Below are positions 1-64,000 of a DNA stretch of 64,000 bases, piece after piece. The stretch comes from Pararhizobium sp. YC-54 (GTDB lineage: Bacteria > Pseudomonadota > Alphaproteobacteria > Rhizobiales > Rhizobiaceae). Position 1 is the stretch's first letter, and every line of letters starts with the position of its first letter. The notes below the pieces were generated by a model. It did not search any database. It worked only from the letters and a program-made list of their open reading frames with translations, and was not told where the DNA came from. The stretch lies in assembly GCF_025847205.1 (NCBI RefSeq), contig NZ_JAOYTH010000001.1, positions 496,001 through 560,000 on the forward strand, in the 5' to 3' direction. The position numbers and the translations under genes were made by a program.

Positions 1-815
1 CCATTGGACTTCTGACCAACGATACCTACGGCCGCTTCACCTTGCCGGTGATGGCCGGAATCTCGGAGGCGCTGGTCGATCATGGTGTCTCGGTTTTCCT
101 GTGTGCGATCGAGGACGATCCGGCACTAGGCCAAATCCATGTCGAGGCCATGCTCGACAAGCAGGTCGATGGCATCATCGCCACCGGCAAGCGGCTCGAC
201 AGGCGGCTGCCCGTCGATCTCTCCAACCTGCCGGTCCCGGTGGTCTACGCTTTTACCGAAGGCACGCCGGACAGCGTCACGTTCCGCTCCGACGATGCGC
301 ACGGCGCAACGCTTGCAGTGGAATGGCTCCTGCAGATCGGGCGGCGGCGGATCGTTCACATCACCGGGCCGAAAGATTTCTTTTCGGTGCATGAACGCGC
401 CGATGCCTACAGCCAAGCGGCGGGTAGCGCCGAGCCGGTGATGTATGGCGTCTGGTCGGAAAGCTGGGGCCATGAGGCGATCGCCGAAATCTGGAATAGA
501 CCCGGAGAAAAACCGGATGCCCTCTTCTGCGGCAACGACCAGATCGCCCGCGGCGCAGTGGACGCCCTGCGCGAGCGCGGCATCAGGGTGCCGGACGATG
601 TGTCCGTCATCGGCTTCGACAATTGGGAGATTGTCGCAGCGCAGACGCGGCCGCCGCTGACGACGGTGGACATGGAATTGAAGGAACTGGGGCGGCAGGC
701 GGGATTGACCGTTCTGGCGCTCGCAGAGGGACGGCCTGTCGAGCCGGGAGTGAGGAAACTGCCATGCCGGCTGGTTGTCCGGCAGTCATGCGGGAGCAAA
801 ACCCCGAGGGAATGA
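1..815 (+). CDS. LacI-family transcriptional regulator, C-terminal part (cut by left edge)
   Basis: The reading frame is open from base 3 and runs off the left edge, so the DNA-binding helix-turn-helix domain is missing from view. What remains is the sugar-binding (periplasmic-binding-protein type I) domain of a LacI/GalR regulator. Its C-terminal signature is clear: a CGNDQIARGA stretch, then VPDDVSVIGFDN, then the PPLTTVD segment that closes the second lobe. LacI proteins usually repress a sugar operon until a sugar binds. It lies 42 bases upstream of a sugar ABC transporter on the same strand, so it probably controls that operon and is transcribed with or just before it. The inducer is not visible from the sequence; an arabinofuranoside is an inference from the GH127 enzyme downstream. 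Confidence 0.9.
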   Translation, partial: IGLLTNDTYGRFTLPVMAGISEALVDHGVSVFLCAIEDDPALGQIHVEAMLDKQVDGIIATGKRLDRRLPVDLSNLPVPVVYAFTEGTPDSVTFRSDDAHGATLAVEWLLQIGRRRIVHITGPKDFFSVHERADAYSQAAGSAEPVMYGVWSESWGHEAIAEIWNRPGEKPDALFCGNDQIARGAVDALRERGIRVPDDVSVIGFDNWEIVAAQTRPPLTTVDMELKELGRQAGLTVLALAEGRPVEPGVRKLPCRLVVRQSCGSKTPRE

Positions 816-819
816 ACAA

Positions 820-840
820 GGCGCCAGAGGAGATGGCGCC
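820..840 (+). other. Intercistronic hairpin between lacI-type gene and binding-protein gene
   Basis: GGCGCC at 820-825 and 835-840 can pair around a 9-base loop, just before the Shine-Dalgarno sequence of the binding-protein gene. There is no T-run, so it is not a typical terminator. It may protect the 3' end of an upstream message or act as an operator half; which one is not decidable here. Confidence 0.4.
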
Positions 841-844
841 ATAT

Positions 845-853
845 TGGGAGGAG
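845..853 (+). promoter_or_regulatory. Ribosome-binding site fully complementary to the anti-SD loops at 40869-41210
   Basis: TGGGAGGAG lies five bases before the ATG at 858. It is an unusually extended Shine-Dalgarno sequence and the exact reverse complement of CTCCTCCCA, the core of the 13-base loop found four times in the tandem small RNAs at 40858-41268. AbcR-type RNAs of rhizobia are known to block translation of ABC-transporter binding proteins at this place; that this gene is a target is inferred from the match. Confidence 0.55.
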
Positions 854-857
854 TGTC

Positions 858-2096
858 ATGATCAAGCGTCTACTGGCGGCGACCAGCATCGCTACCCTGT
901 GCCTGGTATCCGGCGCATCGGCCGCCGAAAAAGTCGAGATGTGGGTTCGCACCGGTGTCGGCGATGCCTTCAAGAAGACCGTGGAAGCCTATAATTCCAG
1001 CCATGAAAACCAGGTTGCGATGACCGAGGTGCCGTTCTCGGAACTGGTGCAGAAATACGCAACCGCGATTGCCGGCGGTCAGGCGCCCGACGCCCTTTCG
1101 ATGGACCTCATCTACAATCCCGCTTTTGCCGCCGCAGGCCAGCTTGAGGACCTGACGGACTGGGCAAAGTCCCTGCCCTATTTCAATTCGCTGTCGCCAT
1201 CGCACGTCAAGCTCGGCACCTATCAGGACCGCATCTACGGTCTGCCGCTGTCCGTCGAGACGTCGGTCTTTGCCTGGAACAAGGACCTCTACAAGAAAGC
1301 CGGCCTCGATCCTGAAAAAGCCCCGGCAAGTTGGGACGAAATCACCGCCAATGCGGAGAAAATCCGGGCACTGGGCGACGACACCTACGGTTTCTACTTC
1401 TCGGGCGGCGGTTGCGGCGGCTGCATGATCTTCACCTTCACTCCGCTCGTATGGGGCTCCGGTACCGACATCCTGTCCGCGGACGGCAAGACCGCGACGC
1501 TCGATACACCGGAGATGCGCAAGGCCGTCGATATCTATCGCAACATGGTCAAGAAAGATCTCGTACCGGCGGGTGCTGCCAGCGATAATGGCGCAAACTT
1601 TCTCTCCTTCACAAACGGCAAGATCGGCCAGCAAAGCCTTGGCGCCTTTGCCATCGGATCGCTGGTGACGGAGCATCCCGACATCCATTTCGGCGTAACG
1701 CTGATCCCCGGCGCCACGGGCGGAACCTCATCCTTTGCCGGCGGCGACAATTTCGTCATCACCAAGGGCACGCCGAAGATGGATGCCGTCAAGGAATTCC
1801 TCGAATATATCTACTCCGAGGACGGCCAGAAGATCATGGCCAAGTATGGCAGCCTGCCGACGCGCGGCGATATCGCCGGCAAGGTGCTCGAAGGTCTCGA
1901 TCCCCGGCTGCAGGTGGGCATCCAGGCGATTTCGGTCGCCAAGACACCCTATACGCTGCAGTTCAACGACCTGATCAACAGCGCCAACGGCCCATGGGCA
2001 ACCTTCACCAACGCCGCCATCCTCGGCGAGGACGTCGATGGCGCGTTCTCGAACGCCCAGAGCGAAATGCAATCGATCATCGACAGCGGCCAGTAA
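858..2096 (+). CDS. Sugar ABC transporter substrate-binding protein (family 1, MalE/UgpB-like)
   Basis: A 412-residue periplasmic solute-binding protein that should deliver a sugar or oligosaccharide to the two permeases encoded next. Residues 1-23 form a Sec signal peptide (positive start, hydrophobic core, cleavage after an ASA-type motif). The mature part has the usual family 1 layout, including an SFAGGDNFVITKG-like segment and EFLEYIYSEDGQ near the end. The start at 858 follows a strong GGGAGGAG. Odd feature: Cys186 and Cys189 form a CGGC motif in a glycine-rich stretch (SGGGCGGCM), which could make a disulfide near the binding cleft. The downstream GH127 enzyme suggests an L-arabinofuranose-containing oligosaccharide as ligand; this is inference. 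Confidence 0.9.
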   Translation: MIKRLLAATSIATLCLVSGASAAEKVEMWVRTGVGDAFKKTVEAYNSSHENQVAMTEVPFSELVQKYATAIAGGQAPDALSMDLIYNPAFAAAGQLEDLTDWAKSLPYFNSLSPSHVKLGTYQDRIYGLPLSVETSVFAWNKDLYKKAGLDPEKAPASWDEITANAEKIRALGDDTYGFYFSGGGCGGCMIFTFTPLVWGSGTDILSADGKTATLDTPEMRKAVDIYRNMVKKDLVPAGAASDNGANFLSFTNGKIGQQSLGAFAIGSLVTEHPDIHFGVTLIPGATGGTSSFAGGDNFVITKGTPKMDAVKEFLEYIYSEDGQKIMAKYGSLPTRGDIAGKVLEGLDPRLQVGIQAISVAKTPYTLQFNDLINSANGPWATFTNAAILGEDVDGAFSNAQSEMQSIIDSGQ

Positions 2097-2112
2097 TCTC
2101 CCCGGCTGCTGT

Positions 2113-2140
2113 GGCCGGGAGGCAAAGCCGCCTCCCGGCC
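2113..2140 (+). other. Strong intercistronic hairpin after binding-protein gene
   Basis: GGCCGGGAGGC (2113-2123) pairs perfectly with GCCTCCCGGCC (2130-2140) around a six-base loop, with no following T-run. Hairpins at this position in binding-protein-dependent transport operons are known to stabilise the upstream message, giving more binding protein than permease. That role is inferred from position and stability. Confidence 0.65.
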
Positions 2141-2172
2141 GATTTCCCCAAAATCCATGCGGAGCATTCCCG

Positions 2173-3090
2173 ATGACCGGCACCGGTTCGAAGGCCCTGT
2201 TGCCACAACGCAAGAGACGGCGCAGATCGGGTTGGCGCGGCCTTGTTTACATCGCGCCGGCGATGGCGCTCGTCATCCTGTTCTTCATCATGCCGGTGAT
2301 CTTTACCGGCTGGATGAGCCTGCACAACTGGCCGCTGATGGGCGGCACGCGCTGGATCGGTTTGAAGAACTACGTCCGCATGTTCCACGATGCGCGCTTC
2401 CTGTCGGCGCTGCAGTTCACGGCCTACTATACCGTCATCGCGACCGTCGCGATTTTCGCCGTGGCTTTTCCGCTGGCGATCTTCGTCGAAAAGCAACGTC
2501 GCTTCGTCAGCGCCTACCGCACCATCATTTTCCTGCCGGTGGTCGTCGGCCTGGCCACCGCCTCGCTGCTCTGGGTGTGGCTTGCCAATGTCGATAGCGG
2601 CTTTATCGGTCCGGCGCTGAAAGCGCTCGGGCTGGCGGACAAGAGCCCGAACCTGCTCGCCACCTTCGACGGCGCCTTCCTCACCATCGTCATCATGGTC
2701 GTCTGGAAGATTGCCGGTTTTACCATGATCATTCTTCTGACCGGTCTGCAGGCGATCCCGTCCGAACTGACGGAGGCAGCCCGCATCGACGGCGCCGGCC
2801 GCTGGCAACGCTTCCGGCATCTGACGCTGCCCCTGATGCGCAAGACGATTGCGCTGGCGCTGATCATTTCCGTCACCGGCTCGATCCTTGCCTTCGACCA
2901 GTTCTACATCATGACATCGGGCGGACCGCAGAACCGGATGATCTCGGTGGTCTACTATATCTTCAACCAGTCCTTCGTGTCCTTCAATCTGGGCTATGGT
3001 GCCGCGCTGTCGATCGCGCTCCTCGCCATCCTGGTGGCGATCAGCATCGTGCAGCTCTGGCTGCTGCGCGCCGGAGAGGAACGGCCATGA
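2173..3090 (+). CDS. Sugar ABC transporter permease (MalF/UgpA type)
   Basis: A 305-residue inner-membrane permease with about six membrane segments. It forms the channel together with the next gene product. The cytoplasmic EAA loop that docks with the ATPase is present at about residues 201-220 (EAARIDGAGRWQRF). An earlier in-frame start exists, but the ATG at 2173 is preferred: it has a GGAG at 2160-2163 and avoids overlap with the binding-protein gene and the hairpin. The N terminus is very basic (QRKRRRR), as expected for a cytoplasmic end. Its stop overlaps the next start as ATGA (3087-3090), indicating coupled translation. Confidence 0.9.
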   Translation: MTGTGSKALLPQRKRRRRSGWRGLVYIAPAMALVILFFIMPVIFTGWMSLHNWPLMGGTRWIGLKNYVRMFHDARFLSALQFTAYYTVIATVAIFAVAFPLAIFVEKQRRFVSAYRTIIFLPVVVGLATASLLWVWLANVDSGFIGPALKALGLADKSPNLLATFDGAFLTIVIMVVWKIAGFTMIILLTGLQAIPSELTEAARIDGAGRWQRFRHLTLPLMRKTIALALIISVTGSILAFDQFYIMTSGGPQNRMISVVYYIFNQSFVSFNLGYGAALSIALLAILVAISIVQLWLLRAGEERP

Positions 3091-3965
3091 ACACCGCAAA
3101 ACCGAGCCTTTCAAAGCAACGCCGTGCCCGCAAGACCTTCAGGGCCGACAGTGCCTATCATGCGACCGGCATAGCCATCTGCCTGTTCTTCCTGGCGCCC
3201 TTCGTCATCACCTTTCTGGCCTCGTTCCGCCATGGGACGGAGGCCCGCCTGCCGCCGCTGCCGCCCTGGCCGACCTCCGGGATCAGCATCGATTCCTACC
3301 TGTCGCTCGATACGTTCGGCGCTGGCATCTGGCAGCACACGATCAACTCGCTGCTCGTCTCCATTGCAACAGTGGTGCTGACCGTCGCCGTCAGCCTCCT
3401 GGCTGGTTACGGCTTCTCGCGCTACCGGTTTCCGCTGAAAAATGTGCTGTTCGTGCTGATCATCGCCACGTTGATGATCCCGTTCCAGTCGATCCTGACG
3501 CCGCTGTTCATCATCCTCGCCAAGCTTGGACTGAACAATTCGCTACTCGGGCTGACGCTGGTCTATGTGACGCTGCAGCTGCCCTTTTCGGTGTTCATGA
3601 TGCGCAACGCCTTCGACGCCGTGCCGAAGGAGATCGAGGAAGCCGCGCGCATCGATGGCGCGCGAGATCTGAAGCTGCTGGTCCGCGTGCTTCTGCCGCT
3701 CGTCCTGCCGGGCGTGGCGACCGTCGCCATCTTCGCCTTCCTCAACGCCTGGAACGAATTTCTGGCGGCACTCATCCTCCTGTCCAGCAACGAGAAATAC
3801 ACGCTGCCGGTCCTGATGATGGCAGTGCGCGCCGGGCGTCTCGGCGCGGTCAACTGGGGCGCTGTGCAAGCCGGCGTCGCCGTCATGACGATCCCCTGCC
3901 TGATCGTCTTCCTGCTGTTGCAACGCTACTACATGCGCGGGCTGATGGCCGGCGCGGTGAAATGA
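3087..3965 (+). CDS. Sugar ABC transporter permease (MalG/UgpE type)
   Basis: A 292-residue inner-membrane permease, partner of the preceding one. It has a first membrane segment at about residues 27-46, a periplasmic region, and five further segments. The EAA motif (EEAARIDGARDL) is at about residues 184-195. The typical MalG-type ending (LLLQRYYMRGLMAGAVK) is present. It starts inside the stop of the upstream permease and ends 21 bases before the glycosidase gene, so it is within a tight operon. The exact substrate cannot be told from the permease sequence. Confidence 0.9.
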   Translation: MNTAKPSLSKQRRARKTFRADSAYHATGIAICLFFLAPFVITFLASFRHGTEARLPPLPPWPTSGISIDSYLSLDTFGAGIWQHTINSLLVSIATVVLTVAVSLLAGYGFSRYRFPLKNVLFVLIIATLMIPFQSILTPLFIILAKLGLNNSLLGLTLVYVTLQLPFSVFMMRNAFDAVPKEIEEAARIDGARDLKLLVRVLLPLVLPGVATVAIFAFLNAWNEFLAALILLSSNEKYTLPVLMMAVRAGRLGAVNWGAVQAGVAVMTIPCLIVFLLLQRYYMRGLMAGAVK

Positions 3966-3986
3966 TCTCAAGAAACGGATGATGCC

Positions 3987-5915
3987 ATGAACACGATGAA
4001 AAGAGACCGCCAGTTTCGCCCCCTGCCCGTGCCCAGTGTCGATATCCACGGCCTGTTCGGCGATCGCCAGGACGCGATTTGCGACACCACCGCCGAAACG
4101 CTGCTCGACCGCTGTGTCGAGGCCGGCATGATCAGCGCCATCGACACCGGCAAACCAAGCCCCGGTATCGTCATCCCGATCCAGGCCTGGGGCGGCACGA
4201 CACAGATGTTTTGGGATAGCGATCTCGGCAAGTCGATCGAGACGGTCGCCTATTCGCTCTATCGGCGGAAAAACCCGAAGCTCGAAGCCCGTGTCGATGA
4301 GATCATCGACATGTACGAGAAGATGCAGGATGAGGACGGTTACCTGAACGCCTGGTTCCAGCGCGTCCAGCCCGACCGCCGCTGGACCAACCTGCGCGAT
4401 CATCACGAACTCTATTGCGCCGGCCATCTGATCGAGGGCGCTGTCGCCTATTTCCAGGCGACCGGCAAGCGCAAGCTGCTCGACATCATGTGCCGTTATT
4501 CCGATTACCTGATCAAGACCTTCGGCCGTGGCGAGGGCCAGCTGCGCGGCTATTGCGGCCACGAGGAAATCGAGCTGGCACTGGTGAAGCTGGCCCGCGT
4601 GACGGGCCAGAAAAAGTATCTCGATCTTTCCAAGTTCTTCATCGACGAGCGCGGCTCGGAGCCACACTATTTCACCGAGGAAACGATCCGCGACGGCCGC
4701 GACCCCGTCAACTTCATCCAGAAGACCTATGAATACAGTCAGTCACACCTACCGGTCCGCGATCAGAAAAAGGTCGTCGGCCACGCCGTGCGCGCCATGT
4801 ATCTCTATTCCGGTATGGCTGATATCGCGACCGAATATAGCGACGATAGCCTGACTGCCGCCTTGGAAGCGCTTTGGGACGACCTGACGACCAAACAGAT
4901 GTATGTGACCGGTGGCATCGGCCCGGCCGCCGCCAATGAAGGCTTTACCGATTACTATGACCTGCCCAACGAAAGCGCCTATGCCGAGACCTGCGCGTCC
5001 GTCGGCCTGGTGTTCTGGGCCAACCGCATGCTGGGGCGCGGTCCCAATCGCCGCTATGCCGACATTATGGAGCAGGCGCTCTACAATGGCGCCATGTCCG
5101 GCCTGTCGCTCGACGGCAAGACATTCTTCTACGAAAACCCGCTCGAAAGCTCAGGCAAACATCACCGCTGGGTTTGGCACCATTGCCCATGCTGCCCTCC
5201 CAATATCGCCCGCCTTCTCGCCTCCATCGGCTCCTACATGTACGCGGTGTCGCAAGACGAGATCGCCGTGCACCTCTACGGCGAAAGCACGGCACGGTTC
5301 GACATCGGTGGCGCCAGGATCGAGTTGGCCCAGAAGACCCGCTATCCCTGGGATGGCGCGATCCGCTTCGATTTGACAATGGGCAAGCCGGCGCGTTTTG
5401 CAATCTCGCTGCGTATCCCGGAGTGGGCCGATGGTTCGACGCTGAAGGTCAATGGCGAAGCACTCGATCTGAACGCGACGATGATCGACGGATATGCCCG
5501 TATCGAGCGGGTCTGGAAGGGTGGCGATCGTATCGATCTCAATATCCCGCTGGCGCCGCGCCTGCTGTTTGCCAATCCGCTGGTGCGCCACGACGCCGGC
5601 CGCACCGCCTTGATGCGCGGGCCGATGGTCTATTGCGTCGAGGCAACCGACAATGGCGAGGGCCTCAACGGCATCCAGCTGACGGGCGATCTTTCCGACG
5701 CCAGGACAGCTGAACTCAAGGAACTGCGTGGTGCCGTTGCGCTCGACCTGCCGGTCACACGTGATCAGGCCGACTGGGGCAGCGCTCTTTACCGGACGTC
5801 ACCGCCGTTAACCGAAAAGACGACGGCGCGGTTCGTGCCCTATCCTTTCTGGGACAACCGGGCGCCGGGCGAAATGCTGGTCTGGGTCAGAGCGGGCGAA
5901 CGGAATGGCAAATAA
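3987..5915 (+). CDS. Glycoside hydrolase family 127 (beta-L-arabinofuranosidase-like)
   Basis: A 642-residue cytoplasmic enzyme with no signal peptide. Family GH127 enzymes such as HypBA1 of Bifidobacterium release L-arabinose from beta-L-arabinofuranosides, including the arabinan chains of plant hydroxyproline-rich glycoproteins. The unusual zinc-cysteine active site of that family is all here: Glu318 (NEGF) as acid/base, Glu334 and Cys336 (AYAETCASVG), and Cys402-Cys403 (CPCCPPN), where one Cys is the nucleophile. The order and spacing match the known family residues. Because it sits between permeases and the ATPase of an importer, the substrate is probably taken up intact and cut inside the cell. 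Other GH127 activities are possible, as the family is not uniform. Confidence 0.88.
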   Translation: MNTMKRDRQFRPLPVPSVDIHGLFGDRQDAICDTTAETLLDRCVEAGMISAIDTGKPSPGIVIPIQAWGGTTQMFWDSDLGKSIETVAYSLYRRKNPKLEARVDEIIDMYEKMQDEDGYLNAWFQRVQPDRRWTNLRDHHELYCAGHLIEGAVAYFQATGKRKLLDIMCRYSDYLIKTFGRGEGQLRGYCGHEEIELALVKLARVTGQKKYLDLSKFFIDERGSEPHYFTEETIRDGRDPVNFIQKTYEYSQSHLPVRDQKKVVGHAVRAMYLYSGMADIATEYSDDSLTAALEALWDDLTTKQMYVTGGIGPAAANEGFTDYYDLPNESAYAETCASVGLVFWANRMLGRGPNRRYADIMEQALYNGAMSGLSLDGKTFFYENPLESSGKHHRWVWHHCPCCPPNIARLLASIGSYMYAVSQDEIAVHLYGESTARFDIGGARIELAQKTRYPWDGAIRFDLTMGKPARFAISLRIPEWADGSTLKVNGEALDLNATMIDGYARIERVWKGGDRIDLNIPLAPRLLFANPLVRHDAGRTALMRGPMVYCVEATDNGEGLNGIQLTGDLSDARTAELKELRGAVALDLPVTRDQADWGSALYRTSPPLTEKTTARFVPYPFWDNRAPGEMLVWVRAGERNGK

Positions 5916-7044
5916 GATGACCGATACCAGCGTCGTCCTGACCGACATTCGCAAAAGCTTCGGCAATCTCGAAGTGATCCACGGCATTGACCTGAAGATC
6001 ACCGAGGGTTCCTTCGTGGTCTTCGTCGGTCCGTCCGGCTGCGGAAAATCGACGTTGCTGCGGATGATTGCCGGTCTGGAGGAAGTCACCGACGGCGAGA
6101 TCGAGATCAAGGGACGCAATGTCACCGATCTCGATCCCTCCGACCGCGGCATTGCCATGGTCTTCCAGTCCTATGCGCTCTATCCGCATATGAGCGTGCG
6201 CGAAAATCTGGCCTTCGGGCTGAAGATGGCGCACACGGACGATGCGGAGATCGAGCGCCGCGTCAAAGCAGCCTCGGCGATCCTGAAGATCGACCCGCTG
6301 CTTGATCGCCGTCCGGGTCAGCTTTCCGGCGGGCAACGCCAACGCGTGGCGATCGGCCGGGCGATCGTGCGCAAGCCGGACGTGTTCCTGTTCGACGAGC
6401 CGCTTTCCAATCTGGACGCGGAACTGCGGGTGTCCATGCGCATCGAGATCGCCCGGCTACACCGCGAACTCGGCAACACGATGATTTATGTCACCCACGA
6501 TCAGACCGAGGCAATGACGCTGGCCGACATGATCGTCGTCCTTCGCGACGGTCGCGTCGAGCAGACCGGCAGTCCACGCGAAATTTACGAAAATCCGGCG
6601 AATACATTCGTCGCCGGCTTTATTGGCTCGCCGCGGATGAACCTGTTGAATGCGGAATGGGTCGGCGACGGAACAATCCGGATCGGCAAAAGCCGGATCG
6701 CGACGCAGATAGACGGCAAGCGGATGGCGCCGGGCGACAGACTGACCCTCGGCATTCGTCCCGAACATATGAATGTTGTTGCAGACAGTGAAGGAACGCT
6801 GCGCGCCAAGGTGGACTTCTATGAGTATCTGGGGGGCACGCAATTTCTCTATTGTCAGCTTGAGGACGGACAAGCCGTGACGGCCGAGTACCGTTCTTCC
6901 GTTCCGGTTCAGGCAGGCGACATCCTCCAATTTCGCTGGAAGACAGACGACCTCCGCTTCTTCGACGCTGCCGGACTACGACTGAGGCTCCTTGATGAAC
7001 GCATCGTCCAAGCGCCGGCGAACTCCAGATCACATCAGCCGTGA
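5905..7044 (+). CDS. ABC transporter ATP-binding protein (MalK/UgpC type)
   Basis: A 379-residue ATPase that powers the sugar importer encoded upstream. Walker A is GPSGCGKST (42-50), the ABC signature LSGGQ is at 140-144, and Walker B FLFDEP at 161-166; the H-loop lies in MIYVTHDQTEAM. The C-terminal third is a TOBE/MalK-type regulatory domain. The start at 5905 overlaps the end of the GH127 gene by 11 bases; a second in-frame ATG at 5917, just past the GH127 stop, is equally possible and would remove four residues. It closes the operon: no further gene follows on this strand for over 200 bases. Such ATPases often serve several importers. Confidence 0.92.
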   Translation: MANKMTDTSVVLTDIRKSFGNLEVIHGIDLKITEGSFVVFVGPSGCGKSTLLRMIAGLEEVTDGEIEIKGRNVTDLDPSDRGIAMVFQSYALYPHMSVRENLAFGLKMAHTDDAEIERRVKAASAILKIDPLLDRRPGQLSGGQRQRVAIGRAIVRKPDVFLFDEPLSNLDAELRVSMRIEIARLHRELGNTMIYVTHDQTEAMTLADMIVVLRDGRVEQTGSPREIYENPANTFVAGFIGSPRMNLLNAEWVGDGTIRIGKSRIATQIDGKRMAPGDRLTLGIRPEHMNVVADSEGTLRAKVDFYEYLGGTQFLYCQLEDGQAVTAEYRSSVPVQAGDILQFRWKTDDLRFFDAAGLRLRLLDERIVQAPANSRSHQP

Positions 7045-7261
7045 GCTTTGTTACCGACAGCTTCGCGCAGGCACCGTCATTGTGAAATCAAATAGCCCCT
7101 ATTCAAACATCTAATTTGCCGATGTTGAAATCCGGTGCTAGCGATGCGCTGACCTCGTCCGGAGGCTCGCACAGCCGTCGTGCCATTCCCATTTCTTGAC
7201 GCGCGCACGCCCTTTCGGTGGCAAGCGCAGGCGGCGCAATCGCAATTCAAGAGTTGTAAAA

Positions 7262-8491
7262 GTGTCAGAAAAATCAGAGTCCGGAGCGTATCGCGAATGG
7301 GCCGTGCTTGCCCTTGTCATATTGATTGGCATCAATCTTCGCCCATTCCTGGCTGCGCCAGGGCCAATCCTGCCGGATATCATCACCGATACTGGGCTGA
7401 GCTATAGCGGGATCGCGACGCTTACGCTGCTGCCGATGGTGTTGATGGGGGTTGGGGCATTCATTTCGCCCGGCATTCAGGTTCGGGTTGGGACCCGCCG
7501 CGGCATGCTCGCCGCATTGGCGTTGCTGATGCTGGGGTCTGCCCTGCGCCTCGTCGTTCCGGACGGTCTGTCGCTGATCGCTACTGCGGCATTGTGTGGA
7601 ATAGGCGTGGCATTCATCCAGGCTGCGTTTCCGGGAATCATCAAGGCGCGCTTCCCGAAAAGCGTTCCCGTCGTGACAGGCTTGTACTCCGGCACGATCA
7701 TGGCCGGTGGGGCGCTTGGAGCACGGCTGATGCCTGCGCTGGTGGATGCGGGCTTTGAGTGGCGGGCCGCGCTGGCCTGGCTGGCGGTGCCGGCGGTGAT
7801 AGCGCTCATCATCTCAATGCGCGTTCTCTCCGATGTCGAAGCTGTGCGTCCGGACAAGGCGATGACGCGGCATCTCCTGGAGCGCCCGAGGACCTGGGCA
7901 CTTATGGCGGCATTCGGCCTCGTCAATGCCGGATACTCTTCCATGGTCGCCTGGCTTGCCCCCTACTACCAGGCGCTGGGCTGGAGCAGCGCCGACAGCA
8001 GCGGCCTCGTCGCGGTCATGGCAATGTGTCAGGCCGTATCAGCGCTCGCACTTCCCGCACTCGCCAGGCGTAGCATCGACCGCCGCCCCTGGCTCTTCGC
8101 CACCCTTGTGATGCAGGCCGTCGGATTTTTCGGCCTCGCCTTTCTTCCTGATAGCGCACCGGCCTTCTGGGCGGGGATCTGCGGGGCCGGGCTCGGGGGA
8201 AGCTTCGCGCTCGCGATCGTAACCGCGCTCGATCACTTGCCGAGGCCGGAGCAGGCAGGTGCCCTCACGGCACTCATGCAAGGCGGCGGGTTTCTGATTG
8301 CAGCTGCCGGCCCCTACAGCATGGCCCTGCTTCACAGCGTGACCGGTGGTTTTGCCGCCGGCTGGGTGATGCATCTGACATGCCTGGCGATTGCCGCACT
8401 GTTCTATTTGCGCTTCGACCCCAACCGCTACGCAAATGCCATGAGTCTCCGTGGAGTTCGGATGACAAAGATATGCGGCGATAACGGCTGA
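7262..8491 (+). CDS. MFS transporter, CynX/NimT family
   Basis: A 409-residue membrane protein with about twelve hydrophobic segments. The first segment carries GINLRPFLAAPGPILPDI, followed by TLLPMVLMGVGAF, the hallmarks of the CynX/NimT branch (cyanate and 2-nitroimidazole transporters of the major facilitator superfamily). The reading frame extends back to a TTG at 7196, but the GTG at 7262 puts a short hydrophilic leader before the first membrane helix and is preferred; neither has a strong Shine-Dalgarno sequence. It stands alone, 217 bases after the sugar operon, and ahead of two amidohydrolases on the opposite strand. A role in moving a small nitrogen compound related to those enzymes is a guess. 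Confidence 0.8.
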   Translation: MSEKSESGAYREWAVLALVILIGINLRPFLAAPGPILPDIITDTGLSYSGIATLTLLPMVLMGVGAFISPGIQVRVGTRRGMLAALALLMLGSALRLVVPDGLSLIATAALCGIGVAFIQAAFPGIIKARFPKSVPVVTGLYSGTIMAGGALGARLMPALVDAGFEWRAALAWLAVPAVIALIISMRVLSDVEAVRPDKAMTRHLLERPRTWALMAAFGLVNAGYSSMVAWLAPYYQALGWSSADSSGLVAVMAMCQAVSALALPALARRSIDRRPWLFATLVMQAVGFFGLAFLPDSAPAFWAGICGAGLGGSFALAIVTALDHLPRPEQAGALTALMQGGGFLIAAAGPYSMALLHSVTGGFAAGWVMHLTCLAIAALFYLRFDPNRYANAMSLRGVRMTKICGDNG

Positions 8492-8611
8492 CCGTTCCGG
8501 TTCGCCCCGGCGGGCGCGGCCATGGTGACGGGTAGGACTATAGCGCCGCACGAAGACCAAGAGGCGCGCCGGAACGATTCCCAACGCCAACATCCATAGC
8601 GAGACGACATC

Positions 8612-8647
8612 CAGGTTCTCGAGATCAGGCAGGTTCTCGAGATCAGG
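8612..8647. repeat. Perfect 18-bp tandem duplication
   Basis: CAGGTTCTCGAGATCAGG occurs twice back to back (8612-8629 and 8630-8647) in the 289-base non-coding stretch between two convergent genes. Each unit contains the palindrome CTCGAG. It may be a recent slippage duplication. Nothing else with a clear function was seen in the stretch, apart from the hairpin at 8729-8770. Confidence 0.7.
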
Positions 8648-8728
8648 GCGCAATCCGTCAAAAATGCGTGGTGTGCCCAGCGCTGCCGAAGTCGCTACCG
8701 GCGATTTCCGCCGGTCAACGGGATTACA

Positions 8729-8770
8729 GGAGAGCGGGAAACGAAACGAGCCCGTTACCTACCGCTCTCC
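8729..8770 (-). terminator. Possible terminator hairpin downstream of amidohydrolase gene
   Basis: GGAGAGCGG (8729-8737) pairs with CCGCTCTCC (8762-8770) around a 24-base loop that contains a further AACG/CGTT pairing. It lies 10 bases after the stop of the minus-strand amidohydrolase gene. No clear U-run follows, so the terminator call is tentative. Confidence 0.4.
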
Positions 8771-8780
8771 TACCCAGGTA

Positions 8781-10178
8781 TTAAGCCTTGCCGACGCCGC
8801 CGAACACCAGGCTCCCCTTGTGGAAGGTAGCGCTGCGGGCCGGTACGCGGGCAACGGCTTCCGCCGAGCAGCTTGCGCCAGTCAGGGTGAAACCCGCCTC
8901 GTCGCCGGCCTTCGGCCAGGCGCGGTTGCCGTCATTGTCGAGCGGCAGCACCCCGCCGGTGGAGATGGCGAGCGAGCGCGACAGGTGGAATTCATCCGAG
9001 CCGCGATAGAGCTGGGCGTAGAGATAGGCCTTTTCCAGCATGTCGCCGCTGCCGAAGGGCGACCAATGGTCGATGACACTGTCAGTTCCGGTCATCACGA
9101 AGACACCGGCCTTGATCAGCTGCGGCAGCGGCATCATCAGGCTGCCGATTGGCACGGTCGAGGCAATCGTCATGCCGTTTGCCGCCAGCCGTGCTGCGGT
9201 CTCTTCCAGCTTTTCAGGAGTAAGTGTCGTCAAGGCGAAGGCGTGGCTGATCGTGACCTTGCCGCGCAGAGCCTGGTTCTTCTCGACCGTATCGATCATA
9301 TAGTTGATGGCCGCGACACCGGCCGGGCTCGTCTCATGCAGGTGGATGTCCACGCCCTTGTTGGTATCGAGCGCGATCTGGAACATGGCGTCGAGCGACT
9401 TCTCCATGGCGCTATCGACATTGGTCGGGTCGAGGCCACCGACATATTCGACTCCCATCTGCATGGCTTCGCGCATCAACCCATCGACCTTGGAGTGCAG
9501 CAAGCCGTGCTGCGGGAAGGCGACGATCTCGCAGACGAAGTCCGCCTTATGCTTTTCGAGCGCCAGCTTCAGGTGTTCGAGGCTCTTGAGCCCACTGACC
9601 GGGTCGATGTTGCAATGACTGCGGGCGATCGTGCTGCCATGGGATTGCAGAAGGGCGATCAGGCCTTCGGCGCGCTGCTCAGAGGTCGGCAGCAGTTGCG
9701 GCAGCAGCTTTTCCTCCAACGCGATCATGTCCATGATCGTCTTGCCCTGGCGCGGACGCGGCGCCTGCCACGGCCCGCCGTAAAAGGTCTTGTCGAGGTG
9801 GATGTGCATGTCGCGCATGATAGGCAGTGCGAGCTGGCCGTTCGCCTGATAGGCCGGCAGGCCGGCGGGCAGCGCCGCCCCAGCCGCATGCAGTGCGGCG
9901 ATCTTGCCGTCCTTGATTTCCAGTGTATAGAGCGCCGTGCGGGTGGCGACGACGACATCACCGTCCCGCTCGAAACCTTCCTCCAGCCGCACATCGGCAA
10001 GCAGGTAGTGGCTGTCCGTCAGCGCCGTCACCGTGTTCTCGCGAGCGCAATCGGTCGTCTGAGCTGCTGCCTCGCGGCTCATGCCGCCGGTCAGTCCTGC
10101 GATCGTAGCGGCTGTGGTGAGCTGCCCCGTGCGACTCAGAAAGGCTCTCCGGCTCTGCGATACGGCATGTTCCAACAT
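8781..10178 (-). CDS. Amidohydrolase, cytosine deaminase (CodA)/AtzC family, with Tat signal
   Basis: A 465-residue metal-dependent hydrolase. The metal-binding HIHLDKT motif is at 125-131, followed by a conserved His in VDIHLHETS, another in ISHAF and the catalytic Asp region GTDSVIDHW. This pattern is that of cytosine deaminase and N-isopropylammelide hydrolase. The chosen ATG at 10178 has GAGGAG seven bases upstream. The N terminus (residues 8-40) contains SRRAFLSR and a hydrophobic segment ending in AAAQ, a Tat export signal, which is unusual because CodA is cytoplasmic. Its LysR-type neighbour upstream on the same strand is its likely regulator. The substrate is unknown; a cyclic amidine or pyrimidine-like ring compound in the periplasm is plausible. 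Confidence 0.85.
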   Translation of the reverse strand: MLEHAVSQSRRAFLSRTGQLTTAATIAGLTGGMSREAAAQTTDCARENTVTALTDSHYLLADVRLEEGFERDGDVVVATRTALYTLEIKDGKIAALHAAGAALPAGLPAYQANGQLALPIMRDMHIHLDKTFYGGPWQAPRPRQGKTIMDMIALEEKLLPQLLPTSEQRAEGLIALLQSHGSTIARSHCNIDPVSGLKSLEHLKLALEKHKADFVCEIVAFPQHGLLHSKVDGLMREAMQMGVEYVGGLDPTNVDSAMEKSLDAMFQIALDTNKGVDIHLHETSPAGVAAINYMIDTVEKNQALRGKVTISHAFALTTLTPEKLEETAARLAANGMTIASTVPIGSLMMPLPQLIKAGVFVMTGTDSVIDHWSPFGSGDMLEKAYLYAQLYRGSDEFHLSRSLAISTGGVLPLDNDGNRAWPKAGDEAGFTLTGASCSAEAVARVPARSATFHKGSLVFGGVGKA

Positions 10179-10248
10179 TGTCTCCTCATCATGTTTGGAA
10201 TGGGTTTGCACCACTCTAGGCAACACCGCCCCCGCATGGCAGCGACAT

Positions 10249-10277
10249 TTGGCAATACTGCCTATTCGATTTGCCAA
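10249..10277 (-). promoter_or_regulatory. Inverted repeat, possible LysR operator for the amidohydrolase gene
   Basis: TTGGCAA (10249-10255) and TTGCCAA (10271-10277) form an inverted repeat with a 15-base spacer. It lies 71-99 bases upstream of the amidohydrolase start and just after the LysR gene. Position and symmetry fit a LysR-type binding site, but no bound partner is shown. Confidence 0.35.
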
Positions 10278-10286
10278 TGATGGCGG

Positions 10287-11144
10287 TCAGCGTGTGAGAC
10301 CGCAGAAGGCAATAAGCCGTTCGGCGAGGTCGAGCGTCGCGGCGGCGGCGTTGTCACGATAAAACAGGGCCAGTTCGAAATCCTCGACCGGCGGCAGCCG
10401 CTCGGCAATCCCCAGGACGCGGTGCGAGGGTAGGCAGCAGCTTGCCGGCAGCAGGCTGAGGCCGAGGCCGGCGGCGGAAGCCGCGGCAAGCGCCGCGAGA
10501 CCGGCACTGCTATAGCTGATGCGCCAACGGATGCCGAGGCTATCCAGCGTCTGGCATAATTCCTCGCGGTAGAGGCCGTTCATCGGGAAAACGGCGAGAG
10601 GCACCGGCGATTGTTCGATCGCCGGATGCTCCCGGCTGTCGAGCCAAAGCAACGGCTCCGGCCTGCTGGCACGCGGCAGGTGCACACGGTGCTGCTTGAC
10701 GAGTACCAGATCCAGCTCCTCCGCAAGATAGGCCTGGTGCAGGTCGAGGCTGAGCCCACTGGTGACGTCGAGCCGGAGATGTGGATGCTCGCGCTTGAAC
10801 GCCGCCAGCAGGTCGACGGTCGGCACGGTGAAATCCTCGGGCATGCCGAGCCGAAGGACGCCGTCGCGCCAGGGACCGGTCAACGCGTCGTGCGCCTCCT
10901 CGTTAAGTGCGATGATACGGCGCGCATAGCTCAGAAGCTTGATGCCCTCTTCTGTAAGCCGAACCTCGTGCGAGGTACGTGCGAAGAGCGTTCTGCCCAG
11001 GAGTTCCTCCAGCCGGCGGACCTGCTGACTGACCGTTGACTGGGAGAGCGATACCCGGTCGGCAGCGCGGGTAAAGCTGCAGGTCTCGCAGACTGCCACG
11101 AAGCTGATCAGAAGCTGCGGACCGAACATGGGATAGCGATTCAT
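10287..11144 (-). CDS. LysR-family transcriptional regulator
   Basis: A 285-residue regulator. The N-terminal winged helix-turn-helix covers about residues 6-65 (SFTRAADRVSLSQSTVSQQV then RRLEELLGRTLF). The rest is the inducer-binding domain with the usual two-lobe layout and a hydrophobic core. It is transcribed in the same direction as the Tat-exported amidohydrolase 108 bases downstream, and probably controls it in response to a related small molecule. LysR genes are more often divergent from their target, so autoregulated co-transcription is possible. The Shine-Dalgarno sequence is weak (GAAGA). Confidence 0.9.
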   Translation of the reverse strand: MNRYPMFGPQLLISFVAVCETCSFTRAADRVSLSQSTVSQQVRRLEELLGRTLFARTSHEVRLTEEGIKLLSYARRIIALNEEAHDALTGPWRDGVLRLGMPEDFTVPTVDLLAAFKREHPHLRLDVTSGLSLDLHQAYLAEELDLVLVKQHRVHLPRASRPEPLLWLDSREHPAIEQSPVPLAVFPMNGLYREELCQTLDSLGIRWRISYSSAGLAALAAASAAGLGLSLLPASCCLPSHRVLGIAERLPPVEDFELALFYRDNAAAATLDLAERLIAFCGLTR

Positions 11145-11226
11145 TCTTCAGCTGCCATGCACATTTGATGCCTCTGATCCGACAATTGCGTGTAGCAGAT
11201 TAGCTTAGAAAATGACCGACGCCATC

Positions 11227-11243
11227 CCCTGACCAGATCAGGG
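11227..11243. promoter_or_regulatory. Inverted repeat upstream of the LysR gene
   Basis: CCCTGA (11227-11232) and TCAGGG (11238-11243) are separated by five bases, about 83 bases upstream of the LysR start. It could be an autoregulatory site. The rest of the 250-base gap between this gene and the GntR gene shows nothing clear. Confidence 0.3.
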
Positions 11244-11396
11244 TGTCGCACTTTCAAGAATCACGGTCCCTTGACCAATTGTGCCCAGCGTTCGTCCCGG
11301 GAATTGCCGTTTTCTCCAGAACCCAAGCAATAAATGCCCATTTACGCACTGTCGTTCGAAACAAGCGGAGATAAAATCAATCAGGATGGAAGCGAG

Positions 11397-12113
11397 CTAG
11401 AGGCCCTCTTCCCTCGCGTAGGCAGCAAGGAGGTCCGGAAAGTCTTTTTCCGGACTGCTCTTCAGCAGCGCGCGGGTGGTTATGGCCTCGATATGATGGT
11501 CCATCAATTCGCAGGCTTTTTCCCGATCATTTTGCGCCAGCGCGGCAATCAGCTCGCGATGCTCTGACACGGCGCAGTCGGACGAATGAGGGCGGCCATA
11601 GAGCGACAGGATCATGGATGAGCGCGAAACCAGTTCGGTGACGTAGCGTGACAGGACGCCGTTTTCCGTCAGTTCTGCGAGCACGACATGGAATTCGCCG
11701 GCGAGCTGGATCGAAGTCGATGGGTTCTCAAGCCTTGCCTTGTCCTCCGCGTCCACGTGCGCTTCGAGCTGCTTGATCTGCTGGGCCGTCAGCTTGCCGA
11801 TAAGGCTGTCGACCACCAACGTCTCCAATGTGCGGCGCACGGCGAAAATGTTCCGGCCGTCCTCCAGGCTGGGCTGGCTGACGCAAGCCCCCTTGTGCGG
11901 GCGCAACTCGATCAGACCCTCGCCATTGAGCCGGGCCAGAGCCTGCCGGACGATTGTGCGGCTGACGCCGAGCCGCTCACCGATCGAATCCTCTGGAAGC
12001 TTCGTTCCTGCGGCTAGCGCCTGGTCGAGGATGGCGCGCTTCAAGGTTCGGTACACCGCATCAGATTTGGATACCGCCGATTTCTGTTTGTTGTCGCGGA
12101 ATTTGGGGGTCAT
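11397..12113 (-). CDS. GntR-family regulator, FCD (FadR) subfamily
   Basis: A 238-residue regulator. The N-terminal winged helix (about residues 17-85) reads AVYRTLKRAILDQALAAGTK, then RLGVSRTIVRQALARLNGEG, the GntR signature. The C-terminal FCD domain has the spaced polar residues that bind a metal in this subfamily (FHVVLAEL, SEHRELI, DHHIEAI). The ATG at 12113 is preferred over an earlier in-frame ATG at 12179 because AGGA precedes it and the homology begins there. It lies downstream of the second amidohydrolase on the same strand and is the best candidate regulator for it. Ligands of FCD regulators are usually carboxylates or nucleobase-like metabolites. Confidence 0.9.
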   Translation of the reverse strand: MTPKFRDNKQKSAVSKSDAVYRTLKRAILDQALAAGTKLPEDSIGERLGVSRTIVRQALARLNGEGLIELRPHKGACVSQPSLEDGRNIFAVRRTLETLVVDSLIGKLTAQQIKQLEAHVDAEDKARLENPSTSIQLAGEFHVVLAELTENGVLSRYVTELVSRSSMILSLYGRPHSSDCAVSEHRELIAALAQNDREKACELMDHHIEAITTRALLKSSPEKDFPDLLAAYAREEGL

Positions 12114-12146
12114 GGTAATCCTAAGGGTGTTGTGAAGAATATGCTT

Positions 12147-12158
12147 GCAAGCGCTTGC
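12147..12158. promoter_or_regulatory. 12-bp palindrome in the GntR promoter region
   Basis: GCAAGCGCTTGC is a perfect palindrome 34-45 bases upstream of the GntR start. Its form resembles LacI-type operators, with GCGC at the centre. Which protein binds it is unknown. Confidence 0.35.
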
Positions 12159-12165
12159 CAAGCCG

Positions 12166-12342
12166 TCAATTGAAGACAACTACCACCGCATGGCCCGAGC
12201 CGTAAAGGCGTCGCGCGGTGGCAATGCCTGGCAGGTCGGCATTCGGCTTGCCGCCGCGAACGAGCGGTCGAATGCAGGCCTCCATGACCTCGATGGAGGC
12301 GAACTCACTCGATGGGCAGCAGGTCTCCAACGGGCTCGCCAC
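12166..12342 (-). pseudogene. Possible C-terminal remnant of a lost gene
   Basis: Between the amidohydrolase and the GntR gene a minus-strand frame is open from about 12342 to a TGA ending at 12166. It would encode a protein-like end: IEVMEACIRPLVRGG, then LPGIATARRLYGSG, then HAVVVVFN. The segment has good coding-type third-position GC, but no start codon with a Shine-Dalgarno sequence, and the upstream part is interrupted by stops. I do not recognise the family. It may be the tail of a gene deleted from this catabolic cluster, or a chance open frame. Confidence 0.35.
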
Positions 12343-12405
12343 GGCCTACCAGTATACGGCCGCGGCGGATGAGAGTGCGCTTCTGCGGTGTCAGCGCCAC
12401 CTTTA

Positions 12406-13779
12406 CTATGCAGTGGCGAGCCCGGCGCGCTTCAGCGCAAGCCGGAAGGCCCGTTCGGCGCGATCGAGGATCGCGCCTTCGTCCTGCCCGATCAGCCGGC
12501 GCCCGCGCATCAGTACGCGCCCGCCGACAATGGTCGTGTCCACATCTGCCCCATTGGCGAAACGGGCCAGGCGTTGCACCGGGTCGAGCGGCGGCCACAG
12601 GTGAGGCTGGCGCATGTTGATGAGAAGAACGTCGGCGCGTTTGCCGATTTCGAGAGAGCCGATCTCGTCGGCCATCGACAATGCGCGCGCTCCGTTAATC
12701 GTTGCCATCTCCAGGAGTTGCAGAGGTGGCAGAACCGCATCGTCACGGAAATGGCGCGCGTGGTAGCGATGCGCCTGGAACATGTTGCGGAACATGTCGA
12801 AGGAGCGGTCGGGGGCCGCGGCATCGGTGCCGAGCGAGACGACGACGCCCTGCTCCATAAGCTCCGGCGCCGGGCAACGGCCATAGAGCGACATCAGGGC
12901 GCTCGGATTGTGCGCCACCTTGGCGCCGGTGCGCTTCAGGACCGCCCGGTCCGCCTCGGTCAGGTCGATGCAATGGGCGAGCAGCGATCGTTCGTCGAAC
13001 AGGCCAAGCCGCGCATCATTGGCGGCGATGGATCCGTCGCGATGGCCGTCCTGCACCAGGAGAACACCCCTTTCCCGGGCGAGATCCCGCGTTTTGCACG
13101 CTATTGTGTATACCGTCTCGTCCTGAAGTTCGTGAGCATCAAACACTGGCAAGGAGAAGACGACCCGCAGCCGATCGTCGCGCGCCGCCCAGGCATCCAC
13201 CAGTTGCGCCGCCACGTCGAGCTGCAAGGCAGGGGAAACGATGGCCTCCGTATACCCAGTCCGGCTATAATGCCGATACACATGCTTTTGACCCGGCCTG
13301 TTCGGGCCGACGGCAAGAACCTCCCGAACGCCCATTGCGGCCATGGCGGCGAGATGCGCCTCGGCCGCATCCGGCGCCTCACAGCGCATGATATCCGGGC
13401 CACCGCCAAAGAGCAGCGCCGCGGTGGTCGTGCCGCACCGGATTCGCTCGGCCGCCGACAGCGCCGCCTCCGCCGCCCAGAATTCCGGGTCAGTCGCCTC
13501 AGCGTAGATGCGGCCGGTGACGCTCATCCAGTCCTCGGATTCGCTGCCCAACCCCTTGGTCAGCATATGACCCGCATGCGCGTGCGTATCGATGAGGCCC
13601 GGCATGACGACCATGCCCGAAGCGTCGATCCGTTCCGCCTGAACCTCCTTCGGAAGGACCCCGGTCCCGATCGCAGCGATGCGCCCGTCTTCCACCAGTA
13701 CATGGCCACTGTCGAGAATGCGCCGATTTCCGTCCATGGTCAGGACCACGCCGTTTTCGATCAGCAAGGACGTCGTCAT
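12406..13779 (-). CDS. Amidohydrolase, TrzA/AtzA/8-oxoguanine deaminase-like
   Basis: A 457-residue cytoplasmic metal-dependent deaminase or chlorohydrolase. It has the two-part amidohydrolase fold: a beta-sandwich start (MTTSLLIENGVVLTM), then the TIM barrel with HAH at 66-68 (GLIDTHAHAGH), a His in VQDGHRDGS, a second metal region AHCIDLT, SALMSLYG and the catalytic Asp in VSLGTDAAAPDRS. This order is seen in 8-oxoguanine deaminase, SAH/MTA deaminases and s-triazine hydrolases. The ATG at 13779 follows AGAGGAGA; an earlier frame extension to 13839 lacks support. It heads a short minus-strand cluster with the GntR gene. The substrate cannot be assigned without comparison. Confidence 0.85.
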   Translation of the reverse strand: MTTSLLIENGVVLTMDGNRRILDSGHVLVEDGRIAAIGTGVLPKEVQAERIDASGMVVMPGLIDTHAHAGHMLTKGLGSESEDWMSVTGRIYAEATDPEFWAAEAALSAAERIRCGTTTAALLFGGGPDIMRCEAPDAAEAHLAAMAAMGVREVLAVGPNRPGQKHVYRHYSRTGYTEAIVSPALQLDVAAQLVDAWAARDDRLRVVFSLPVFDAHELQDETVYTIACKTRDLARERGVLLVQDGHRDGSIAANDARLGLFDERSLLAHCIDLTEADRAVLKRTGAKVAHNPSALMSLYGRCPAPELMEQGVVVSLGTDAAAPDRSFDMFRNMFQAHRYHARHFRDDAVLPPLQLLEMATINGARALSMADEIGSLEIGKRADVLLINMRQPHLWPPLDPVQRLARFANGADVDTTIVGGRVLMRGRRLIGQDEGAILDRAERAFRLALKRAGLATA

Positions 13780-13853
13780 CAAATTCTCCTCTGAATACTG
13801 CACGCGGTTCCTGGTTTGGTGCGGCGCCAAAAACCACATTCGTTATCTTGATA

Positions 13854-13889
13854 TTGTACACACTATATGTGTAGTCATATTGGGTACAA
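13854..13889. promoter_or_regulatory. Nested inverted repeats, likely operator upstream of amidohydrolase
   Basis: TACACA (13857-13862) and TGTGTA (13868-13873) flank a five-base AT-rich centre, and an outer pair TTGTAC (13854-13859) / GTACAA (13884-13889) overlaps it. The site is 75-110 bases upstream of the amidohydrolase start. FCD-type GntR regulators bind short GT...AC palindromes, so the GntR protein at 11397 is a candidate. The remaining 13890-14130 shows no gene. Confidence 0.5.
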
Positions 13890-14130
13890 CAGGGATCGCA
13901 AGGGGCGCCCGTCCCTCTGCCGCCCCATCCCAGGCCGCCGCCCGCGCGAGGCATGTGTCCTGCTTGCGCAGGCCGCCGGACTGGCCGCCGCCTTATCTGT
14001 TAGGATAGAATTCTTTTTACGGTCGAGAGATGATTTTCCCACGGAGAGCAAGTGAATGCAGAGACCCAAGGCGTGCTGAGATCACCTGCTCGCCTTCCAA
14101 GCCAGATCGACCTTTTACACAGGAGGCCAT

Positions 14131-14799
14131 ATGCGCAGACCGCTCCTAACCCTCGCTTGCGCCTTTGCGGCGCTGGCTTCCGTTTTTGTGACTTCAGGAA
14201 CAGCCATGAGTGAAACCCCATTGCATGCCGCGGCAGCGCAGGATGATGTTGCAGCCATTCAGAGACTTCTATCCGCTGGCGCGCCGATCGACGCCCGCGA
14301 CGGCTCGGGCGCGACAGCGCTGCTCGTCGCCACGCACACGAACAACGTCAATGCCGCCGAGGCGTTGATCAACGCCGGCGCTGATGTCAACGCCAAAGAC
14401 AACATCAAGGACAGCGCCTATCTCTACGCCGGCGCGCGGGGGCACCTGAATATTCTCAAGATCACGCTGGCGCATGGTGCCGACCTCAAAAGCACCAACC
14501 GCTATGGCGGGACTGCGCTGATCCCGGCGGCGGAGCGCGGCCATGTCGACACGGTGCGGACGCTGATCGACGCCGGTATTGACGTCGATCACGTCAACAA
14601 TCTCGGCTGGACTGCGCTGCTTGAGGCCATCATCCTCGGCGATGGCGGGCAACGGCATCAGCAGATTGTAGAACTTCTGGTCGAAGCCAAAGCCAACCTC
14701 AATCTCGCCGATGGCGAAGGTGTCACGCCGCTTCAGCATGCTCGCGCTCGAGGCTACCGGAAGATCGAGAGGATGCTTGTCGCGGGCGGTGCACGATAG
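14131..14799 (+). CDS. Exported ankyrin-repeat protein
   Basis: A 222-residue protein with a perfect AGGAGG six bases before the ATG. Residues 1-25 form a signal peptide (MRRP start, long hydrophobic stretch, cleavage near GTAMS). The rest is built of about five to six ankyrin repeats of some 33 residues, recognisable by TPLHAAAA, then ALINAGADVNAKD, HGADLKSTNRYGGTALIPAA, LIDAGIDV and TPLQHARARGY. Ankyrin repeats bind other proteins; a periplasmic location is predicted. No catalytic domain is fused to it. It ends 11 bases before the integrase remnant, so it may be cargo of the lost element, but similar proteins also occur in rhizobial chromosomes generally. Confidence 0.85.
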   Translation: MRRPLLTLACAFAALASVFVTSGTAMSETPLHAAAAQDDVAAIQRLLSAGAPIDARDGSGATALLVATHTNNVNAAEALINAGADVNAKDNIKDSAYLYAGARGHLNILKITLAHGADLKSTNRYGGTALIPAAERGHVDTVRTLIDAGIDVDHVNNLGWTALLEAIILGDGGQRHQQIVELLVEAKANLNLADGEGVTPLQHARARGYRKIERMLVAGGAR

Positions 14800-14809
14800 G
14801 CGACCGATA

Positions 14810-15028
14810 GCCGCCTATGAGGGCGCAACATTCCACGACCTGCGCGGAACATTTATCACCGACCGGTGGCGCGAAGGATCAAACCCAGACCAAATCGAGT
14901 CGATCACCGGACATTCCATCGCTGAGGTCGGAAGAGTGCTTGCGAAGCAGTATCTTGCGACGGATCGGCAGACCAGCGATGCGGTCATGCTGCGGATGGA
15001 AAGAACATCTAGGGAAGGGAAATTGTAA
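14810..15028 (+). pseudogene. Tyrosine integrase, C-terminal remnant
   Basis: The frame shows the end of a phage-type tyrosine recombinase: ATFHDLRGTFITDRW carries the HxLR box, ITGHS the second catalytic His, and VLAKQYLATD the region of the nucleophilic Tyr. The N-terminal and core domains are absent; recognisable sequence starts right after the ankyrin gene stop, and no start codon or Shine-Dalgarno sequence precedes it. It sits 71 bases from the 3' end of tRNA-Arg, the classic attachment site of integrative elements. It is best read as a stump left after deletion of a genomic island. Confidence 0.8.
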
Positions 15029-15099
15029 ACGGCTACGAAAAAGCTGTAAACGGGGTCAAAACGACCGGCGAAAACGTATACTAAACCTTTGAAAAGAGT

Positions 15100-15176
<77 letters not shown>

Positions 15177-15236
15177 GCTTGGAGGAGATGTCTCCCCCTT
15201 GAACCGGCAGATCCTGGATCAATGCGCCATCCTGGA

Positions 15237-15542
15237 TCAATGTGTCCAGGGCTGCATACGGCTAAACCGGAAATTATCGCTGTAGGACACGCTCTTGCGG
15301 GTTGATTCCTTGGGCGCGATGACCCGGTATTCGATGCCGTTGCGCTCGGCATAGGCCACAGCCTGTTCGGCAGTCTCGAATGTCAGCTTGACCTGCTGGC
15401 GCGTGTCGGCAGAGCTCGTATAGCCCATGATCGGGTCGATGGTGCGCGGCGTTTCCTGATCGAACTCAAGAACCCATAAATTCGTCTTGGCCTTGCCAGA
15501 CTGCATCGCGGTTTTTGCGGGTCGATAGATTTTCGCGGACAT
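15237..15542 (-). CDS. ETC complex I subunit, NDUFS4-like
   Basis: A 101-residue protein homologous to the 18-kDa accessory subunit (NDUFS4) of mitochondrial complex I, present in alphaproteobacteria. Characteristic parts are KIYRPAKTAMQSGKAKT at the start, the WVLEFDQE segment, MGYTSSADTRQQVKLTF and EQAVAYAERNGIEYRV. It likely sits on the peripheral arm of NADH:quinone oxidoreductase at the N-module/Q-module junction, as in mitochondria. It lies between tRNA-Arg and tRNA-Pro, away from the nuo operon, as is common for this gene. Length and all visible motifs are normal. Confidence 0.88.
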   Translation of the reverse strand: MSAKIYRPAKTAMQSGKAKTNLWVLEFDQETPRTIDPIMGYTSSADTRQQVKLTFETAEQAVAYAERNGIEYRVIAPKESTRKSVSYSDNFRFSRMQPWTH

Positions 15543-15670
15543 ATCTTGAGCGGCTCCACCATGGTCTAATGCTGCCGGCGCGTTGGCTGCCGGTCGTTGC
15601 GCATTGCAATAGCGCAGAACCGATTAAAACGAAATGACTTTCCAGCGATATATCCGCCAATTTTAAGCAC

Positions 15671-15745
15671 CTATAGCGCCGCGCGTCGTTCATGACGCGC
15701 AAAGCCGCTGGAGCACTTTAGATTCCAATTCAAGGAATTATGCAG
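15671..15745. repeat. RIME1-like mosaic repeat, shortened copy
   Basis: CTATAGCGCCGCGCGTC is followed by a loop and GACGCGC, forming the first palindrome (GCGCGTC/GACGCGC), then AGCAC and the right half of a second palindrome ending AATTATGCAG. It aligns with the fuller copy at 48837-48941 but has lost about 30 bases of the second palindrome. Rhizobium intergenic mosaic elements of this form are known; naming it RIME1 is from memory of its two-palindrome layout. Confidence 0.65.
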
Positions 15746-15770
15746 TGGCGCGATAAAAGGGGAAAATCGA

Positions 15771-15847
<77 letters not shown>

Positions 15848-15947
15848 TGACCCGTCGATGCCGGGGAGATACACGCTTACCCCTGCCCCTGCAACACCTA
15901 AATTGCACAATTCCACAGAGGTACCCAAAGGAGTTGAACCCGGCTGT

Positions 15948-16433
15948 TTACGGCTTCAAACCGGATATGCGCGGGCTATCGACAATATCTCCCGTCGCGA
16001 TGCCGAGGCGATTGACGGTTCCACCGTTCAGTTCGAGAACGAAAGCGACCGGAATGCGGGAATCAATGATGGCTTCAGACAGCGGAACGGCATTTTCGCG
16101 AATCGTCTCGATCCTGCCATCCCGGGCAATGAACAGCATATCGAGCGGAAGATAGGTGTTCTTCATCCACATCATCACTTGCCGCGTCTCACCGAAATCA
16201 AACAGCATGCCGCGATCGCGCGGCATATGGCGGCGGTTCATCAGGCCGTGCGAACGCTGATCACTGTCCACAGCCAGCTCTACGGTAAATTTGTGCACCT
16301 TGCCGTTGGTCGAGATGATCTGCAAAGGCGCCTTTTCGAACGTGATATCGGCTGCGGCGGCGCAAAAGGGTGCAAGCCATAAAAAAAGCGCCACAAGGGC
16401 GCTTCCGGCGAGGCGCGGGAGATCTGCGCTCAT
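15948..16433 (-). CDS. DUF192 family exported protein
   Basis: A 161-residue protein. Residues 1-28 form a signal peptide with a hydrophobic core and cleavage near CAAAADI. The remaining part is the DUF192 domain, with the family marks SHGLMNRRHMPRDRGMLF, then VMMWMKNTYLPLDMLFI and AFVLELNGGT. The function of DUF192 is not established; a periplasmic location is predicted. The ATG at 16433 overlaps the stop of the upstream cold-shock gene in the form TGATG, so translation is probably coupled; a TTG three bases earlier is less likely. The pairing with a double cold-shock protein recurs in rhizobia, but why is unclear. Confidence 0.85.
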   Translation of the reverse strand: MSADLPRLAGSALVALFLWLAPFCAAAADITFEKAPLQIISTNGKVHKFTVELAVDSDQRSHGLMNRRHMPRDRGMLFDFGETRQVMMWMKNTYLPLDMLFIARDGRIETIRENAVPLSEAIIDSRIPVAFVLELNGGTVNRLGIATGDIVDSPRISGLKP

Positions 16434-17011
16434 CAATGTGCCCGGCCGAGCGGAGCCGGCACGTCAGGATGAATCTCTGCCGCCATAAGGCCCTTGTCTC
16501 CATCGCCGAAGCGCACCAGAACGGTCTGCCCCGGACGCAGCTCGGTAAGTCCGAAACGACGCAGAGTTTCCATATGGATGAAAATATCCTCGGTACCGTC
16601 GCCACGCGTCAGGAAGCCAAAGCCCTTGGTGCGGTTGAACCATTTCACCAGGCATCGCTCCAGACCGCTGGTCGCCGTCACCTGAACATGGGTCTTGACC
16701 GGCGGCAGCTGCGACGGATGGATCGCCGTCGATTGATCCATGGAGAGAATGCGGAAAGCCTGATAGCCGCGGTCGCGCCGTTGAATGAGCGCAACCACGC
16801 GGGCACCTTCAAGCACGGTCTGGTAGCCGTCACGGCGCAGGCATGTGACGTGAACGAGGACATCCTGCATGCCGTTGTCGGGAATGATGAAACCGAATCC
16901 CTTGGCAACGTCGAACCATTTGATGACGCCGGTGATTTCTACCAGATCGAGCGCGTCATTGGTAAAATCGCCATCCGGCGTGACGCCCTTCGCTGAAATC
17001 CTGTCCGCCAT
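16433..17011 (-). CDS. Cold-shock protein with two CSD domains
   Basis: A 192-residue nucleic-acid-binding protein with two cold-shock domains. The first (about residues 28-95) has VIKWFDVAKGFGFI and DVLVHV; the second (about 120-185) has VKWFNRTKGFGFL and DIFIHME. KGFGF and the FVHF-like boxes are the RNA-binding ribonucleoprotein motifs. Single-domain Csp proteins are about 70 residues; the double form is typical of Rhizobiales and related groups. It should act in the cytoplasm as an RNA chaperone or transcription antiterminator. The start at 17011 (MADRISAKG) is preferred over a longer frame that lacks homology. It is translationally coupled to the DUF192 gene. Confidence 0.9.
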   Translation of the reverse strand: MADRISAKGVTPDGDFTNDALDLVEITGVIKWFDVAKGFGFIIPDNGMQDVLVHVTCLRRDGYQTVLEGARVVALIQRRDRGYQAFRILSMDQSTAIHPSQLPPVKTHVQVTATSGLERCLVKWFNRTKGFGFLTRGDGTEDIFIHMETLRRFGLTELRPGQTVLVRFGDGDKGLMAAEIHPDVPAPLGRAH

Positions 17012-17207
17012 TGCCTGCCCAGCCCCTCGATTACGCGTCACATCATTACGGTTAACTGATTCTTGACGATCAGAATAACATCGTCCCGCCGCAGATGTAC
17101 AAGCCCCCGGATGAAATTTGCCTTCGCCCGACACTAGCCGCCGAGCCTTGCCTGTGGCTGGTTGTCGGCTAAATATAATCCATCTTCAGCAAAATAAGGA
17201 TATTCCA

Positions 17208-17648
17208 ATGCGTTATCTGCACACGATGGTTCGCGTCAAAGATCTGGACGCGTCACTTCACTTCTGGGGCACGTTGTTCGGCCTTGTGGAAATCCGCCGC
17301 TACGAGAATGAAAAAGGCCGTTTTACCCTGGTTTTCCTCGCTGCCCCCAGTGATCTCGATCATGCCAGAAGCGCCTTGTCGCCCTGCCTGGAACTCACGT
17401 ACAACTGGGACACGGAGGATTATACAGGAGGCCGCAATTTTGGTCACCTCGCTTATGAAGTCGATGACATCTATGCAACGTGCCAGCACCTGATGGACAA
17501 TGGCGTTACCATCAACCGGCCGCCGCGCGACGGTCATATGGCCTTCGTCCGCTCGCCGGACGGAATTTCAATCGAGATCCTGCAAAAGGGCGAGAACCTG
17601 CCATCGCAGGAACCCTGGGCGTCGATGGGTAATACCGGCGCCTGGTAA
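17208..17648 (+). CDS. gloA: Lactoylglutathione lyase (glyoxalase I)
   Basis: A 146-residue enzyme that isomerises the methylglyoxal-glutathione hemithioacetal to S-lactoylglutathione, removing a toxic by-product of glycolysis. The vicinal-oxygen-chelate fold is evident. The four metal ligands can be picked out: His5 (MRYLHTMVRV), a Glu in CLELTYNW, His in FGHLAYEV and Glu in ISIEILQ. The length is normal for the short, nickel-type bacterial enzyme. An upstream in-frame ATG at 17118 exists, but the homology starts at 17208 after AAGGATATTCC. It is a single gene, divergent from the cold-shock gene. Confidence 0.92.
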   Translation: MRYLHTMVRVKDLDASLHFWGTLFGLVEIRRYENEKGRFTLVFLAAPSDLDHARSALSPCLELTYNWDTEDYTGGRNFGHLAYEVDDIYATCQHLMDNGVTINRPPRDGHMAFVRSPDGISIEILQKGENLPSQEPWASMGNTGAW

Positions 17649-17919
17649 GCTCCGCACAATGTGGCCGGGGGATATCTGGTGCATCTTTCCGGCGCCATTG
17701 GCGGCCGGGATTCAGATGTAGATTGCGTCAGCGCAGGTTTACAATCAACGGTGCGTTCTTTAGTGTCTGAACGAAACGTTAAAGGGGTCAGGGTGTGCGC
17801 CGCGTCAGGCTGAATGCACCCTTTCCCGGTTGAACCGGTCAAACCGCATGGAAGACGCGTGCAGTCCTTGCAAGGGAACACGCTCGATCACGCGGTTTGT
17901 GACGTCCTGATGAAAGGCC

Positions 17920-19344
17920 ATGACGGCAAATGTCGCCCGGCCCGCATTGAGTGGGGATCCAACGTTGCGCCATATCCTGCAGAAAGCGGCGACGATTCGT
18001 AGCCTTGGCTGCGCCCTTGCGCTGAGCGTTTCGGCGATGATTCTGTCGGGCTGCGTCACCGCTGCGAAAGAAACGGCGGAAGCTGCATCCGCGGTGGACG
18101 AGGTGGTGCCGGAAATCGCCTCCGCCGACTCAGCCCAAGCGGCACCCGGTACCTATGAGGATCAGCAGGTTTCTGCCGTTGGCGCCAATGGGCAACAACA
18201 GTCTGGAGCCCAGGCAAACGCGATGATGCCTGCGCCAAACAATGGCCAGCCGTCGTCGCTGACGATGCAGAGCACCGGCCTTAACGCAACCGCAAACAGC
18301 ATCTTTGCCGTCCAGACGCCGAATGCGGTGCCGGTCCAGGCGCAGGATGCCGCAACAGTCGGAGGCAATGCGCCGCTTGCGGCCGGGCAAGCCACCGGCG
18401 TCAATCCAGCGACAAACAGTCTTTTCAACAGCGGCCAGCCTGCGGCAAACCCAATTCCCCTGCCGCTTGAAGGTCCGAGCAATGCCGCTGGCGCCGCTGC
18501 TGCCACACAACAGGTGGCAAGCGCAGAGATCGGGCCGGATGGCACGCCGCTTCCGGTTGCCGTGCCGATCCCCTCAAGCCGCGACGGTATGCGCGGCGGT
18601 AACACAGAGCAGCCCGCAGCGGCGGCCCAAACCGCATCCGTGGAGGCCATCAACGGCGCCACGGCAACGCTTCCCGATTCGGGAAACGCTGAGGACGACG
18701 GGGACAAACCGGACCAGGCGAAAAAACCCCTGACGCTTGCCGGCCTGTTCGCAGCCAAACGCAAGAACCGCAGCCAGTTCGACAATGATCGTTTTGCCAA
18801 GACGCCTGCGAAAAAGACGCTTGCGGCCAGCAACGTGAAACAACAGCAGATAGCCGCGCTTGGGTTCACCGACCTCCCCGGCGTGCGTACCACGTCGATG
18901 TTTGCCACCGTCGATGATTCGCAAGCGGAACACGACGACGATAGCGCCACGGTCGAAATGGCGTCCTTGTCCGGGCTGGCCCGCCTTGCTCCGAACGGAC
19001 TCTGGCTGCAGACCGAAAAGGTCGAAACGGGCTGTTTCCAACCTGAACTGCTGCAGGTCCTGAAGGTCGTGGAGACCCATTACGGCCAGAAAATCATGGT
19101 GACGTCCGGCCTGCGGGATTTGCAGCACAATGCGCGCGCCGGCGGACGAAAGCACTCGCTTCACACCACCTGCCAGGCCGCCGACATCCAGGTCCCCGGC
19201 GTCAGCAAATGGGATCTTGCCGAATATCTGCGCACCATTCCGGGGCGCGGCGGCGTCGGAACCTATTGCCACACAGAATCCGTCCATATCGATACGGGCG
19301 AAGCCCGCGACTGGAATTGGCGCTGCCGCCGCCGCAAGGCCTGA
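17920..19344 (+). CDS. DUF882/YcbK-type M15 peptidase, lipoprotein
   Basis: A 474-residue envelope protein. Its N-terminal region holds a hydrophobic segment ending in the lipobox SGC (ILSGCV at about 42-46), so it is probably lipid-anchored. A long low-complexity Ala/Pro/Gln-rich linker follows (about 50-330). The last 120 residues form a peptidase M15 (DUF882) domain; zinc ligands fit His and Asp in SLHTTCQAADIQV and His in SVHIDTGE. E. coli MepK (YcbK), of this family, cuts peptidoglycan cross-links. The ATG at 17920 has AAAGG upstream, but a TTG at 17965 gives a more usual signal-peptide length. The preceding 270 bases show no gene. Confidence 0.85.
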   Translation: MTANVARPALSGDPTLRHILQKAATIRSLGCALALSVSAMILSGCVTAAKETAEAASAVDEVVPEIASADSAQAAPGTYEDQQVSAVGANGQQQSGAQANAMMPAPNNGQPSSLTMQSTGLNATANSIFAVQTPNAVPVQAQDAATVGGNAPLAAGQATGVNPATNSLFNSGQPAANPIPLPLEGPSNAAGAAAATQQVASAEIGPDGTPLPVAVPIPSSRDGMRGGNTEQPAAAAQTASVEAINGATATLPDSGNAEDDGDKPDQAKKPLTLAGLFAAKRKNRSQFDNDRFAKTPAKKTLAASNVKQQQIAALGFTDLPGVRTTSMFATVDDSQAEHDDDSATVEMASLSGLARLAPNGLWLQTEKVETGCFQPELLQVLKVVETHYGQKIMVTSGLRDLQHNARAGGRKHSLHTTCQAADIQVPGVSKWDLAEYLRTIPGRGGVGTYCHTESVHIDTGEARDWNWRCRRRKA

Positions 19345-19435
19345 AGTCAACCAGCTGTTTTAATTGGCCAATTCGCATCAAAACAGGAAACGGCGCTTTA
19401 TCAGGACTTTTTTACAGGAAAATGAAATTTGCCGC

Positions 19436-19463
19436 TTGCGGTATTCAAAAGCCCTGACTATAA
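19436..19463 (+). promoter_or_regulatory. Promoter of first tRNA-Glu
   Basis: A -35-like CTTGCG (19436-19441) and a -10-like CTATAA (19458-19463) with 16 bases between. The same layout recurs before the second tRNA-Glu, which supports the call. The tRNA begins 18 bases after the -10. Confidence 0.6.
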
Positions 19464-19481
19464 GACGCCCACACAACGGCT

Positions 19482-19556
19482 GCGCCCTTCGTCTATCGGT
19501 TAGGACACCAGATTTTCATTCTGGGAAGAGGGGTTCGACTCCCCTAGGGCGTACCA
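19482..19556 (+). tRNA. tRNA-Glu (TTC anticodon), copy 1
   Basis: A 75-base cloverleaf ending in encoded CCA. The acceptor GCGCCCT pairs with AGGGCGT (one G-U). The anticodon loop is TTTTCAT with anticodon TTC. The gene body is identical to the copy at 19745-19819. Confidence 0.96.
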
Positions 19557-19697
19557 TTGTGAACCTCCCCTTGATCGAGAATATCGGCCAATCGCCCGTG
19601 AAAATACGGCGCGGCGAGCGTTTTCGCGTCACATAAACTTCCCTTGTTTTGCTGCTGTTTTTACTGCGAAAAATCCTTGAAAAAACGCGATTTAGCG

Positions 19698-19726
19698 CTT
19701 GCAGCATTCAACATGTCTGACTATAA
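19698..19726 (+). promoter_or_regulatory. Promoter of second tRNA-Glu
   Basis: CTTGCA (19698-19703) and CTATAA (19721-19726) are spaced by 17 bases. The stretch TGACTATAAGACGCCCACAC is shared with the first copy, so the duplication included the promoter. Confidence 0.6.
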
Positions 19727-19744
19727 GACGCCCACACCACTGAT

Positions 19745-19819
19745 GCGCCCTTCGTCTATCGGTTAGGACACCAGATTTTCATTCTGGGAAGAGGGGTTCG
19801 ACTCCCCTAGGGCGTACCA
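19745..19819 (+). tRNA. tRNA-Glu (TTC anticodon), copy 2
   Basis: It has the same 75-base sequence as copy 1, again with encoded CCA. It lies 263 bases from copy 1, start to start. The two share about 45 bases of upstream sequence but not the sequence after the gene. Confidence 0.96.
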
Positions 19820-19875
19820 TGGTTCTCTGATTTCCCCACAGTGAAGCATAGATACGAGCCGCCGGTAACGGCCGC

Positions 19876-21678
19876 TCAAAACGCCTTTGCGGCATCGATC
19901 ACCCGCAACTGGACGCGGCGCGTTCCCTGCCAGAGATCGGCCGATATCGATGCAGCGACGTGCAGCGACGTTCCACGCTCCGACAGCAGCAAATCGCCAA
20001 GCGGTGTTTCAAGTGCGCGGAATGCGATGCCGTCTATCCGCGAGCCGTCCTGGCCCTCCAGCGTCACCTTCACGTGATTGGCGCCGACCTGGCGCGAATC
20101 ACGCAGGCGGTGTGCGGGCAGCGCAAAGATCGGCTGCGGATGCCCTGCCCCATATGGACCGGCCTGCTCCAGCTGATCGATCAACGCCAGATTGGCGCCG
20201 GCGGCACCCAGAGCGCCGTCGATCTTCAGCGTTTCGGCCGAAACGAGGTCCTTGACGGTATTCTGCGCCTTTTCGTCGAAGAAATGCCGCAGTTTGCCGA
20301 GATTGGCGCGCTCGACCGTAAGCCCCGCCGCCATCGCGTGACCGCCGCCCTTGACCAGCAGGCCGCTGTCGACCGCCGCGCGAACGATTTTGCCGATATC
20401 GAATCCGCTGATCGAGCGGCCGGAGCCTGTTCCCTTGCCATTGCCATCGAACGAGATCGCGAAGGCCGGGCGGCGAAATTTTTCCTTCAGGCGCGCGGCC
20501 AGGAGGCCGACAATGCCCGGATGCCAGTTCTCGCGCGCTGTAACGATGATCGAGGCCGATTCGCCGGTGCCATACTCCGCCAGCGCTTCGGCCTCAGCCT
20601 CGGCCAGCATCGCCACCTCCATCACCTGCCGTTCGCGGTTGAGTTCATCGAGTTTTGCGGCGATCTCCTCGGCGCTGCCTTCGTCTTCCAGCGTAAGCAA
20701 ACGGCTACCGAGTGCAGCATCGCCGATTCGTCCGCCGGCATTGATTCGCGGACCGATCAGGAAGCCGAAATGATAGGGCGTCACCGGACCACCGAGACCG
20801 GCCTTGCGAAACAGCGCCGAAAGACCCGGGTTCTGCATATGCCGTGCGGCGACCAGTCCCTTGACCACATAGGCCCTGTTCAGGCCCTTCAGCGGCACCA
20901 CATCGCAGACGGTTGCCAGCGCAACGATATCCAGCAAGGCGAGCAGATCGAACGAGGCAACGCGCGTGTCGCCGCCTTCGCGCAACTGGCGCACGGCATT
21001 GACCAGCACGAGGAAGACAACACCGGCGGCACAGAGATGCCCCTGCCCCGACAGATCGTCCTCCCGGTTCGGATTGACCAGCGCCACGCATGGCGGCAAT
21101 TCCGCGCCGACCTGATGGTGATCGATGACAACGACATCGATGCCGCGTGCTTTCGCCACGGCAAGCGATTCGTGGCTGGTCGAGCCGCAGTCCACCGTGA
21201 CGATCAACCGGGCGCCATTGTCGATCAGCTGATTGATCGCCGCCGGATTGGGGCCGTAACCCTCGAAAATCCGATCGGGAATGTAGATTTCCGCATCGAC
21301 GCCGAAATGGCGCAGGAACCGGAACATCAGCGCCGAGGACGCTGCCCCATCGACATCGTAATCGCCGAAGATGGCAACCTTTTCGCCCGCCTTGATCGCC
21401 GCGACGATGCGGGCGGCAGCCTTGCTGCAATCGGTCAGCGTATCGGGGTCCGGCATCAGTGAGCGGATGGTCGGATCGAGGAATGCCACCGCATCGTCCA
21501 TCGTCACGCCCCGGCCCGCCAGCACGCGGGCGATCAGATCGGAAAAGCCATGGACCTGGCTGATGGCCAGCGCGCGGTTCTGCCCGGCCTGATCCAGCCG
21601 CGACACCCAGCGCTGACCGGTGACCGAACGCTCGACATTGAGGAACGCCCGCTGGACGGGATCTGGCACATCACTCAT
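19876..21678 (-). CDS. recJ: Single-stranded-DNA-specific exonuclease RecJ
   Basis: A 600-residue 5'-to-3' exonuclease on single-stranded DNA, used in recombination and mismatch repair. The DHH-family motifs are present in order: GDYDVDGAAS (motif I), VTVDCGSTSHES (motif II), VVIDHHQVG (motif III, the DHH box) and a glycine-rich GGRIGDAALGSRLL region. The DHHA1-type part carries VKGGGHAMAAGL, and the C-terminal OB-like part ends the protein. Length is close to the E. coli enzyme (577). It is the last of three minus-strand genes (aminotransferase, hom, recJ), separated from hom by a terminator-like hairpin. Confidence 0.95.
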   Translation of the reverse strand: MSDVPDPVQRAFLNVERSVTGQRWVSRLDQAGQNRALAISQVHGFSDLIARVLAGRGVTMDDAVAFLDPTIRSLMPDPDTLTDCSKAAARIVAAIKAGEKVAIFGDYDVDGAASSALMFRFLRHFGVDAEIYIPDRIFEGYGPNPAAINQLIDNGARLIVTVDCGSTSHESLAVAKARGIDVVVIDHHQVGAELPPCVALVNPNREDDLSGQGHLCAAGVVFLVLVNAVRQLREGGDTRVASFDLLALLDIVALATVCDVVPLKGLNRAYVVKGLVAARHMQNPGLSALFRKAGLGGPVTPYHFGFLIGPRINAGGRIGDAALGSRLLTLEDEGSAEEIAAKLDELNRERQVMEVAMLAEAEAEALAEYGTGESASIIVTARENWHPGIVGLLAARLKEKFRRPAFAISFDGNGKGTGSGRSISGFDIGKIVRAAVDSGLLVKGGGHAMAAGLTVERANLGKLRHFFDEKAQNTVKDLVSAETLKIDGALGAAGANLALIDQLEQAGPYGAGHPQPIFALPAHRLRDSRQVGANHVKVTLEGQDGSRIDGIAFRALETPLGDLLLSERGTSLHVAASISADLWQGTRRVQLRVIDAAKAF

Positions 21679-21742
21679 CGTACACCCATGACTTTTGACC
21701 GTTCGTACCCGGGTTTTGCATCATGCGCAAACCGCAACGAAA

Positions 21743-21777
21743 GCGGCCCCACCCGGATACAAACCGGATGGGGCCGC
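21743..21777 (-). terminator. Hairpin after hom
   Basis: GCGGCCCCACCCGG and CCGGATGGGGCCGC form a 14-base stem (one mismatch) around a 7-base loop, followed on the minus strand by TTTCGTTG. Its place between hom and recJ suggests a terminator, although the T-run is short. Confidence 0.65.
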
Positions 21778-21801
21778 AAGAAATGCATCTGCAGTTTCGG
21801 A

Positions 21802-23124
21802 TCAGGCCGCCTTCGGCCGCTCGATACGGATGACCTGCGGTTCGCCGACGAGATAGCCCTCACCCTTGATCGAGGCCACGGCCTTGCGGACGGAGTCCTC
21901 GGTCGTCGCGTGGGTCACAAGAATGATCGTCTGCGGTTCCCCGGTCTCAACCGGATGTTTCGAATGCTGGACGATGGATTCCAGCGAGATGTGGTTTTCC
22001 GCCATGTGCGCCGCAATTTTCGCGAAGACACCGGTCCGGTCGACCACTTTCAACCGGATGAAATATCCGCCCTCATGGCTCTGGATCTGCGCCTGCCTGT
22101 AGGGCAACAGCGCCGTGACCGGGCGGCCGAAGGCCGGCACGTGCTGCGCGCCCGGGCGGCTCTTGGCGATGTCGGCGATGTCGCCGAGGACTGCGGATGC
22201 CGTCGCATTGCCGCCGGCGCCGGGGCCGACCATCAGCAACTCGCCGAGAATGTCGGATTCGATCGCCACGGCATTGGTGACGCCATCGACCTGCGCGATC
22301 ACCGAATCGAGCGGCACCATGGTCGGATGCACGCGCTGCTCGATACCGCTATCGGTGCGCTGGGCAACGCCCAGCAGCTTGATGCGATAGCCGAGATCGG
22401 CGGCTGCATGGATGTCGTCGATCGAAATATTGGTGATGCCTTCCAGATAGATGTCATCGGCGGCGATCGCCGTTCCGAAGGCAAGGCTGGTGAGGATCGA
22501 CAGCTTGTGGGCCGTGTCGTTGCCATCGATGTCGAAGGCAGGATCGGCCTCGGCATAGCCAAGCCGCTGCGCTTCCTTGAGGCAGGCTTCAAACGACAGG
22601 CCTTCCTTCTCCATCTTGGTCAGGATGTAGTTGCAGGTGCCATTCATGATGCCGTAGACGCGCGAAATCGTGTTGCCCGTCAGCGATTCCCTCAGTGCCT
22701 TGATCACCGGAATGCCACCGGCGACCGCAGCTTCATAGTTCAACAGCGCGCCATGCTCTTCGGCCAGGCCGGCAAGCGCGATGCCGTGGGCGGCCAGCAG
22801 CGCCTTGTTGGCGGTAATCACGTGCACGCCGCGCGACAAAGCCGCCTTGACGGCGGACAAAGCCGGCTCGCCGGCACCGCCCATCAGCTCGACGAAGACG
22901 TCGATATCGGCAGTCTTGGCCAACGAAAGCGCATCGGCATGCCAATCAATCGCGGAAAGGTCGACGCCGCGATCACGGTTCCTGTCGCGCGCCGTGACGG
23001 CGGTGATTTCGATGGCCCGGCCGCATGTCGTCGCCAGCGCCTCATGGCGTTCCTGGAGAATACGCACGAGCGAGGCACCAACGGTTCCCAAGCCCGCAAT
23101 GCCGATTTTAAGGGCATCTGCCAT
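21802..23124 (-). CDS. hom: Homoserine dehydrogenase
   Basis: A 440-residue enzyme that reduces aspartate semialdehyde to homoserine, the branch point to threonine and methionine. The N-terminal Rossmann motif is GIAGLGTVGASL. The catalytic domain has TANKALLAAHG, then GGIPVIKALRESL and GTCNYILTKME, the family signature. The C terminus has an ACT domain (about residues 350-430; YFIRLKVVDRTGVFAKIAAH), which gives feedback control by threonine. Its length is typical for the monofunctional, ACT-containing type. The aminotransferase gene upstream on the same strand is separated by about 78 bases with a small hairpin. Confidence 0.95.
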   Translation of the reverse strand: MADALKIGIAGLGTVGASLVRILQERHEALATTCGRAIEITAVTARDRNRDRGVDLSAIDWHADALSLAKTADIDVFVELMGGAGEPALSAVKAALSRGVHVITANKALLAAHGIALAGLAEEHGALLNYEAAVAGGIPVIKALRESLTGNTISRVYGIMNGTCNYILTKMEKEGLSFEACLKEAQRLGYAEADPAFDIDGNDTAHKLSILTSLAFGTAIAADDIYLEGITNISIDDIHAAADLGYRIKLLGVAQRTDSGIEQRVHPTMVPLDSVIAQVDGVTNAVAIESDILGELLMVGPGAGGNATASAVLGDIADIAKSRPGAQHVPAFGRPVTALLPYRQAQIQSHEGGYFIRLKVVDRTGVFAKIAAHMAENHISLESIVQHSKHPVETGEPQTIILVTHATTEDSVRKAVASIKGEGYLVGEPQVIRIERPKAA

Positions 23125-23149
23125 ACACTATTCCTAACATATCGAGGGC

Positions 23150-23171
23150 GCTCCGCCTGAAGGGGCGGAGC
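23150..23171 (-). other. Hairpin between aminotransferase and hom
   Basis: GCTCCGCC and GGCGGAGC pair around a six-base loop. No T-run follows on the minus strand, so it probably marks a processing or stability element inside an operon rather than a terminator. Confidence 0.4.
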
Positions 23172-23202
23172 TGATTTTGAGGGATGCCGGAAAACCGGCG
23201 CC

Positions 23203-24420
23203 TCAGCGATGAGCGTTCAGCGAGATGACGTTGTGCAACGTATCGTCCGCCGTCGAGAGAAACTTCTTGAGGCTACGGGCGGCCTGACGAATCCGGTGTT
23301 CGTTCTCGACCAGTGCGATGCGGATATAGTCGTCGCCCTGCTCGCCGAAACCGATGCCGGGCGCCACCGCGATATCGGCCTTTTCGACCAGTAGCTTGGA
23401 AAATTCCAGCGAACCGAGATGACGGAACTTTTCCGGAATCTTTGCCCAGGCGAACATGGTGGCAGCCGGCGGCGGCACGTCCCATCCGGCCTTGCCGAAG
23501 CTCTCGACCAGCACGTCGCGGCGGCGCTTGTAGATATTGCGGACTTCGGCGATATCCGAGCCGTCGCCGTTCAGCGCATGGGTGGCGGCCACCTGGATCG
23601 GCGTGAAGGCACCATAATCAAGGTAGGACTTGACGCGCGTCAATGCGGCGATCAGGCGTTCGTTGCCGACGGCAAAGCCCATGCGCCAGCCCGGCATCGA
23701 GAACGTCTTCGACATCGAGGTGAACTCGACCGTGTTGTCCATGGCGCCGGGAACCTCCAGCACGGACGGCGGCGGGACGTCGTCGAAATAGATTTCCGAA
23801 TAGGCCAGATCCGACAGGATGACGATGTCGTGCTTCTTGGCGAAGGCGACGACTTCCTTATAGAAATCGAGCGTCGCCACATGTGCCGTCGGGTTGGACG
23901 GATAGTTGATGACCAGCGCAATGGGCTTGGGGATCGAATGGCGGATCGCCCGCTCGAGCGGCGGGAAGAACGTATCGTCCGGCTCGACCGAAATCGAGCG
24001 GATGACGCCACCGGTCATCAGGAAGCCGAAGGCATGAATCGGATAGGTGGGGTTCGGGCACAGGATCACGTCGCCGGGCGCGGTGATCGCCTGCGCCATA
24101 TTGGCGAAGCCTTCCTTGGAGCCGAGGGTCGCCACGACCTGGGTATCGGGGTTGAGCTTGACGCCGAACCGGCGGGCATAATAGGCGGCCTGCGCACGGC
24201 GAAGGCCCGGAATGCCCTTGGAGGACGAATAGCGGTGGGTGCGCGGATCCTGGACCACTTCACACAGCTTGTCGACCACGGATTGCGGCGTCGGAAGGTC
24301 CGGATTGCCCATGCCGAGGTCGATGATGTCAGCTCCACCCGCTCGCGCGCTTGCTTTCAAACGGTTGACCTGTTCGAAAACGTAAGGCGGCAGACGCCGG
24401 ACTTTGTGAAACTCTTCCAT
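23203..24420 (-). CDS. Class I/II aminotransferase (AlaC/LL-DAP-aminotransferase-like)
   Basis: A 405-residue PLP enzyme of fold type I. Key parts are NPDLPTPQSVVDKL, the NYPSNPTAH substrate/cofactor loop, SDLAYSEIYFDD, and the PLP lysine in SMSKTFSMPGWRMGF. This subgroup is often labelled LL-diaminopimelate aminotransferase, but in proteobacteria the relatives act on alanine/pyruvate or aspartate. Being just upstream of hom fits amino acid metabolism around aspartate. The exact substrate is not decidable by eye. The ATG at 24420 follows GAGG. Confidence 0.85.
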   Translation of the reverse strand: MEEFHKVRRLPPYVFEQVNRLKASARAGGADIIDLGMGNPDLPTPQSVVDKLCEVVQDPRTHRYSSSKGIPGLRRAQAAYYARRFGVKLNPDTQVVATLGSKEGFANMAQAITAPGDVILCPNPTYPIHAFGFLMTGGVIRSISVEPDDTFFPPLERAIRHSIPKPIALVINYPSNPTAHVATLDFYKEVVAFAKKHDIVILSDLAYSEIYFDDVPPPSVLEVPGAMDNTVEFTSMSKTFSMPGWRMGFAVGNERLIAALTRVKSYLDYGAFTPIQVAATHALNGDGSDIAEVRNIYKRRRDVLVESFGKAGWDVPPPAATMFAWAKIPEKFRHLGSLEFSKLLVEKADIAVAPGIGFGEQGDDYIRIALVENEHRIRQAARSLKKFLSTADDTLHNVISLNAHR

Positions 24421-24542
24421 CTCTAAACCTCGTCTTGCGCCGTCCCCATGCTGGTTTCATGCGTGCAAGGAAACGCGCGCGGTGCAATCAGGCCCACGCG
24501 GCCATGAAACGCTTTGCGTCCAAATCAGCCGAAACGCAAGCG

Positions 24543-24905
24543 CTATTTCTGTATCTGCTTCAGCGTATCGGCACCGTGATTGGCGGCCAGCTCCTGAAGC
24601 TCCTTCAGGCGGCGCTGATATTCCGCTTCGGAGATTTTTCCAGACGAGCGCGCGGCACCAAGCGCCGTCAGCCGCGCCGACTGGCTTGCCGCCTCTTCAT
24701 TGCTCATCTGGGCACTTGCAGCCGGCAATTTGCCTTCGATGACCGGATAGACATCCGAGGGAATGGGCTTGGCCATGGTGGCCGAATAGATGGACGGCTG
24801 CTCTTCGACTGCAGTCGAACTGCAAGCGGCAAGAGCAAGCACCAAACCTGCCAGTCCAAAGGCCGTACCCATCCGCGTCATCACTGCTTTTCCCGACTTC
24901 GTCAT
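24543..24905 (-). CDS. Small outer-membrane-type lipoprotein, unknown function
   Basis: A 120-residue predicted lipoprotein. Residues 1-28 form a signal peptide that ends with the lipobox LAAC, followed by SS. The mature part is hydrophilic and has a short region at the end (KISEAEYQRRLKELQELAAN) like the SHOCT-type helix. I do not recognise a function. The ATG at 24905 is chosen for the GGGGCGAG before it; a second ATG at 24881 would also leave a good signal peptide. It is divergent from phaC and may be transcribed with the aminotransferase gene that follows 122 bases downstream. Confidence 0.7.
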   Translation of the reverse strand: MTKSGKAVMTRMGTAFGLAGLVLALAACSSTAVEEQPSIYSATMAKPIPSDVYPVIEGKLPAASAQMSNEEAASQSARLTALGAARSSGKISEAEYQRRLKELQELAANHGADTLKQIQK

Positions 24906-25054
24906 CTCGCCCCTGCCCGGCCCCTTTCGTTGAATCTCCGGCCGAAACAGCCTGACAACCAATGTACCCGAGTCCAACATGCGCTGGCACTTGTAATCAT
25001 TTTAAGGCAGAATGTAAAAAGACAAAACAAACAAACATCTGTGGAGGAAACTGG

Positions 25055-26908
25055 GTGGCAGAAGACAGGAAGGCCGAGGGCCAGACCGGCGCCAGCACGG
25101 ATGGTTTTCCCGGTTTCGACCCGAAATCCGTCGAGCCCTATATCGTCAAGGACCCGGAAGCCTTTACGATCAATCTCGCCCGCACAGTCGAGCAGCTCGG
25201 CAAGGCGGCATCGGCATGGCTTGCGCCCCGCGAAAGCGGCGAGAAGACCGACATGCTGGCCGACCCGATGGTCGACATGGTCAAGACCCTCTCCAAGGTC
25301 TCCGAATACTGGCTGTCCGATCCGAAACGGACACTTGAGGCGCAAACCCACCTGATGGGAAGCTTCTTCTCCATGTGGACGCGCACGATCCAGAAGATGG
25401 GCGGCGAGACGGTCAGCGATCCCGACGAGGTGCCGCGCAACGACAAACGGTTTTCCGACGCAGACTGGGTCGCCAATCCGTTCTTCGATTTCCTGCGGCA
25501 GGCCTATTTCATCACGTCCAACTGGGCGGACCGGATGGTGCGCGACGCCGAAGGTCTCGACGACCACACCAAACACAAGGCTGCCTTTTACGTCCGGCAG
25601 ATTTCCAGCGCGCTGTCGCCCGCCAATTTCGTCACCACCAACCCGCAGCTCTATCGCGAAACGGTCGCCTCCAGCGGCGCCAACCTCGTCAAAGGCATGC
25701 AGATGCTGGCCGAGGATATCGTTGCCGGCAAGGGCGATCTGAAACTGCGCCAGACGGATGTCAGCAAGTTTGCGGTCGGTGAGAACATCGCGATCACGCC
25801 CGGCAAGGTGATTGCCCAGAGCGATGTCTGCCAGGTTCTGCAATATGATGCCTCCACCGAGACGGTGCTGAAGCGGCCGCTTTTGATCTGCCCGCCCTGG
25901 ATCAACAAGTTCTATGTGCTGGACCTCAACCCGCAAAAGTCCTTCATCAAATGGGCGGTGGATCAGGGCCACACCGTCTTCGTCATCTCCTGGGTCAATC
26001 CCGACGAGCGTCATGCCAAAAAGGATTGGGAATCCTATGCCCGCGAAGGCATCGGTTTTGCACTCGACACCATCCGCCAGGCGACGGACGAAGACGAGGT
26101 GAATGCGATCGGCTATTGTGTCGGCGGCACCTTGCTCGCCGCTGCCCTTGCCCTGCAAGCGCAGGAAGGTGACACGCGCATTCGTTCTGCCACCCTGTTC
26201 ACCACGCAGGTCGATTTCACCCATGCCGGCGACCTCAAGGTCTTTGCCGATGAGGAACAGATCGCCCAGATGGAAGCGCGGATGAAGGAAACCGGTTACC
26301 TCGACGGCTCGAAGATGGCGATGGCTTTCAACATGCTGCGCGCCTCCGATCTCATCTGGCCCTATTTCGTCAACAACTACCTGAAGGGTCAGGAACCGTC
26401 GGCCTTCGACCTGCTCTACTGGAATTCCGATTCGACCCGGATGCCTGCGGCCAACCATTCCTTCTACCTGCGCAACTGCTATCTCAAGAACAACTTGACC
26501 AAGGGCGAAATGGTGCTGGCCGGCAAGAAGATCTCGCTCAGCGACGTCAAGATCCCGATCTACAATCTCTCCACCAAGGAAGATCATATCGCGCCGGCAA
26601 AATCCGTCTTCGTCGGCAGTCAGTTCTTCGGCGGCGATGTCACCTATGTCATGTCCGGTTCCGGCCATATTGCCGGCGTCGTCAATCCGCCGGACAAGAG
26701 CAAATACCAGTTCTGGACCGGCGGTCCCGCCACGGGCGATTTCGAGGACTGGGTGAAGACGGCAAAAGAGACGTCAGGCTCCTGGTGGCCGCACTGGCAG
26801 GCCTGGATCGAGACGCTCGACGCAGAGCGGGTACCGGCGCGAAAGACCGGCGGAAACCTCAACTCTCTCGAAGAGGCGCCGGGCTCCTATGTCCGCGCCC
26901 GCGCCTGA
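25055..26908 (+). CDS. phaC: Class I poly(3-hydroxyalkanoate) synthase
   Basis: A 617-residue enzyme that polymerises 3-hydroxyacyl-CoA to PHB at the surface of storage granules. The lipase-like box is GYCVGG with the nucleophile Cys355. The catalytic Asp is in STKEDHIAP and the His in SGSGHIAGVVNPP. The N-terminal PhaC domain and the alpha/beta-hydrolase C-terminal domain are complete, and length is normal for class I. The GTG at 25055 is preferred, since GGAGG lies eight bases before it; the frame extends upstream without homology. No phasin or phaAB genes are beside it, as usual in rhizobia. Confidence 0.95.
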   Translation: MAEDRKAEGQTGASTDGFPGFDPKSVEPYIVKDPEAFTINLARTVEQLGKAASAWLAPRESGEKTDMLADPMVDMVKTLSKVSEYWLSDPKRTLEAQTHLMGSFFSMWTRTIQKMGGETVSDPDEVPRNDKRFSDADWVANPFFDFLRQAYFITSNWADRMVRDAEGLDDHTKHKAAFYVRQISSALSPANFVTTNPQLYRETVASSGANLVKGMQMLAEDIVAGKGDLKLRQTDVSKFAVGENIAITPGKVIAQSDVCQVLQYDASTETVLKRPLLICPPWINKFYVLDLNPQKSFIKWAVDQGHTVFVISWVNPDERHAKKDWESYAREGIGFALDTIRQATDEDEVNAIGYCVGGTLLAAALALQAQEGDTRIRSATLFTTQVDFTHAGDLKVFADEEQIAQMEARMKETGYLDGSKMAMAFNMLRASDLIWPYFVNNYLKGQEPSAFDLLYWNSDSTRMPAANHSFYLRNCYLKNNLTKGEMVLAGKKISLSDVKIPIYNLSTKEDHIAPAKSVFVGSQFFGGDVTYVMSGSGHIAGVVNPPDKSKYQFWTGGPATGDFEDWVKTAKETSGSWWPHWQAWIETLDAERVPARKTGGNLNSLEEAPGSYVRARA

Positions 26909-26926
26909 TCAAACGACGGACACCTC

Positions 26927-27646
26927 ATGCATTTCGACAGGCCACTGGTGCCCGCCGTCCTGATACAACGATATAAACGCTTCCTCTTCGATGCCGTGCT
27001 TGAGGATGGGCGCGCGGTCACCGGTTCCTGCCCCAACACCGGATCGATGCGCGGGCTGACGACGCCAGGCTCGCGCATCTGGCTTTCCCAGCATGACAGT
27101 CCAACGCGCAAGTATCAGCATATGTTCGAAATGATCGAAGTCGGCGGAACCGTCGTCGGTATCAATACCGGCCTGCCCAACCGGCTGGCGGAGGAAGCCA
27201 TCAGGGCCGGACAGATCGGCGACCTTCATTTCTATTCGACCCTGCAGCGCGAACAGAAATACGGCCGCAATTCCCGCATAGATTTGCTGCTCAGCGACCC
27301 GGAGCGCGGCCGCGCCTATGTCGAGGTCAAGAACGTTCATTTCAGCCGCACGCCCGGCCTTGCCGAATTTCCCGATAGCCCGACCGCGCGCGGAGCCAAA
27401 CATCTGGAGGAACTCGGCGACATGGTCGAGGCAGGCCATCGCGGCATCATGATCTACCTGATCCAGCGGGACGACTGCGCCATGTTCAGGATATGCAACG
27501 ACCTCGACCCGCTTTATGCGAAGGCATTTCGCCGGGCCCTGCGGCGCGGGGTTGAGGCCTTCGCCGTCAAATGCCGGGTCTCGCCGCAGCAAATTGCGCC
27601 CGATGGTCTGATCCCGATGGACGAACCCGCCTGTGCTGATCTATGA
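26927..27646 (+). CDS. sfsA: Sugar fermentation stimulation protein homologue SfsA
   Basis: A 239-residue protein of the SfsA family, whose members are DNA-binding or nuclease-like and named for an effect on maltose use in E. coli; the precise role is unsettled. Family marks are [18 protein letters not shown] near the start, CPNTGSM, the PD-(D/E)XK-like [12 protein letters not shown], and [16 protein letters not shown]. Length is normal. It begins 18 bases after phaC and is followed 30 bases later by map, so the four genes phaC-sfsA-map-radC may form an operon. The sfsA-map pairing is common in alphaproteobacteria. Confidence 0.93.
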
Positions 27647-27676
27647 CACTCGTGAAAGACAACTGAAAGTATTGCA

Positions 27677-28504
27677 ATGGTCACTTATATCGAGGCTGCG
27701 TCCGCGCCCTACAAGAATACCGGCGTCATCCGCCTCTATACGCCCGAGGATTTTGCCGGGATCAAGCGCGCCTGCCAGCTCACCGCGCGCTGCCTCGATG
27801 AACTGGCAGGCCGCGTCAAACCGGGCGTGACGACCGACGAAATCGATCGCTTCGTGTTCGATTTCGGCATGGACCACGGCGCCCTGCCCGCAACCTTGAA
27901 CTACCGCGGCTATACCAAGTCGTCCTGCACGTCGATCAATCACGTCGTCTGCCACGGCATTCCAAACGAGAAGCCGCTGCGTGAAGGCGATATCGTCAAT
28001 ATCGACGTCACCTACATTCTTGATGGCTGGCACGGCGATTCCAGCCGGATGTATCCGGTCGGCGAAATCAAGCGCGCGGCAGAGCGCCTGCTCGAAGTTA
28101 CCCATGAATGCCTGATGCGCGGCATTGCCGCCGTCAAGCCCGGTGCCCGCACCGGCGCCATCGGCGAAGCCATCCAGACCTTTGCCGAGGCCGAACGCTG
28201 TTCGGTGGTGCGCGATTTCTGCGGCCATGGCGTCGGCCGCCTGTTTCATGACGCGCCGAACATCCTGCACTACGGCCGGGCGAACGAAGGTCCGGAAATG
28301 CGCGAGGGCATGATTTTCACCATCGAGCCGATGATCAATCTCGGTCGGCCGCATGTGAAGGTGCTGGCAGATGGCTGGACGGCCGTCACCCGCGACCGGT
28401 CGCTGTCGGCGCAATACGAACACGCGGTCGGCGTTACTGCCGATGGCTGCGAGATTTTCACCCTGTCGCCGGGCGGCCTCGACCGTCCGGGCCTGCCGGC
28501 GTAA
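27677..28504 (+). CDS. map: Methionine aminopeptidase, type I
   Basis: A 275-residue enzyme that removes the initiator methionine from new proteins. The five metal ligands can be traced: two Asp in [16 protein letters not shown], His in [14 protein letters not shown], Glu in [10 protein letters not shown] and Glu in QYEHAVGVT. The substrate-contacting His lies in [10 protein letters not shown]. There is no N-terminal SH3-binding extension, as in type Ia. It is preceded by sfsA and followed eight bases later by radC. Confidence 0.95.
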
Positions 28505-28512
28505 GGTTCGTG

Positions 28513-29304
28513 ATGACCAAGCCCCCTTTCTCTTCCGACGGCGACAGTTCGCAACCGGCTGACGAAAGGGGCTTTTTCGCCGAACAGCAGCCGAAACGCT
28601 CCAGCCTTGGCGTCACGGGGGCTCAAGAGGACGATGCGCATTATCATGGCCATCGCGACCGGTTGCGAACACGCTACAAGGATCACGGCGACACAGCGCT
28701 GGCCGACTATGAAATCCTGGAACTCCTGCTGTTCCGTCTCATTCCGCGGCGCGATACCAAACCGATTGCCAAGGCCCTGCTCGAGCGTTTTGGCACGCTT
28801 GCCGGCGTCTTCGGCGCGTCCCCGGCATTGCTGCAGGAGGTGAAGGGTATCGGTGAGGCTGTAGCCTTCGACCTGAAGCTCATTTCGACGGTGGCCCACC
28901 GCACGCTGAAGAGCGAACTGAAGGGCAAGCAGGTGCTTGCCTCCTGGTCGTCGGTGATCGACTATTGCCATGCTGCCATGGCGCATGAAACCCGCGAGCA
29001 GTTCCGCATTCTGTTCCTCGACAAGCGCAATGCCCTGATTGCCGACGAAGTGCAGCAGACCGGCACCGTCGATCACACGCCGGTCTACCCGCGCGAAGTG
29101 GTCAAACGCGCGCTTGAACTCTCGGCAACGGCGCTGATTCTCGTCCACAACCATCCCTCCGGTGACCCGACACCCTCCCGGGCCGATATAGAGATGACCA
29201 AGATGATCGTCGACACGGCAAAGCCGCTCGGAATCACGGTTCACGATCACATCATCATCGGCAAGGACGGTCATGCCAGCCTCAAGGGGCTGCGCCTCAT
29301 CTGA
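28513..29304 (+). CDS. radC: RadC family JAB-domain protein
   Basis: A 263-residue protein of the RadC/MPN family. A helix-hairpin-helix-like part ([15 protein letters not shown]) precedes the JAB metalloprotease-like domain, whose metal site is [14 protein letters not shown]. In spite of the name, a role in DNA repair is unproven. The first about 40 residues are hydrophilic and not conserved. The start may be ATG 28513 or the GTG three bases earlier; AAGG lies at 28503-28506. It is the last gene of the plus-strand run phaC-sfsA-map-radC. Confidence 0.9.
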
Positions 29305-29311
29305 TCACCTG

Positions 29312-29335
29312 CAGCGCTTTAATTTGCTGCATAGA
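29312..29335. repeat. Possible fragment of a RIME1-like repeat
   Basis: TGCAGCGCTTTAATTTGCTGCAT resembles the centre of the mosaic repeat at 48837-48941 (tail of the first palindrome and start of the second). It is only a short remnant between convergent genes, so the link is weak. Confidence 0.3.
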
Positions 29336-29336
29336 T

Positions 29337-30401
29337 TCACAGCCATTTTGCCCGCCGGAACATGCGGTAGAGCATGCTGCAGACGAAAAGGATGAGCCCC
29401 AGGATAACGAAATAGCCATACTTGAATTTCAGTTCGGGCATTTCGTCGAAATTCATCCCGTAGATGCCGGCGATCGCCGTCGGCACCGCCAGGATCGCCG
29501 CCCAGGAGGCGAGCTTGCGGGAGATTTCGGTCTGCTCGGATTGGCCGATCATCAGGCTTGCCTCGAAGGTAAAGGCGAGAACCTCGCGCAAGGTGTCGAT
29601 GTCCTCCTGGACCCGGCGCACATGGTCCGTGACGTCACGAAACAGCGCATGCAGCGTCGCGTCCATGCCCGGTAGATCAAGGTGCTCGTGCCGCCGGCAG
29701 ACATCGACCAAAGGCACGACGGCGTTGCGCAGGCGAAGCAGGCTGCGGCGCAGGAAATAAAGCCGTTCGATGTCCTTCTTGTCCAGCCGTTCACGCAGCA
29801 GCCTCTCCTCCAGTTCCTCGACCTCCGCATGAATGCCCTCGACGACGGGCATGTAGTTGTCGACGATGAAATCGAGGATGGAATAGAGAATATAGTTTTC
29901 GCCGTGCGCCAAGGCCGCTGGCGAAGCCTCGCAGCGTTGTCTCACCAGATTGTAGGACGTCGATGGTCCATGGCGTACCGAAACGACATAACCGCGGCCG
30001 ACAAACAGATGGGTTTCACCGAAAACGATCTCCTCGCCCATCATATGTGCCGTGCGTGCCACGACGAAGATGGCGTCACCGTAGATTTCCAGCTTGGGGC
30101 GCTGATGGGCGTGACCGGCATCTTCGATAGCCAGTTCATGCAGACCGAATTCCGCCTGGACTTCGCGCAACAGCCCCTCATCCGGCTCATGCAGGCCGAT
30201 CCAGACCACCGCCTTGTCACGGCCCTTCCATTTATGCGCGTCTTTGATTTCGATATCGAGGATGCGCTGGCCATGCTCGTAGACTGCGGCAGCCACAACG
30301 CCCGGGCGGTTGCCGGGCTTTGCAGGCGGCTCGGGCTGGTCGCTGTCCATGGGTGGAGCGGTCTTGTTTTTATGTCTGTCGCCGGTTTCCTGCAAAGTCA
30401 T
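29337..30401 (-). CDS. corA: CorA-type magnesium/divalent cation transporter
   Basis: A 354-residue membrane protein. The large N-terminal part is cytoplasmic and mixed alpha/beta, followed by a long stalk helix rich in charged residues. Two membrane segments lie at the C terminus; the first ends in the selectivity motif YGMNF, and the protein ends in a basic RMFRRAKWL. CorA forms a pentamer that lets Mg2+ in. The ATG at 30401 has GGGAGAGG just before it. It is convergent with radC. The 275 bases upstream to sthA hold divergent promoters but no gene. Confidence 0.92.
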   Translation of the reverse strand: MTLQETGDRHKNKTAPPMDSDQPEPPAKPGNRPGVVAAAVYEHGQRILDIEIKDAHKWKGRDKAVVWIGLHEPDEGLLREVQAEFGLHELAIEDAGHAHQRPKLEIYGDAIFVVARTAHMMGEEIVFGETHLFVGRGYVVSVRHGPSTSYNLVRQRCEASPAALAHGENYILYSILDFIVDNYMPVVEGIHAEVEELEERLLRERLDKKDIERLYFLRRSLLRLRNAVVPLVDVCRRHEHLDLPGMDATLHALFRDVTDHVRRVQEDIDTLREVLAFTFEASLMIGQSEQTEISRKLASWAAILAVPTAIAGIYGMNFDEMPELKFKYGYFVILGLILFVCSMLYRMFRRAKWL

Positions 30402-30676
30402 AGCACCTCTCCCATTGCAGAAACCGAGCACAGCCGGTTAGACATATGTCAACTGAACGTCAGTGCTGCGCGGTTCACAAACCGTTGCGAATATACCCTT
30501 TCTGCAAGCAGCAGACTACGCCTGGCCCACTATAATCGCTTCTCGCAAAATAAGCATCCGCAAGCCCCAGGCAGCCCATAAGGCTTTATTAAACTGTAAG
30601 ATTGACGATATAGACGGTCGCAGGCGACATTTACCGCAATGCACAACGATTCTCCCTCCATCATCGGAAACGTGTC

Positions 30677-32083
30677 ATGAACCAGTATGATCTCGTGGTT
30701 GTCGGCAGCGGCCCTGCAGGACGCAGGGCTGCCATTCAGGCCGCCAAACTGGGCAAGAAGGTTCTTGTGGTCGAACAGGGAAAACGGGTCGGCGGCGTCT
30801 CGGTTCATACCGGCACCATTCCCTCCAAAACGCTTCGCGAGACCGCGCTCAATCTCACCGGCTGGCGCGAACGCGGCTTTTACGGCCGCGCTTACCGCGT
30901 CAAGGAAGAAATCAGCGCCGAAGACCTTCGTCGCCGCCTGCTGATTACCCTCGACCACGAGGTCGAGGTGCTGGAACATCAGTTCGCCCGCAACCGCGTC
31001 CAGCATATTCGCGGCAAGGCGAGCTTTGTCGATCCGCAGACCATGCAGGTCGTCAAGGAAGACGGCGAAATCATCGAGGTTTCCGCCACCAGCATTCTGC
31101 TCGCCGTCGGCACGAAACCCTTTCGCCCGGACTATATTCCCTTCGACGGCAAGACGGTGCTCGACAGCGACGAACTGCTTGAAATCGAAGAGCTGCCCCG
31201 CTCGCTGGCCGTCATCGGTGCAGGGGTCATCGGCATCGAATATGCGACGATTTTCAGCGCTCTGGATACCCAGGTCACGCTGATCGACCCGAAAGCCACC
31301 ATGCTCGATTTCATCGACAGGGAAATCGTCGAGGACTTTACCTATCAGCTGCGTGACCGCAACATGAAGCTGCACCTCGGGCAGAAGGCCGACAAGGTGG
31401 AGCGGACGCCGGATGGCAAATGCGCGATAAAGCTCGACAGCGGACGCGTTATCATCTGCGAGATGGTGCTGTTTGCCGCGGGCCGCATGGGCGCGACGGA
31501 CGCCCTCAACCTGGCCGCAGCCGGTCTCGAAGCCGACAGCCGTGGCCGCCTCAGCGTCAACCCCGAGACCTTCCAGACGTCCGTTCCCAACATCTATGCG
31601 GCAGGCGATGTCGTCGGCTTTCCAAGCCTTGCCTCCACCTCGATGGAACAGGGCCGCATCGCGGCCCGTGTCGCCGTCGGTGCCATCGCCAAGGAGCCGC
31701 CGAAATTCTTCCCCTACGGCATCTATGCCGTACCGGAAATCTCGACCTGCGGCCTGACGGAGGAAGAGGTCAAGGAGCGCGGCATTCCCTATGAATGCGG
31801 TATTGCCCGTTTCAGGGAGACCTCGCGCGGCCATATCATGGGGCTTGATTCAGGACTTTTGAAGCTGATCTTCTCCTTGAAGACACGGCGCCTGCTTGGC
31901 GTCCACATCGTCGGCGAAGGTGCCACCGAGCTTGTCCATATCGGTCAGGCGGTGCTGAACCTGAAGGGCACCGTTGAATATTTCGTCGAGAACACGTTCA
32001 ACTACCCGACACTGGCCGAAGCCTACAAGATTGCCGGCCTTGATGCCGGCAACCGGATGGGCGAGATCGCTCCGAAGATCTGA
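30677..32083 (+). CDS. sthA: Soluble pyridine nucleotide transhydrogenase (SthA-type)
   Basis: A 468-residue FAD enzyme that exchanges hydride between NADPH and NAD+. FAD-binding GSGPAG is at 10-15, NAD(P)-binding GAGVIGIEYA and the second FAD box YAAGDVVGFPS are in order, and the dimerisation domain ends the protein. Where lipoamide dehydrogenases have a CxxxxC redox pair, this protein has SVHTGT (Ser42 and Thr47), so it has no disulfide chemistry; E. coli SthA keeps the first Cys, as I recall it. Its length matches SthA. It is a single gene ended by a terminator at 32221. Confidence 0.92.
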   Translation: MNQYDLVVVGSGPAGRRAAIQAAKLGKKVLVVEQGKRVGGVSVHTGTIPSKTLRETALNLTGWRERGFYGRAYRVKEEISAEDLRRRLLITLDHEVEVLEHQFARNRVQHIRGKASFVDPQTMQVVKEDGEIIEVSATSILLAVGTKPFRPDYIPFDGKTVLDSDELLEIEELPRSLAVIGAGVIGIEYATIFSALDTQVTLIDPKATMLDFIDREIVEDFTYQLRDRNMKLHLGQKADKVERTPDGKCAIKLDSGRVIICEMVLFAAGRMGATDALNLAAAGLEADSRGRLSVNPETFQTSVPNIYAAGDVVGFPSLASTSMEQGRIAARVAVGAIAKEPPKFFPYGIYAVPEISTCGLTEEEVKERGIPYECGIARFRETSRGHIMGLDSGLLKLIFSLKTRRLLGVHIVGEGATELVHIGQAVLNLKGTVEYFVENTFNYPTLAEAYKIAGLDAGNRMGEIAPKI

Positions 32084-32135
32084 GGGCGGCTTCGGATCGT
32101 ACCGGCCCACGCGTCGCCTTCTGCGGACGATTCCC

Positions 32136-32217
32136 AGACTGGCGGCGACAAAGACTGGCGGGGACAAATCTGGACTTCATCATCGTCTGCGTTGTCACGA
32201 ATAGGCGTTGTCACGAA
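32136..32217. repeat. Two short tandem duplications after sthA
   Basis: ACTGGCGGCGACAAAG is followed by a near copy ACTGGCGGGGACAAA (32136-32167), and GCGTTGTCACGAA occurs twice (32189-32201 and 32205-32217). Both look like slippage duplications in non-coding DNA. Confidence 0.55.
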
Positions 32218-32220
32218 CGG

Positions 32221-32257
32221 AAAAGGCCCGCCCCGACATTGTCGCGACGGGCCTTTT
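32221..32257. terminator. Bidirectional terminator between sthA and RND pump
   Basis: AAAAGGCCCG and CGGGCCTTTT form a strong stem with A- and T-runs on either side. It can serve the plus-strand sthA and the minus-strand RND transporter, which converge here. Confidence 0.85.
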
Positions 32258-32355
32258 CATGCGTGAGCGTGGCAGTGAGAGATCCGCTATCTGCTCTTGT
32301 CTTACACGGCGAAAAACCGCCGCACCGGCCAGCTTATTGTCTGAAGTTTCGCAGC

Positions 32356-35300
32356 TTACTCCGCTGGCTGGCTTTCCGTCTTCCGCCCGATCGTCTTTGC
32401 CTTTTCCCGCAGCCACTGGAAGTTCACATAGAGCATAGGGATCAGGAAGATTCCGACCAGCGCCGCCCCCAGCATGCCGCCGAAGACAGCGGTGCCGACG
32501 CCGCGGCGGCTGAGCATGCCGGCCCCTTGAGCGATGACCAACGGCACCAGGCCGGCGATAAAGGCAAAGCTGGTCATCATCACGGCCCGGAACCGTTCAC
32601 GCGCGCCTTCGACTGCCGCTTCGGAAATGCCCAGCCCATGCTTGCGGCGTTCCATCGCGAACTCGACGATGAGAATGCCGTTTTTCGCCGCCAGCGCGAT
32701 TAGCACCACAAGGCCGATCTGGGCATAGAGGTTGTTGTCAAGGCCAGCTATCTTCAGCCCCAGCATCGAGCCGGCGATACCGGCCGACACCGACAAAAGC
32801 ACCGCGATCGGGATCGTCCAGCTCTCGTAAAGCCCGACAAGGAACAGATAGGCGAAGAGCACGGCAAGCCCCAGGATCATCGCCGTCTTGCCACTCGCTT
32901 CGATTTCCTGCAGCGCCGTTCCGGTCCATTCATAACTGTAGCCGGCAGGCAGCGTCGCGGCGGACACCGCCTCCATGGCAGCAATCGCTTCGCCCGAACT
33001 GCGCCCCGCCGCCGGCCCGCCATTGATCGTCGCACTGACGTAGTTGTTGTAGCGAACGATCAGCTGTGGCCCAAGGATCAGGCGCGCTTCCGCAAACGCC
33101 CGGATCGGGACCATCTGGCCCTTGTTGTTGCGGACATTGATCCGGTAGATGTCGTCGATCTTTGATCGCTCCGACGCCTCGCCCTGCACCGTGACCTGCC
33201 AGGTCCGGCCAAACAGGTTGAAGTCGTTGGCATAGGCGCTGCCCAGCACCGATTGCAGCACATTGAAAACATCGGAGACCTCGATGCCAAGCGTCTGGAC
33301 TTTTTCGCGGTCGATATCGAGATAGAGCTGCGGTGTATTGGCCGCATAGGTGGTGAACACCCGGCTCAGCGCCGGATCCTGGTTGGCCGCAAACACCAGA
33401 CCACGCGCCGCCTGGGCAATATCACTGGCGCTACCGCCGGTGAGGTTGAGAAGCTGGTATTCGAAGCCGCTGCCTGTGCCCAAACCGATGATCGGCGGCA
33501 GGTTATAGACGATAATGTTGGCGTCCTTGACGGCCTGGAGTTCAGCACTGATCTTGGCGATCAGACTGTTGACGGACAATTCCACCGTCGTGCGGTCGGC
33601 AAACGGCTTCAGCGTGATCACCAGCAAGCCGGAATTCGACTTTACCTGGCCATCGAGCAGACTGTAGCCGACAACCGACATCACACCATCGACGCCGTCC
33701 GTGGCGCGGACCATCTCTTCGACCCGCTTGGCAACGGCGTTGGTGCGGTTCACCGAAGCGCCGTCCGGCAGGACGATTTCACCGAAGATGGCGCCCTGAT
33801 CCTCCGACGGCAGGAAGCCCGTCGGTGTCGATTTCATCAGCCAGCCGGTACCGGCAACCAGTCCAACGAGCAGGACCAGGCCGAGAACCGCAAAGCGGAC
33901 AAACCGCCGCACCAGCGAGGCATACCCATCGCGGGCATAGTCGATCCCCTTCAGCACATAGCGGATCGGGCCGCGCTTCGGACCGTGCTGCGCCTTCAGA
34001 AACACGGCGCAAAGGGCCGGCGACAGCGACAGCGCGTTGATGGCGGAAATCACCATGGACACGGACACCGCCACGGCAAACTGGCGGAAGAGCTCGCCGG
34101 AAATGCCCGGAATGAACGCCACCGGTATGAACACAGAAAGCAGGACCAGCGTGATGGCGATGATCGGCGCCGTGATCTCGCCCATGGCAAGCCGCGCGGC
34201 TTCGGCCGGCGTGATGCTCGGATCCTTCTCCAGCTGCGCCTCGACCGCCTCGACCACGACGATCGCGTCATCGACGACGATGCCGATGGCAAGGACAAGC
34301 GCCAGCAGGGAGACTGTATTGGCCGAAAAGCCGAACGCCATCATCACCGCGAACGTTCCGATCAGTGAAACCGGCACCGCGATCAGCGGAATGAGCGTTG
34401 CCCGCACGCTTCCAAGGAACAGGTAGACGACGATCACGACGAGGACGAAGGCCTCGATCAAGGTCTTGACGACCTCGTGGATACTTTCTTCGACGAATTT
34501 CGTCGTATCGTAGGTCACCTTGTAATCGACGCCATCCGGAAACGACGGTTTCAGCTTCTCGAGCAGCTGGTCGATGGCCGCCGCCGTGGCGATCGCGTTG
34601 CCGCCGGGCGACTGGTAGATACCGAGCACGGCCGCCGGCGTACCATCCTGCCGGCCGATCTGTTCGGCCGATTTCGACGTCAGCTCGACGCGCGCGACAT
34701 CGCGGATGCGGACAAACGAGCCGTCCGGTTGCGCCCGCAGCACGATGCTTCCGAACTCCTCGACGGTGCTCAGGCGCCCCTTCGTCTGAATGGTCAGCTG
34801 GAACTGCTGGTCCGGCAGCGCCGGTTGGGCGCCGATACGACCGATTGCCGCCTGAACGTTCTGCCGCTTCAGCGCATCGACAATATCGTTCGGCGTCATG
34901 CCGAAACTGGTCAACCGCTCCGGGGTCACCCAGACGCGCATGCTGTAGTCGGATGGGGTCAGAAGCGAGACGTCGCCGACGCCGGTGATCCGCTTCAGGC
35001 CGTCGATGATGTTGATCGTCGCATAATTCGAGAGGAAAAGCTGATCCTGCTTGCCGTCCTTCGAGATCAAGGAGATCACCTGCATCAGCGCTGACGATTT
35101 TTTCTTGACACTGATGCCTTGCGCCCGCGCTTCCGTCGGCAACTGTGCTTCAGCGAGATTGACGCGGTTCTGCACGTTGACGGCATTGATATCGGGATCG
35201 GTTCCGACGGAGAAGCTGACGGTCAGCGTATAGCTGCCGTCATTGCCGCTGGTCGACTTCATGTAGATCATGTTGTCGACGCCGACGACACGGGATTCGA

Positions 35301-35496
35301 TCGGCTGAGCGACGGATTGCTGAACGATTTCAGCACTCGCGCCGGGATAGCTGACTGTTACCGAGACCTGCGGCGGCACGATGTCCGGAAACTGCGCAAT
35401 CGGTATGACGCTCAGCGCGACAAGACCTGCAATGGTGATGACGAGCGATATGACGACCGCAAGCCGTGGCCGATCGATAAAAATCCCAGACAGCAT
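32356..35496 (-). CDS. RND multidrug efflux transporter, inner-membrane (AcrB/MexF-like)
   Basis: A 1046-residue proton-driven pump of the HAE1 family. It has twelve membrane segments and two large periplasmic loops. The proton-relay aspartates are in [16 protein letters not shown] (fourth segment). The N terminus [18 protein letters not shown] is the expected first helix with the FI-(D/E)RP motif, and the [11 protein letters not shown] region lies in the second loop. It is translated right after the adaptor gene (three bases between). No outer-membrane channel gene or TetR regulator is beside the pair, so it probably uses a TolC encoded elsewhere. Substrates cannot be told. Confidence 0.95.
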
Positions 35497-35499
35497 GGC

Positions 35500-36645
35500 T
35501 CAGGATCCTGACTTGACTTCGAGCGGCTCGACAACTTGCCCGGGGCGCACCTTTTGTATGCCCTCGGTGACGATCCGGTCCCCGGTGGCAAGGCCCTTGA
35601 GAATGGACAGCTCGCTCCCCTCGCTCTGCCCCGGCTCGATGCGGCGGACCTCGATCTTGTTTTCTGAGTTGACGACAAGCGCAAACGGTCCGGACTGATC
35701 GATCTGGATCGCCGCTTGCGGCACCACCAGCGATTTTTCCGCAGTCCCCCCTTCGACGGTCACGGTGACGAGCTGACCATCGATCAGGATGCGGTTCGGA
35801 TTGGGAAATGTCGCTCGAACCGGCACGGTGTCGGTACCCTGGTCCACCGTCACATCGACAAAGTTGACTTTGCCGGGCTCGCCGTAGCGTTTTCCGTCGG
35901 CAAGCTCGATGTAAACTACGGCTGCGTCGACGGTGCCGCCCAGCGTCCCCTTGCCGGCAAGCTTGTCGCGGATAGCCAGAATTTCGCGCTGTGACACCGA
36001 GAAGCTGACATAGATCGGATCCTGGCTGACGATCGTCGCCAGGACATCGCTCGATGGCCCGATGAAGTTTCCAACAGAATAGGCCGAACGGCCGATACGT
36101 CCGGCAATCGGCGCGCGGATTTCGGTATAGCCGAGGTCAAGCTTGGCTTTGTCGAGCGCCGCATTCAGCTGCGTGAGGCTGCCTTTGGCTTCGCTCTGCT
36201 TGGCCGTGGCCAGGTCAAGCTGGTTTTGAGGGGCGGCACTTTTGGAAACGAGGATCGTCTGCCGCTCCACTTCAATGTTTGTCAGCGATAGCGCAGCTTG
36301 AGCCGATTCGATCGCACCCTCAGCCTGCACAACGGCAGCTTCGTATTGCCCCTTCTCCATGGCGAAGAGCAGGTCACCCTGCTTGACATCCTGCCCCTCG
36401 GTAAAAAGCCGTTTCTCGAGGAACCCATCGACGCGGGCGCGCAAATCGACCTTGTCCACGGCTTCGATACGCCCGGTGAAGGAGACCGATGGCCGGATAT
36501 CCTTCTCGATCACTCTGGTGACGGACACGGACGGTGGCGCCGCGGCCGGTTCGCCACTTTCCTGAGCCGCCGCGCCATGGCTTATTGCAATTGCCGAGAT
36601 GACCAGTGCAGCCGTGACCAATGATCGATAGGCGCAACCTGCCAT
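35500..36645 (-). CDS. RND efflux periplasmic adaptor (AcrA/MexE-like)
   Basis: A 381-residue membrane fusion protein linking the pump to an outer-membrane channel. Residues 1-28 form a Sec signal peptide ending in AAA. A lipoyl-like half (RVDGFLEKRLFTEGQDVKQG), a helical hairpin with heptad repeats (about 95-170) and the second lipoyl half with PIAGRIGRSAYSVGNF are visible. The ATG at 36645 has GGGGGA before it; an in-frame extension to 36714 has no signal-peptide logic. It is the first gene of the two-gene efflux operon. No lipobox is seen, so it is probably held by partner contacts. Confidence 0.92.
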   Translation of the reverse strand: MAGCAYRSLVTAALVISAIAISHGAAAQESGEPAAAPPSVSVTRVIEKDIRPSVSFTGRIEAVDKVDLRARVDGFLEKRLFTEGQDVKQGDLLFAMEKGQYEAAVVQAEGAIESAQAALSLTNIEVERQTILVSKSAAPQNQLDLATAKQSEAKGSLTQLNAALDKAKLDLGYTEIRAPIAGRIGRSAYSVGNFIGPSSDVLATIVSQDPIYVSFSVSQREILAIRDKLAGKGTLGGTVDAAVVYIELADGKRYGEPGKVNFVDVTVDQGTDTVPVRATFPNPNRILIDGQLVTVTVEGGTAEKSLVVPQAAIQIDQSGPFALVVNSENKIEVRRIEPGQSEGSELSILKGLATGDRIVTEGIQKVRPGQVVEPLEVKSGS

Positions 36646-36796
36646 TGAATATCCCCCACAATCGCCACATGTAAAAACTGGCCCCACCTTCCCCTGTCCG
36701 GTCGCAGGTGTCAATCTATGGTCGTCCTCAACTCTCCGGTTCCTGCAGGGTTGTCCTCGGGAAAAACCGCTGGATTTTCCGATCGTTCTTTCGAAC

Positions 36797-36824
36797 GAAA
36801 AAGGCCGCCCCGAAGGACGGCCTC
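36797..36824 (-). terminator. Terminator of trigger factor gene
   Basis: On the minus strand GGCCGTCC and GGGCGGCC pair around TTCG, followed by TTTTTCG. It lies about 30 bases after the tig stop. Confidence 0.85.
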
Positions 36825-36851
36825 TCCAAATTCATGCAGCGATGTGCAAAC

Positions 36852-38333
36852 TTATTCGGCGCTGTCGTCAGCGGCCTTCTTCTTGGCCGGAGCCTTCTTC
36901 TTCGGTGCTGCAGCGTCTTCGCCTTCCGCAGCGTCAGCCTTGGCAGCAGCCTTCTTCTTCGGAGCGGCCTTCTTCGTTTCCGAAGTGCCTTCCTCGTCGT
37001 CAGCCATAAGTTCTTCCTTGCTGACGGTCTTGTCGGTGACCTTCACTTCGGACAGCAGATGATCGACGACCTTTTCTTCGAAGATCGGCGCGCGCAGCGA
37101 GGCAGCGGCACCCGGGGTCTTCTGGAAGTAGTCGATGATCTGCTTTTCCTGGCCCGGGAACTGGCGGAGCTGTTCGAACAGCGAACGCTGCATTTCCTCG
37201 TCGGTTACCTGGACGCCGGCCTTTTCGCCGATTTCCGAGAGAACGAGACCGAGGCGGACGCGACGTTCAGCCAGCTTGCGGTATTCGCCGCGGGCTTCTT
37301 CTTCCGTCGTGTCTTCGTCGGCGAAGGTCTTGCCGGCCTGTTCCAGGTCGGTGTTGATCTGGCGCCAGATGTTGTCGAATTCAGCGTCAACGAGGCGCTG
37401 TGGCGTGTCGAACTGGTAGAGTTCGTCCAGCTGGTCGAGAATCTGACGCTTGACCTTCTGGCGGGTCATCGAGCCGTACTGGCTTTCGATCTGGCCGCGA
37501 ACGACTTCCTTCAGCTTGTCAGCCGATTCGAGGCCGAGCTTGGTGGCGAGGTCGTCGTTGATTTCAACGGCGGCAGCGGCGGCAACGTCCTTGACGGTGA
37601 TGTCGAAGGTGGCTTCCTTGCCAGCAAGGTTTGCAGCCGGGTATTCGGCCGGGAAGGTCACGTTGATGACCTTTTCGTCGCCAGCCTTCAGGCCGACGAG
37701 CTGCTCTTCAAAGCCCGGGATGAAACGGTTGGAGCCGAGAACCAGCTCAGCGTCTTCGTCCTTGCCGCCATCGAAGGCAACGCCCTCGACCTTGCCGAGG
37801 TAATCGATGGTGACGCGGTCGCCGTTGGCGGCCTTGCCCTTCTTGGTTTCGTAGGTGCGGGCATTTTCGGCGATCTTGAGGATCTGCTCGGTGACTTCGG
37901 CTTCGTCGATATCAACGACTTCGCGGGTCACCTTGATGCCGCTGACGTCCTTGAGTTCGATCGCCGGGATGATTTCGTAAGCGAGCGTGAATTCGAAATC
38001 GGCTTCAGCGCTGAGAATCTTGTCCGCTTCGGCTTCGTTCTCGGTCATCGCGATTTCCGGCTGGGTCGCCGACTTTTCGCCGCGCTCGGACAGGATTTCG
38101 GTCGGCTTTTCGCGAACGAGTTCGTTGACGAGCTCGGCCATGATCGACTTGCCGTACATCTTCTTCAGATGGGCGAAAGGCACCTTGCCCGGACGGAAAC
38201 CGTTGATACGGACCTTGTCCTTGGTCTCGGCGAGACGCTCGTTCATACGAGCTTCCATGTCCTTGGCCGGGATAACGACCTTGAGTTCGCGCTTCAGCCC
38301 TTCAGCGAGCGTTTCGATAACCTGCATGTTCAA
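36852..38333 (-). CDS. tig: Trigger factor
   Basis: A 493-residue ribosome-bound chaperone with peptidyl-prolyl isomerase activity. The N-terminal ribosome-binding domain has the signature region [17 protein letters not shown], the middle FKBP-type domain has [20 protein letters not shown], and the helical C-terminal domain follows. The last about 50 residues are a low-complexity tail of Lys-Ala-Pro blocks ([12 protein letters not shown] and similar) that most bacterial trigger factors (about 430-450 residues) lack; it may strengthen contact with RNA or ribosome. A single gene with its own terminator; tRNA-Leu lies upstream on the same strand. Confidence 0.96.
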
Positions 38334-38499
38334 ACCTTCATTTCACGTTGACAGGGCTCTGTCGGTGTTCTTGTACACGAGCACTTGAGCCGATCCATTT
38401 GCCGGGAGTGGCTTTACGCAAATCAGTCACCGTTTTGCAAGCAAAATGGCGCCGTCCTCTCGATCGACGCCAAGGCAAGCCCTGGACGTCCCTTTATTC

Positions 38500-38584
<85 letters not shown>

Positions 38585-38795
38585 GTTCAGAAAACCGCAG
38601 CGCCTGCTCGCATCGGTACAGAAAAGCCCCGGCAATGCTGCCGAAGACAAGTCCGCACCGGGTTCAGGGCGTTCCCGAGCGCGGCGTCTCTATATCACCC
38701 GTTTCCAAGGGATCAAAGGAAAAATGGGGATCAAGGGAAAAATGCGGATTTTGTCGTGTTCCTGTCACTTGCCCGGCAAATGCCGCCTCCCGCAA

Positions 38796-39377
38796 TCAAT
38801 AAAGCGGCTCTTCATAGAGCGGTTTGCCATCGATCGCGATCAGACGGATCTGCATCCGGCCATCGTCATCGGCCCGCGCGGTGACCGACAGTGCGCTGGC
38901 ATTGCGCGCCTCCTCCAGCACCTTGCCCTCTCCTTCCGGCACATAATAGCGCTCGATGCCGTAATCGACGTTCAGCGAAGATTGTTGGCCATCGGCCGCC
39001 GGATAGAAATAGAATGGTGCGCTGCGGGCAATGACGCTGCCTTCGTTGGCCGTAAGAGCACCGAAGGATGCTTCCGCAACACCCCAGAATCCGTCCGGCT
39101 GCTTTGCCAGCCGCACCGACAACTGCGCATCGGTGGCCTCCGTGGGAAAGCCGCCCGTCACTTTGCCGGCCGGAATGGTCGAGATATTGTAGGCAAGAAT
39201 GACATAGTCACCACGCAACAGGTCGCGCGGGTCGACGGGCACGGTCTTGAGCACCACATCGACACCGTTGCGCAGGATCGAGGCGCGGCTTTCGATCATA
39301 TAGCCGAGGAATGCGGTCTGCAGCAGAGCCACCAGGATTGCGGCGAACAGCGGCCTGATCAACGGATTGCTGTTCAT
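38796..39377 (-). CDS. GDYXXLXY-domain membrane protein
   Basis: A 193-residue protein with an N-terminal membrane segment (about residues 10-28) and a periplasmic domain carrying the name-giving motif RGDYVILAYNIS. Proteins of this family are found beside DUF2157 membrane proteins, and their role is unknown. The start at 39377 overlaps the upstream DUF2157 stop as ATGA, so translation is coupled. The periplasmic part also has ARSAPFYFYPA and IERYYVPEGEGK, which recur in the family. The two proteins probably work together. Confidence 0.85.
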   Translation of the reverse strand: MNSNPLIRPLFAAILVALLQTAFLGYMIESRASILRNGVDVVLKTVPVDPRDLLRGDYVILAYNISTIPAGKVTGGFPTEATDAQLSVRLAKQPDGFWGVAEASFGALTANEGSVIARSAPFYFYPAADGQQSSLNVDYGIERYYVPEGEGKVLEEARNASALSVTARADDDGRMQIRLIAIDGKPLYEEPLY

Positions 39378-40486
39378 GACACGCTCCCTTCGGTTGCGGT
39401 TCTCACCGAGAGCCGTTTTTCCAGCCGGATGACCAGCCAGGCAATGAGGGCGACGACCACACCGGAAATCAGGAAGAAACCGGATGTTCCAAGGATACTG
39501 CCCAGTGTTTCGGAGGCCAGATACAGTGTCTCTGCGGCAAAAACCGCATAGCCGAGAAACCGCACCGCGCCGTTGAGCCGTCCGGCGATGGCAATGCCGC
39601 CAAGTGCCACCGCAAGCGTCGTTGCCCCGATACCGACCTCCTGCCCCAGACCGTCCGCTTCGGTATGCAGCGCTGCAAGGCCCATGACCGCGAGCGCAAA
39701 GCTGTAGAAGGCGGGAGCAGCCCCGGCTTCGCGCGCAAACCGGTAAATCGGCGAAATCGGCAGGCTGACGGCCAGAAACGCCACGAGACCGGCCCCGAAT
39801 AGAAGGAAAGCAAACCAGACTTCCGGCAGTTCGATATAAAACCATCCGAGCCAGGCCAGAGCCAGCAGATAGGCAAGATGCCGGGCAATACCGGCATTGG
39901 TATAGCGCACCAACGCGATGACGATGACGATCAGCAGCGGTATAAGGTAGACATAACCATTGCCCTCGAAGCTCGCATCATTCTCGACCACCAGCTGACC
40001 GAAAACCGCCCATGCGAGGAAACCGCAAAGCACGGAAAGAGCGGCGGAGCGAAAGGCCACGGCCGCCACGCAGGATGCTGCGAACCAGACGAGGAGTGCG
40101 TCCGCTGCATCTCCAGACAGGTGATACATCTGCCCCACCAGTGCGATTGCACCACCGAAGGTCATCGTTGCCAGGACAAGCAGTGCGGCACCCAGCCCCC
40201 TGAAGCTGCGGCCGAGGCAAAAGGCGGCTGCCAGATAAAATGCCCAGATCAGGCCGACGATGCCTGTAACGCGCAGGACGCGCGGGATGGCCTCCCAGTT
40301 GGCGGCCACGAGAAGAAGGATGGCGGCCGACAAGAGGACCGCCGCCAGCACGAGAAGAACCCGTCCGGCGCTGAAGACAGTCTCGCGGGCATCATATTCC
40401 GCCAGCATCATGCTTGCCGCTTTGGCATCGAGCATGCCTTTGGAAACCCAGATATTGAAGTCCTTCTCGATCCGCCCCCGGTACAT
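39374..40486 (-). CDS. DUF2157 domain integral membrane protein
   Basis: A 370-residue protein with about eleven hydrophobic segments. Residues 1-40 are hydrophilic (RIEKDFNIWVSKGMLDAKAA) and form the start of the DUF2157 domain, followed directly by membrane helices. The ATG at 40486 is chosen for the near-perfect AAGGAGG upstream. No transport or catalytic motif is recognisable. It is co-translated with the GDYXXLXY protein. A transporter or membrane sensor is possible but unsupported. Confidence 0.82.
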   Translation of the reverse strand: MYRGRIEKDFNIWVSKGMLDAKAASMMLAEYDARETVFSAGRVLLVLAAVLLSAAILLLVAANWEAIPRVLRVTGIVGLIWAFYLAAAFCLGRSFRGLGAALLVLATMTFGGAIALVGQMYHLSGDAADALLVWFAASCVAAVAFRSAALSVLCGFLAWAVFGQLVVENDASFEGNGYVYLIPLLIVIVIALVRYTNAGIARHLAYLLALAWLGWFYIELPEVWFAFLLFGAGLVAFLAVSLPISPIYRFAREAGAAPAFYSFALAVMGLAALHTEADGLGQEVGIGATTLAVALGGIAIAGRLNGAVRFLGYAVFAAETLYLASETLGSILGTSGFFLISGVVVALIAWLVIRLEKRLSVRTATEGSVS

Positions 40487-40672
40487 CGACCGACCTCCTT
40501 GCATGCGCGTGCTGCGCAACACATATCATAGCCGTTCGCAATTCCTAGAGAAGCGCGTGACCAGATGTTCGTGCCTGCGGGAGATCCACGGTGCGGTCAT
40601 CGTTAACGGAATATGAAGAGTTTCGTGCGAGCCTCCAGCGTGAAGGCAGGCATGGGATGAATCGCAGGGCTT

Positions 40673-40697
40673 ATGCAAAATTTGCATGTCATCCATG
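40673..40697. promoter_or_regulatory. TGCAT-N7-ATG box upstream of tandem small RNAs
   Basis: ATGCAAA-A-TTTGCAT (40673-40687) is an inverted repeat, and TGCAT-N7-ATG (40683-40697) overlaps it. A related box lies before each DUF1127 gene. From the TGCAT to the -10 CTATAT at 40732 the distance is 49 bases, the same as at 41377. The form fits a LysR-type binding site; in Brucella, VtlR (LysR family) is known to activate abcR2 and DUF1127 genes. Confidence 0.55.
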
Positions 40698-40709
40698 ATG
40701 ATATTGCAC

Positions 40710-40737
40710 TGCACAAATCGCAAGCGGTCACCTATAT
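40710..40737 (+). promoter_or_regulatory. Predicted promoter ahead of small RNA 1
   Basis: The -10-like CTATAT is at 40732-40737, with a weak -35 region at about 40710-40715 (TGCACA, 16-base spacer). It would start a transcript near 40744. If correct, small RNA 1 has a leader of some 110 bases before its first hairpin, or is processed. Confidence 0.45.
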
Positions 40738-40857
40738 TGAACTCAAGAAGACGGGACGAGATCAGCGCAAGCGATCGGGGCCGTCAGCGGCAAGGCCAGC
40801 CGCTTCCGCTCAGAAGTGGAAAAGGCCAGCGGACTGAAAGGTTCGCTTCATAGAATT

Positions 40858-40977
40858 CGGAGTGGCGCACTCCTCCTCCCAGCGCCGCTCCGATCCGATG
40901 GGCAACACTCCTCCTCCCAGTTGCTTATCACCATAAATGACGCCCGCTGGACCTCCTCCCCCAGCGGGCGTTATTCG
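40858..40977 (+). ncRNA. Small RNA 1 with three anti-Shine-Dalgarno hairpins (AbcR/alpha-r15-like)
   Basis: Three hairpins are visible. Hairpin 1 (40858-40892): CGGAG and GGCGC pair with GCGCC and CTCCG, loop ACTCCTCCTCCCA. Hairpin 2 (40902-40924): GCAAC/GTTGC, identical 13-base loop. Hairpin 3 (40941-40970): ten-base stem CGCCCGCTGG/CCAGCGGGCG, loop ACCTCCTCCC, followed by TTATTCGTTT as a Rho-independent terminator. The loops are complementary to Shine-Dalgarno sequences. Tandem RNAs of this design in Rhizobiales are AbcR1/AbcR2 (alpha-r15), Hfq-dependent repressors of ABC-transporter mRNAs; the loop form also resembles the CcsR RNAs of Rhodobacter. The 5' end is uncertain and may be as far up as 40744. 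Confidence 0.8.
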
Positions 40978-41144
40978 TTTCAAGAACTCCCCCGATAAGC
41001 CTACCGCTTTCCGTGCGGCGCCTGCACGGATGATCAAATTTTGTGCGCCTGAAAAGCAAGAACGGCGCAGCCATGCATCCGGCACATAGGTGCCATTCGC
41101 CATTGGCTCTACCCGTTTCCAATCGGCGGATTTATATTCAGGAC

Positions 41145-41268
41145 AACTTCGGGGCTGCGCACTCCTCCTCCCAGCGCGCCCTGATGGGATCGGCAACACT
41201 CCTCCTCCCAGTTGTCGATCAGAACAAGCAACGCCCGCCGGACCTCCTCCCCCGACGGGCGTTGTTTT
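41145..41268 (+). ncRNA. Small RNA 2 with three anti-Shine-Dalgarno hairpins (tandem copy)
   Basis: Tandem partner of the RNA at 40858, same design. Hairpin 1 (41152-41181): GGGC, a bulged T and GCGC, pairing with GCGC and GCCC, loop ACTCCTCCTCCCA. Hairpin 2 (41188-41220): GATCGGCAAC/GTTGTCGATC with one G-U pair, identical loop. Hairpin 3 (41229-41261): a CAACGCCCG-type stem with one mismatch, loop ACCTCCTCCC, then GTTTTTTG. A -10-like TTATAT at 41132-41137 would start it near 41145, giving about 124 bases, normal for AbcR. Stems differ from copy 1 but all loops are kept, which shows selection on the loops. Confidence 0.82.
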
Positions 41269-41376
41269 TTGTTCATCACCCTTTGCAATATCCAGCGCTT
41301 CATTGATTTGGCAAACGCGCACGCGCACCGAGTTTGGTCAAATCGTGACCAGAAAGCCTAAAAGGTTTGCAAGAAC

Positions 41377-41393
41377 TGCATGGGTGCGATGCA
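41377..41393. promoter_or_regulatory. TGCAT-N7-ATGCA box upstream of first DUF1127 gene
   Basis: CTGCAT and ATGCAG form an inverted repeat with a seven-base spacer. It matches the TGCATG-N4-C-N-ATG form before the small RNAs. The box lies 49 bases from the -10 CTATAT at 41426, as in the small RNA promoter, i.e. about -61 to -45 from the predicted start, the usual place for a LysR activator. Confidence 0.55.
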
Positions 41394-41403
41394 GCAATGT
41401 CTC

Positions 41404-41431
41404 TGTCATTTTCAAGAGCCAGGGCCTATAT
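41404..41431 (+). promoter_or_regulatory. Promoter of first DUF1127 gene
   Basis: A -35-like TGTCAT (41404-41409), 16 bases, and -10 CTATAT (41426-41431). Transcription would start near 41438, about 50 bases before the ATG. Confidence 0.5.
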
Positions 41432-41490
41432 TCCAACCATCAGATGAGGGCCAGCAAAGGGTGCTGGCAAACCTAGAAAGGACCAGCATC

Positions 41491-41634
41491 ATGAACATTG
41501 CTCGCTCATTCAACAATTGGCGCAAGTACCGTCAGACCTGCAACGAACTCGGCCGCATGTCCGACCGCGAACTGAACGACCTCGGCATCGGCCGTGGCGA
41601 CATCCAGTACGTTGCCCGTCAGGCAGTCAAGTAA
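41491..41634 (+). CDS. DUF1127 small protein, first paralogue
   Basis: A 47-residue basic protein made of one DUF1127 domain. It begins MNIARSFNNWRKYRQTCNEL and has the family core ELxxMSDRELNDLGIGRGDI. An AAAGGA lies 9 bases before the ATG. In other alphaproteobacteria DUF1127 proteins bind RNA (CcaF1 in Rhodobacter) and influence phosphate and carbon metabolism. It lies about 220 bases after the second anti-SD small RNA, on the same strand, with its own promoter and terminator. The shared upstream box suggests joint control with the small RNAs. Confidence 0.9.
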   Translation: MNIARSFNNWRKYRQTCNELGRMSDRELNDLGIGRGDIQYVARQAVK

Positions 41635-41644
41635 GTCTCGCAAC

Positions 41645-41713
41645 CAGCCGGTTCTTCCGGCTGACGCGCAGCGACCAAACGCCCTCCGGTTCAAACCGGC
41701 GGGCGTTTTTTTT
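41645..41713 (+). terminator. Terminator of first DUF1127 gene
   Basis: Two hairpins follow the stop. CAGCCGG/CCGGCTG lies at 41645-41663; then AACGCCCTCCGG/CCGGCGGGCGTT with one mismatch at 41678-41706 is followed by a run of eight T. The second is a clear Rho-independent terminator. Confidence 0.85.
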
Positions 41714-42025
41714 CGTCCAGATTCCCCCTGCAGGGTTCCCGTTTGCGTTTGGCGGATAATCCGACCGCCAGAGCACAGATCAACCATAGCTTTCGATGCA
41801 GCGCAGCATCTCTAAGGCTGCCTTTTTTCCTTGCATAGACACATCCGCAGCGTCGTGTCGCGCAAGCCGCACACCGCCTGTACCGTCGCGCAAATTCGCC
41901 ACTAAAAACACGCCAAAAAAACAAACAGTTAAAACGAAGACCGTATCCACGGGGACAACCATTAACCTATGGCTTCTTTTTCAGCATAGACACTGATTGC
42001 TCAGCGAAGCATCATTGCAATGCAC
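41714..42025. other. Non-coding stretch between the two DUF1127 genes
   Basis: No gene or RNA is recognised here. There is an imperfect repeat of the box type (GATGC at 41795-41799, GCATC at 41806-41810). The second half is AT-rich relative to the surroundings and may hold further promoter elements of the next gene. Confidence 0.5.
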
Positions 42026-42046
42026 AAATGCATAGCAGATGCATTT
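42026..42046. promoter_or_regulatory. AAATGCAT-N5-ATGCATTT box upstream of second DUF1127 gene
   Basis: A perfect eight-base inverted repeat with a five-base spacer, a stronger form of the TGCAT...ATGCA boxes at 40683 and 41377. It lies about 100 bases before the second DUF1127 start. No clear CTATAT -10 is found at 49 bases, so the promoter geometry differs. Confidence 0.5.
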
Positions 42047-42143
42047 TCTTTGCACTCCATCTTTTCCCGCGAAAGGCGTACAAAGGTTTCAACGAAGCAG
42101 GCAATCACTGCACTGCTCATTTGTATCGCTCAAGGAAAAGATC

Positions 42144-42287
42144 ATGAACCCGATTCGTATGGCTAAAAGCTGGATCAACTACCGCCGCACCGTTGCTGAA
42201 CTGGGCAACCTGTCCAACCACGCTCTGACGGACATCGGTATCACCCGCTTCGACATCCGCAACATTGCTTCGCGTTCCTTCCGTTAA
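42144..42287 (+). CDS. DUF1127 small protein, second paralogue
   Basis: A 47-residue protein, same length as the paralogue at 41491. It reads MNPIRMAKSWINYRRTVAEL and has the core ELGNLSNHALTDIGITRFDI, ending in a basic RSFR. AAGGAAAAG lies just before the ATG. The two paralogues differ at roughly half of their positions, so the duplication is old. It has its own box upstream and terminator downstream. An RNA-binding role is inferred from the family. Confidence 0.9.
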   Translation: MNPIRMAKSWINYRRTVAELGNLSNHALTDIGITRFDIRNIASRSFR

Positions 42288-42311
42288 TCGGATCAGGAAT
42301 GTCGAGGGACT

Positions 42312-42339
42312 AAAAACGGCACCACTGGGTGCCGTTTTT
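42312..42339. terminator. Terminator after second DUF1127 gene
   Basis: AAAAACGGCACC and GGTGCCGTTTTT pair around four bases, with T-run on the plus strand and A-run upstream, so it can act in both directions. Confidence 0.9.
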
Positions 42340-42399
42340 GATTCCAGGACCGAGCAGAACCGGTTCCCTTCGCGCCCGCCTTGCTCTAAATAACGGCTC

Positions 42400-43821
42400 A
42401 TGACAGACACATCTTCCTATTCTCCCGTTCACGTCATCGGCGGCGGCCTCGCCGGCTCCGAAGCCGCCTGGCAGATTGCCTCGGCCGGCATACCGGTGAT
42501 CCTCCACGAGATGCGCGGCGTGCGCGGCACGGACGCCCACAAGACCGACGGCCTTGCCGAACTGGTCTGCTCCAACTCCTTCCGCTCCGACGACGCCACC
42601 AGCAATGCGGTTGGCGTGCTGCATGCCGAGATGCGGCTTGCCGGTTCGCTGATCATGTCCTGCGCCGACAGGAACCAGGTTCCGGCCGGTGGAGCGCTCG
42701 CGGTTGATCGCGACGGTTTCTCCGACGCCGTGACTGCGGCAATCGACGGCCATCCGCTGATCACCGTCGTGCGCGAAGAGGTGCCGGGCCTGCCGCCGAA
42801 GGACTGGGATCTCGCCATTATCGCCACCGGTCCGTTGACGGCGCCCTCCCTTGCCAGTGCGATCCAGGCGGAAACCGGCGCCGATGCGCTGGCCTTCTTC
42901 GATGCCATCGCCCCGATCATCCATACCGAAAGCATCGATATGGACATCTGCTGGTTCCAGTCGCGCTACGACAAGGTCGGACCGGGCGGAACAGGCAAGG
43001 ACTATATCAACTGCCCGATGGACGAGGCGCAGTACAATGCCTTCGTCGACGCATTGATTGCCGGCGATAAGACCGGCTTCAAGGAATGGGAAGGCACGCC
43101 CTATTTCGATGGCTGCCTGCCGATCGAGGTCATGGCCGAGCGCGGACGCGAAACCCTGCGTCACGGCCCGATGAAGCCGATGGGCCTCACCAACGCCCAT
43201 AACCCGGCCGTCAAGGCCTATGCCGTCGTGCAGCTTCGCCAGGACAATGCCCTTGGCACGCTCTACAACATGGTCGGTTTCCAGACGAAGCTGAAATACG
43301 GGGCGCAAGCGGAAGTGATCCGCATGATTCCGGGGCTTGAGAAAGCCGAATTTGCCCGCCTCGGCGGCCTGCACCGCAACACCTACATCAATTCGCCGGT
43401 GCTGCTCGATAAATCACTGACGCTGAAATCACGGCCAGGCTTGCGATTCGCCGGCCAGATCACCGGCTGCGAAGGCTATGTCGAAAGTGCCAGCATCGGT
43501 CTGCTCGCCGGCCGTTTCGCTGCCGCGGAGCGCAAGGGCCAGCCGCTGCCGCTGCCTCCGGAAACCACCGCCTTTGGCTCGCTGCTCAATCATATCACCG
43601 GTGGCCATATCGTTTCGGATGACGAACCGGGAAAACGCTCTTTCCAGCCGATGAACATCAATTTCGGCCTGTTCCCGCTGCTCGAGCCGGGCGCGATCGT
43701 CAAGCCGGAAGGCGTCAAGCGCTTCCGTGGCAAGGACAAGACCGTGATGAAGAAGCAGCTTGTGGCGCAACGGGCGCTTGAAGATTGTGCGGCCTGGCTG
43801 AAGGCGGATCAATCCGCCTGA
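42400..43821 (+). CDS. trmFO: tRNA (uracil-54-C5)-methyltransferase, folate-dependent (TrmFO)
   Basis: A 473-residue flavoprotein that makes ribothymidine at position 54 of tRNA using methylene-tetrahydrofolate. The N-terminal FAD motif is [15 protein letters not shown]. The family signature ([19 protein letters not shown]) with an invariant Cys is at about residues 54-72. Further marks are [16 protein letters not shown] and [18 protein letters not shown]. Alphaproteobacteria such as this use TrmFO in place of TrmA. Length is slightly above the Gram-positive form (about 435). It is alone, after the DUF1127 terminator. Confidence 0.95.
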
Positions 43822-43829
43822 ATGGGCTT

Positions 43830-43860
43830 ATACCAAGCCTCTAGCATCGAGACTTGGTAT
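43830..43860. terminator. Possible bidirectional terminator hairpin
   Basis: ATACCAAGCCTC and GAGACTTGGTAT form a 12-base stem (one mismatch) between the convergent trmFO and the unknown gene at 43841. No T-run is present. Confidence 0.4.
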
Positions 43861-44281
43861 CAATCCCGGATTGCGGATTGAAACTGCCGAGCAGCCAGAG
43901 GGAAACCTCGGCTGCGATCTCAGGGCTTTCGAACTCGTAGACACCATCGACATATGAGAAATCGGCAAAATGCACCGTGAGGCCGCGGCCGCTTTCGGCA
44001 TTGCTGACATTGACCTTGCCGGCTTCGATCAGATGGCAGACGAAATGCGTGCCATGGGCTGCCATGAAACCGGCCTTGCCGTCGTGAAGACGGACGAAAT
44101 AGGCTTTTTCATCCGCCGTCGCGTGAATGGCCCTGATCGCCTCTTCGGGAAAAGCGCGGCCGAAGTCGAGAATAGCGACACCCGTGTCGGGCTCGCGCCT
44201 GTCCTTGTCGGCGCGCGCCTTCATCCGCATGTAGAAAATACCTGTGAGCAGAATGCAGATGATGACGATCGGCCAACCCAT
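43841..44281 (-). CDS. Unknown membrane-anchored protein
   Basis: A 146-residue protein. Residues 3-20 form one membrane helix (WPIVIICILLTGIFYM), followed by a basic stretch, which suggests an N-in anchor with the rest in the cytoplasm or, less likely, an uncleaved signal. The remainder is a compact mixed domain with GKAGFMAAHGTHFVCHLIEA and LTVHFADFSYVDGVYEFE. I do not recognise the family. The stop lies inside the hairpin shared with trmFO. Confidence 0.65.
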   Translation of the reverse strand: MGWPIVIICILLTGIFYMRMKARADKDRREPDTGVAILDFGRAFPEEAIRAIHATADEKAYFVRLHDGKAGFMAAHGTHFVCHLIEAGKVNVSNAESGRGLTVHFADFSYVDGVYEFESPEIAAEVSLWLLGSFNPQSGIDTKSRC

Positions 44282-44411
44282 TGCTCCGGCTCCTTTTCAC
44301 ACCGTTCAAGACAAATAACACGGGTGTGACCCTACTGGCCGAACCTTGCGCCAATGTGCCCCCTGGCATCGCACAACAGCAGTTACGAATATAAAGATAC
44401 CGCCTGCGTTT

Positions 44412-45287
44412 TTACCATCTGCCGCCGCGGGCCGCTTTCCACATCCACCATTGGCGGCGCCATTGCGCTGGCACGATGGAACGCTCGAAGAGCTTCGCCC
44501 CGGCTCGCTCGGCACGATCGAAAACAGGTTCCGCCAGCGCCAGCGCGGTGAACGCAAAGCGGTTCATCGGCGAAATGGTGCCGGCAGCCGCGCGGGCCCT
44601 GGCAAGGTGCTCGCGACCAAGACCGGCAAACGCGCGGATTGCCAGACTGACGGATTGTTCGTTCGCGCCTAAGAGGAAACTGTCCCGGTCAAGCCCGGTC
44701 GCGGCCAGGAGTTCAGCCGGGAAATAGACCTGCCCGCGCCGGCGATGCAGCGGCAGAAGCAGAAGAAGCCCGGCGACCGCCTGGGCAACGCCGGCATGAC
44801 CGGCGGCCGACGCCGAGTTTTGCGCCGTTTGCGGATCGAGGATCAGACTTGCAAGCTGAATGAGCGCCGACGCCGTTTCACCCGCATAGCCTTCCAGCGA
44901 CGCGCGGCTTTCCATCGGATCGTCATAGAGATCGAAGAGGCGGGCATCGATCATGTCCTGCAGCACCGGAACCGGCAGCTTGTGGCTTTTCACGCAGGCA
45001 AGCAGTGCCTCAGCCAGCGGGTTGCCCTCGCCGCTCGCACCGCTTGGATCATCAAGGACGTCGCGCCACCATTGCAGCCTGATTTCGCCGGGCAATGGCT
45101 CACGCACGAGATCGCGCACGCGGGCAATCTCGGCGTGGAATGCATAAAGCGCCGACAGCGCACCGCGTTTGTCCAGCGGAGACAGGAGGCAGGCGAGATA
45201 GCGATCACGATCACTGTCGCGCAGCGCAGTCAGGCTGAAGTCGTAGACCGGCTGCGCGGCATTGGCAGGATTTTCGGGCATGTTCAT
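44412..45287 (-). CDS. Phytoene/squalene synthase-family protein, NDUFAF6-like
   Basis: A 291-residue protein with the all-alpha fold of trans-isoprenyl head-to-head synthases. The first aspartate-rich region is RVRDLVREPLPGEIRLQWW then RDVL; the second is LYDDPMESRASLEGY. In alphaproteobacteria this short branch resembles NDUFAF6, the mitochondrial complex I assembly factor, rather than carotenoid enzymes. It begins three bases after the NDUFAF3-like gene ends, and that pair lies next to secDF-yajC, which fits membrane-complex assembly. No carotenoid or hopanoid genes are beside it. A true synthase activity is not excluded. Confidence 0.78.
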   Translation of the reverse strand: MNMPENPANAAQPVYDFSLTALRDSDRDRYLACLLSPLDKRGALSALYAFHAEIARVRDLVREPLPGEIRLQWWRDVLDDPSGASGEGNPLAEALLACVKSHKLPVPVLQDMIDARLFDLYDDPMESRASLEGYAGETASALIQLASLILDPQTAQNSASAAGHAGVAQAVAGLLLLLPLHRRRGQVYFPAELLAATGLDRDSFLLGANEQSVSLAIRAFAGLGREHLARARAAAGTISPMNRFAFTALALAEPVFDRAERAGAKLFERSIVPAQWRRQWWMWKAARGGRW

Positions 45288-45290
45288 CGT

Positions 45291-45677
45291 TCAGACGGCA
45301 ATAAAGGCGGCGGCGACGGCGCGGGATTCGGCGAGCATGATGTTGTAGGTCCGTATGGCTGCACCCGTGCTCATCGGATCGGATGAAATCCCGCATTCCC
45401 TGAACTTCGCCTTCAAAGCCGCGGGCAACGGCCTGATGTCCTTGCCGGTGCCCACCAGGATAACCTCGATCCCGTCCGCTTCCGCAAAAACACGCTCGAA
45501 GCATTCAACCGTCAGCAGATCGCCTTCCACCATGTCCCAGCCGTAGATGCCGGAGGGCAGCATCAGCAGCGATCCGCGATGCGACATGCCGGCGAAACGG
45601 AAGCCGCCATTGCCGTAACTATCGACCGGCGCCCGGCCCGGAAAATGCGCCTGACGGATTTCGATGGGCTTGCGCAT
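45291..45677 (-). CDS. Mth938/DUF498 domain protein, NDUFAF3-like
   Basis: A 128-residue protein of the Mth938 (AMMECR-like beta) family. Marks are IEIRQAHFPGRAPVDSYGNG, FRFAGMSHRGSLLMLPSG and EVILVGTGKDIRPLP. Its mitochondrial homologue NDUFAF3 helps to assemble complex I. The gene follows secDF directly: TAA of secDF, one base, then ATG. In alphaproteobacteria it is often next to membrane-insertion genes, which has been used as evidence for its role. The ATG at 45677 is preferred to an earlier frame start inside secDF. Confidence 0.85.
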   Translation of the reverse strand: MRKPIEIRQAHFPGRAPVDSYGNGGFRFAGMSHRGSLLMLPSGIYGWDMVEGDLLTVECFERVFAEADGIEVILVGTGKDIRPLPAALKAKFRECGISSDPMSTGAAIRTYNIMLAESRAVAAAFIAV

Positions 45678-45678
45678 G

Positions 45679-48237
45679 TTACGGCGCTCCCTTGGCCGGC
45701 TGCGCACCGATGCCGCCGGTTTTTTCCGTGCCACCCGGTGCTCCGTGCCTCAGCCTGAAAAGAATGAGAACCGGGCCCGCGACATAGATCGACGAGAACG
45801 TACCGACCGCCACACCGAACAGCATCACGAAGGCAAAGGACTGAATCGCCTCGCCGCCGAAGAAGCACAGCGCTGCCAGGGCCAGCATTGTCGTCGCGCC
45901 GGTGAGCACCGTTCGTGACAGAGTCTGGTTGATCGACGTATCGATCAGGATCGGCAGGGGCATGCGCGGATATCGCTTGAGGTTTTCGCGGACACGGTCG
46001 TAGACGACCACGGTATCATTCAGCGAATAGCCGACGATCGTCAAAAGCGCTGCGATACTGGTCAGATTGAACTCCATGCCGGTCACGACAAACAGGCCGA
46101 TGGTCAAAAGCACGTCATGCAGCGTGGCGACGATGGCGCCAGCGGCAAACTGCCACTCGAACCGGACCCAGATATAGATCAGGACTGCCAGAAGCGAGGC
46201 AAGCACGCCAATGGTCGCCGCCGTGGTCAGGTCGCCGGAAACCGACGGTCCGACGACTTCGACCCGACGGAACTCGTATTGATCTTCAAGCTCGCTCCGG
46301 ACCATGATCACCGACGTCTGCTCGGCATTTTCGCCGCCATCGCGCGAATGCACCCGCACCACGACATCCTGCGGCGAACCGAACGGCTTTACGGTGACAT
46401 CACCGATGTTGAGTTCATAAAGCCGGCCGCGAATATCCTCGATATCGGCATTGCCCTCGCGCGCCTTCAACTCGATCACCGAGCCGCCGGAAAAATCGAT
46501 GCCGAGATTGATGCCGAGCGCACCAAACAAAAGCATGCTGACAACGGACAAGAGGGCCGTCAGCGAGAAGACGTAGTTGCGGATCGCCATGAACCGGAAG
46601 GCGGCGCCGTCGAATATGCCGGTGCGAATGCCGTCCGGCAACGCCGTCGGCCGGCGGCGATCGACCCAGATTTCGAGCATGACCCTCGTCAGGGTAAAAG
46701 CGGTGAAGAGCGTGGTGACGATACCGATGGCAAGTGTCACGGCAAAACCACGGACCGAACCCGTACCGAGGAAAAGCAGGATGATGGCGGCAATCAGCGT
46801 GGTGATGTTGGCATCGATGATGGCGGCGAAAGCGCGCGAGAAACCATATTGCATGGCTTGCCCCACCGAGCGGCCCTGCCTCACCTCTTCGCGGATGCGC
46901 TCATAGATCAATACGTTCGAATCAACCGCCATGCCGATGGTCAGCACGATGCCGGCGATGCCCGGCAGCGTCAAAGGCAGCCCTGCGGCTGACAAGACCG
47001 CGATAATCATGACGACGTTCAGAGTGACGGCAAGGCTCGCAACCGCGCCGAAGAGACCGTAAAAACCCAGCATGAAGGCGATAACGAGGACAGCGCCGAT
47101 TGCGCCGGCCGTCACGATCGAGTGGATGGAATCCGCACCGCGCCCGGCGCCGATCGAACGTTCCTCGACAACAGTGAGCGGCGCCGGCAAGGCGCCCGCG
47201 CGCAACACCAGCGCCAGATCGTCAGCGCCTTCAGGGCTCATGTCCGCGACAAGCTGGACGGTGCCATCGGTGATCGCCTTGCGCACCAGTGGCGTGGCGA
47301 TCACGGCCCCATCCAGAACGATGGCGACCGTCGTGCCGGAATTGTCGGCCGTTGCCTGCGCAAACCGTGCCGTGCCTTCCGGTCCAAGCCTGAGGTTGAC
47401 AACGGGATTGCCGGATTGGGCATTGATCGCCGACTTGGCGTCGATGATATCGCGATTGTCGATAATGGGCTGGCGGCGCAGCAGGTAGCCGATCGGCGGG
47501 TCGTCGGCTGAGTAGAGGATTTCCGAATTGACTGGCGGCTGGCCGTTGACCGCATCCTGGACAGGCATGGACATGTCGATGCCGCGAAACGACAGTTTTC
47601 CGGCCTGGCCGAGGATATATTTGACCTGCTCGGGATCATACCGCCCGGGTATCTGGACGATGATCCTGTCGCCACCTTGCCTGCGGATCTTCGGTTGCTG
47701 GGATCCGAGCTCCGTCAGACGCCGGTGCAGAACCGCGATCGCACTGTCGAGTGTCATTGAGATAGCGTGGCTGATGCCATCATTGGTGACATCGATCGTC
47801 AAAAGACCATCGGCGGAACTCCCGACAGTCACTTCGCTGAAGTCGCCCTTCGTAAGGCCGCGGCCCTTGACCGGATCAGCCAGAGGCTTCAAGGCCGCCC
47901 GCGCGGCATCGGCCTCAGCCGGATCGCGAAGGCGAAGCTGGATCGCCTGCCCGGTTCCCGACAGGCCGGAATAGCCGATGCCGGCCGCGCGAAGGCGCGT
48001 GCCGACATCATTGATAACAGCCTCGAGGCGGGACTTGACGACATCATCCCGTTCGATCTTCAGCGTGATCTGTGATCCGCCCTGAAGATCGAGACCAAGC
48101 ATCATCTGCTTCTTTGGAAGCCAGTCCGGCAGGGTATCCAGCGTAGCGGTCGGTACCGCATTCGGCACGGCGACCAGGATGCTGAACAGCACGACGAGCC
48201 AGACGATGATGGTTTTCCAGCGGGAAAAATACGGCAT
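45679..48237 (-). CDS. secDF: Protein translocase SecDF, fused
   Basis: An 852-residue fusion of SecD (about 1-515) and SecF (about 540-840), with twelve membrane segments. It uses the proton gradient to pull exported proteins out of the SecYEG channel. Segments seen are LGLDLQGGSQITL (SecD loop), the GMAVDSNVLIYERIREE motif of SecD segment 4, GINLGIDFSGGSVIELK (SecF loop) and SLNDTVVVYDRVREN (SecF equivalent). Many bacteria have two genes, while Rhizobiaceae often have this fusion. yajC lies 58 bases upstream on the same strand. Confidence 0.96.
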   Translation of the reverse strand: MPYFSRWKTIIVWLVVLFSILVAVPNAVPTATLDTLPDWLPKKQMMLGLDLQGGSQITLKIERDDVVKSRLEAVINDVGTRLRAAGIGYSGLSGTGQAIQLRLRDPAEADAARAALKPLADPVKGRGLTKGDFSEVTVGSSADGLLTIDVTNDGISHAISMTLDSAIAVLHRRLTELGSQQPKIRRQGGDRIIVQIPGRYDPEQVKYILGQAGKLSFRGIDMSMPVQDAVNGQPPVNSEILYSADDPPIGYLLRRQPIIDNRDIIDAKSAINAQSGNPVVNLRLGPEGTARFAQATADNSGTTVAIVLDGAVIATPLVRKAITDGTVQLVADMSPEGADDLALVLRAGALPAPLTVVEERSIGAGRGADSIHSIVTAGAIGAVLVIAFMLGFYGLFGAVASLAVTLNVVMIIAVLSAAGLPLTLPGIAGIVLTIGMAVDSNVLIYERIREEVRQGRSVGQAMQYGFSRAFAAIIDANITTLIAAIILLFLGTGSVRGFAVTLAIGIVTTLFTAFTLTRVMLEIWVDRRRPTALPDGIRTGIFDGAAFRFMAIRNYVFSLTALLSVVSMLLFGALGINLGIDFSGGSVIELKAREGNADIEDIRGRLYELNIGDVTVKPFGSPQDVVVRVHSRDGGENAEQTSVIMVRSELEDQYEFRRVEVVGPSVSGDLTTAATIGVLASLLAVLIYIWVRFEWQFAAGAIVATLHDVLLTIGLFVVTGMEFNLTSIAALLTIVGYSLNDTVVVYDRVRENLKRYPRMPLPILIDTSINQTLSRTVLTGATTMLALAALCFFGGEAIQSFAFVMLFGVAVGTFSSIYVAGPVLILFRLRHGAPGGTEKTGGIGAQPAKGAP

Positions 48238-48295
48238 GAAGCTCTCAAAGATACGTCGTTACAAGGTGACCAGTGTGCCCGGCCTCCCTACAAGC

Positions 48296-48634
48296 TTACT
48301 CCTTGACAGGTTCGCCCTTCACACGGACTTCGGATACACCACTGCGTACCACACGAATCTTCACGCCGTCAGCAATTTCGACTTCGAGTTCGCTGTCATC
48401 GACGACCTTCGTCACCTTGCCGACAATTCCGCCACCGGTAACGATCTGATCGCCGCGGCGGATGTTCTTCAGGAGTTCCTCGCGGCGCTTCATGTTGGCT
48501 CGCTGCGGACGGATGATCAGGAAGTACATCACCACGAAGATCAGCAGGAACGGCAGGATCGACATGAGAATATCAGCGCCGCCAGCGCTTGCGCCGGGTG
48601 CCGTCTGGGCGAATGCCTCGGTAATGAACATCAA
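48296..48634 (-). CDS. yajC: Sec translocon accessory subunit YajC
   Basis: A 112-residue protein with a single membrane helix (about 24-44; ILMSILPFLLIFVVMYFLII) followed by RPQRANMKRREELL and a small soluble domain with GDQIVTGGGIVGKVTKV. It accompanies SecDF, whose gene follows. The start has TCAAGGAGTG before it. A 340-base stretch upstream holds a mosaic repeat but no gene. Confidence 0.95.
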   Translation of the reverse strand: MMFITEAFAQTAPGASAGGADILMSILPFLLIFVVMYFLIIRPQRANMKRREELLKNIRRGDQIVTGGGIVGKVTKVVDDSELEVEIADGVKIRVVRSGVSEVRVKGEPVKE

Positions 48635-48836
48635 TCACTCCTTGAATGCGTTTGCGGACGGGTGCCCGCGTTTCGGATCGCCGGAATATAGGAAAGGCTG
48701 ATTTCAATGCAACAACAGACCAACCGGCTTCGGCCTTCAGCCTCATACATGAAATCGGCCTAAGGAGAAGCTCTTTCTACTGGATTTCCCGCCTTTTACC
48801 GTTAGATCAGCCATGCTACCGGACAGTTCGACCGCT

Positions 48837-48941
48837 TACAGCGCCGCGCGTCATTCATGACGCGCAAAGGTCGCTGTAGCACGGTAGATTTGCTGCATAA
48901 TTTTTCCTTAAATCGATTCCGGTTTAAGAATTATGCAGTAG
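48837..48941. repeat. RIME1-like mosaic repeat, full copy
   Basis: Two palindromes make up about 105 bases. The first is TACAGCG...CGCTGTA enclosing GCGCGTCA-TTCA-TGACGCGC. The second is CTGCATAATT...AATTATGCAG enclosing TTAAATCG/CGGTTTAA. This is the layout of Rhizobium intergenic mosaic elements. It lies between the divergent yajC and DUF815 genes and fills most of the 340-base gap; 48635-48836 shows nothing else. Confidence 0.75.
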
Positions 48942-48975
48942 CCAAAACCATAGCGATCTCATCGGGGAAGCTCTC

Positions 48976-49848
48976 ATGCAGGACACGAAAATCGACCTTC
49001 TGATCGCCGAAATGCGCAAGCTGTCGGCTGCCATCGAGCGGATCGCCGGTCCAGCCCCCGCGGTCAACGACTGGGACGCTGCAGAGTGCTTCGTCTGGTC
49101 GCCCCAGCGCCTTCATCTCCAGCCGGTGACCAGACCGAACCGCGTCGAGCTCAAGCTGATCCAGAGCGTCGATCATGTCCGCGACATCCTGTTCGACAAT
49201 ACGCTGAGATTTGCGCAAGGTTTTCCAGCCAACAACGTGCTGCTCTGGGGCGCACGCGGCATGGGCAAGTCCTCGCTGGTCAAAGCGGTTCATGCCAGCG
49301 TCGCTGCGGATGCGGGCATCCGCCTGAAACTGGTCGAGGTCCATCGCGAAGATATCGCCACGCTGCCGACCCTGATGGAAATCCTCAAGAGCGCGCCGGT
49401 ACCGGTCATCGTCTTTTGCGACGACCTGTCCTTCGATCATGATGACACATCCTACAAGTCGCTGAAGGCCGTGCTCGATGGCGGCATCGAGGGCCGGCCG
49501 GCAAACGTGCTGCTCTACGCGACCTCCAATCGCCGCCACCTATTGCCACGGCATATGATGGAAAACGAGCAGTCGACCGCGATCAACCCCTCCGAGGCCG
49601 TTGAGGAAAAGGTCTCGCTGTCCGACCGGTTCGGGCTGTGGCTCGGTTTCTACAAATGCAGCCAGGACGACTATCTGGCGATGATCGACGGCTATGCCGC
49701 CCATTTCGGGCTGGAAGGCGATCCAGTGCAGCTTCACGCCGACGCACTGGAATGGAGCACGACGCGCGGCGCGCGCTCCGGCCGCGTCGCCTGGCAGTTC
49801 ATCCAGGATCTCGCCGGCCGCACGCAAAAGAAAATCGATCTGGCCTGA
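48976..49848 (+). CDS. DUF815 ATP-binding protein
   Basis: A 290-residue P-loop ATPase of the DUF815 group, related to AAA+ proteins. Walker A is GARGMGKSS at 92-100, Walker B is VIVFCDDLSFD, and a sensor-like ATSNRRHLLP follows. The N-terminal 80 residues are a separate helical region. The function is not known; the fold is similar to loaders of the DnaC/AAA type. It is a single gene ended by a strong terminator. Confidence 0.88.
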   Translation: MQDTKIDLLIAEMRKLSAAIERIAGPAPAVNDWDAAECFVWSPQRLHLQPVTRPNRVELKLIQSVDHVRDILFDNTLRFAQGFPANNVLLWGARGMGKSSLVKAVHASVAADAGIRLKLVEVHREDIATLPTLMEILKSAPVPVIVFCDDLSFDHDDTSYKSLKAVLDGGIEGRPANVLLYATSNRRHLLPRHMMENEQSTAINPSEAVEEKVSLSDRFGLWLGFYKCSQDDYLAMIDGYAAHFGLEGDPVQLHADALEWSTTRGARSGRVAWQFIQDLAGRTQKKIDLA

Positions 49849-49854
49849 ACGCAA

Positions 49855-49886
49855 AAGAAAAGCCCCGGAACGGGGCTTTTCTTTTG
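49855..49886. terminator. Bidirectional terminator between DUF815 gene and LysM/M23 gene
   Basis: AAAAGCCCCG and CGGGGCTTTT pair around a short loop with A- and T-runs. It serves the two convergent genes. Confidence 0.9.
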
Positions 49887-49921
49887 ATGACCGTGGCAGT
49901 GCAAGACTACTCGAGGCCAGA

Positions 49922-51451
49922 CTATTCCAGGAACGTCGCCGGATTGACCGCGCTGGCGTTCTTGCGAACCTCGAAGTGCACCTGCGGCTGCGATGCCGTG
50001 CCGCTCATGCCGGACGCTGCCAGTGTCTGGCCACGCTGGATCTTCTGGCCGCGCTGGACCTTCAGTTCCGACGCATTGCCGTAGACGGTAACCGTGCCAT
50101 CGTCATGGCGAACCAGAACGGCGTTGCCGAGTTCCTTCAGGCTGCTGCCGGAATAGATGACCACACCGTTTTCGGCGGCCTTGATCGGCGTCCCCTCGGG
50201 AACCGAGATATTGATACCGTCGTTGCGGTTGCCTTCGACATTGGCGCCGTATCCGGCAATGACCGCACCGCGAACCGGCCAGCGATACTTGCTGATCCCC
50301 GTTGCCTTCGGCGACGGCTCGGACGTGTCCTCTTTGGAGGCGACTTCCGTAACCGACTGCTTGGCGACCGGCGCCGTATATTCGGCCGGCTTGGTGCTGT
50401 CGGCCTTGGCAACGTTCGCGTCGGCCTTCTTCGGAACCGAAGCCGTCACGACCTGATCGGTAGCCGATGCCTTGCCGCCTGGAATTTTCAAGGTCTGGCC
50501 GATGCGGATTGCAGCGCTGGTCAGGCCGTTTTCCTTGCGCAGCGCATCCACCGACACGCCGTTTGCCTTGGCGATCCGGTTGATGGAATCGCCGGCCTTG
50601 ACCGTATAGGTCCCGCCCTGACCGTTGCCGTCGCCGGAAACCGGCTGCTTGCCTGAGGCCATGTCGGTACGATTGACACCCTTTTCACGGGACTGAGACT
50701 GGCCGGGCAGGATTGCCACGTCGCGGCTGTCCGGCTGGATCGGGATATTTTTCTGCTTGTCGACATCAAGGCTCGCGGCGGCGTCGGAGGCAGCAGCTTT
50801 GGCCGAGCTTCCGGAGATACCGAAGGTCGGGATCAGAATGCGCTGGCCGGGCTCCGCCTCAGACGAGGATTTCAGGCCATTGGCCTTGAGGATTTCCTTC
50901 TCCGGCACGCCGAACCGCTTGGAGAGCGTCGCGACCGTATCGCCCTGACGCAACAGGACCGCAGGCGCATTGACCGTCGACCAGCCCCCCTTGGAGGTCG
51001 TCGCCGTCGCGATCGGGTCGGCATTGAGCTTCTGGCCGGCCTGCGCCGTATCCCGAACGGTCGGGAAAGGCTGCGCCAGCGATGTATCGCGCGCCTTCGC
51101 AGCCGGATCGGCAAGCGCCACACGCTGGACATTGATCGGCGTGGAAGCTTCACGAGCACGCGAAACCGGCGCGCTCGCCGTGTTCACCGGATCAGGGAAC
51201 GGCTGATCGACAGCTTCCTGACCAGACGCCACCATGGGCGAAACTGCCATGCCACCACCCTGCACATCACTGCGCGGGACCGGAACATTGCTGCTGGCGA
51301 TTGAGTTGGTCGTAAGATTATCGGACCTCGAAAAAAGCCCGCCGAAGCGGCTCGCATCGGAGCTGCACCCTGTCGCAGCGCTTGCCAGCAAAACCGCCGC
51401 AGCCAAGCGAACAACGGACTTTCCCACACTCGACGAAACTCTCATACGCAT
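49922..51451 (-). CDS. LysM/M23 lipoprotein, NlpD-like amidase activator
   Basis: A 509-residue envelope protein. The signal peptide ends in the lipobox ATGC (Cys29). LysM domains lie at about 163-208 and 281-324 and bind peptidoglycan. The M23/LytM domain spans about 393-507. The catalytic residues are degenerate: GNRNDGINI has Asn410 in place of the zinc His, and the YGN at 457-459 replaces YAH; only VHFE (His492) remains. Such inactive LytM proteins (NlpD, EnvC) activate cell-separation amidases. The gene order surE-pcm-nlpD of other proteobacteria supports this, with one unknown gene in between. Confidence 0.88.
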   Translation of the reverse strand: MRMRVSSSVGKSVVRLAAAVLLASAATGCSSDASRFGGLFSRSDNLTTNSIASSNVPVPRSDVQGGGMAVSPMVASGQEAVDQPFPDPVNTASAPVSRAREASTPINVQRVALADPAAKARDTSLAQPFPTVRDTAQAGQKLNADPIATATTSKGGWSTVNAPAVLLRQGDTVATLSKRFGVPEKEILKANGLKSSSEAEPGQRILIPTFGISGSSAKAAASDAAASLDVDKQKNIPIQPDSRDVAILPGQSQSREKGVNRTDMASGKQPVSGDGNGQGGTYTVKAGDSINRIAKANGVSVDALRKENGLTSAAIRIGQTLKIPGGKASATDQVVTASVPKKADANVAKADSTKPAEYTAPVAKQSVTEVASKEDTSEPSPKATGISKYRWPVRGAVIAGYGANVEGNRNDGINISVPEGTPIKAAENGVVIYSGSSLKELGNAVLVRHDDGTVTVYGNASELKVQRGQKIQRGQTLAASGMSGTASQPQVHFEVRKNASAVNPATFLE

Positions 51452-51722
51452 GACACTTTACCCACTTGGAACGCAACTCGGTGTAAAATGATTAAAGCGC
51501 ATTAGAGTTACCGCGCAGTTAAAGCCGCCATCGGCATGCATCTTTTTTGATGAATTGATAACCATGATGGCTGTGCCGGACCAAATCAACGGCGGTTATC
51601 AGGCAGGAGTGTACTCTACCAAGGGCGCCGCCTCGACATTGGCAAAGGCTTTCGCCTTGCCCCGCACTTTGCGGCAGCAGTGCATGACGTCAAAAATTTG
51701 CGGTTTTTACGCGGCGAGCGGC

Positions 51723-52379
51723 TCAGAAATTTTCCTGGTAGAATTTTTCGATCCCGGACACCGGACTGCGTGTCTGCGAGACATCCTCATAACTGATCGT
51801 GCCGGTGTCCCAGCCGAACATGTCGCCGGTGATCATGCCGCCGGTGTCCGCCGCTACAGTCAATTCCGACTGCACCTTGTCGGCGTCCAGCAGAACGCTG
51901 ACGAGCGTCTGGAACGCCGATCCGCCGTCGATGCCGCTTTCATCGCTATAGGCGACCGAGCGTGCACCAGCGATGGCCGCGTCTCGGGTGCCGAAATAAC
52001 GCAGGCTGTTCTGATCCTCCGGCCGCAGGTTGTCGTAATATTCGATGAAGGCGCGATAATAGGCCTTGTGATCGCCGGTCTCGCTATATTTGCCGAAAGC
52101 CTGATACTCGCGCGCGGCAAGTTGCGGTGACAGTCTGTTGCTCCACTCGTCTTTCGTCAGCGCCGGGTATTTTTCCTGAACCCGTTTGGTTCGTCCGAGG
52201 AACAGGAGAGCCTCTGCGGACAGCGAGACACGCGAGGCCGGGTCATAGCCGCCGGTCGCCAGAACCGCCGCGCCGCCGTCTTCCCGGCTGCCCGACACGC
52301 CCTGCGCCGCAGCGCGGCCCGCAAGATTGTTCAGACCGTCGCCAGTGGCTGCCGAGGTCAATCGGTTCGCGATCTGCAT
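51723..52379 (-). CDS. Unknown protein, 218 residues
   Basis: A hydrophilic 218-residue protein without signal peptide or membrane segment. The N terminus is Ala/Gly-rich; the middle has KRVQEKYPALTKDEWSNRL, then a helical YRAFIEYYDNLRPEDQNSL, and the end is acidic. I do not recognise the family. The ATG at 52379 is chosen for AGGAG just before it. It lies between the NlpD-like gene and pcm, on the same strand. The 305 bases upstream to pcm hold an inverted repeat but no gene. Confidence 0.65.
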   Translation of the reverse strand: MQIANRLTSAATGDGLNNLAGRAAAQGVSGSREDGGAAVLATGGYDPASRVSLSAEALLFLGRTKRVQEKYPALTKDEWSNRLSPQLAAREYQAFGKYSETGDHKAYYRAFIEYYDNLRPEDQNSLRYFGTRDAAIAGARSVAYSDESGIDGGSAFQTLVSVLLDADKVQSELTVAADTGGMITGDMFGWDTGTISYEDVSQTRSPVSGIEKFYQENF

Positions 52380-52625
52380 CTGCCGTCTCCTGCGTTTTGA
52401 CGCCTGGAATAGAGCTGACACATACGCTTCCGGTCAGAGGTCAGCCCATCTGTGTGACTTTGGTGCGCGGATTTCGGTTAGGCCCCGAAGCTTGCGTCAA
52501 ACTGACGACGATTAACGGAAAATTAACGCATTGTTTTCGCGCTGATAAATGGCTTAACAGGCGAAACGGCATGCGCGCAGCCAGGCTCCATTGCCGTCAC
52601 CAGCAACGGAATCAGTGCGTTGACA

Positions 52626-52658
52626 CGATGACTTTCCGAGTCGCCCCGAAAGTCATCG
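52626..52658 (-). terminator. Hairpin after pcm
   Basis: CGATGACTTTC and GAAAGTCATCG form a perfect 11-base stem with an 11-base loop, 27 bases after the pcm stop. There is no T-run, so it may be a stability hairpin or a protein site rather than a terminator. Confidence 0.5.
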
Positions 52659-52684
52659 ATGCTGCCAATCAAGCGTTTGGAGCG

Positions 52685-53338
52685 TTAGAGAAAGGAAGCG
52701 AGCTGCGGCACGATCGGCAGGTACGGAGCCTCGAACAGGTCCTCGCGGTCGAACCGGCTGCCGGTGCGCGTCAGCCGGACGATGCGGCATTCGGTTTCGC
52801 TCATCATGATCGGCACGATCAGAATGCCGCCGGAGACGAGATGATCGGAGAAAACCCGTGGCAAGCTGGAAAACGCAGCCGTGACCAGAATACGGTCGAA
52901 GGTGCCCTCGCCCGCCGGACCGACGCTGCCGTCCGCCTGGCGGACGATCACATTGCGGATGCCGGCCTTTTCGAGGTTTCGCTGGGCACCGGTGACAAGC
53001 GTCTTGTAGCGCTCGATGGTGAGCACGCGTTCGGCGATCCGTCCCATCACGCCGGCGGTAAAGCCGCTACCGGTTCCGACCTCGAGGACGCGCTGCCCCG
53101 GCTTGACATTGAGGCTATGGAGCAACCGGACGGCAAAATCGAAGCCCTCCATGAACACGCCGCAATCGAGCGGAACGAGCCGTGAGGAATAGGCGTTTTC
53201 CTGGTACTGCGGCGGCGTAAATATCGTCCGCGGCGTCTGCTCGACGGCGTTGAGCAGTTCCTTGTCGGAAATACCTTCCGCCCGCAGGCGCAACACCAAG
53301 GCTGCAAACCCTTCCTGCTCGATGACGCGCGGGCTCAA
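52685..53338 (-). CDS. pcm: Protein-L-isoaspartate O-methyltransferase
   Basis: A 217-residue enzyme that uses S-adenosylmethionine to start the repair of isoaspartyl residues in aged proteins. The SAM-binding motif I is [14 protein letters not shown], with IERYKTL as the acidic motif and [10 protein letters not shown] as motif III. The upstream surE stop overlaps its start (ATGA), a common pairing. Length is normal. Confidence 0.93.
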
Positions 53339-54105
53339 TCGGCCTCTCCGTCGAGAAGCGCGCGGGCGACCCGATCCTGTACGGCATAGTCGGTCAGGTC
53401 CAGCTTCAGCGGCGTCACGGATATCTTGTGCTCGCGGATCGCATGGATATCGGTTCCTGCCCGGAAATCGCCGAAACGTTCGCCGAAACGAAGCCAGAAG
53501 TATGGATGACCACGCCCGTCCGAGCGCTCGTCGATCGTCAGGCCGAAATCGAGCTTGCCCTGGCAGGTCACTTCGGTACCGGTCACGGCATCCGCCGGGC
53601 AGTTCGGGAAATTCAGGTTAAGAAATGTGCCATCCGGCAGATCGAGCTTCATCAGCTTTTTCAGAAGCTTTGGCGCGTGTGTTTCCACAACATCCCAGGC
53701 AACGATGCCGCCGTCGGTATGGCGATAGGCCTGGCTCAGGGCAAAGGAACGGATGCCTTGCAGCGTCCCTTCGATGGCACCGGCGATGGTACCGGAATAG
53801 GTGACGTCATCGGCCATGTTGGCGCCGACATTGACGCCGGACAGGATGAGATCAGGCTTGACATCGAGCACCTTGCGCACGGCCATGATGACGCAATCGG
53901 TCGGCGTACCGCGCAGCGCAAAGTGCTTTTCCGAGATCTGCCGCAAGCGCAGAGGCTCCGACAGGGTCAGAGAATGCGCAAGGCCGCTCTGGTCCGTCTC
54001 CGGTGCCACTACCCAGACGTCGTTCGAGATCGTCCGGGCGATCCGTTCGAGCACGGCAAGGCCTTCGGCATGGATGCCATCATCATTGGTCAGCAGAATA
54101 CGCAT
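53335..54105 (-). CDS. surE: 5'/3'-nucleotidase SurE
   Basis: A 256-residue metal-dependent phosphatase on nucleoside monophosphates, linked to stress survival. The active-site start [16 protein letters not shown] contains the two metal-binding Asp; [18 protein letters not shown] and the FLNLNFP segment follow as in the family. The ATG at 54105 is preferred, because the conserved Met begins there; a frame extension to 54162 overlaps serS. It lies 25 bases after serS and is translationally coupled to pcm. Confidence 0.95.
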
Positions 54106-54130
54106 CTCTACCCCTGCCGCAAGACGCGGC

Positions 54131-55414
54131 TCAACCGGCCTTTTCGATCTTCGTGAGGCCACCCATATAGGGCAACAATACGTGCGGGATGGTTACCGAT
54201 CCGTCTTCATTCAGATAATTTTCGATGACGGCGATCAAGGCGCGGCCGACGGCCGTTCCCGAACCGTTCAGCGTATGAGCGAATTTCAGGGCCTTGTCGT
54301 CCTTCACCCGGTAGCGGGTGTTCATCCGCCGCGCCTGGAAATCGCCGCAGACCGAACAGGACGAAATTTCGCGGTAGGCATCCTGTCCCGGCAGCCAGAC
54401 TTCCAGATCGTAGGTCTTGCGGGCGCCAAAACCCATATCGCCGGTGCACAGCGTCATCACCCGGTAATGCAGACCGAGACGCTTGAGGACTTCCTCGGCA
54501 CACGCCGTCATCCGTTCATGCTCATCGATCGAGCTTTCCGCATCGGTGATCGACACCAACTCCACCTTGTTGAACTGGTGCTGGCGCAGCATGCCGCGGG
54601 TATCGCGGCCGGCGGAGCCTGCCTCCGAGCGGAAGCAGGGCGTCAGCGCCGTGAAACGCAGCGGCAACACGTCAGCTTCAAGGATTTGCTCGCGCACCAT
54701 ATTGGTCAGCGGCACTTCGGCCGTCGGGATCAGCCAGCGGCCATCCGTGGTCTTGAACAGATCCTCGGAGAATTTTGGCAGCTGTCCCGTGCCGTACATC
54801 GCTTCGTCACGCGTCATCAGCGGCGGCTGGACTTCGAGGTAGCCGTGTTCGCTCGTGTGCAGATCGAGCATGAACTGACCGAGCGCCCGCTCGAGACGCG
54901 CCAATTGGCCCTTGACGATGGTGAAGCGCGAACCGGCGATCCTTGCTGCGCCCTCGAAATCAAGCCAGCCGAGTTCTTCGCCGATCTCGAAATGTTCCTT
55001 CGCCTTGTGATTCCAGCCGGGCTTCTGGCCGTGGCTGTGCTTGACGACATTGCCGTGCTCGTCGCTGCCGACCGGTACATCGTCGAGAGGAATATTCGGG
55101 ATGCTCGACAGCGCCTCGATCAAGGCGGCATCCGTCAACCGGTTTTCCTCTTCCAGCGCCGGCATCGTGGTCTTCAGTTCAGCCACTTCGGATTTCAGCT
55201 TTTCGGCGAGTTCGCTGTTCTTCTGCGCCATTGCTGCGCCGATTTCCTTGGAAGCGGCATTGCGGCGCGACTGCATGTCCTGCAGCGACTGAACGAGGGA
55301 ACGGCGCTTTTCATCGAGTGAAATCAGCGCAGCCGACAGGGGCTCTGCACCGCGCTTGGCAAGTGCTGCGTCCAGGGCTTCGGCATTGTCCCTAATCCAT
55401 TTGATATCAAGCAT
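54131..55414 (-). CDS. serS: Seryl-tRNA synthetase
   Basis: A 427-residue class II aminoacyl-tRNA synthetase. It begins [10 protein letters not shown], with the N-terminal coiled-coil arm (about 30-105) that grips tRNA-Ser. Class II motif 2 is [20 protein letters not shown] and motif 3 lies in [18 protein letters not shown]. Length matches the bacterial enzyme. It lies between tatC and surE on the same strand. Confidence 0.97.
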
Positions 55415-55464
55415 GGTCGTTCAGGTCCTGATCGGTCTTGGTAAAAACTGAAACCCGAACTCAT

Positions 55465-55490
55465 CGGCTGATACGGTTGCGTATCAGCCG
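55465..55490 (-). other. Hairpin overlapping the tatC stop
   Basis: CGGCTGATAC and GTATCAGCCG form a perfect ten-base stem with a six-base loop at the end of tatC, ahead of serS. No T-run follows, so partial termination or mRNA protection is more likely than full termination. Confidence 0.45.
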
Positions 55491-56302
55491 GCGTTTTCTT
55501 CCGCCTCGGCAACCTCGCGCGCCGCCGCGTCGCGAGCCCGTTGCCGCTCGATGAGTCGGGCCGTGTAGATGGAAATCTCGTAGAGAAGGATGGCCGGCAG
55601 AGCAAGGCCGATCTGGGACACAGGATCCGGCGGCGTCAGGATTGCAGCGGCGATGAACGCGATGACGATGGCATATTTCCGCTTTTCCCTCAGGCCCTGC
55701 GATGTCACGAAACCAACGCGCGCAAGCAGCGTCGTGACGACCGGCAGCTGGAACACCAGGCCGAAGGCGAAGATCAGCGACATGATCAGGCTGAGATATT
55801 CAGACACCTTGGGCAGAAGCTGGATCGACACCTGCCCCTCGCCGCCATCCTGCTGCATGGCCAGGAAGAACCACATGACCATTGGCGTGAAAAAGAAATA
55901 GACCAGGCAGCCGCCCAGAATGAAAAGTAGGGGCGATGCGATCAGGAACGGCAGGAAGGCAGCACGCTCGTTCTTGTAAAGCCCGGGCGCTACGAATTTG
56001 TAGACCTGCGAAGCGATCACCGGAAAGGCGATCACCAACGCGCTGAACATCGCCACCTTGATCTGCGTGAAGAAAAATTCCTGCGGTGCGGTGTAGATCA
56101 ACTCGACCGAGCGATGACTGAGCCCGGCCCACTCCACAGCCCATTTGAAGGGCTGGACAAGAATATTGAAGATACCCTTGGCGAAATAAAAGCAGACGAG
56201 AAACGCCACGAAGAACGCCCCGACGGCCCACATCAGGCGCGCGCGCAATTCGATCAGATGCGCCATCAGCGGCTGGGGCTTGTCTTCAATTTCGCCGCTC
56301 AT
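55484..56302 (-). CDS. tatC: Twin-arginine translocase subunit TatC
   Basis: A 272-residue membrane protein with six helices that recognises Tat signal peptides. The first cytoplasmic stretch has MAHLIELRARLMWA, the family signature, and PQEFFFTQIKVA, KYAIVIAFIAAAILTPPDP and RLIERQRARD follow. It overlaps the end of tatB by four bases (ATGA). The Tat-exported amidohydrolase at 8781 would depend on this system. Confidence 0.96.
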   Translation of the reverse strand: MSGEIEDKPQPLMAHLIELRARLMWAVGAFFVAFLVCFYFAKGIFNILVQPFKWAVEWAGLSHRSVELIYTAPQEFFFTQIKVAMFSALVIAFPVIASQVYKFVAPGLYKNERAAFLPFLIASPLLFILGGCLVYFFFTPMVMWFFLAMQQDGGEGQVSIQLLPKVSEYLSLIMSLIFAFGLVFQLPVVTTLLARVGFVTSQGLREKRKYAIVIAFIAAAILTPPDPVSQIGLALPAILLYEISIYTARLIERQRARDAAAREVAEAEENAG

Positions 56303-56925
56303 GCGTCACCTTTTTTCCTGGTCGTCTTGGCAGCGACCTTGCTGACCTTCGGCTTTTCACCGTCAGGCGCGACGGCCCTTGCCTTTTTCGCCGGCATCTT
56401 CACCGGCTGAGAGACGGCGGCGTCCGCCACGGCCGTCTTCGGCTTGGAAACGCGCCTGGCCTTCGGTGTTTCAGCCTCCGCTGCGCGTTCCATCTGCTTT
56501 GCGGCAGATGCAATCGCCGCGGCGGCAACCGGATCGGTTTTCGGTTGCTCCTGAGGAATAACCGCCTCTGCAGCCATTTCCGCCGGGGCCGGCATGACCG
56601 GCTCCCTGGGTTTGGTATCGACTGCCGTCGCCTTCTGCAGATCCGCCTTGATGTCGTTGCCCATCTGCCGAAGCGGATTCATCGCTTCGCGAATGCTGTG
56701 CGCCGGATTGAGCTTCTGCGCGTCGCTCAAGGTTTTGCGAACGTCGTCGAGATCCGCCTCCTTGAGTGCTTCGTCGAATTGATGGCGGAAATCGTTCGCC
56801 ATGCCGCGCATCTTCGTCATCATCTTGCCGAAGGTCCGCAGCATCGGCGGCAGGTCCTTCGGGCCGACCACGATAATCAGAACGATGGCAATAACGACAA
56901 GCTCGGTCCAGCCGACATCAAGCAT
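56299..56925 (-). CDS. tatB: Sec-independent translocase subunit TatB
   Basis: A 208-residue protein. It begins with MLDVGWTELVVIAIVLIIVV, the N-terminal helix with the conserved Glu, followed by GPKDLPPMLRTFG and an amphipathic helix. The second half is a long, Ala/Lys-rich tail, longer than in E. coli (171 residues). The ATG at 56925 is the standard TatB start; an upstream ATG at 56940 is less likely. It forms the receptor with TatC. Confidence 0.93.
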   Translation of the reverse strand: MLDVGWTELVVIAIVLIIVVGPKDLPPMLRTFGKMMTKMRGMANDFRHQFDEALKEADLDDVRKTLSDAQKLNPAHSIREAMNPLRQMGNDIKADLQKATAVDTKPREPVMPAPAEMAAEAVIPQEQPKTDPVAAAAIASAAKQMERAAEAETPKARRVSKPKTAVADAAVSQPVKMPAKKARAVAPDGEKPKVSKVAAKTTRKKGDA

Positions 56926-56997
56926 TCTCAGGAACTCCACAAAACCGAAGGCAACAGGGCCTGCCCCAAAGGGTCAGGCCCTGAACAAAATGCATGA

Positions 56998-57204
56998 TCA
57001 GCGGACTTCGTCGGATTTGTGTTCGACCGTCTTGCCATCGACGCCCTTGTCGGCCGTCGTCGCATCGTCGTCGGTCATGCCCTTCTTGAAGCTCTTGATG
57101 CCCTTGGCAACGTCACCCATCAGTTCCGGGATTTTGCCGCGGCCGAACAGCAGCAGGACCACGACCAGAACGATCAGCCAATGCCAGATACTAAAGGAAC
57201 CCAT
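56998..57204 (-). CDS. tatA: Sec-independent translocase subunit TatA
   Basis: A 68-residue pore-forming subunit. It begins [20 protein letters not shown] with the [20 protein letters not shown] hinge and amphipathic helix, and a charged tail. Its length and layout are typical of Rhizobiales TatA. tatA, tatB and tatC follow each other on the same strand. Confidence 0.96.
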
Positions 57205-57438
57205 ATTCTTTACTCCCTTGAAGCCTGTAACCCCGATTTAAGATGTTCAACCATCTTTTTCAAACAGCATTCTATTTCGCTCGTTAGCGGAAAGGTGCCC
57301 GTCGTGCAATCCTTATACCGAGACTGCGGCGGAGATACAGCCAACCGCATGAATATCCGGACTTTCCACGCTTTCTGCCCGGAAATTCACGACGCGTAAG
57401 CAGGAGACCTATGGAAGGAATGCGGAAAAGTTGCATCC

Positions 57439-58173
57439 CTAGTCGCCGTCCCCACCCGATGGTGGCAGGAGGCCGAGTTCTTCTAGGTCGAGCTGCGTGA
57501 TCGGATCTTCGTCGTCGCCAAAACCGTCGTCACCGAGCGGCACGGGAATCTGGAAATTCGCGGGAATGCGGCCGGACAACAGCCCTGCCCCCTTCAGTTC
57601 CTCAAGGCCCGGCAGGTCGCGCAGTTCCTCAAGACCGAAATGGTCGAGGAAATCGCGCGTCGTGCCGAATGTGACCGGCCTGCCGGGTGTCCGGCGGCGG
57701 CCACGAAACCGGATCCAGCCCGCCTCCATCAAAACGTCCAGTGTGCCCTTGGAGGTCTGAACGCCGCGAATATCCTCGATTTCGGCGCGCGTTACCGGCT
57801 GATGATAGGCAATGATGGCCAACACTTCGAGGGCGGCCCGCGACAGCTTGCGCACCTCGTTCTCATCGGTCTGGACGATGAAGGAGAGATCGGCTGCAGT
57901 CCGGAATGCCCAATGATCGGCGACCTGCAGCAGATTGACACCGCGCCCGGCATAGATGGATTTCAGCCGTGCCATGATGCGTGGCACGTCGGCGCCTCTT
58001 GGCAGCCGCGAGGCGATGTAACCCTCGGAGACCGGCTGGGCCGATGCGAAGACAAGCGCTTCGGCAATGCGTTCGGCTTCCAGTTCGACCCTCGGATCCA
58101 GCACCGTTTCGGTTAGGCCTGCGTCATCCTGCTCCTCGATCACGCCCGGCAGGCGCTCTTGCGGATTAATCAC
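57439..58173 (-). CDS. scpB: Segregation and condensation protein B
   Basis: A 244-residue winged-helix protein, part of the SMC-ScpA-ScpB condensin. Two winged-helix units are visible (EAERIAEALVFASAQPVSEG for the first, LSRAALEVLAIIAYHQPVTR and EIEDIRGVQTSKGTLDVLM for the second). An acidic tail ends the protein. The start overlaps the stop of scpA by eight bases. The 234-base gap to tatA shows nothing clear. Confidence 0.94.
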   Translation of the reverse strand: MINPQERLPGVIEEQDDAGLTETVLDPRVELEAERIAEALVFASAQPVSEGYIASRLPRGADVPRIMARLKSIYAGRGVNLLQVADHWAFRTAADLSFIVQTDENEVRKLSRAALEVLAIIAYHQPVTRAEIEDIRGVQTSKGTLDVLMEAGWIRFRGRRRTPGRPVTFGTTRDFLDHFGLEELRDLPGLEELKGAGLLSGRIPANFQIPVPLGDDGFGDDEDPITQLDLEELGLLPPSGGDGD

Positions 58174-59032
58174 GCCCCGCCTCCATATCCGCCAGCACCT
58201 CGGCCGTCAGCTTGTTCGGTCCCTGGCGCAAATAGATCGGTGAAAACGCACCGTCCTGACGGATTTCGAGACGCCCTTCCCGCACCATTTCGAGCGAGGC
58301 AGCAAAGGAGCTGGCAATCGCCGTGGCGCGCTCCTTGGGGCTCGTCATGTAGCGCAAGAGGAAATGATCGAGCGCTGTCCAGTCGGCCATCTCGCCGATC
58401 AGCCGGGCAAGGACAAGCCGGGCATCCGCAAGCGACCAGACCTGCCGCTTCTCGATGGTCACCTGCATGACCGCCTCGCGCTGGCGAAGCGAAGCATAGG
58501 CATTGAGCAGATCGTAGAGCGATGCCTCGAAGGCTGATTTCTTTTCGACCGGGATATGTTCCGGCGCACCGCGCGCAAACACATCGCGGCCGAGCCGGTT
58601 GCGGTTGATCAGCCGGGTTGCCGCCTCGCGCATGGCTTCAAGCCGCTTGAGGCGGAAGGCCAGAGCCGAGGCCATTTCCTCGCCCGACGGCCCCTCGTCC
58701 TTTGCCTGCTGGGGGATGAGCAGGCGGGATTTCAGAAATGCCAGCCACGCCGCCATCACCAGATAATCGGCGGCAAGCTCAAGCCGGATGCTGCGGGCGC
58801 GCTCGATAAAGGCGATATACTGCTCGGCAAGCGCAAGCACGGAGATGCGGGAGAGATCGACGCGCTGGTTGCGGGCGAGGTGCAGCAGAAGATCGAGCGG
58901 CCCTTCAAAGCCGGCGATATCGACAACCAGTTCTTCTTCATGCAGGCCGCGATCGGAGGGTTCATCCTGCCACAGCGGGTCCATCGGCGCCCTTGTCGCC
59001 GGTTTTTTCTGCATGTCGCCGGCGTTACTCAC
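58166..59032 (-). CDS. scpA: Segregation and condensation protein A
   Basis: A 288-residue kleisin that bridges the SMC heads. Marks are LVVDIAGFEGPLDLLLHLAR near residue 40, then VDLSRISVLALAEQYIAFIE and YLVMAAWLAFLKSRLLIP. The C-terminal winged helix ends the protein. It is preceded by nagZ 32 bases upstream and coupled to scpB. Confidence 0.95.
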   Translation of the reverse strand: MSNAGDMQKKPATRAPMDPLWQDEPSDRGLHEEELVVDIAGFEGPLDLLLHLARNQRVDLSRISVLALAEQYIAFIERARSIRLELAADYLVMAAWLAFLKSRLLIPQQAKDEGPSGEEMASALAFRLKRLEAMREAATRLINRNRLGRDVFARGAPEHIPVEKKSAFEASLYDLLNAYASLRQREAVMQVTIEKRQVWSLADARLVLARLIGEMADWTALDHFLLRYMTSPKERATAIASSFAASLEMVREGRLEIRQDGAFSPIYLRQGPNKLTAEVLADMEAGRD

Positions 59033-59064
59033 GATTGCCTGTCCCTGAAATCAGCTCATGCCTC

Positions 59065-60081
59065 CTATGCGATGGCCAGCATGCCGTTAAATTCGTCCCG
59101 CAGCGCTGCTTCGTCCGACGTGTCGGGTTTGGCAAAGCCCGCCTCCACCGCCTTGACGCGGCGCAGCGTCTCACCGGAGATGACCGGAACGGCCCGCGCC
59201 ACCTGATGCATTTCATCCATGATGCCATGGCAATGCAACACCAGATCGAGGCCGGCTGCAATAATACCGCCTGCCCGCGCCTCGATATCGCCCGCCAAGG
59301 CATTCATCGAGACGTCGTCGGACATCAGCAAGCCGTCAAAACCGATATGGCCGCGGATAACCTCGCGCACCACCTTGGCAGACGTCGTCGCGGGATTGCC
59401 GGGATCGATGGCGGTGAAAACGATATGCGCCGACATGCCCATCAGCTCGTCCTTCATCGCAACGAAGGGCAGGAAGTCGCTGTTGGCCAGTTCATCGAAG
59501 GAAACATCGACCACCGGCAGCTTGTGGTGGGAATCGACAAAGGCCCGGCCATGACCCGGCATATGCTTCATCACCGGCAGCATGCCGCCTGCCTTGAGGC
59601 CTCCGGCTGCAGCAGCGCCGATCTTAGCAACGGCGCGCGGATCATAGCCATAGGCACGATTGCCGATAACGTCGCTGCTGCCTTCGATCGGAACGTCGAG
59701 GACAGGCAGGCAATCGACGGTAATACCGAACCGCATCAGGTCGAAGGCATGCAGCCGCGACATCAGCCAGGCGGCGCGCAGCCCCTGCTCTGGGTCCCGG
59801 CGATAGATTTCGCCGATCGCGGCACCATTCGGATATTGCGAAACGATTGGCGGGCGAATGCGCTGGACGCGGCCGCCTTCCTGGTCGATCAGCACCGGCG
59901 CATCGGGATTGCCGATACTGTCGCGCAACGACGCCGTCAGATCGGCGATCTGGTTGGGCTCGCCGATATTGCGTCCGAAAAGAATGAAGCCCCACGGACG
60001 CTCGTCCGCAAAGAAAGCTTTTTCGTCCGGGGTGATGGTCAGGCCTTTGCAGCCCGAAATGAATGCTTTTGATTCGGTCAT
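59065..60081 (-). CDS. nagZ: Beta-N-acetylhexosaminidase (NagZ)
   Basis: A 338-residue cytoplasmic family 3 glycosidase that removes N-acetylglucosamine from anhydromuropeptides in peptidoglycan recycling. The signature KHMPGHGRAFVDSHHKLP contains the catalytic Asp-His dyad, and LLMSDDVSMNAL holds the nucleophile. Other marks are LIDQEGGRVQRI at the start and GFILFGRN. No signal peptide. Its product can signal beta-lactamase induction in some bacteria. It follows the SPOR protein gene on the same strand. Confidence 0.95.
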   Translation of the reverse strand: MTESKAFISGCKGLTITPDEKAFFADERPWGFILFGRNIGEPNQIADLTASLRDSIGNPDAPVLIDQEGGRVQRIRPPIVSQYPNGAAIGEIYRRDPEQGLRAAWLMSRLHAFDLMRFGITVDCLPVLDVPIEGSSDVIGNRAYGYDPRAVAKIGAAAAGGLKAGGMLPVMKHMPGHGRAFVDSHHKLPVVDVSFDELANSDFLPFVAMKDELMGMSAHIVFTAIDPGNPATTSAKVVREVIRGHIGFDGLLMSDDVSMNALAGDIEARAGGIIAAGLDLVLHCHGIMDEMHQVARAVPVISGETLRRVKAVEAGFAKPDTSDEAALRDEFNGMLAIA

Positions 60082-60182
60082 GGTGAGATCATAGTCGCTG
60101 GCTCACGCAAGGCGAATCCCCGTTTCAAGACCGCGTCCAATCATTCACAGCTATTAAAGCCCCACACGCGTCTCAAGAAACG

Positions 60183-60211
60183 AAAAAGCGCGGCCATTTC
60201 GCCGCGCTTTT
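60183..60211 (-). terminator. Terminator after the SPOR protein gene
   Basis: AAAAGCGCGGC and GCCGCGCTTTT pair around a six-base loop with T-runs on both sides. It separates the SPOR gene from nagZ. Confidence 0.85.
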
Positions 60212-60251
60212 GTTTGTCTATTGGGAAAGAACCTGACTATCGCGTCACGAA

Positions 60252-63206
60252 TTATCGTGTAACGAGGCAACTACCGCCGGCGCTCTTGTATTGGGCGCAC
60301 ATCGCGTTGGCTGCATCGCGCGAACCGGCCGGTATGCGAACCCGGAAATAGGTCCCCTTGCCGGCAATCTCCGCCTTCTTGATATCGACCCCCTTGCCAC
60401 CGATGACACTGCTGAACTTGCCGGAGAGCGTCTTGTAGGACTTCTGCGCTTCGGCTTCGGACGGCAGCGACGCGATCTGGATCACGTAAGTGCCCGGAGC
60501 GATCGAGGCTGTCTCGACCGGCTTGGCTTCGGCAGCAGGCTCAGCTGTGGCCGGAGTGGTCTTGTCCGCTGCGGCCGGAGCGGTCTTGAACGTATCGACA
60601 ACCTTCTGCTCAGCGGCCGCAGGCGTCTGCGCATCGTCGGCAACCGCCGTCGTCTTGACCGGGCGAACCGGCGCCGTTTCCTCGACCGTCGTATCGGCGG
60701 CTTCGGCAAGTGCGCTCTTCTGGCCCTGCTCGGCAGGCTGCCCGGTTACCGGCTTCGGCGTCGATGCCGTCTGCGTCACCGGCGTCGTCTTGACCATCTT
60801 GACCTGCGGTTCAGTGTTGTTGGCAGCGACCTCTGTTGTCGAGGCCACGTTGACGTCCGGCTGCGCTGCGGGCTCTTCGCGGGCGACCAGCGTGCCATCC
60901 GGTTTGACGATCATCGTGCGAACCTTGCGCGGCGACACGGCCGGCGACTGTTCGCCGTCGGCGGTTACGTTGTCCGCCGTCTGTCCGTCCGGCAAGAGCC
61001 GGTCGCCGCCGTCGTCATTCACCGGCGTCACGCCGGGCAGCTCGTCGTCGGCGCCCTCCAGAGGCAGATTTTCCGGCGTCAGCGTCCGCTGAACCACATC
61101 GACCGGCTCCTCGGTGGAGGAGACCAGCGTACCCTGCTGCGGCGTCGTGTCCTGTGCACCGGCAACACGGTCGTAAACGGCCTTGTCCTGGTTCGGGACG
61201 GTCTTGCCGCCCTTCTCCACCGGCACCATTTTCACCGGCGACTTGTCGGCCAGGATAATTTTCGGCTCTCCGCCGGTCAGTGATGAGCCGGTACCGCCCA
61301 TGAAGGCATAGACCCCGACGCCACCAAAGATCGCCAGACCGGCAACGGTTGCGGCAAGCAGCGCCAGACGCCGCCGTCCCGAACCGCGGCGCTCTTCCTC
61401 AAAATCATTGTTGGCCGCATACCCAGAACCGACGGCCAGGCGATCGGAAGACGGGTCCGTGTCCTGCGGCTGGGTCAGAGACAGCCGGAAATCCTCTTCC
61501 ATGGCCTTTTCGAACTCATCGAAGTCTTCTTCGACGCGCGCACCGGGAGCAGGTGCAGCAGGCTGCGCCGCATGGGCACCGCGGTCGACGCTCTGCGCAG
61601 TGCGGCTCGGCGTTCCAAAAAGCTGCGCCATTTCAGCGTCGATGTCGAGATCGTAATCCGGATGATGGACAGCCGGACGTTCCTGCTCGACAACCGGCAA
61701 TTGCGGAACGTTGAGATCGGCGATCGTCGTCAGGCTTTCTTCCGTTTCGGCGATCATCGACGGATCGAAAGGCAAGACGCTTTCCGGCTCTTCGCTGATC
61801 TCCTCGGCGGCATCCGGGATGTCGAGCACAGGGGCAGCGACAGCAGCGATGACCGGTTCGGCAACGGCGGGCTCGGCCGGAGCAAGGACATTCTCTTGCG
61901 CGGCCGGTTCAAACTCCGAAGGGTCGATATCCAGATCGATACCGGAAAGATCCAGCTCGAACGTGTCGAGATCGAAATCCGGCTCGGCATTGACGGCCGG
62001 CTTCAAGGCTGCAGCGGCTTCAACCATCACCGGTTCAACAGGCATTTCCGCCGGTTGATTGGCGACTTCAGCGACTGCAGCCGTCACCGGCGCAGCGACG
62101 ACGGCTGCAGCCAGCGGCGTGGCGTATGCCTTCTGAGACGAAGCCCCACCGTTCGAGGCGACAGGTGTCGCGCGGCTGAACGTCGGCGTGAAGGGGTAGT
62201 TGACCTTGCGCGCCGTTTCCGCCGGAGAGGCAGCCTTCATCTCCGCCTTTGGTGGAACCGGAAAACGCTCGATATCGGCCAAAAGGGCATCGATGCCCTG
62301 CGCGTCGGCCGGAGAGATGACGATGTCGCCCGAGACGGGTGCCGGCGCAGGTTGCCACTCCGGCAGTTCGGCCTGCACCTGAACTTCGGGCTCTGCGACG
62401 GGCTGCGCGGCTTCAGATGGGGAATATTCTACCGGCTCGGATGCAACCGGGGCCTCGAATACGGGCGAAGCGTTGGAAGCTTCAGACTGAAGGGGGGCCG
62501 CCAAAAAATCCGGTTCCGGCTCAAAACGAGGTGCCTGTACCGGCTGGGCTTGCATCTCCGCCGTTTCGGCCTCTACGTCATCATAGCCGATCGACAGTTC
62601 GAGTTCACGCTCCAGGTCCGCGCCGTCAAAGGCCGGCTCGCTCCACGGCTCGACCGCCCAGCCACCGCTGACGTCCGGGATAATCGCCTCCGGCTCCTGC
62701 TGCCAGGAGCTTGCCAAGGATGGCTCGTGCGCACTCACCTCGACGGGAGCGTGCTGTTCGAAAACCGGCTGTTCGACGGCAACCGGCTCGATGCTTGCGG
62801 CTGGCGTGACCGCATCGATGGCAGGCTCGGCGATTTCTGCAGTCTGATATTCGATGACAGGCTGCTCAGAGGCATGCGCAGGAGCAACCTGGTATTCCTC
62901 ATCGAGCGGCGCAGAGGAAACAGGCTCTTCGACGAAGGCCGGCTCCGAAACAGGAATAGCCGGAGCCGCCTGCGGCGCATCGTAAAAATCGAATTCACGC
63001 AGAAGCTCATCTTCGAGATCGAGAACCGGCTCAGGAAGCACAGGCTCCCTGCCAACCATCTCGCGATGCCGTTCGAGTTCCTGCAGTTGCTGGACCGCAG
63101 GGCGATTGTCATAGCCGACAATACGGGCGAGTTCGGCCAATGGATCATCATCCGCCAATACGTCGAATTCCGCAGTCCCGCTTCGTGCCAATTGTTTGTC
63201 TGCCAT
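60252..63206 (-). CDS. Large SPOR-domain membrane protein
   Basis: A 984-residue protein. The first about 605 residues are cytoplasmic, very acidic and Ala/Glu/Pro/Val-rich, of low complexity. A single membrane helix at about 609-632 (LALLAATVAGLAIFGGVGVYAF) is followed by a Thr/Ala/Pro-rich periplasmic linker and a C-terminal SPOR domain (last about 80 residues: GTYVIQIASLPSEAEAQKSY, and FRVRIPAGSRDAANAMC). SPOR domains bind denuded glycan strands at the division site. This layout resembles FtsN but with an extraordinarily long cytoplasmic part. The ATG at 63206 is preferred to a GTG at 63215. It is next to argS, the normal neighbour. Confidence 0.9.
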   Translation of the reverse strand: MADKQLARSGTAEFDVLADDDPLAELARIVGYDNRPAVQQLQELERHREMVGREPVLPEPVLDLEDELLREFDFYDAPQAAPAIPVSEPAFVEEPVSSAPLDEEYQVAPAHASEQPVIEYQTAEIAEPAIDAVTPAASIEPVAVEQPVFEQHAPVEVSAHEPSLASSWQQEPEAIIPDVSGGWAVEPWSEPAFDGADLERELELSIGYDDVEAETAEMQAQPVQAPRFEPEPDFLAAPLQSEASNASPVFEAPVASEPVEYSPSEAAQPVAEPEVQVQAELPEWQPAPAPVSGDIVISPADAQGIDALLADIERFPVPPKAEMKAASPAETARKVNYPFTPTFSRATPVASNGGASSQKAYATPLAAAVVAAPVTAAVAEVANQPAEMPVEPVMVEAAAALKPAVNAEPDFDLDTFELDLSGIDLDIDPSEFEPAAQENVLAPAEPAVAEPVIAAVAAPVLDIPDAAEEISEEPESVLPFDPSMIAETEESLTTIADLNVPQLPVVEQERPAVHHPDYDLDIDAEMAQLFGTPSRTAQSVDRGAHAAQPAAPAPGARVEEDFDEFEKAMEEDFRLSLTQPQDTDPSSDRLAVGSGYAANNDFEEERRGSGRRRLALLAATVAGLAIFGGVGVYAFMGGTGSSLTGGEPKIILADKSPVKMVPVEKGGKTVPNQDKAVYDRVAGAQDTTPQQGTLVSSTEEPVDVVQRTLTPENLPLEGADDELPGVTPVNDDGGDRLLPDGQTADNVTADGEQSPAVSPRKVRTMIVKPDGTLVAREEPAAQPDVNVASTTEVAANNTEPQVKMVKTTPVTQTASTPKPVTGQPAEQGQKSALAEAADTTVEETAPVRPVKTTAVADDAQTPAAAEQKVVDTFKTAPAAADKTTPATAEPAAEAKPVETASIAPGTYVIQIASLPSEAEAQKSYKTLSGKFSSVIGGKGVDIKKAEIAGKGTYFRVRIPAGSRDAANAMCAQYKSAGGSCLVTR

Positions 63207-63269
63207 GCGCTCCACTCACAACTTACTCGCCAGTCATTGCCAGTGCATTGTGGGGAAATGGTGACAATA

Positions 63270-64000
63270 CTATCGCATCTCATCCGGGGCTGCGGTACCT
63301 GTAATAGACAGGCCCGACTTCAGCACCGAGGCGACAGCACGCACCAGCCCAAGTCTGGCAATGGTCAATTCTCCATTTTTATCGTTAACAAAACGTAATT
63401 CATGAGCATCTTTACCTTTATTCCAGTGCGCATGGAAGGCGCTGGCAAGATCATAGAGGTAAAACGCGATCCTGTGAGGCTCATGAGACAGTGCTGCCGC
63501 CTCGATGACGCGCGGATATTCTGCAAGCTTGGCAACCAGCTGCAGTTCGTTCGAATCAGAGATGTTGCCTTCGATGGCACCGGCGAGATCGACGGTGGCG
63601 AAATCGATATCCGGGAAAGCCTCGCCCGCCTGCCGGAAAACCGACATGCAGCGCGCATGGGCATATTGCACGTAGAAGACCGGATTATCCTTCGACTGTT
63701 CTGTCACCTTGGCGAAATCGAAGTCCAGCGGCTCGGAACTCTTGCGATAGATCATCATGAACCGCACGGAATCGCGGCCAACTTCCTCGACGACATCCCG
63801 CAGCGTAACGAAATCGCCGGACCGCTTCGACATCTTCACCGGCTCGCCGTCGCGATAGAGCTTGACCAGCTGGCACAGCAGCACCGTCAGCTTCGACGCA
63901 CCGCCGGAGACGGCCCGTGCAACAGCTTCCAGGCGCTTGACGTAACCACCGTGGTCGGCGCCGAGCACATAGATCATCTCGTTGAAGCCGCGGTCGAACT
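63270..64000 (-). CDS. argS: Arginyl-tRNA synthetase, C-terminal part (cut by right edge)
   Basis: The frame runs off the right edge. The visible 243 residues begin with the [20 protein letters not shown] segment, contain the KMSKR signature as [16 protein letters not shown], and end with the helical anticodon-binding domain ([18 protein letters not shown] then ending in GTAAPDEMR). It attaches arginine to tRNA-Arg. The class I HIGH motif lies outside the window. It is the first gene of the minus-strand run that continues into the SPOR gene. Confidence 0.95.

Follow-up and report, generated by a model that had tools for sequence, protein, structure and literature searches.

The 64-kb window, that is, the whole stretch of DNA analysed, carries on its + strand two alpha-r14 small RNAs followed by two DUF1127 genes, and at least three of these four genes possess the same kind of promoter site. 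As the shared site is of the type read by a single redox-sensing regulator, these genes are probably induced jointly. The explanation which, taken as a whole, we regard as likely makes this a locus of CIN1 type, with the split layout of Rhizobium, Sinorhizobium/Ensifer and kin, driven by LsrB and having parallel RNA and protein outputs. LsrB (the VtlR orthologue) would activate RNA1, RNA2, DUF1127-1 and perhaps DUF1127-2 through a site in which GCAT (ACAT in RNA2) begins 49 nt before the -10 element; the RNA loops would mask the Shine-Dalgarno (SD) sequences of transporter and nitrogen-control mRNAs, and the DUF1127 proteins would act in parallel, with either RNA or a sensor kinase as their target. 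The gene content, the promoter sites with their spacing, their recurrence in relatives and the two layouts come from the present analysis. Others have demonstrated in relatives the action of LsrB on nfeR1 and abcR1, that of VtlR on DUF1127 genes, and anti-SD repression by NfeR1; it is by analogy with relatives that we infer the action of LsrB in this strain and all functions of the two DUF1127 proteins. The features of the locus are as follows.

40674..40699, + strand: LsrB/VtlR-type site of RNA1, TGCA-N6-GCAT (40674-40687) overlapping GCATGTCATCCATG (from 40684); matrix and pattern
40733..40738, + strand: -10 hexamer TATATT of RNA1, its box starting 49 nt upstream; sequence
40744..40851, + strand: RNA1 leader, about 107 nt from predicted start to first hairpin; z -3.08
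40852..40976, + strand: RNA1, alpha-r14 sRNA (NfeR1/CcsR-like); Rfam ar14 (RF02344) match, three anti-SD hairpins
41084..41098, + strand: LsrB/VtlR-type box of RNA2, ACATAGGTGCCATTC; matrix rank 4
41133..41138, + strand: -10 hexamer TATATT of RNA2, its box starting 49 nt upstream; sequence
41144..41267, + strand: RNA2, alpha-r14 sRNA; Rfam ar14 (RF02344) match and fold
41368..41393, + strand: LsrB/VtlR-type site of DUF1127-1, TGCA-N6-GCAT (41368-41381) overlapping GCATGGGTGCGATGCA (from 41378); matrix rank 1
41427..41432, + strand: -10 hexamer TATATT of DUF1127-1, its box starting 49 nt upstream; sequence
41491..41634, + strand: DUF1127-1, 47 aa, 7 Arg; PF06568 match
41677..41712, + strand: terminator-like hairpin and T-run 3′ of DUF1127-1; fold -22.3 kcal/mol, z -4.92
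42009..42055, + strand: TGCA-rich site cluster of DUF1127-2, comprising GCATCATTGCAATGC (42009, not conserved), a minus-strand box (42016-42031) and the block TGCACAAATGCATAGCAGATGC (42021-42042); matrix rank 3, minus-strand reading rank 2
42058..42084, + strand: two candidate -10 hexamers of DUF1127-2, CATCTT or TACAAA
42144..42287, + strand: DUF1127-2, 47 aa, 7 Arg; PF06568 match
42311..42340, + strand: terminator-like hairpin 3′ of DUF1127-2; fold -19.8 kcal/mol, z -5.52
42400..43821, + strand: trmFO, the synteny anchor, outside the regulon claim; NF003739, 674.7 bits

The short DUF1127 genes adjoin RNAs which we take, by their loop motif, to be CcsR-like, and this is the hallmark of a CIN1 locus. 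The gene order given in the earlier note is borne out by matches over the cut-off: RNA1 and RNA2 score 122 and 109.2 bits against RF02344 (cut-off 58.8; full length, 1-123 of 123), and DUF1127-1 and DUF1127-2 score 61.9 and 50.3 bits against PF06568 (cut-off 23.3). Folding reveals three hairpins in each RNA with the anti-SD motif CCUCCUCCC unpaired in the loops (fold z -9.84 and -5.89), in agreement with the note's description of them as anti-SD RNAs. Its AbcR label has to be abandoned, since AbcR corresponds to ar15 (RF02345), a family with no match over the cut-off in the window. The interval that it had opened at 40673 takes in the RNA1 promoter site; the alpha-r14 match of RNA1 begins only at 40852. 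The third hairpin of RNA2 with its T-run resembles a terminator, and this hairpin and those following the two DUF1127 genes, absent from a simple terminator scan, were taken from the folds. The last hairpin of RNA1 is followed by a poor T-run, so read-through from RNA1 into RNA2 may still occur. Both proteins are Arg-rich; neither was assigned a family by NCBIfam, and a search of solved structures with DUF1127-1 gave no match up to an E value of 1.

The promoter sites were scored with a matrix trained on the 22 AbcR promoters with the published box, from 29 in other genomes (the strain's own genome was left out), AbcR1 being a proven LsrB/VtlR target. Among 127,860 window positions the sites of DUF1127-1, DUF1127-2, RNA2 and RNA1 rank 1, 3, 4 and 7, the last falling to rank 63 on the box alone, without the -10 term. 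The fourth-best score of the intergenic region is 12.5; across 300 letter shuffles the corresponding score never exceeds 4.8. DUF1127-1 possesses both forms of the box, RNA1 the TGCA-N6-GCAT form, and RNA2 only an ACAT variant of GCAT-N3-TG-N3-T; in all three the box sits around -61/-72 in a sigma-70-like promoter, transcription being predicted to start near 40744 for RNA1, 41144 for RNA2 and 41438 for DUF1127-1. The CTATATT -10 element of RNA1 recurs in 8 of 11 aligned, hand-chosen loci. As a positive control the box was recovered upstream of 26 of 34 AbcR genes, in 20 of these at -61, its position in S. meliloti PabcR1 (PMC8844928, a study that also deleted lsrB in S. meliloti 2011). A strict pattern of box plus -10 element has five matches in the 6.2-Mb genome and none in the reversed control; two of the five are DUF1127-1 and another alpha-r14 copy. 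Yet another alpha-r14 copy (C1:121338) carries no box. The two -10 candidates of DUF1127-2, CATCTT (42058, 49 nt after 42009) and TACAAA (42079, 49 nt after the GCAT at 42030), are both far from TATAAT.

Comparison of 80 named loci anchored on trmFO, which are kin and whose counts are not independent events, reveals two layouts upstream of this gene: either DUF1127 precedes the RNA, or the RNAs lead and have separate promoters, which is the arrangement of the window. In a quick trmFO tree a single change divides the two. Judged by trmFO, the closest relative with a name is Rhizobium sp. Root1334 (97%), which has four genes identical in kind and order to those of the window; its RNA1 score (7.0) is below the 99% background level of 9.4. 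Upstream of the first DUF1127 gene the score is at least at this level in 17/19 split loci, 24/24 operon loci and 23/27 scored loci without a called RNA; upstream of the first RNA this is true for 15/19 split loci. The misses in split loci thus number four at the first RNA and two at DUF1127-1, and in 14 of the 19 DUF1127-1 and one or more RNAs have separate sites at this level. When the box is required together with TATNNT, a stricter pattern, matches are confined to 15/19 split, 13/24 operon and 10/28 DUF-only loci. The sense site of DUF1127-2 recurs in only 3/19 split loci at the 99% level and 0/19 at 99.9%; its conserved block differs from the AbcR matrix, and the minus-strand box is at or above the 99% level in 10/38. 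The proposal of a single regulon is supported for RNA1, RNA2 and DUF1127-1 by AbcR-like promoters, equal spacing in the window and recurrence in relatives; DUF1127-2, whose high-scoring window site lacks conservation, may or may not belong to it.

A class-level sample of 57 genomes contained alpha-r14 over the cut-off in one (the strain's own) and at E <= 0.001 in six, again counting the strain's own; given this scarcity the unanchored survey was kept to the family (61 genomes, one per genus; listed matches only, weak ones being outside the counts). Among the matches listed, 91 of 150 alpha-r14 copies have a DUF1127 gene within 1.5 kb, where about 0.3 are expected, and 90 of these 91 pairs share a strand; of the 56 genomes with a listed alpha-r14, 51 contain the pair, and some of them carry it more than once (e.g. 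on three contigs of genome G017). The pairing is not due to chance, and the survey, together with the same order in Root1334, refutes the earlier note's own counter-case of a coincidence confined to this strain. That a conserved intergenic region upstream of trmFO simply gathers small genes is very improbable: the 80 named loci were picked by synteny, so some persistence of order is expected, but the unanchored survey speaks against it. The association itself is already published, DUF1127 with CcsR-like "cuckoo" RNAs having been termed the CIN1 locus (Reinkensmeier and Giegerich, 2015, cited in PMC10253847); what is new is the test of "one regulon".

The window shares with the CIN1 locus short DUF1127 genes beside CCUCCUCCC-loop RNAs in alphaproteobacteria; it differs in that the RNAs come first, the DUF1127 genes lie downstream and every unit has a promoter site of its own. 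Like S. meliloti NfeR1 (Smr14C2/SmelC397), its RNAs are alpha-r14 with three anti-SD loops and an LsrB site, TGCA-N6-GCAT, before the -10; LsrB activates nfeR1 through a site of this form in PnfeR1, and the RNA represses mRNAs via its loops (PMC10746234), a mode of action which by analogy we propose for the window RNAs. Unlike NfeR1, the window has two tandem copies, the RNA1 leader of about 107 nt, and no TGC-N11-GCA NtrC motif in 40560-40745 near RNA1, nor was this motif found in 10 relatives scanned. The Brucella/Agrobacterium VtlR regulon uses the same box, GCAT-N3-TG-N3-T, and in B. melitensis VtlR raises AbcR2 and three DUF1127 genes (PMC12595884); the RNA named there is AbcR (alpha-r15), whereas here alpha-r14 RNAs share a locus with the DUF1127 genes. 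AbcR1/2 resemble the window RNAs as anti-SD RNAs and in promoter architecture, but belong to another Rfam family. The ccaF1-CcsR1-4 operon of R. sphaeroides likewise combines DUF1127 with anti-SD RNAs, ar14 and CcsR sharing the loop motif (PMC3927594); there RNase E cleaves a single co-transcript made from an RpoHI/RpoHII promoter (PMC10253847), as opposed to window units with separate LsrB-type boxes and sigma-70-like -10 elements. Such a co-transcript is at odds with the gene order and the separate promoter sites predicted here, and on these grounds we reject it for the window.

How the two outputs relate admits several readings. A real possibility, though short of probable, is that LsrB co-induces RNAs acting on ntrBC as NfeR1 does and DUF1127 proteins acting on PhoR, without direct contact, so that the RNAs would damp nitrogen control and transport and the proteins phosphate control. 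NfeR1 silences ntrB in S. meliloti and is itself activated by LsrB (PMC10746234); three small A. tumefaciens DUF1127 proteins interact with PhoR, a sensor kinase, and levels of pstS can be restored by family members from Sinorhizobium, Rhodobacter and E. coli (PMC12501420). The DUF1127 mRNAs, moreover, are not favoured partners of the RNA loops: duplex energies with the two leaders are -5.6 and -4.9 kcal/mol, the median for 69 mechanically chosen ORFs being -6.0. This reading leaves adjacency over so many genera unexplained and would assign the roles of the window proteins by analogy. Such adjacency would follow if the proteins bound the adjoining RNAs and steered their maturation or decay, as does CcaF1 of R. 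sphaeroides, an RNA-binding protein that furthers the maturation of CcsR (PMC10253847); we consider this rather unlikely here. Among the matches listed, 34 of the 68 alpha-r14 copies whose nearest DUF1127 gene lies upstream start 28-46 nt past the end of the domain match, a gap as in a co-transcript, and both window proteins have 7 Arg in 47 residues. Against it, with RNAs first and a promoter site for each unit, there is no evident need to free the RNAs from a DUF1127 mRNA; 28 of the 80 loci have DUF1127 without a called three-motif RNA, and most of those scored retain a high promoter score; and PMC12501420, besides PhoR binding by Agrobacterium DUF1127 proteins, reports that a search for RNA binding by Salmonella YjiS was negative. 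The DUF1127 proteins may, on the CcaF1 analogy, tune RNA stability as the earlier note suggested; published evidence also points to binding of the PhoR kinase.

Control of the shared elements by a regulator other than LsrB, e.g. another LysR protein, is improbable. In its favour are the degeneracy of the box (ACAT in RNA2, TG missing in RNA1) and the separate conserved block of DUF1127-2, unmatched by the AbcR matrix, but LsrB/VtlR binds such a box at nfeR1, abcR1 and atu1667 in relatives. Returning to the LsrB-driven split locus, we offer as a doubtful extension that it is an LsrB-controlled brake with two arms, an operon turned into a regulon in place. In the older layout one LsrB promoter would have served DUF1127 mRNA and RNAs jointly; a single ancestor of Rhizobium, Sinorhizobium and their kin would then have reversed the order, with a separate copy of that promoter for each part. 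A redox signal would thereby turn down nitrogen control and uptake through the RNA arm and, simultaneously, phosphate control through DUF1127 acting on PhoR.

Three lines of research meet at this locus, on NfeR1 RNAs, on DUF1127 proteins and on the LsrB/VtlR regulator; among the papers listed by a literature search, with subscription papers mostly outside its reach, none named both NfeR1 and DUF1127. If the LsrB explanation holds, work on mutants of nfeR1 or of DUF1127 genes ought to take the second arm and the shared regulator into account, and the dispute over RNA versus kinase binding by DUF1127 could be addressed where candidate RNAs adjoin the protein genes.

The S. meliloti duf1127_1 gene has an attenuator leader with a uORF, starting 279 nt upstream of the gene (PMC12218461); the leaders predicted here are only about 50-75 nt, and so do not represent that arrangement. 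The RNA1 leader is nearly missing in one relative (L206). Five ar15 copies are found elsewhere in the genome, where the order trxB, LysR gene and two ar15 RNAs is that published for A. tumefaciens vtlR.

The locus consists of two small RNAs of the Rfam ar14 (α-r14) family followed by two short DUF1127 genes, and the four units are flanked by a divergent DUF2157 membrane-protein gene on one side and by trmFO on the other.

Units of the locus and their upstream sites (window coordinates; sites as site start/-10-like hexamer)
40684/40733, + strand, RNA1 site, hexamer TATATT
40852-40976, + strand, RNA1, Rfam ar14 match
41084/41133, + strand, RNA2 site, hexamer TATATT
41144-41267, + strand, RNA2, Rfam ar14 match
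41378/41427, + strand, DUF1127-1 site, hexamer TATATT
41491-41634, + strand, DUF1127-1, 47 codons, DUF1127 match
42009/42058 or 42030/42079, + strand, DUF1127-2 site (either), poor hexamers CATCTT, TACAAA
42021-42042, before DUF1127-2, block TGCACAAATGCATAGCAGATGC, conserved in 26/38 loci
42144-42287, + strand, DUF1127-2, 47 codons, DUF1127 match

Computed folds give each RNA three hairpins with an anti-Shine-Dalgarno motif in the loops. The family is that of S. meliloti NfeR1 (PMC7143759). The earlier note had read the RNAs as AbcR; this is wrong, AbcR being ar15, and all five ar15 copies of the genome lie outside the window. The genome holds four ar14 and nine DUF1127 matches in total. Because a leader of approximately 107 nt (40744-40851) lies between the RNA1 promoter and the first hairpin, RNA1 may be made here as a longer precursor; in alignment the leader is similar in two relatives (L177, L178), shorter in L181 and L190, and nearly absent in L206.

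The arrangement of two RNAs and two DUF1127 genes is real and conserved. In a survey of the family with one genome per genus, 61 in all, ar14 was matched in 60 and DUF1127 in 59. Counted over the best 150 matches of each, 91 of the 150 listed ar14 have a DUF1127 within 1.5 kb (approximately 0.3 expected), 90 of these 91 pairs being on the same strand, and a pair occurs in 51/56 genomes with a listed ar14. Among the matches listed, 68/91 pairs have their nearest DUF1127 upstream, 34 of these 68 with 28-46 nt from the end of the domain match to the RNA, and 23/91 have it downstream, as in the window.

The published LsrB/VtlR box is GCAT-N3-TG-N3-T (PMC7486931); in S. meliloti PabcR1 it spans -61 to -49 (PMC8844928). 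A further target is nfeR1, which LsrB binds and activates at TGCA-N6-GCAT and NtrC represses (PMC10746234). So that the pattern would not be fitted to the locus itself, a matrix was trained with AbcR promoters taken solely from other genomes. Among 34 AbcR upstreams, 26 contain the published box (A or G as its first letter), in 20 cases at -61, and the 22 boxed upstreams from other genomes formed the training set, its rows thus picked by the published consensus. Applied to both strands of the window, the matrix gives rank 1 to the site of DUF1127-1, 3 to that of DUF1127-2, 4 to that of RNA2 and 7 to that of RNA1; ranks 2, 6 and 9 are minus-strand readings of the DUF1127-2, RNA1 and DUF1127-1 sites, respectively. 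When only the box is scored, DUF1127-1 has rank 1, DUF1127-2 rank 6, RNA2 rank 10 and RNA1 rank 63, so that the -10 term matters for RNA1. From site start to hexamer there are 49 nt in every unit, and of the four TGCA-N6-GCAT occurrences on the window + strand, two belong to RNA1 and DUF1127-1. Across the genome, the combination of strict box and TATNNT is matched five times, with DUF1127-1 and the ar14 copy of contig 12 (L265, C12:91178-91301, minus strand; box 48 nt before TATATT) accounting for one match each; the reversed control gives none. A further CCTCCTCCC stretch lies in front of the L265 copy (seen in L003). The fourth ar14 copy (L004, C1:121338-121455) has no LsrB-type box in the preceding 320 bases.

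Recurrence in the 80 named loci was scored at the 99% level of 2,483 background stretches; all locus sets are related by descent, and the counts are therefore not independent events. The first DUF1127 reaches this level in 24/24 operon loci (DUF1127, then RNA), 17/19 split loci (RNAs first, as in the window) and 23/27 scored DUF-only loci. In split loci the first RNA does so in 15/19 and the second DUF1127 in only 3/19; the second RNA does so in 4/5. In 14/19 split loci DUF1127-1 and one or more RNAs have separate sites at this level, and in 8/19 DUF1127-1 and two RNAs do. The stricter box plus TATNNT is matched in 15/19 split, 13/24 operon and 10/28 DUF-only loci. Its 43 matches in 1.6 Mb of trmFO loci, where the reversed control gave none, comprise 39 upstream of a DUF1127 or ar14 call and four elsewhere, three of the latter (L202, L204, L212) in loci with a second, two-motif RNA. 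Outside the named loci, the strict box precedes 32/88 DUF1127 genes near ar14, 5/39 far from it (39 of 62 read) and 19/91 ar14, compared with approximately 1% of letter-shuffled upstreams. The loci aligned (11, 7, 15 and 15 rows for RNA1, RNA2, DUF1127-1 and DUF1127-2) were hand-picked. As far as sequence can tell, the single regulon proposed earlier would hold for at least three of the four units.

DUF1127-2 is a possible further member. Upstream of it lies a different, strongly conserved block, TGCACAAWYGCATRGCAG then GC, present in 26 of 38 second-DUF1127 loci. It occurs once in the genome with two mismatches allowed, and a minus-strand box reaches the 99% level in 10/38 of these loci. The block is possibly another regulator's site or a compressed LsrB site.

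DUF1127 is matched in 71 of the 80 loci anchored on trmFO. An RNA was called only with three exact motifs, those with two being missed, and under this rule there are 24 operon, 19 split, 28 DUF-only and one RNA-only loci, and eight with neither. Operon loci occur in Mesorhizobium, Phyllobacterium, Brucella/Ochrobactrum, Oricola, Kaistia and others, and split loci in Rhizobium, Sinorhizobium/Ensifer, Shinella, Mycoplana, Ciceribacter and kin. On a quick trmFO gene tree with SH-aLRT support only (18/78 inner branches below 80; operon row L252 on a long branch), operon and split are separated by a single step with the remaining loci left out, and by 13 changes once DUF-only is counted as a third state. 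Some Agrobacterium and Rhizobium loci keep DUF1127 without a called RNA; DUF-only examples are L180, L183, L200, L208 and L211. The RNAs of such loci may have been repeatedly lost or decayed. The ar14-DUF1127 pairing, in the literature as the CIN1 locus, and each regulator link were already known separately; the papers and passages surveyed yielded no statement that the units of one locus singly carry the same LsrB-type promoter, or that ties such promoters to a layout change.

The candidate regulator gene of this genome is of the LysR type (302 aa; Pfam HTH_1 and LysR_substrate). It lies downstream of a gene for thioredoxin reductase (TIGR01292, 395.1 bits) and ahead of the tandem ar15 RNAs, an order shared with A. 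tumefaciens trxB-vtlR-abcR1-abcR2 (PMC7486931). Its best solved relative (9hh1_A, E 1.8e-184) is named only LysR regulator, and none of the 25 NCBIfam matches listed exceeds the cut-off; the gene is accordingly a putative LsrB on synteny and family. For A. tumefaciens, PMC7486931 describes atu1667, homologous to small Brucella proteins, as bound and activated by VtlR, and the term DUF1127 is absent from that paper; such B. melitensis proteins, raised by VtlR, are called DUF1127 in PMC12595884. Equating atu1667 with the first DUF1127 of L208 is a guess.

In the literature, NfeR1 loops repress transporter mRNAs and ntrB (PMC7143759, PMC10746234), CcsR maturation is aided by CcaF1, an RNA-binding protein (PMC10253847), and three Agrobacterium DUF1127 proteins bind PhoR, their phosphate defect being complemented by CcaF1 itself (PMC12501420). 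Duplex computation did not favour the DUF1127-1 and DUF1127-2 leaders as partners of the RNA loop. A DUF1127 protein acting on the RNAs, as earlier suggested, runs ahead of the evidence.

Additional ar15 copies, each with the strict box at -61, are separated from other DUF1127 matches by approximately 3 kb (L263, C20:99500-105000) and 10 kb (L264, C7:302500-315500), so AbcR and DUF1127 may be linked on these contigs too. Two tRNA matches in the window (19482-19553 and 19745-19816), identical in their aligned letters and 263 bases apart, are possibly a recent duplication.
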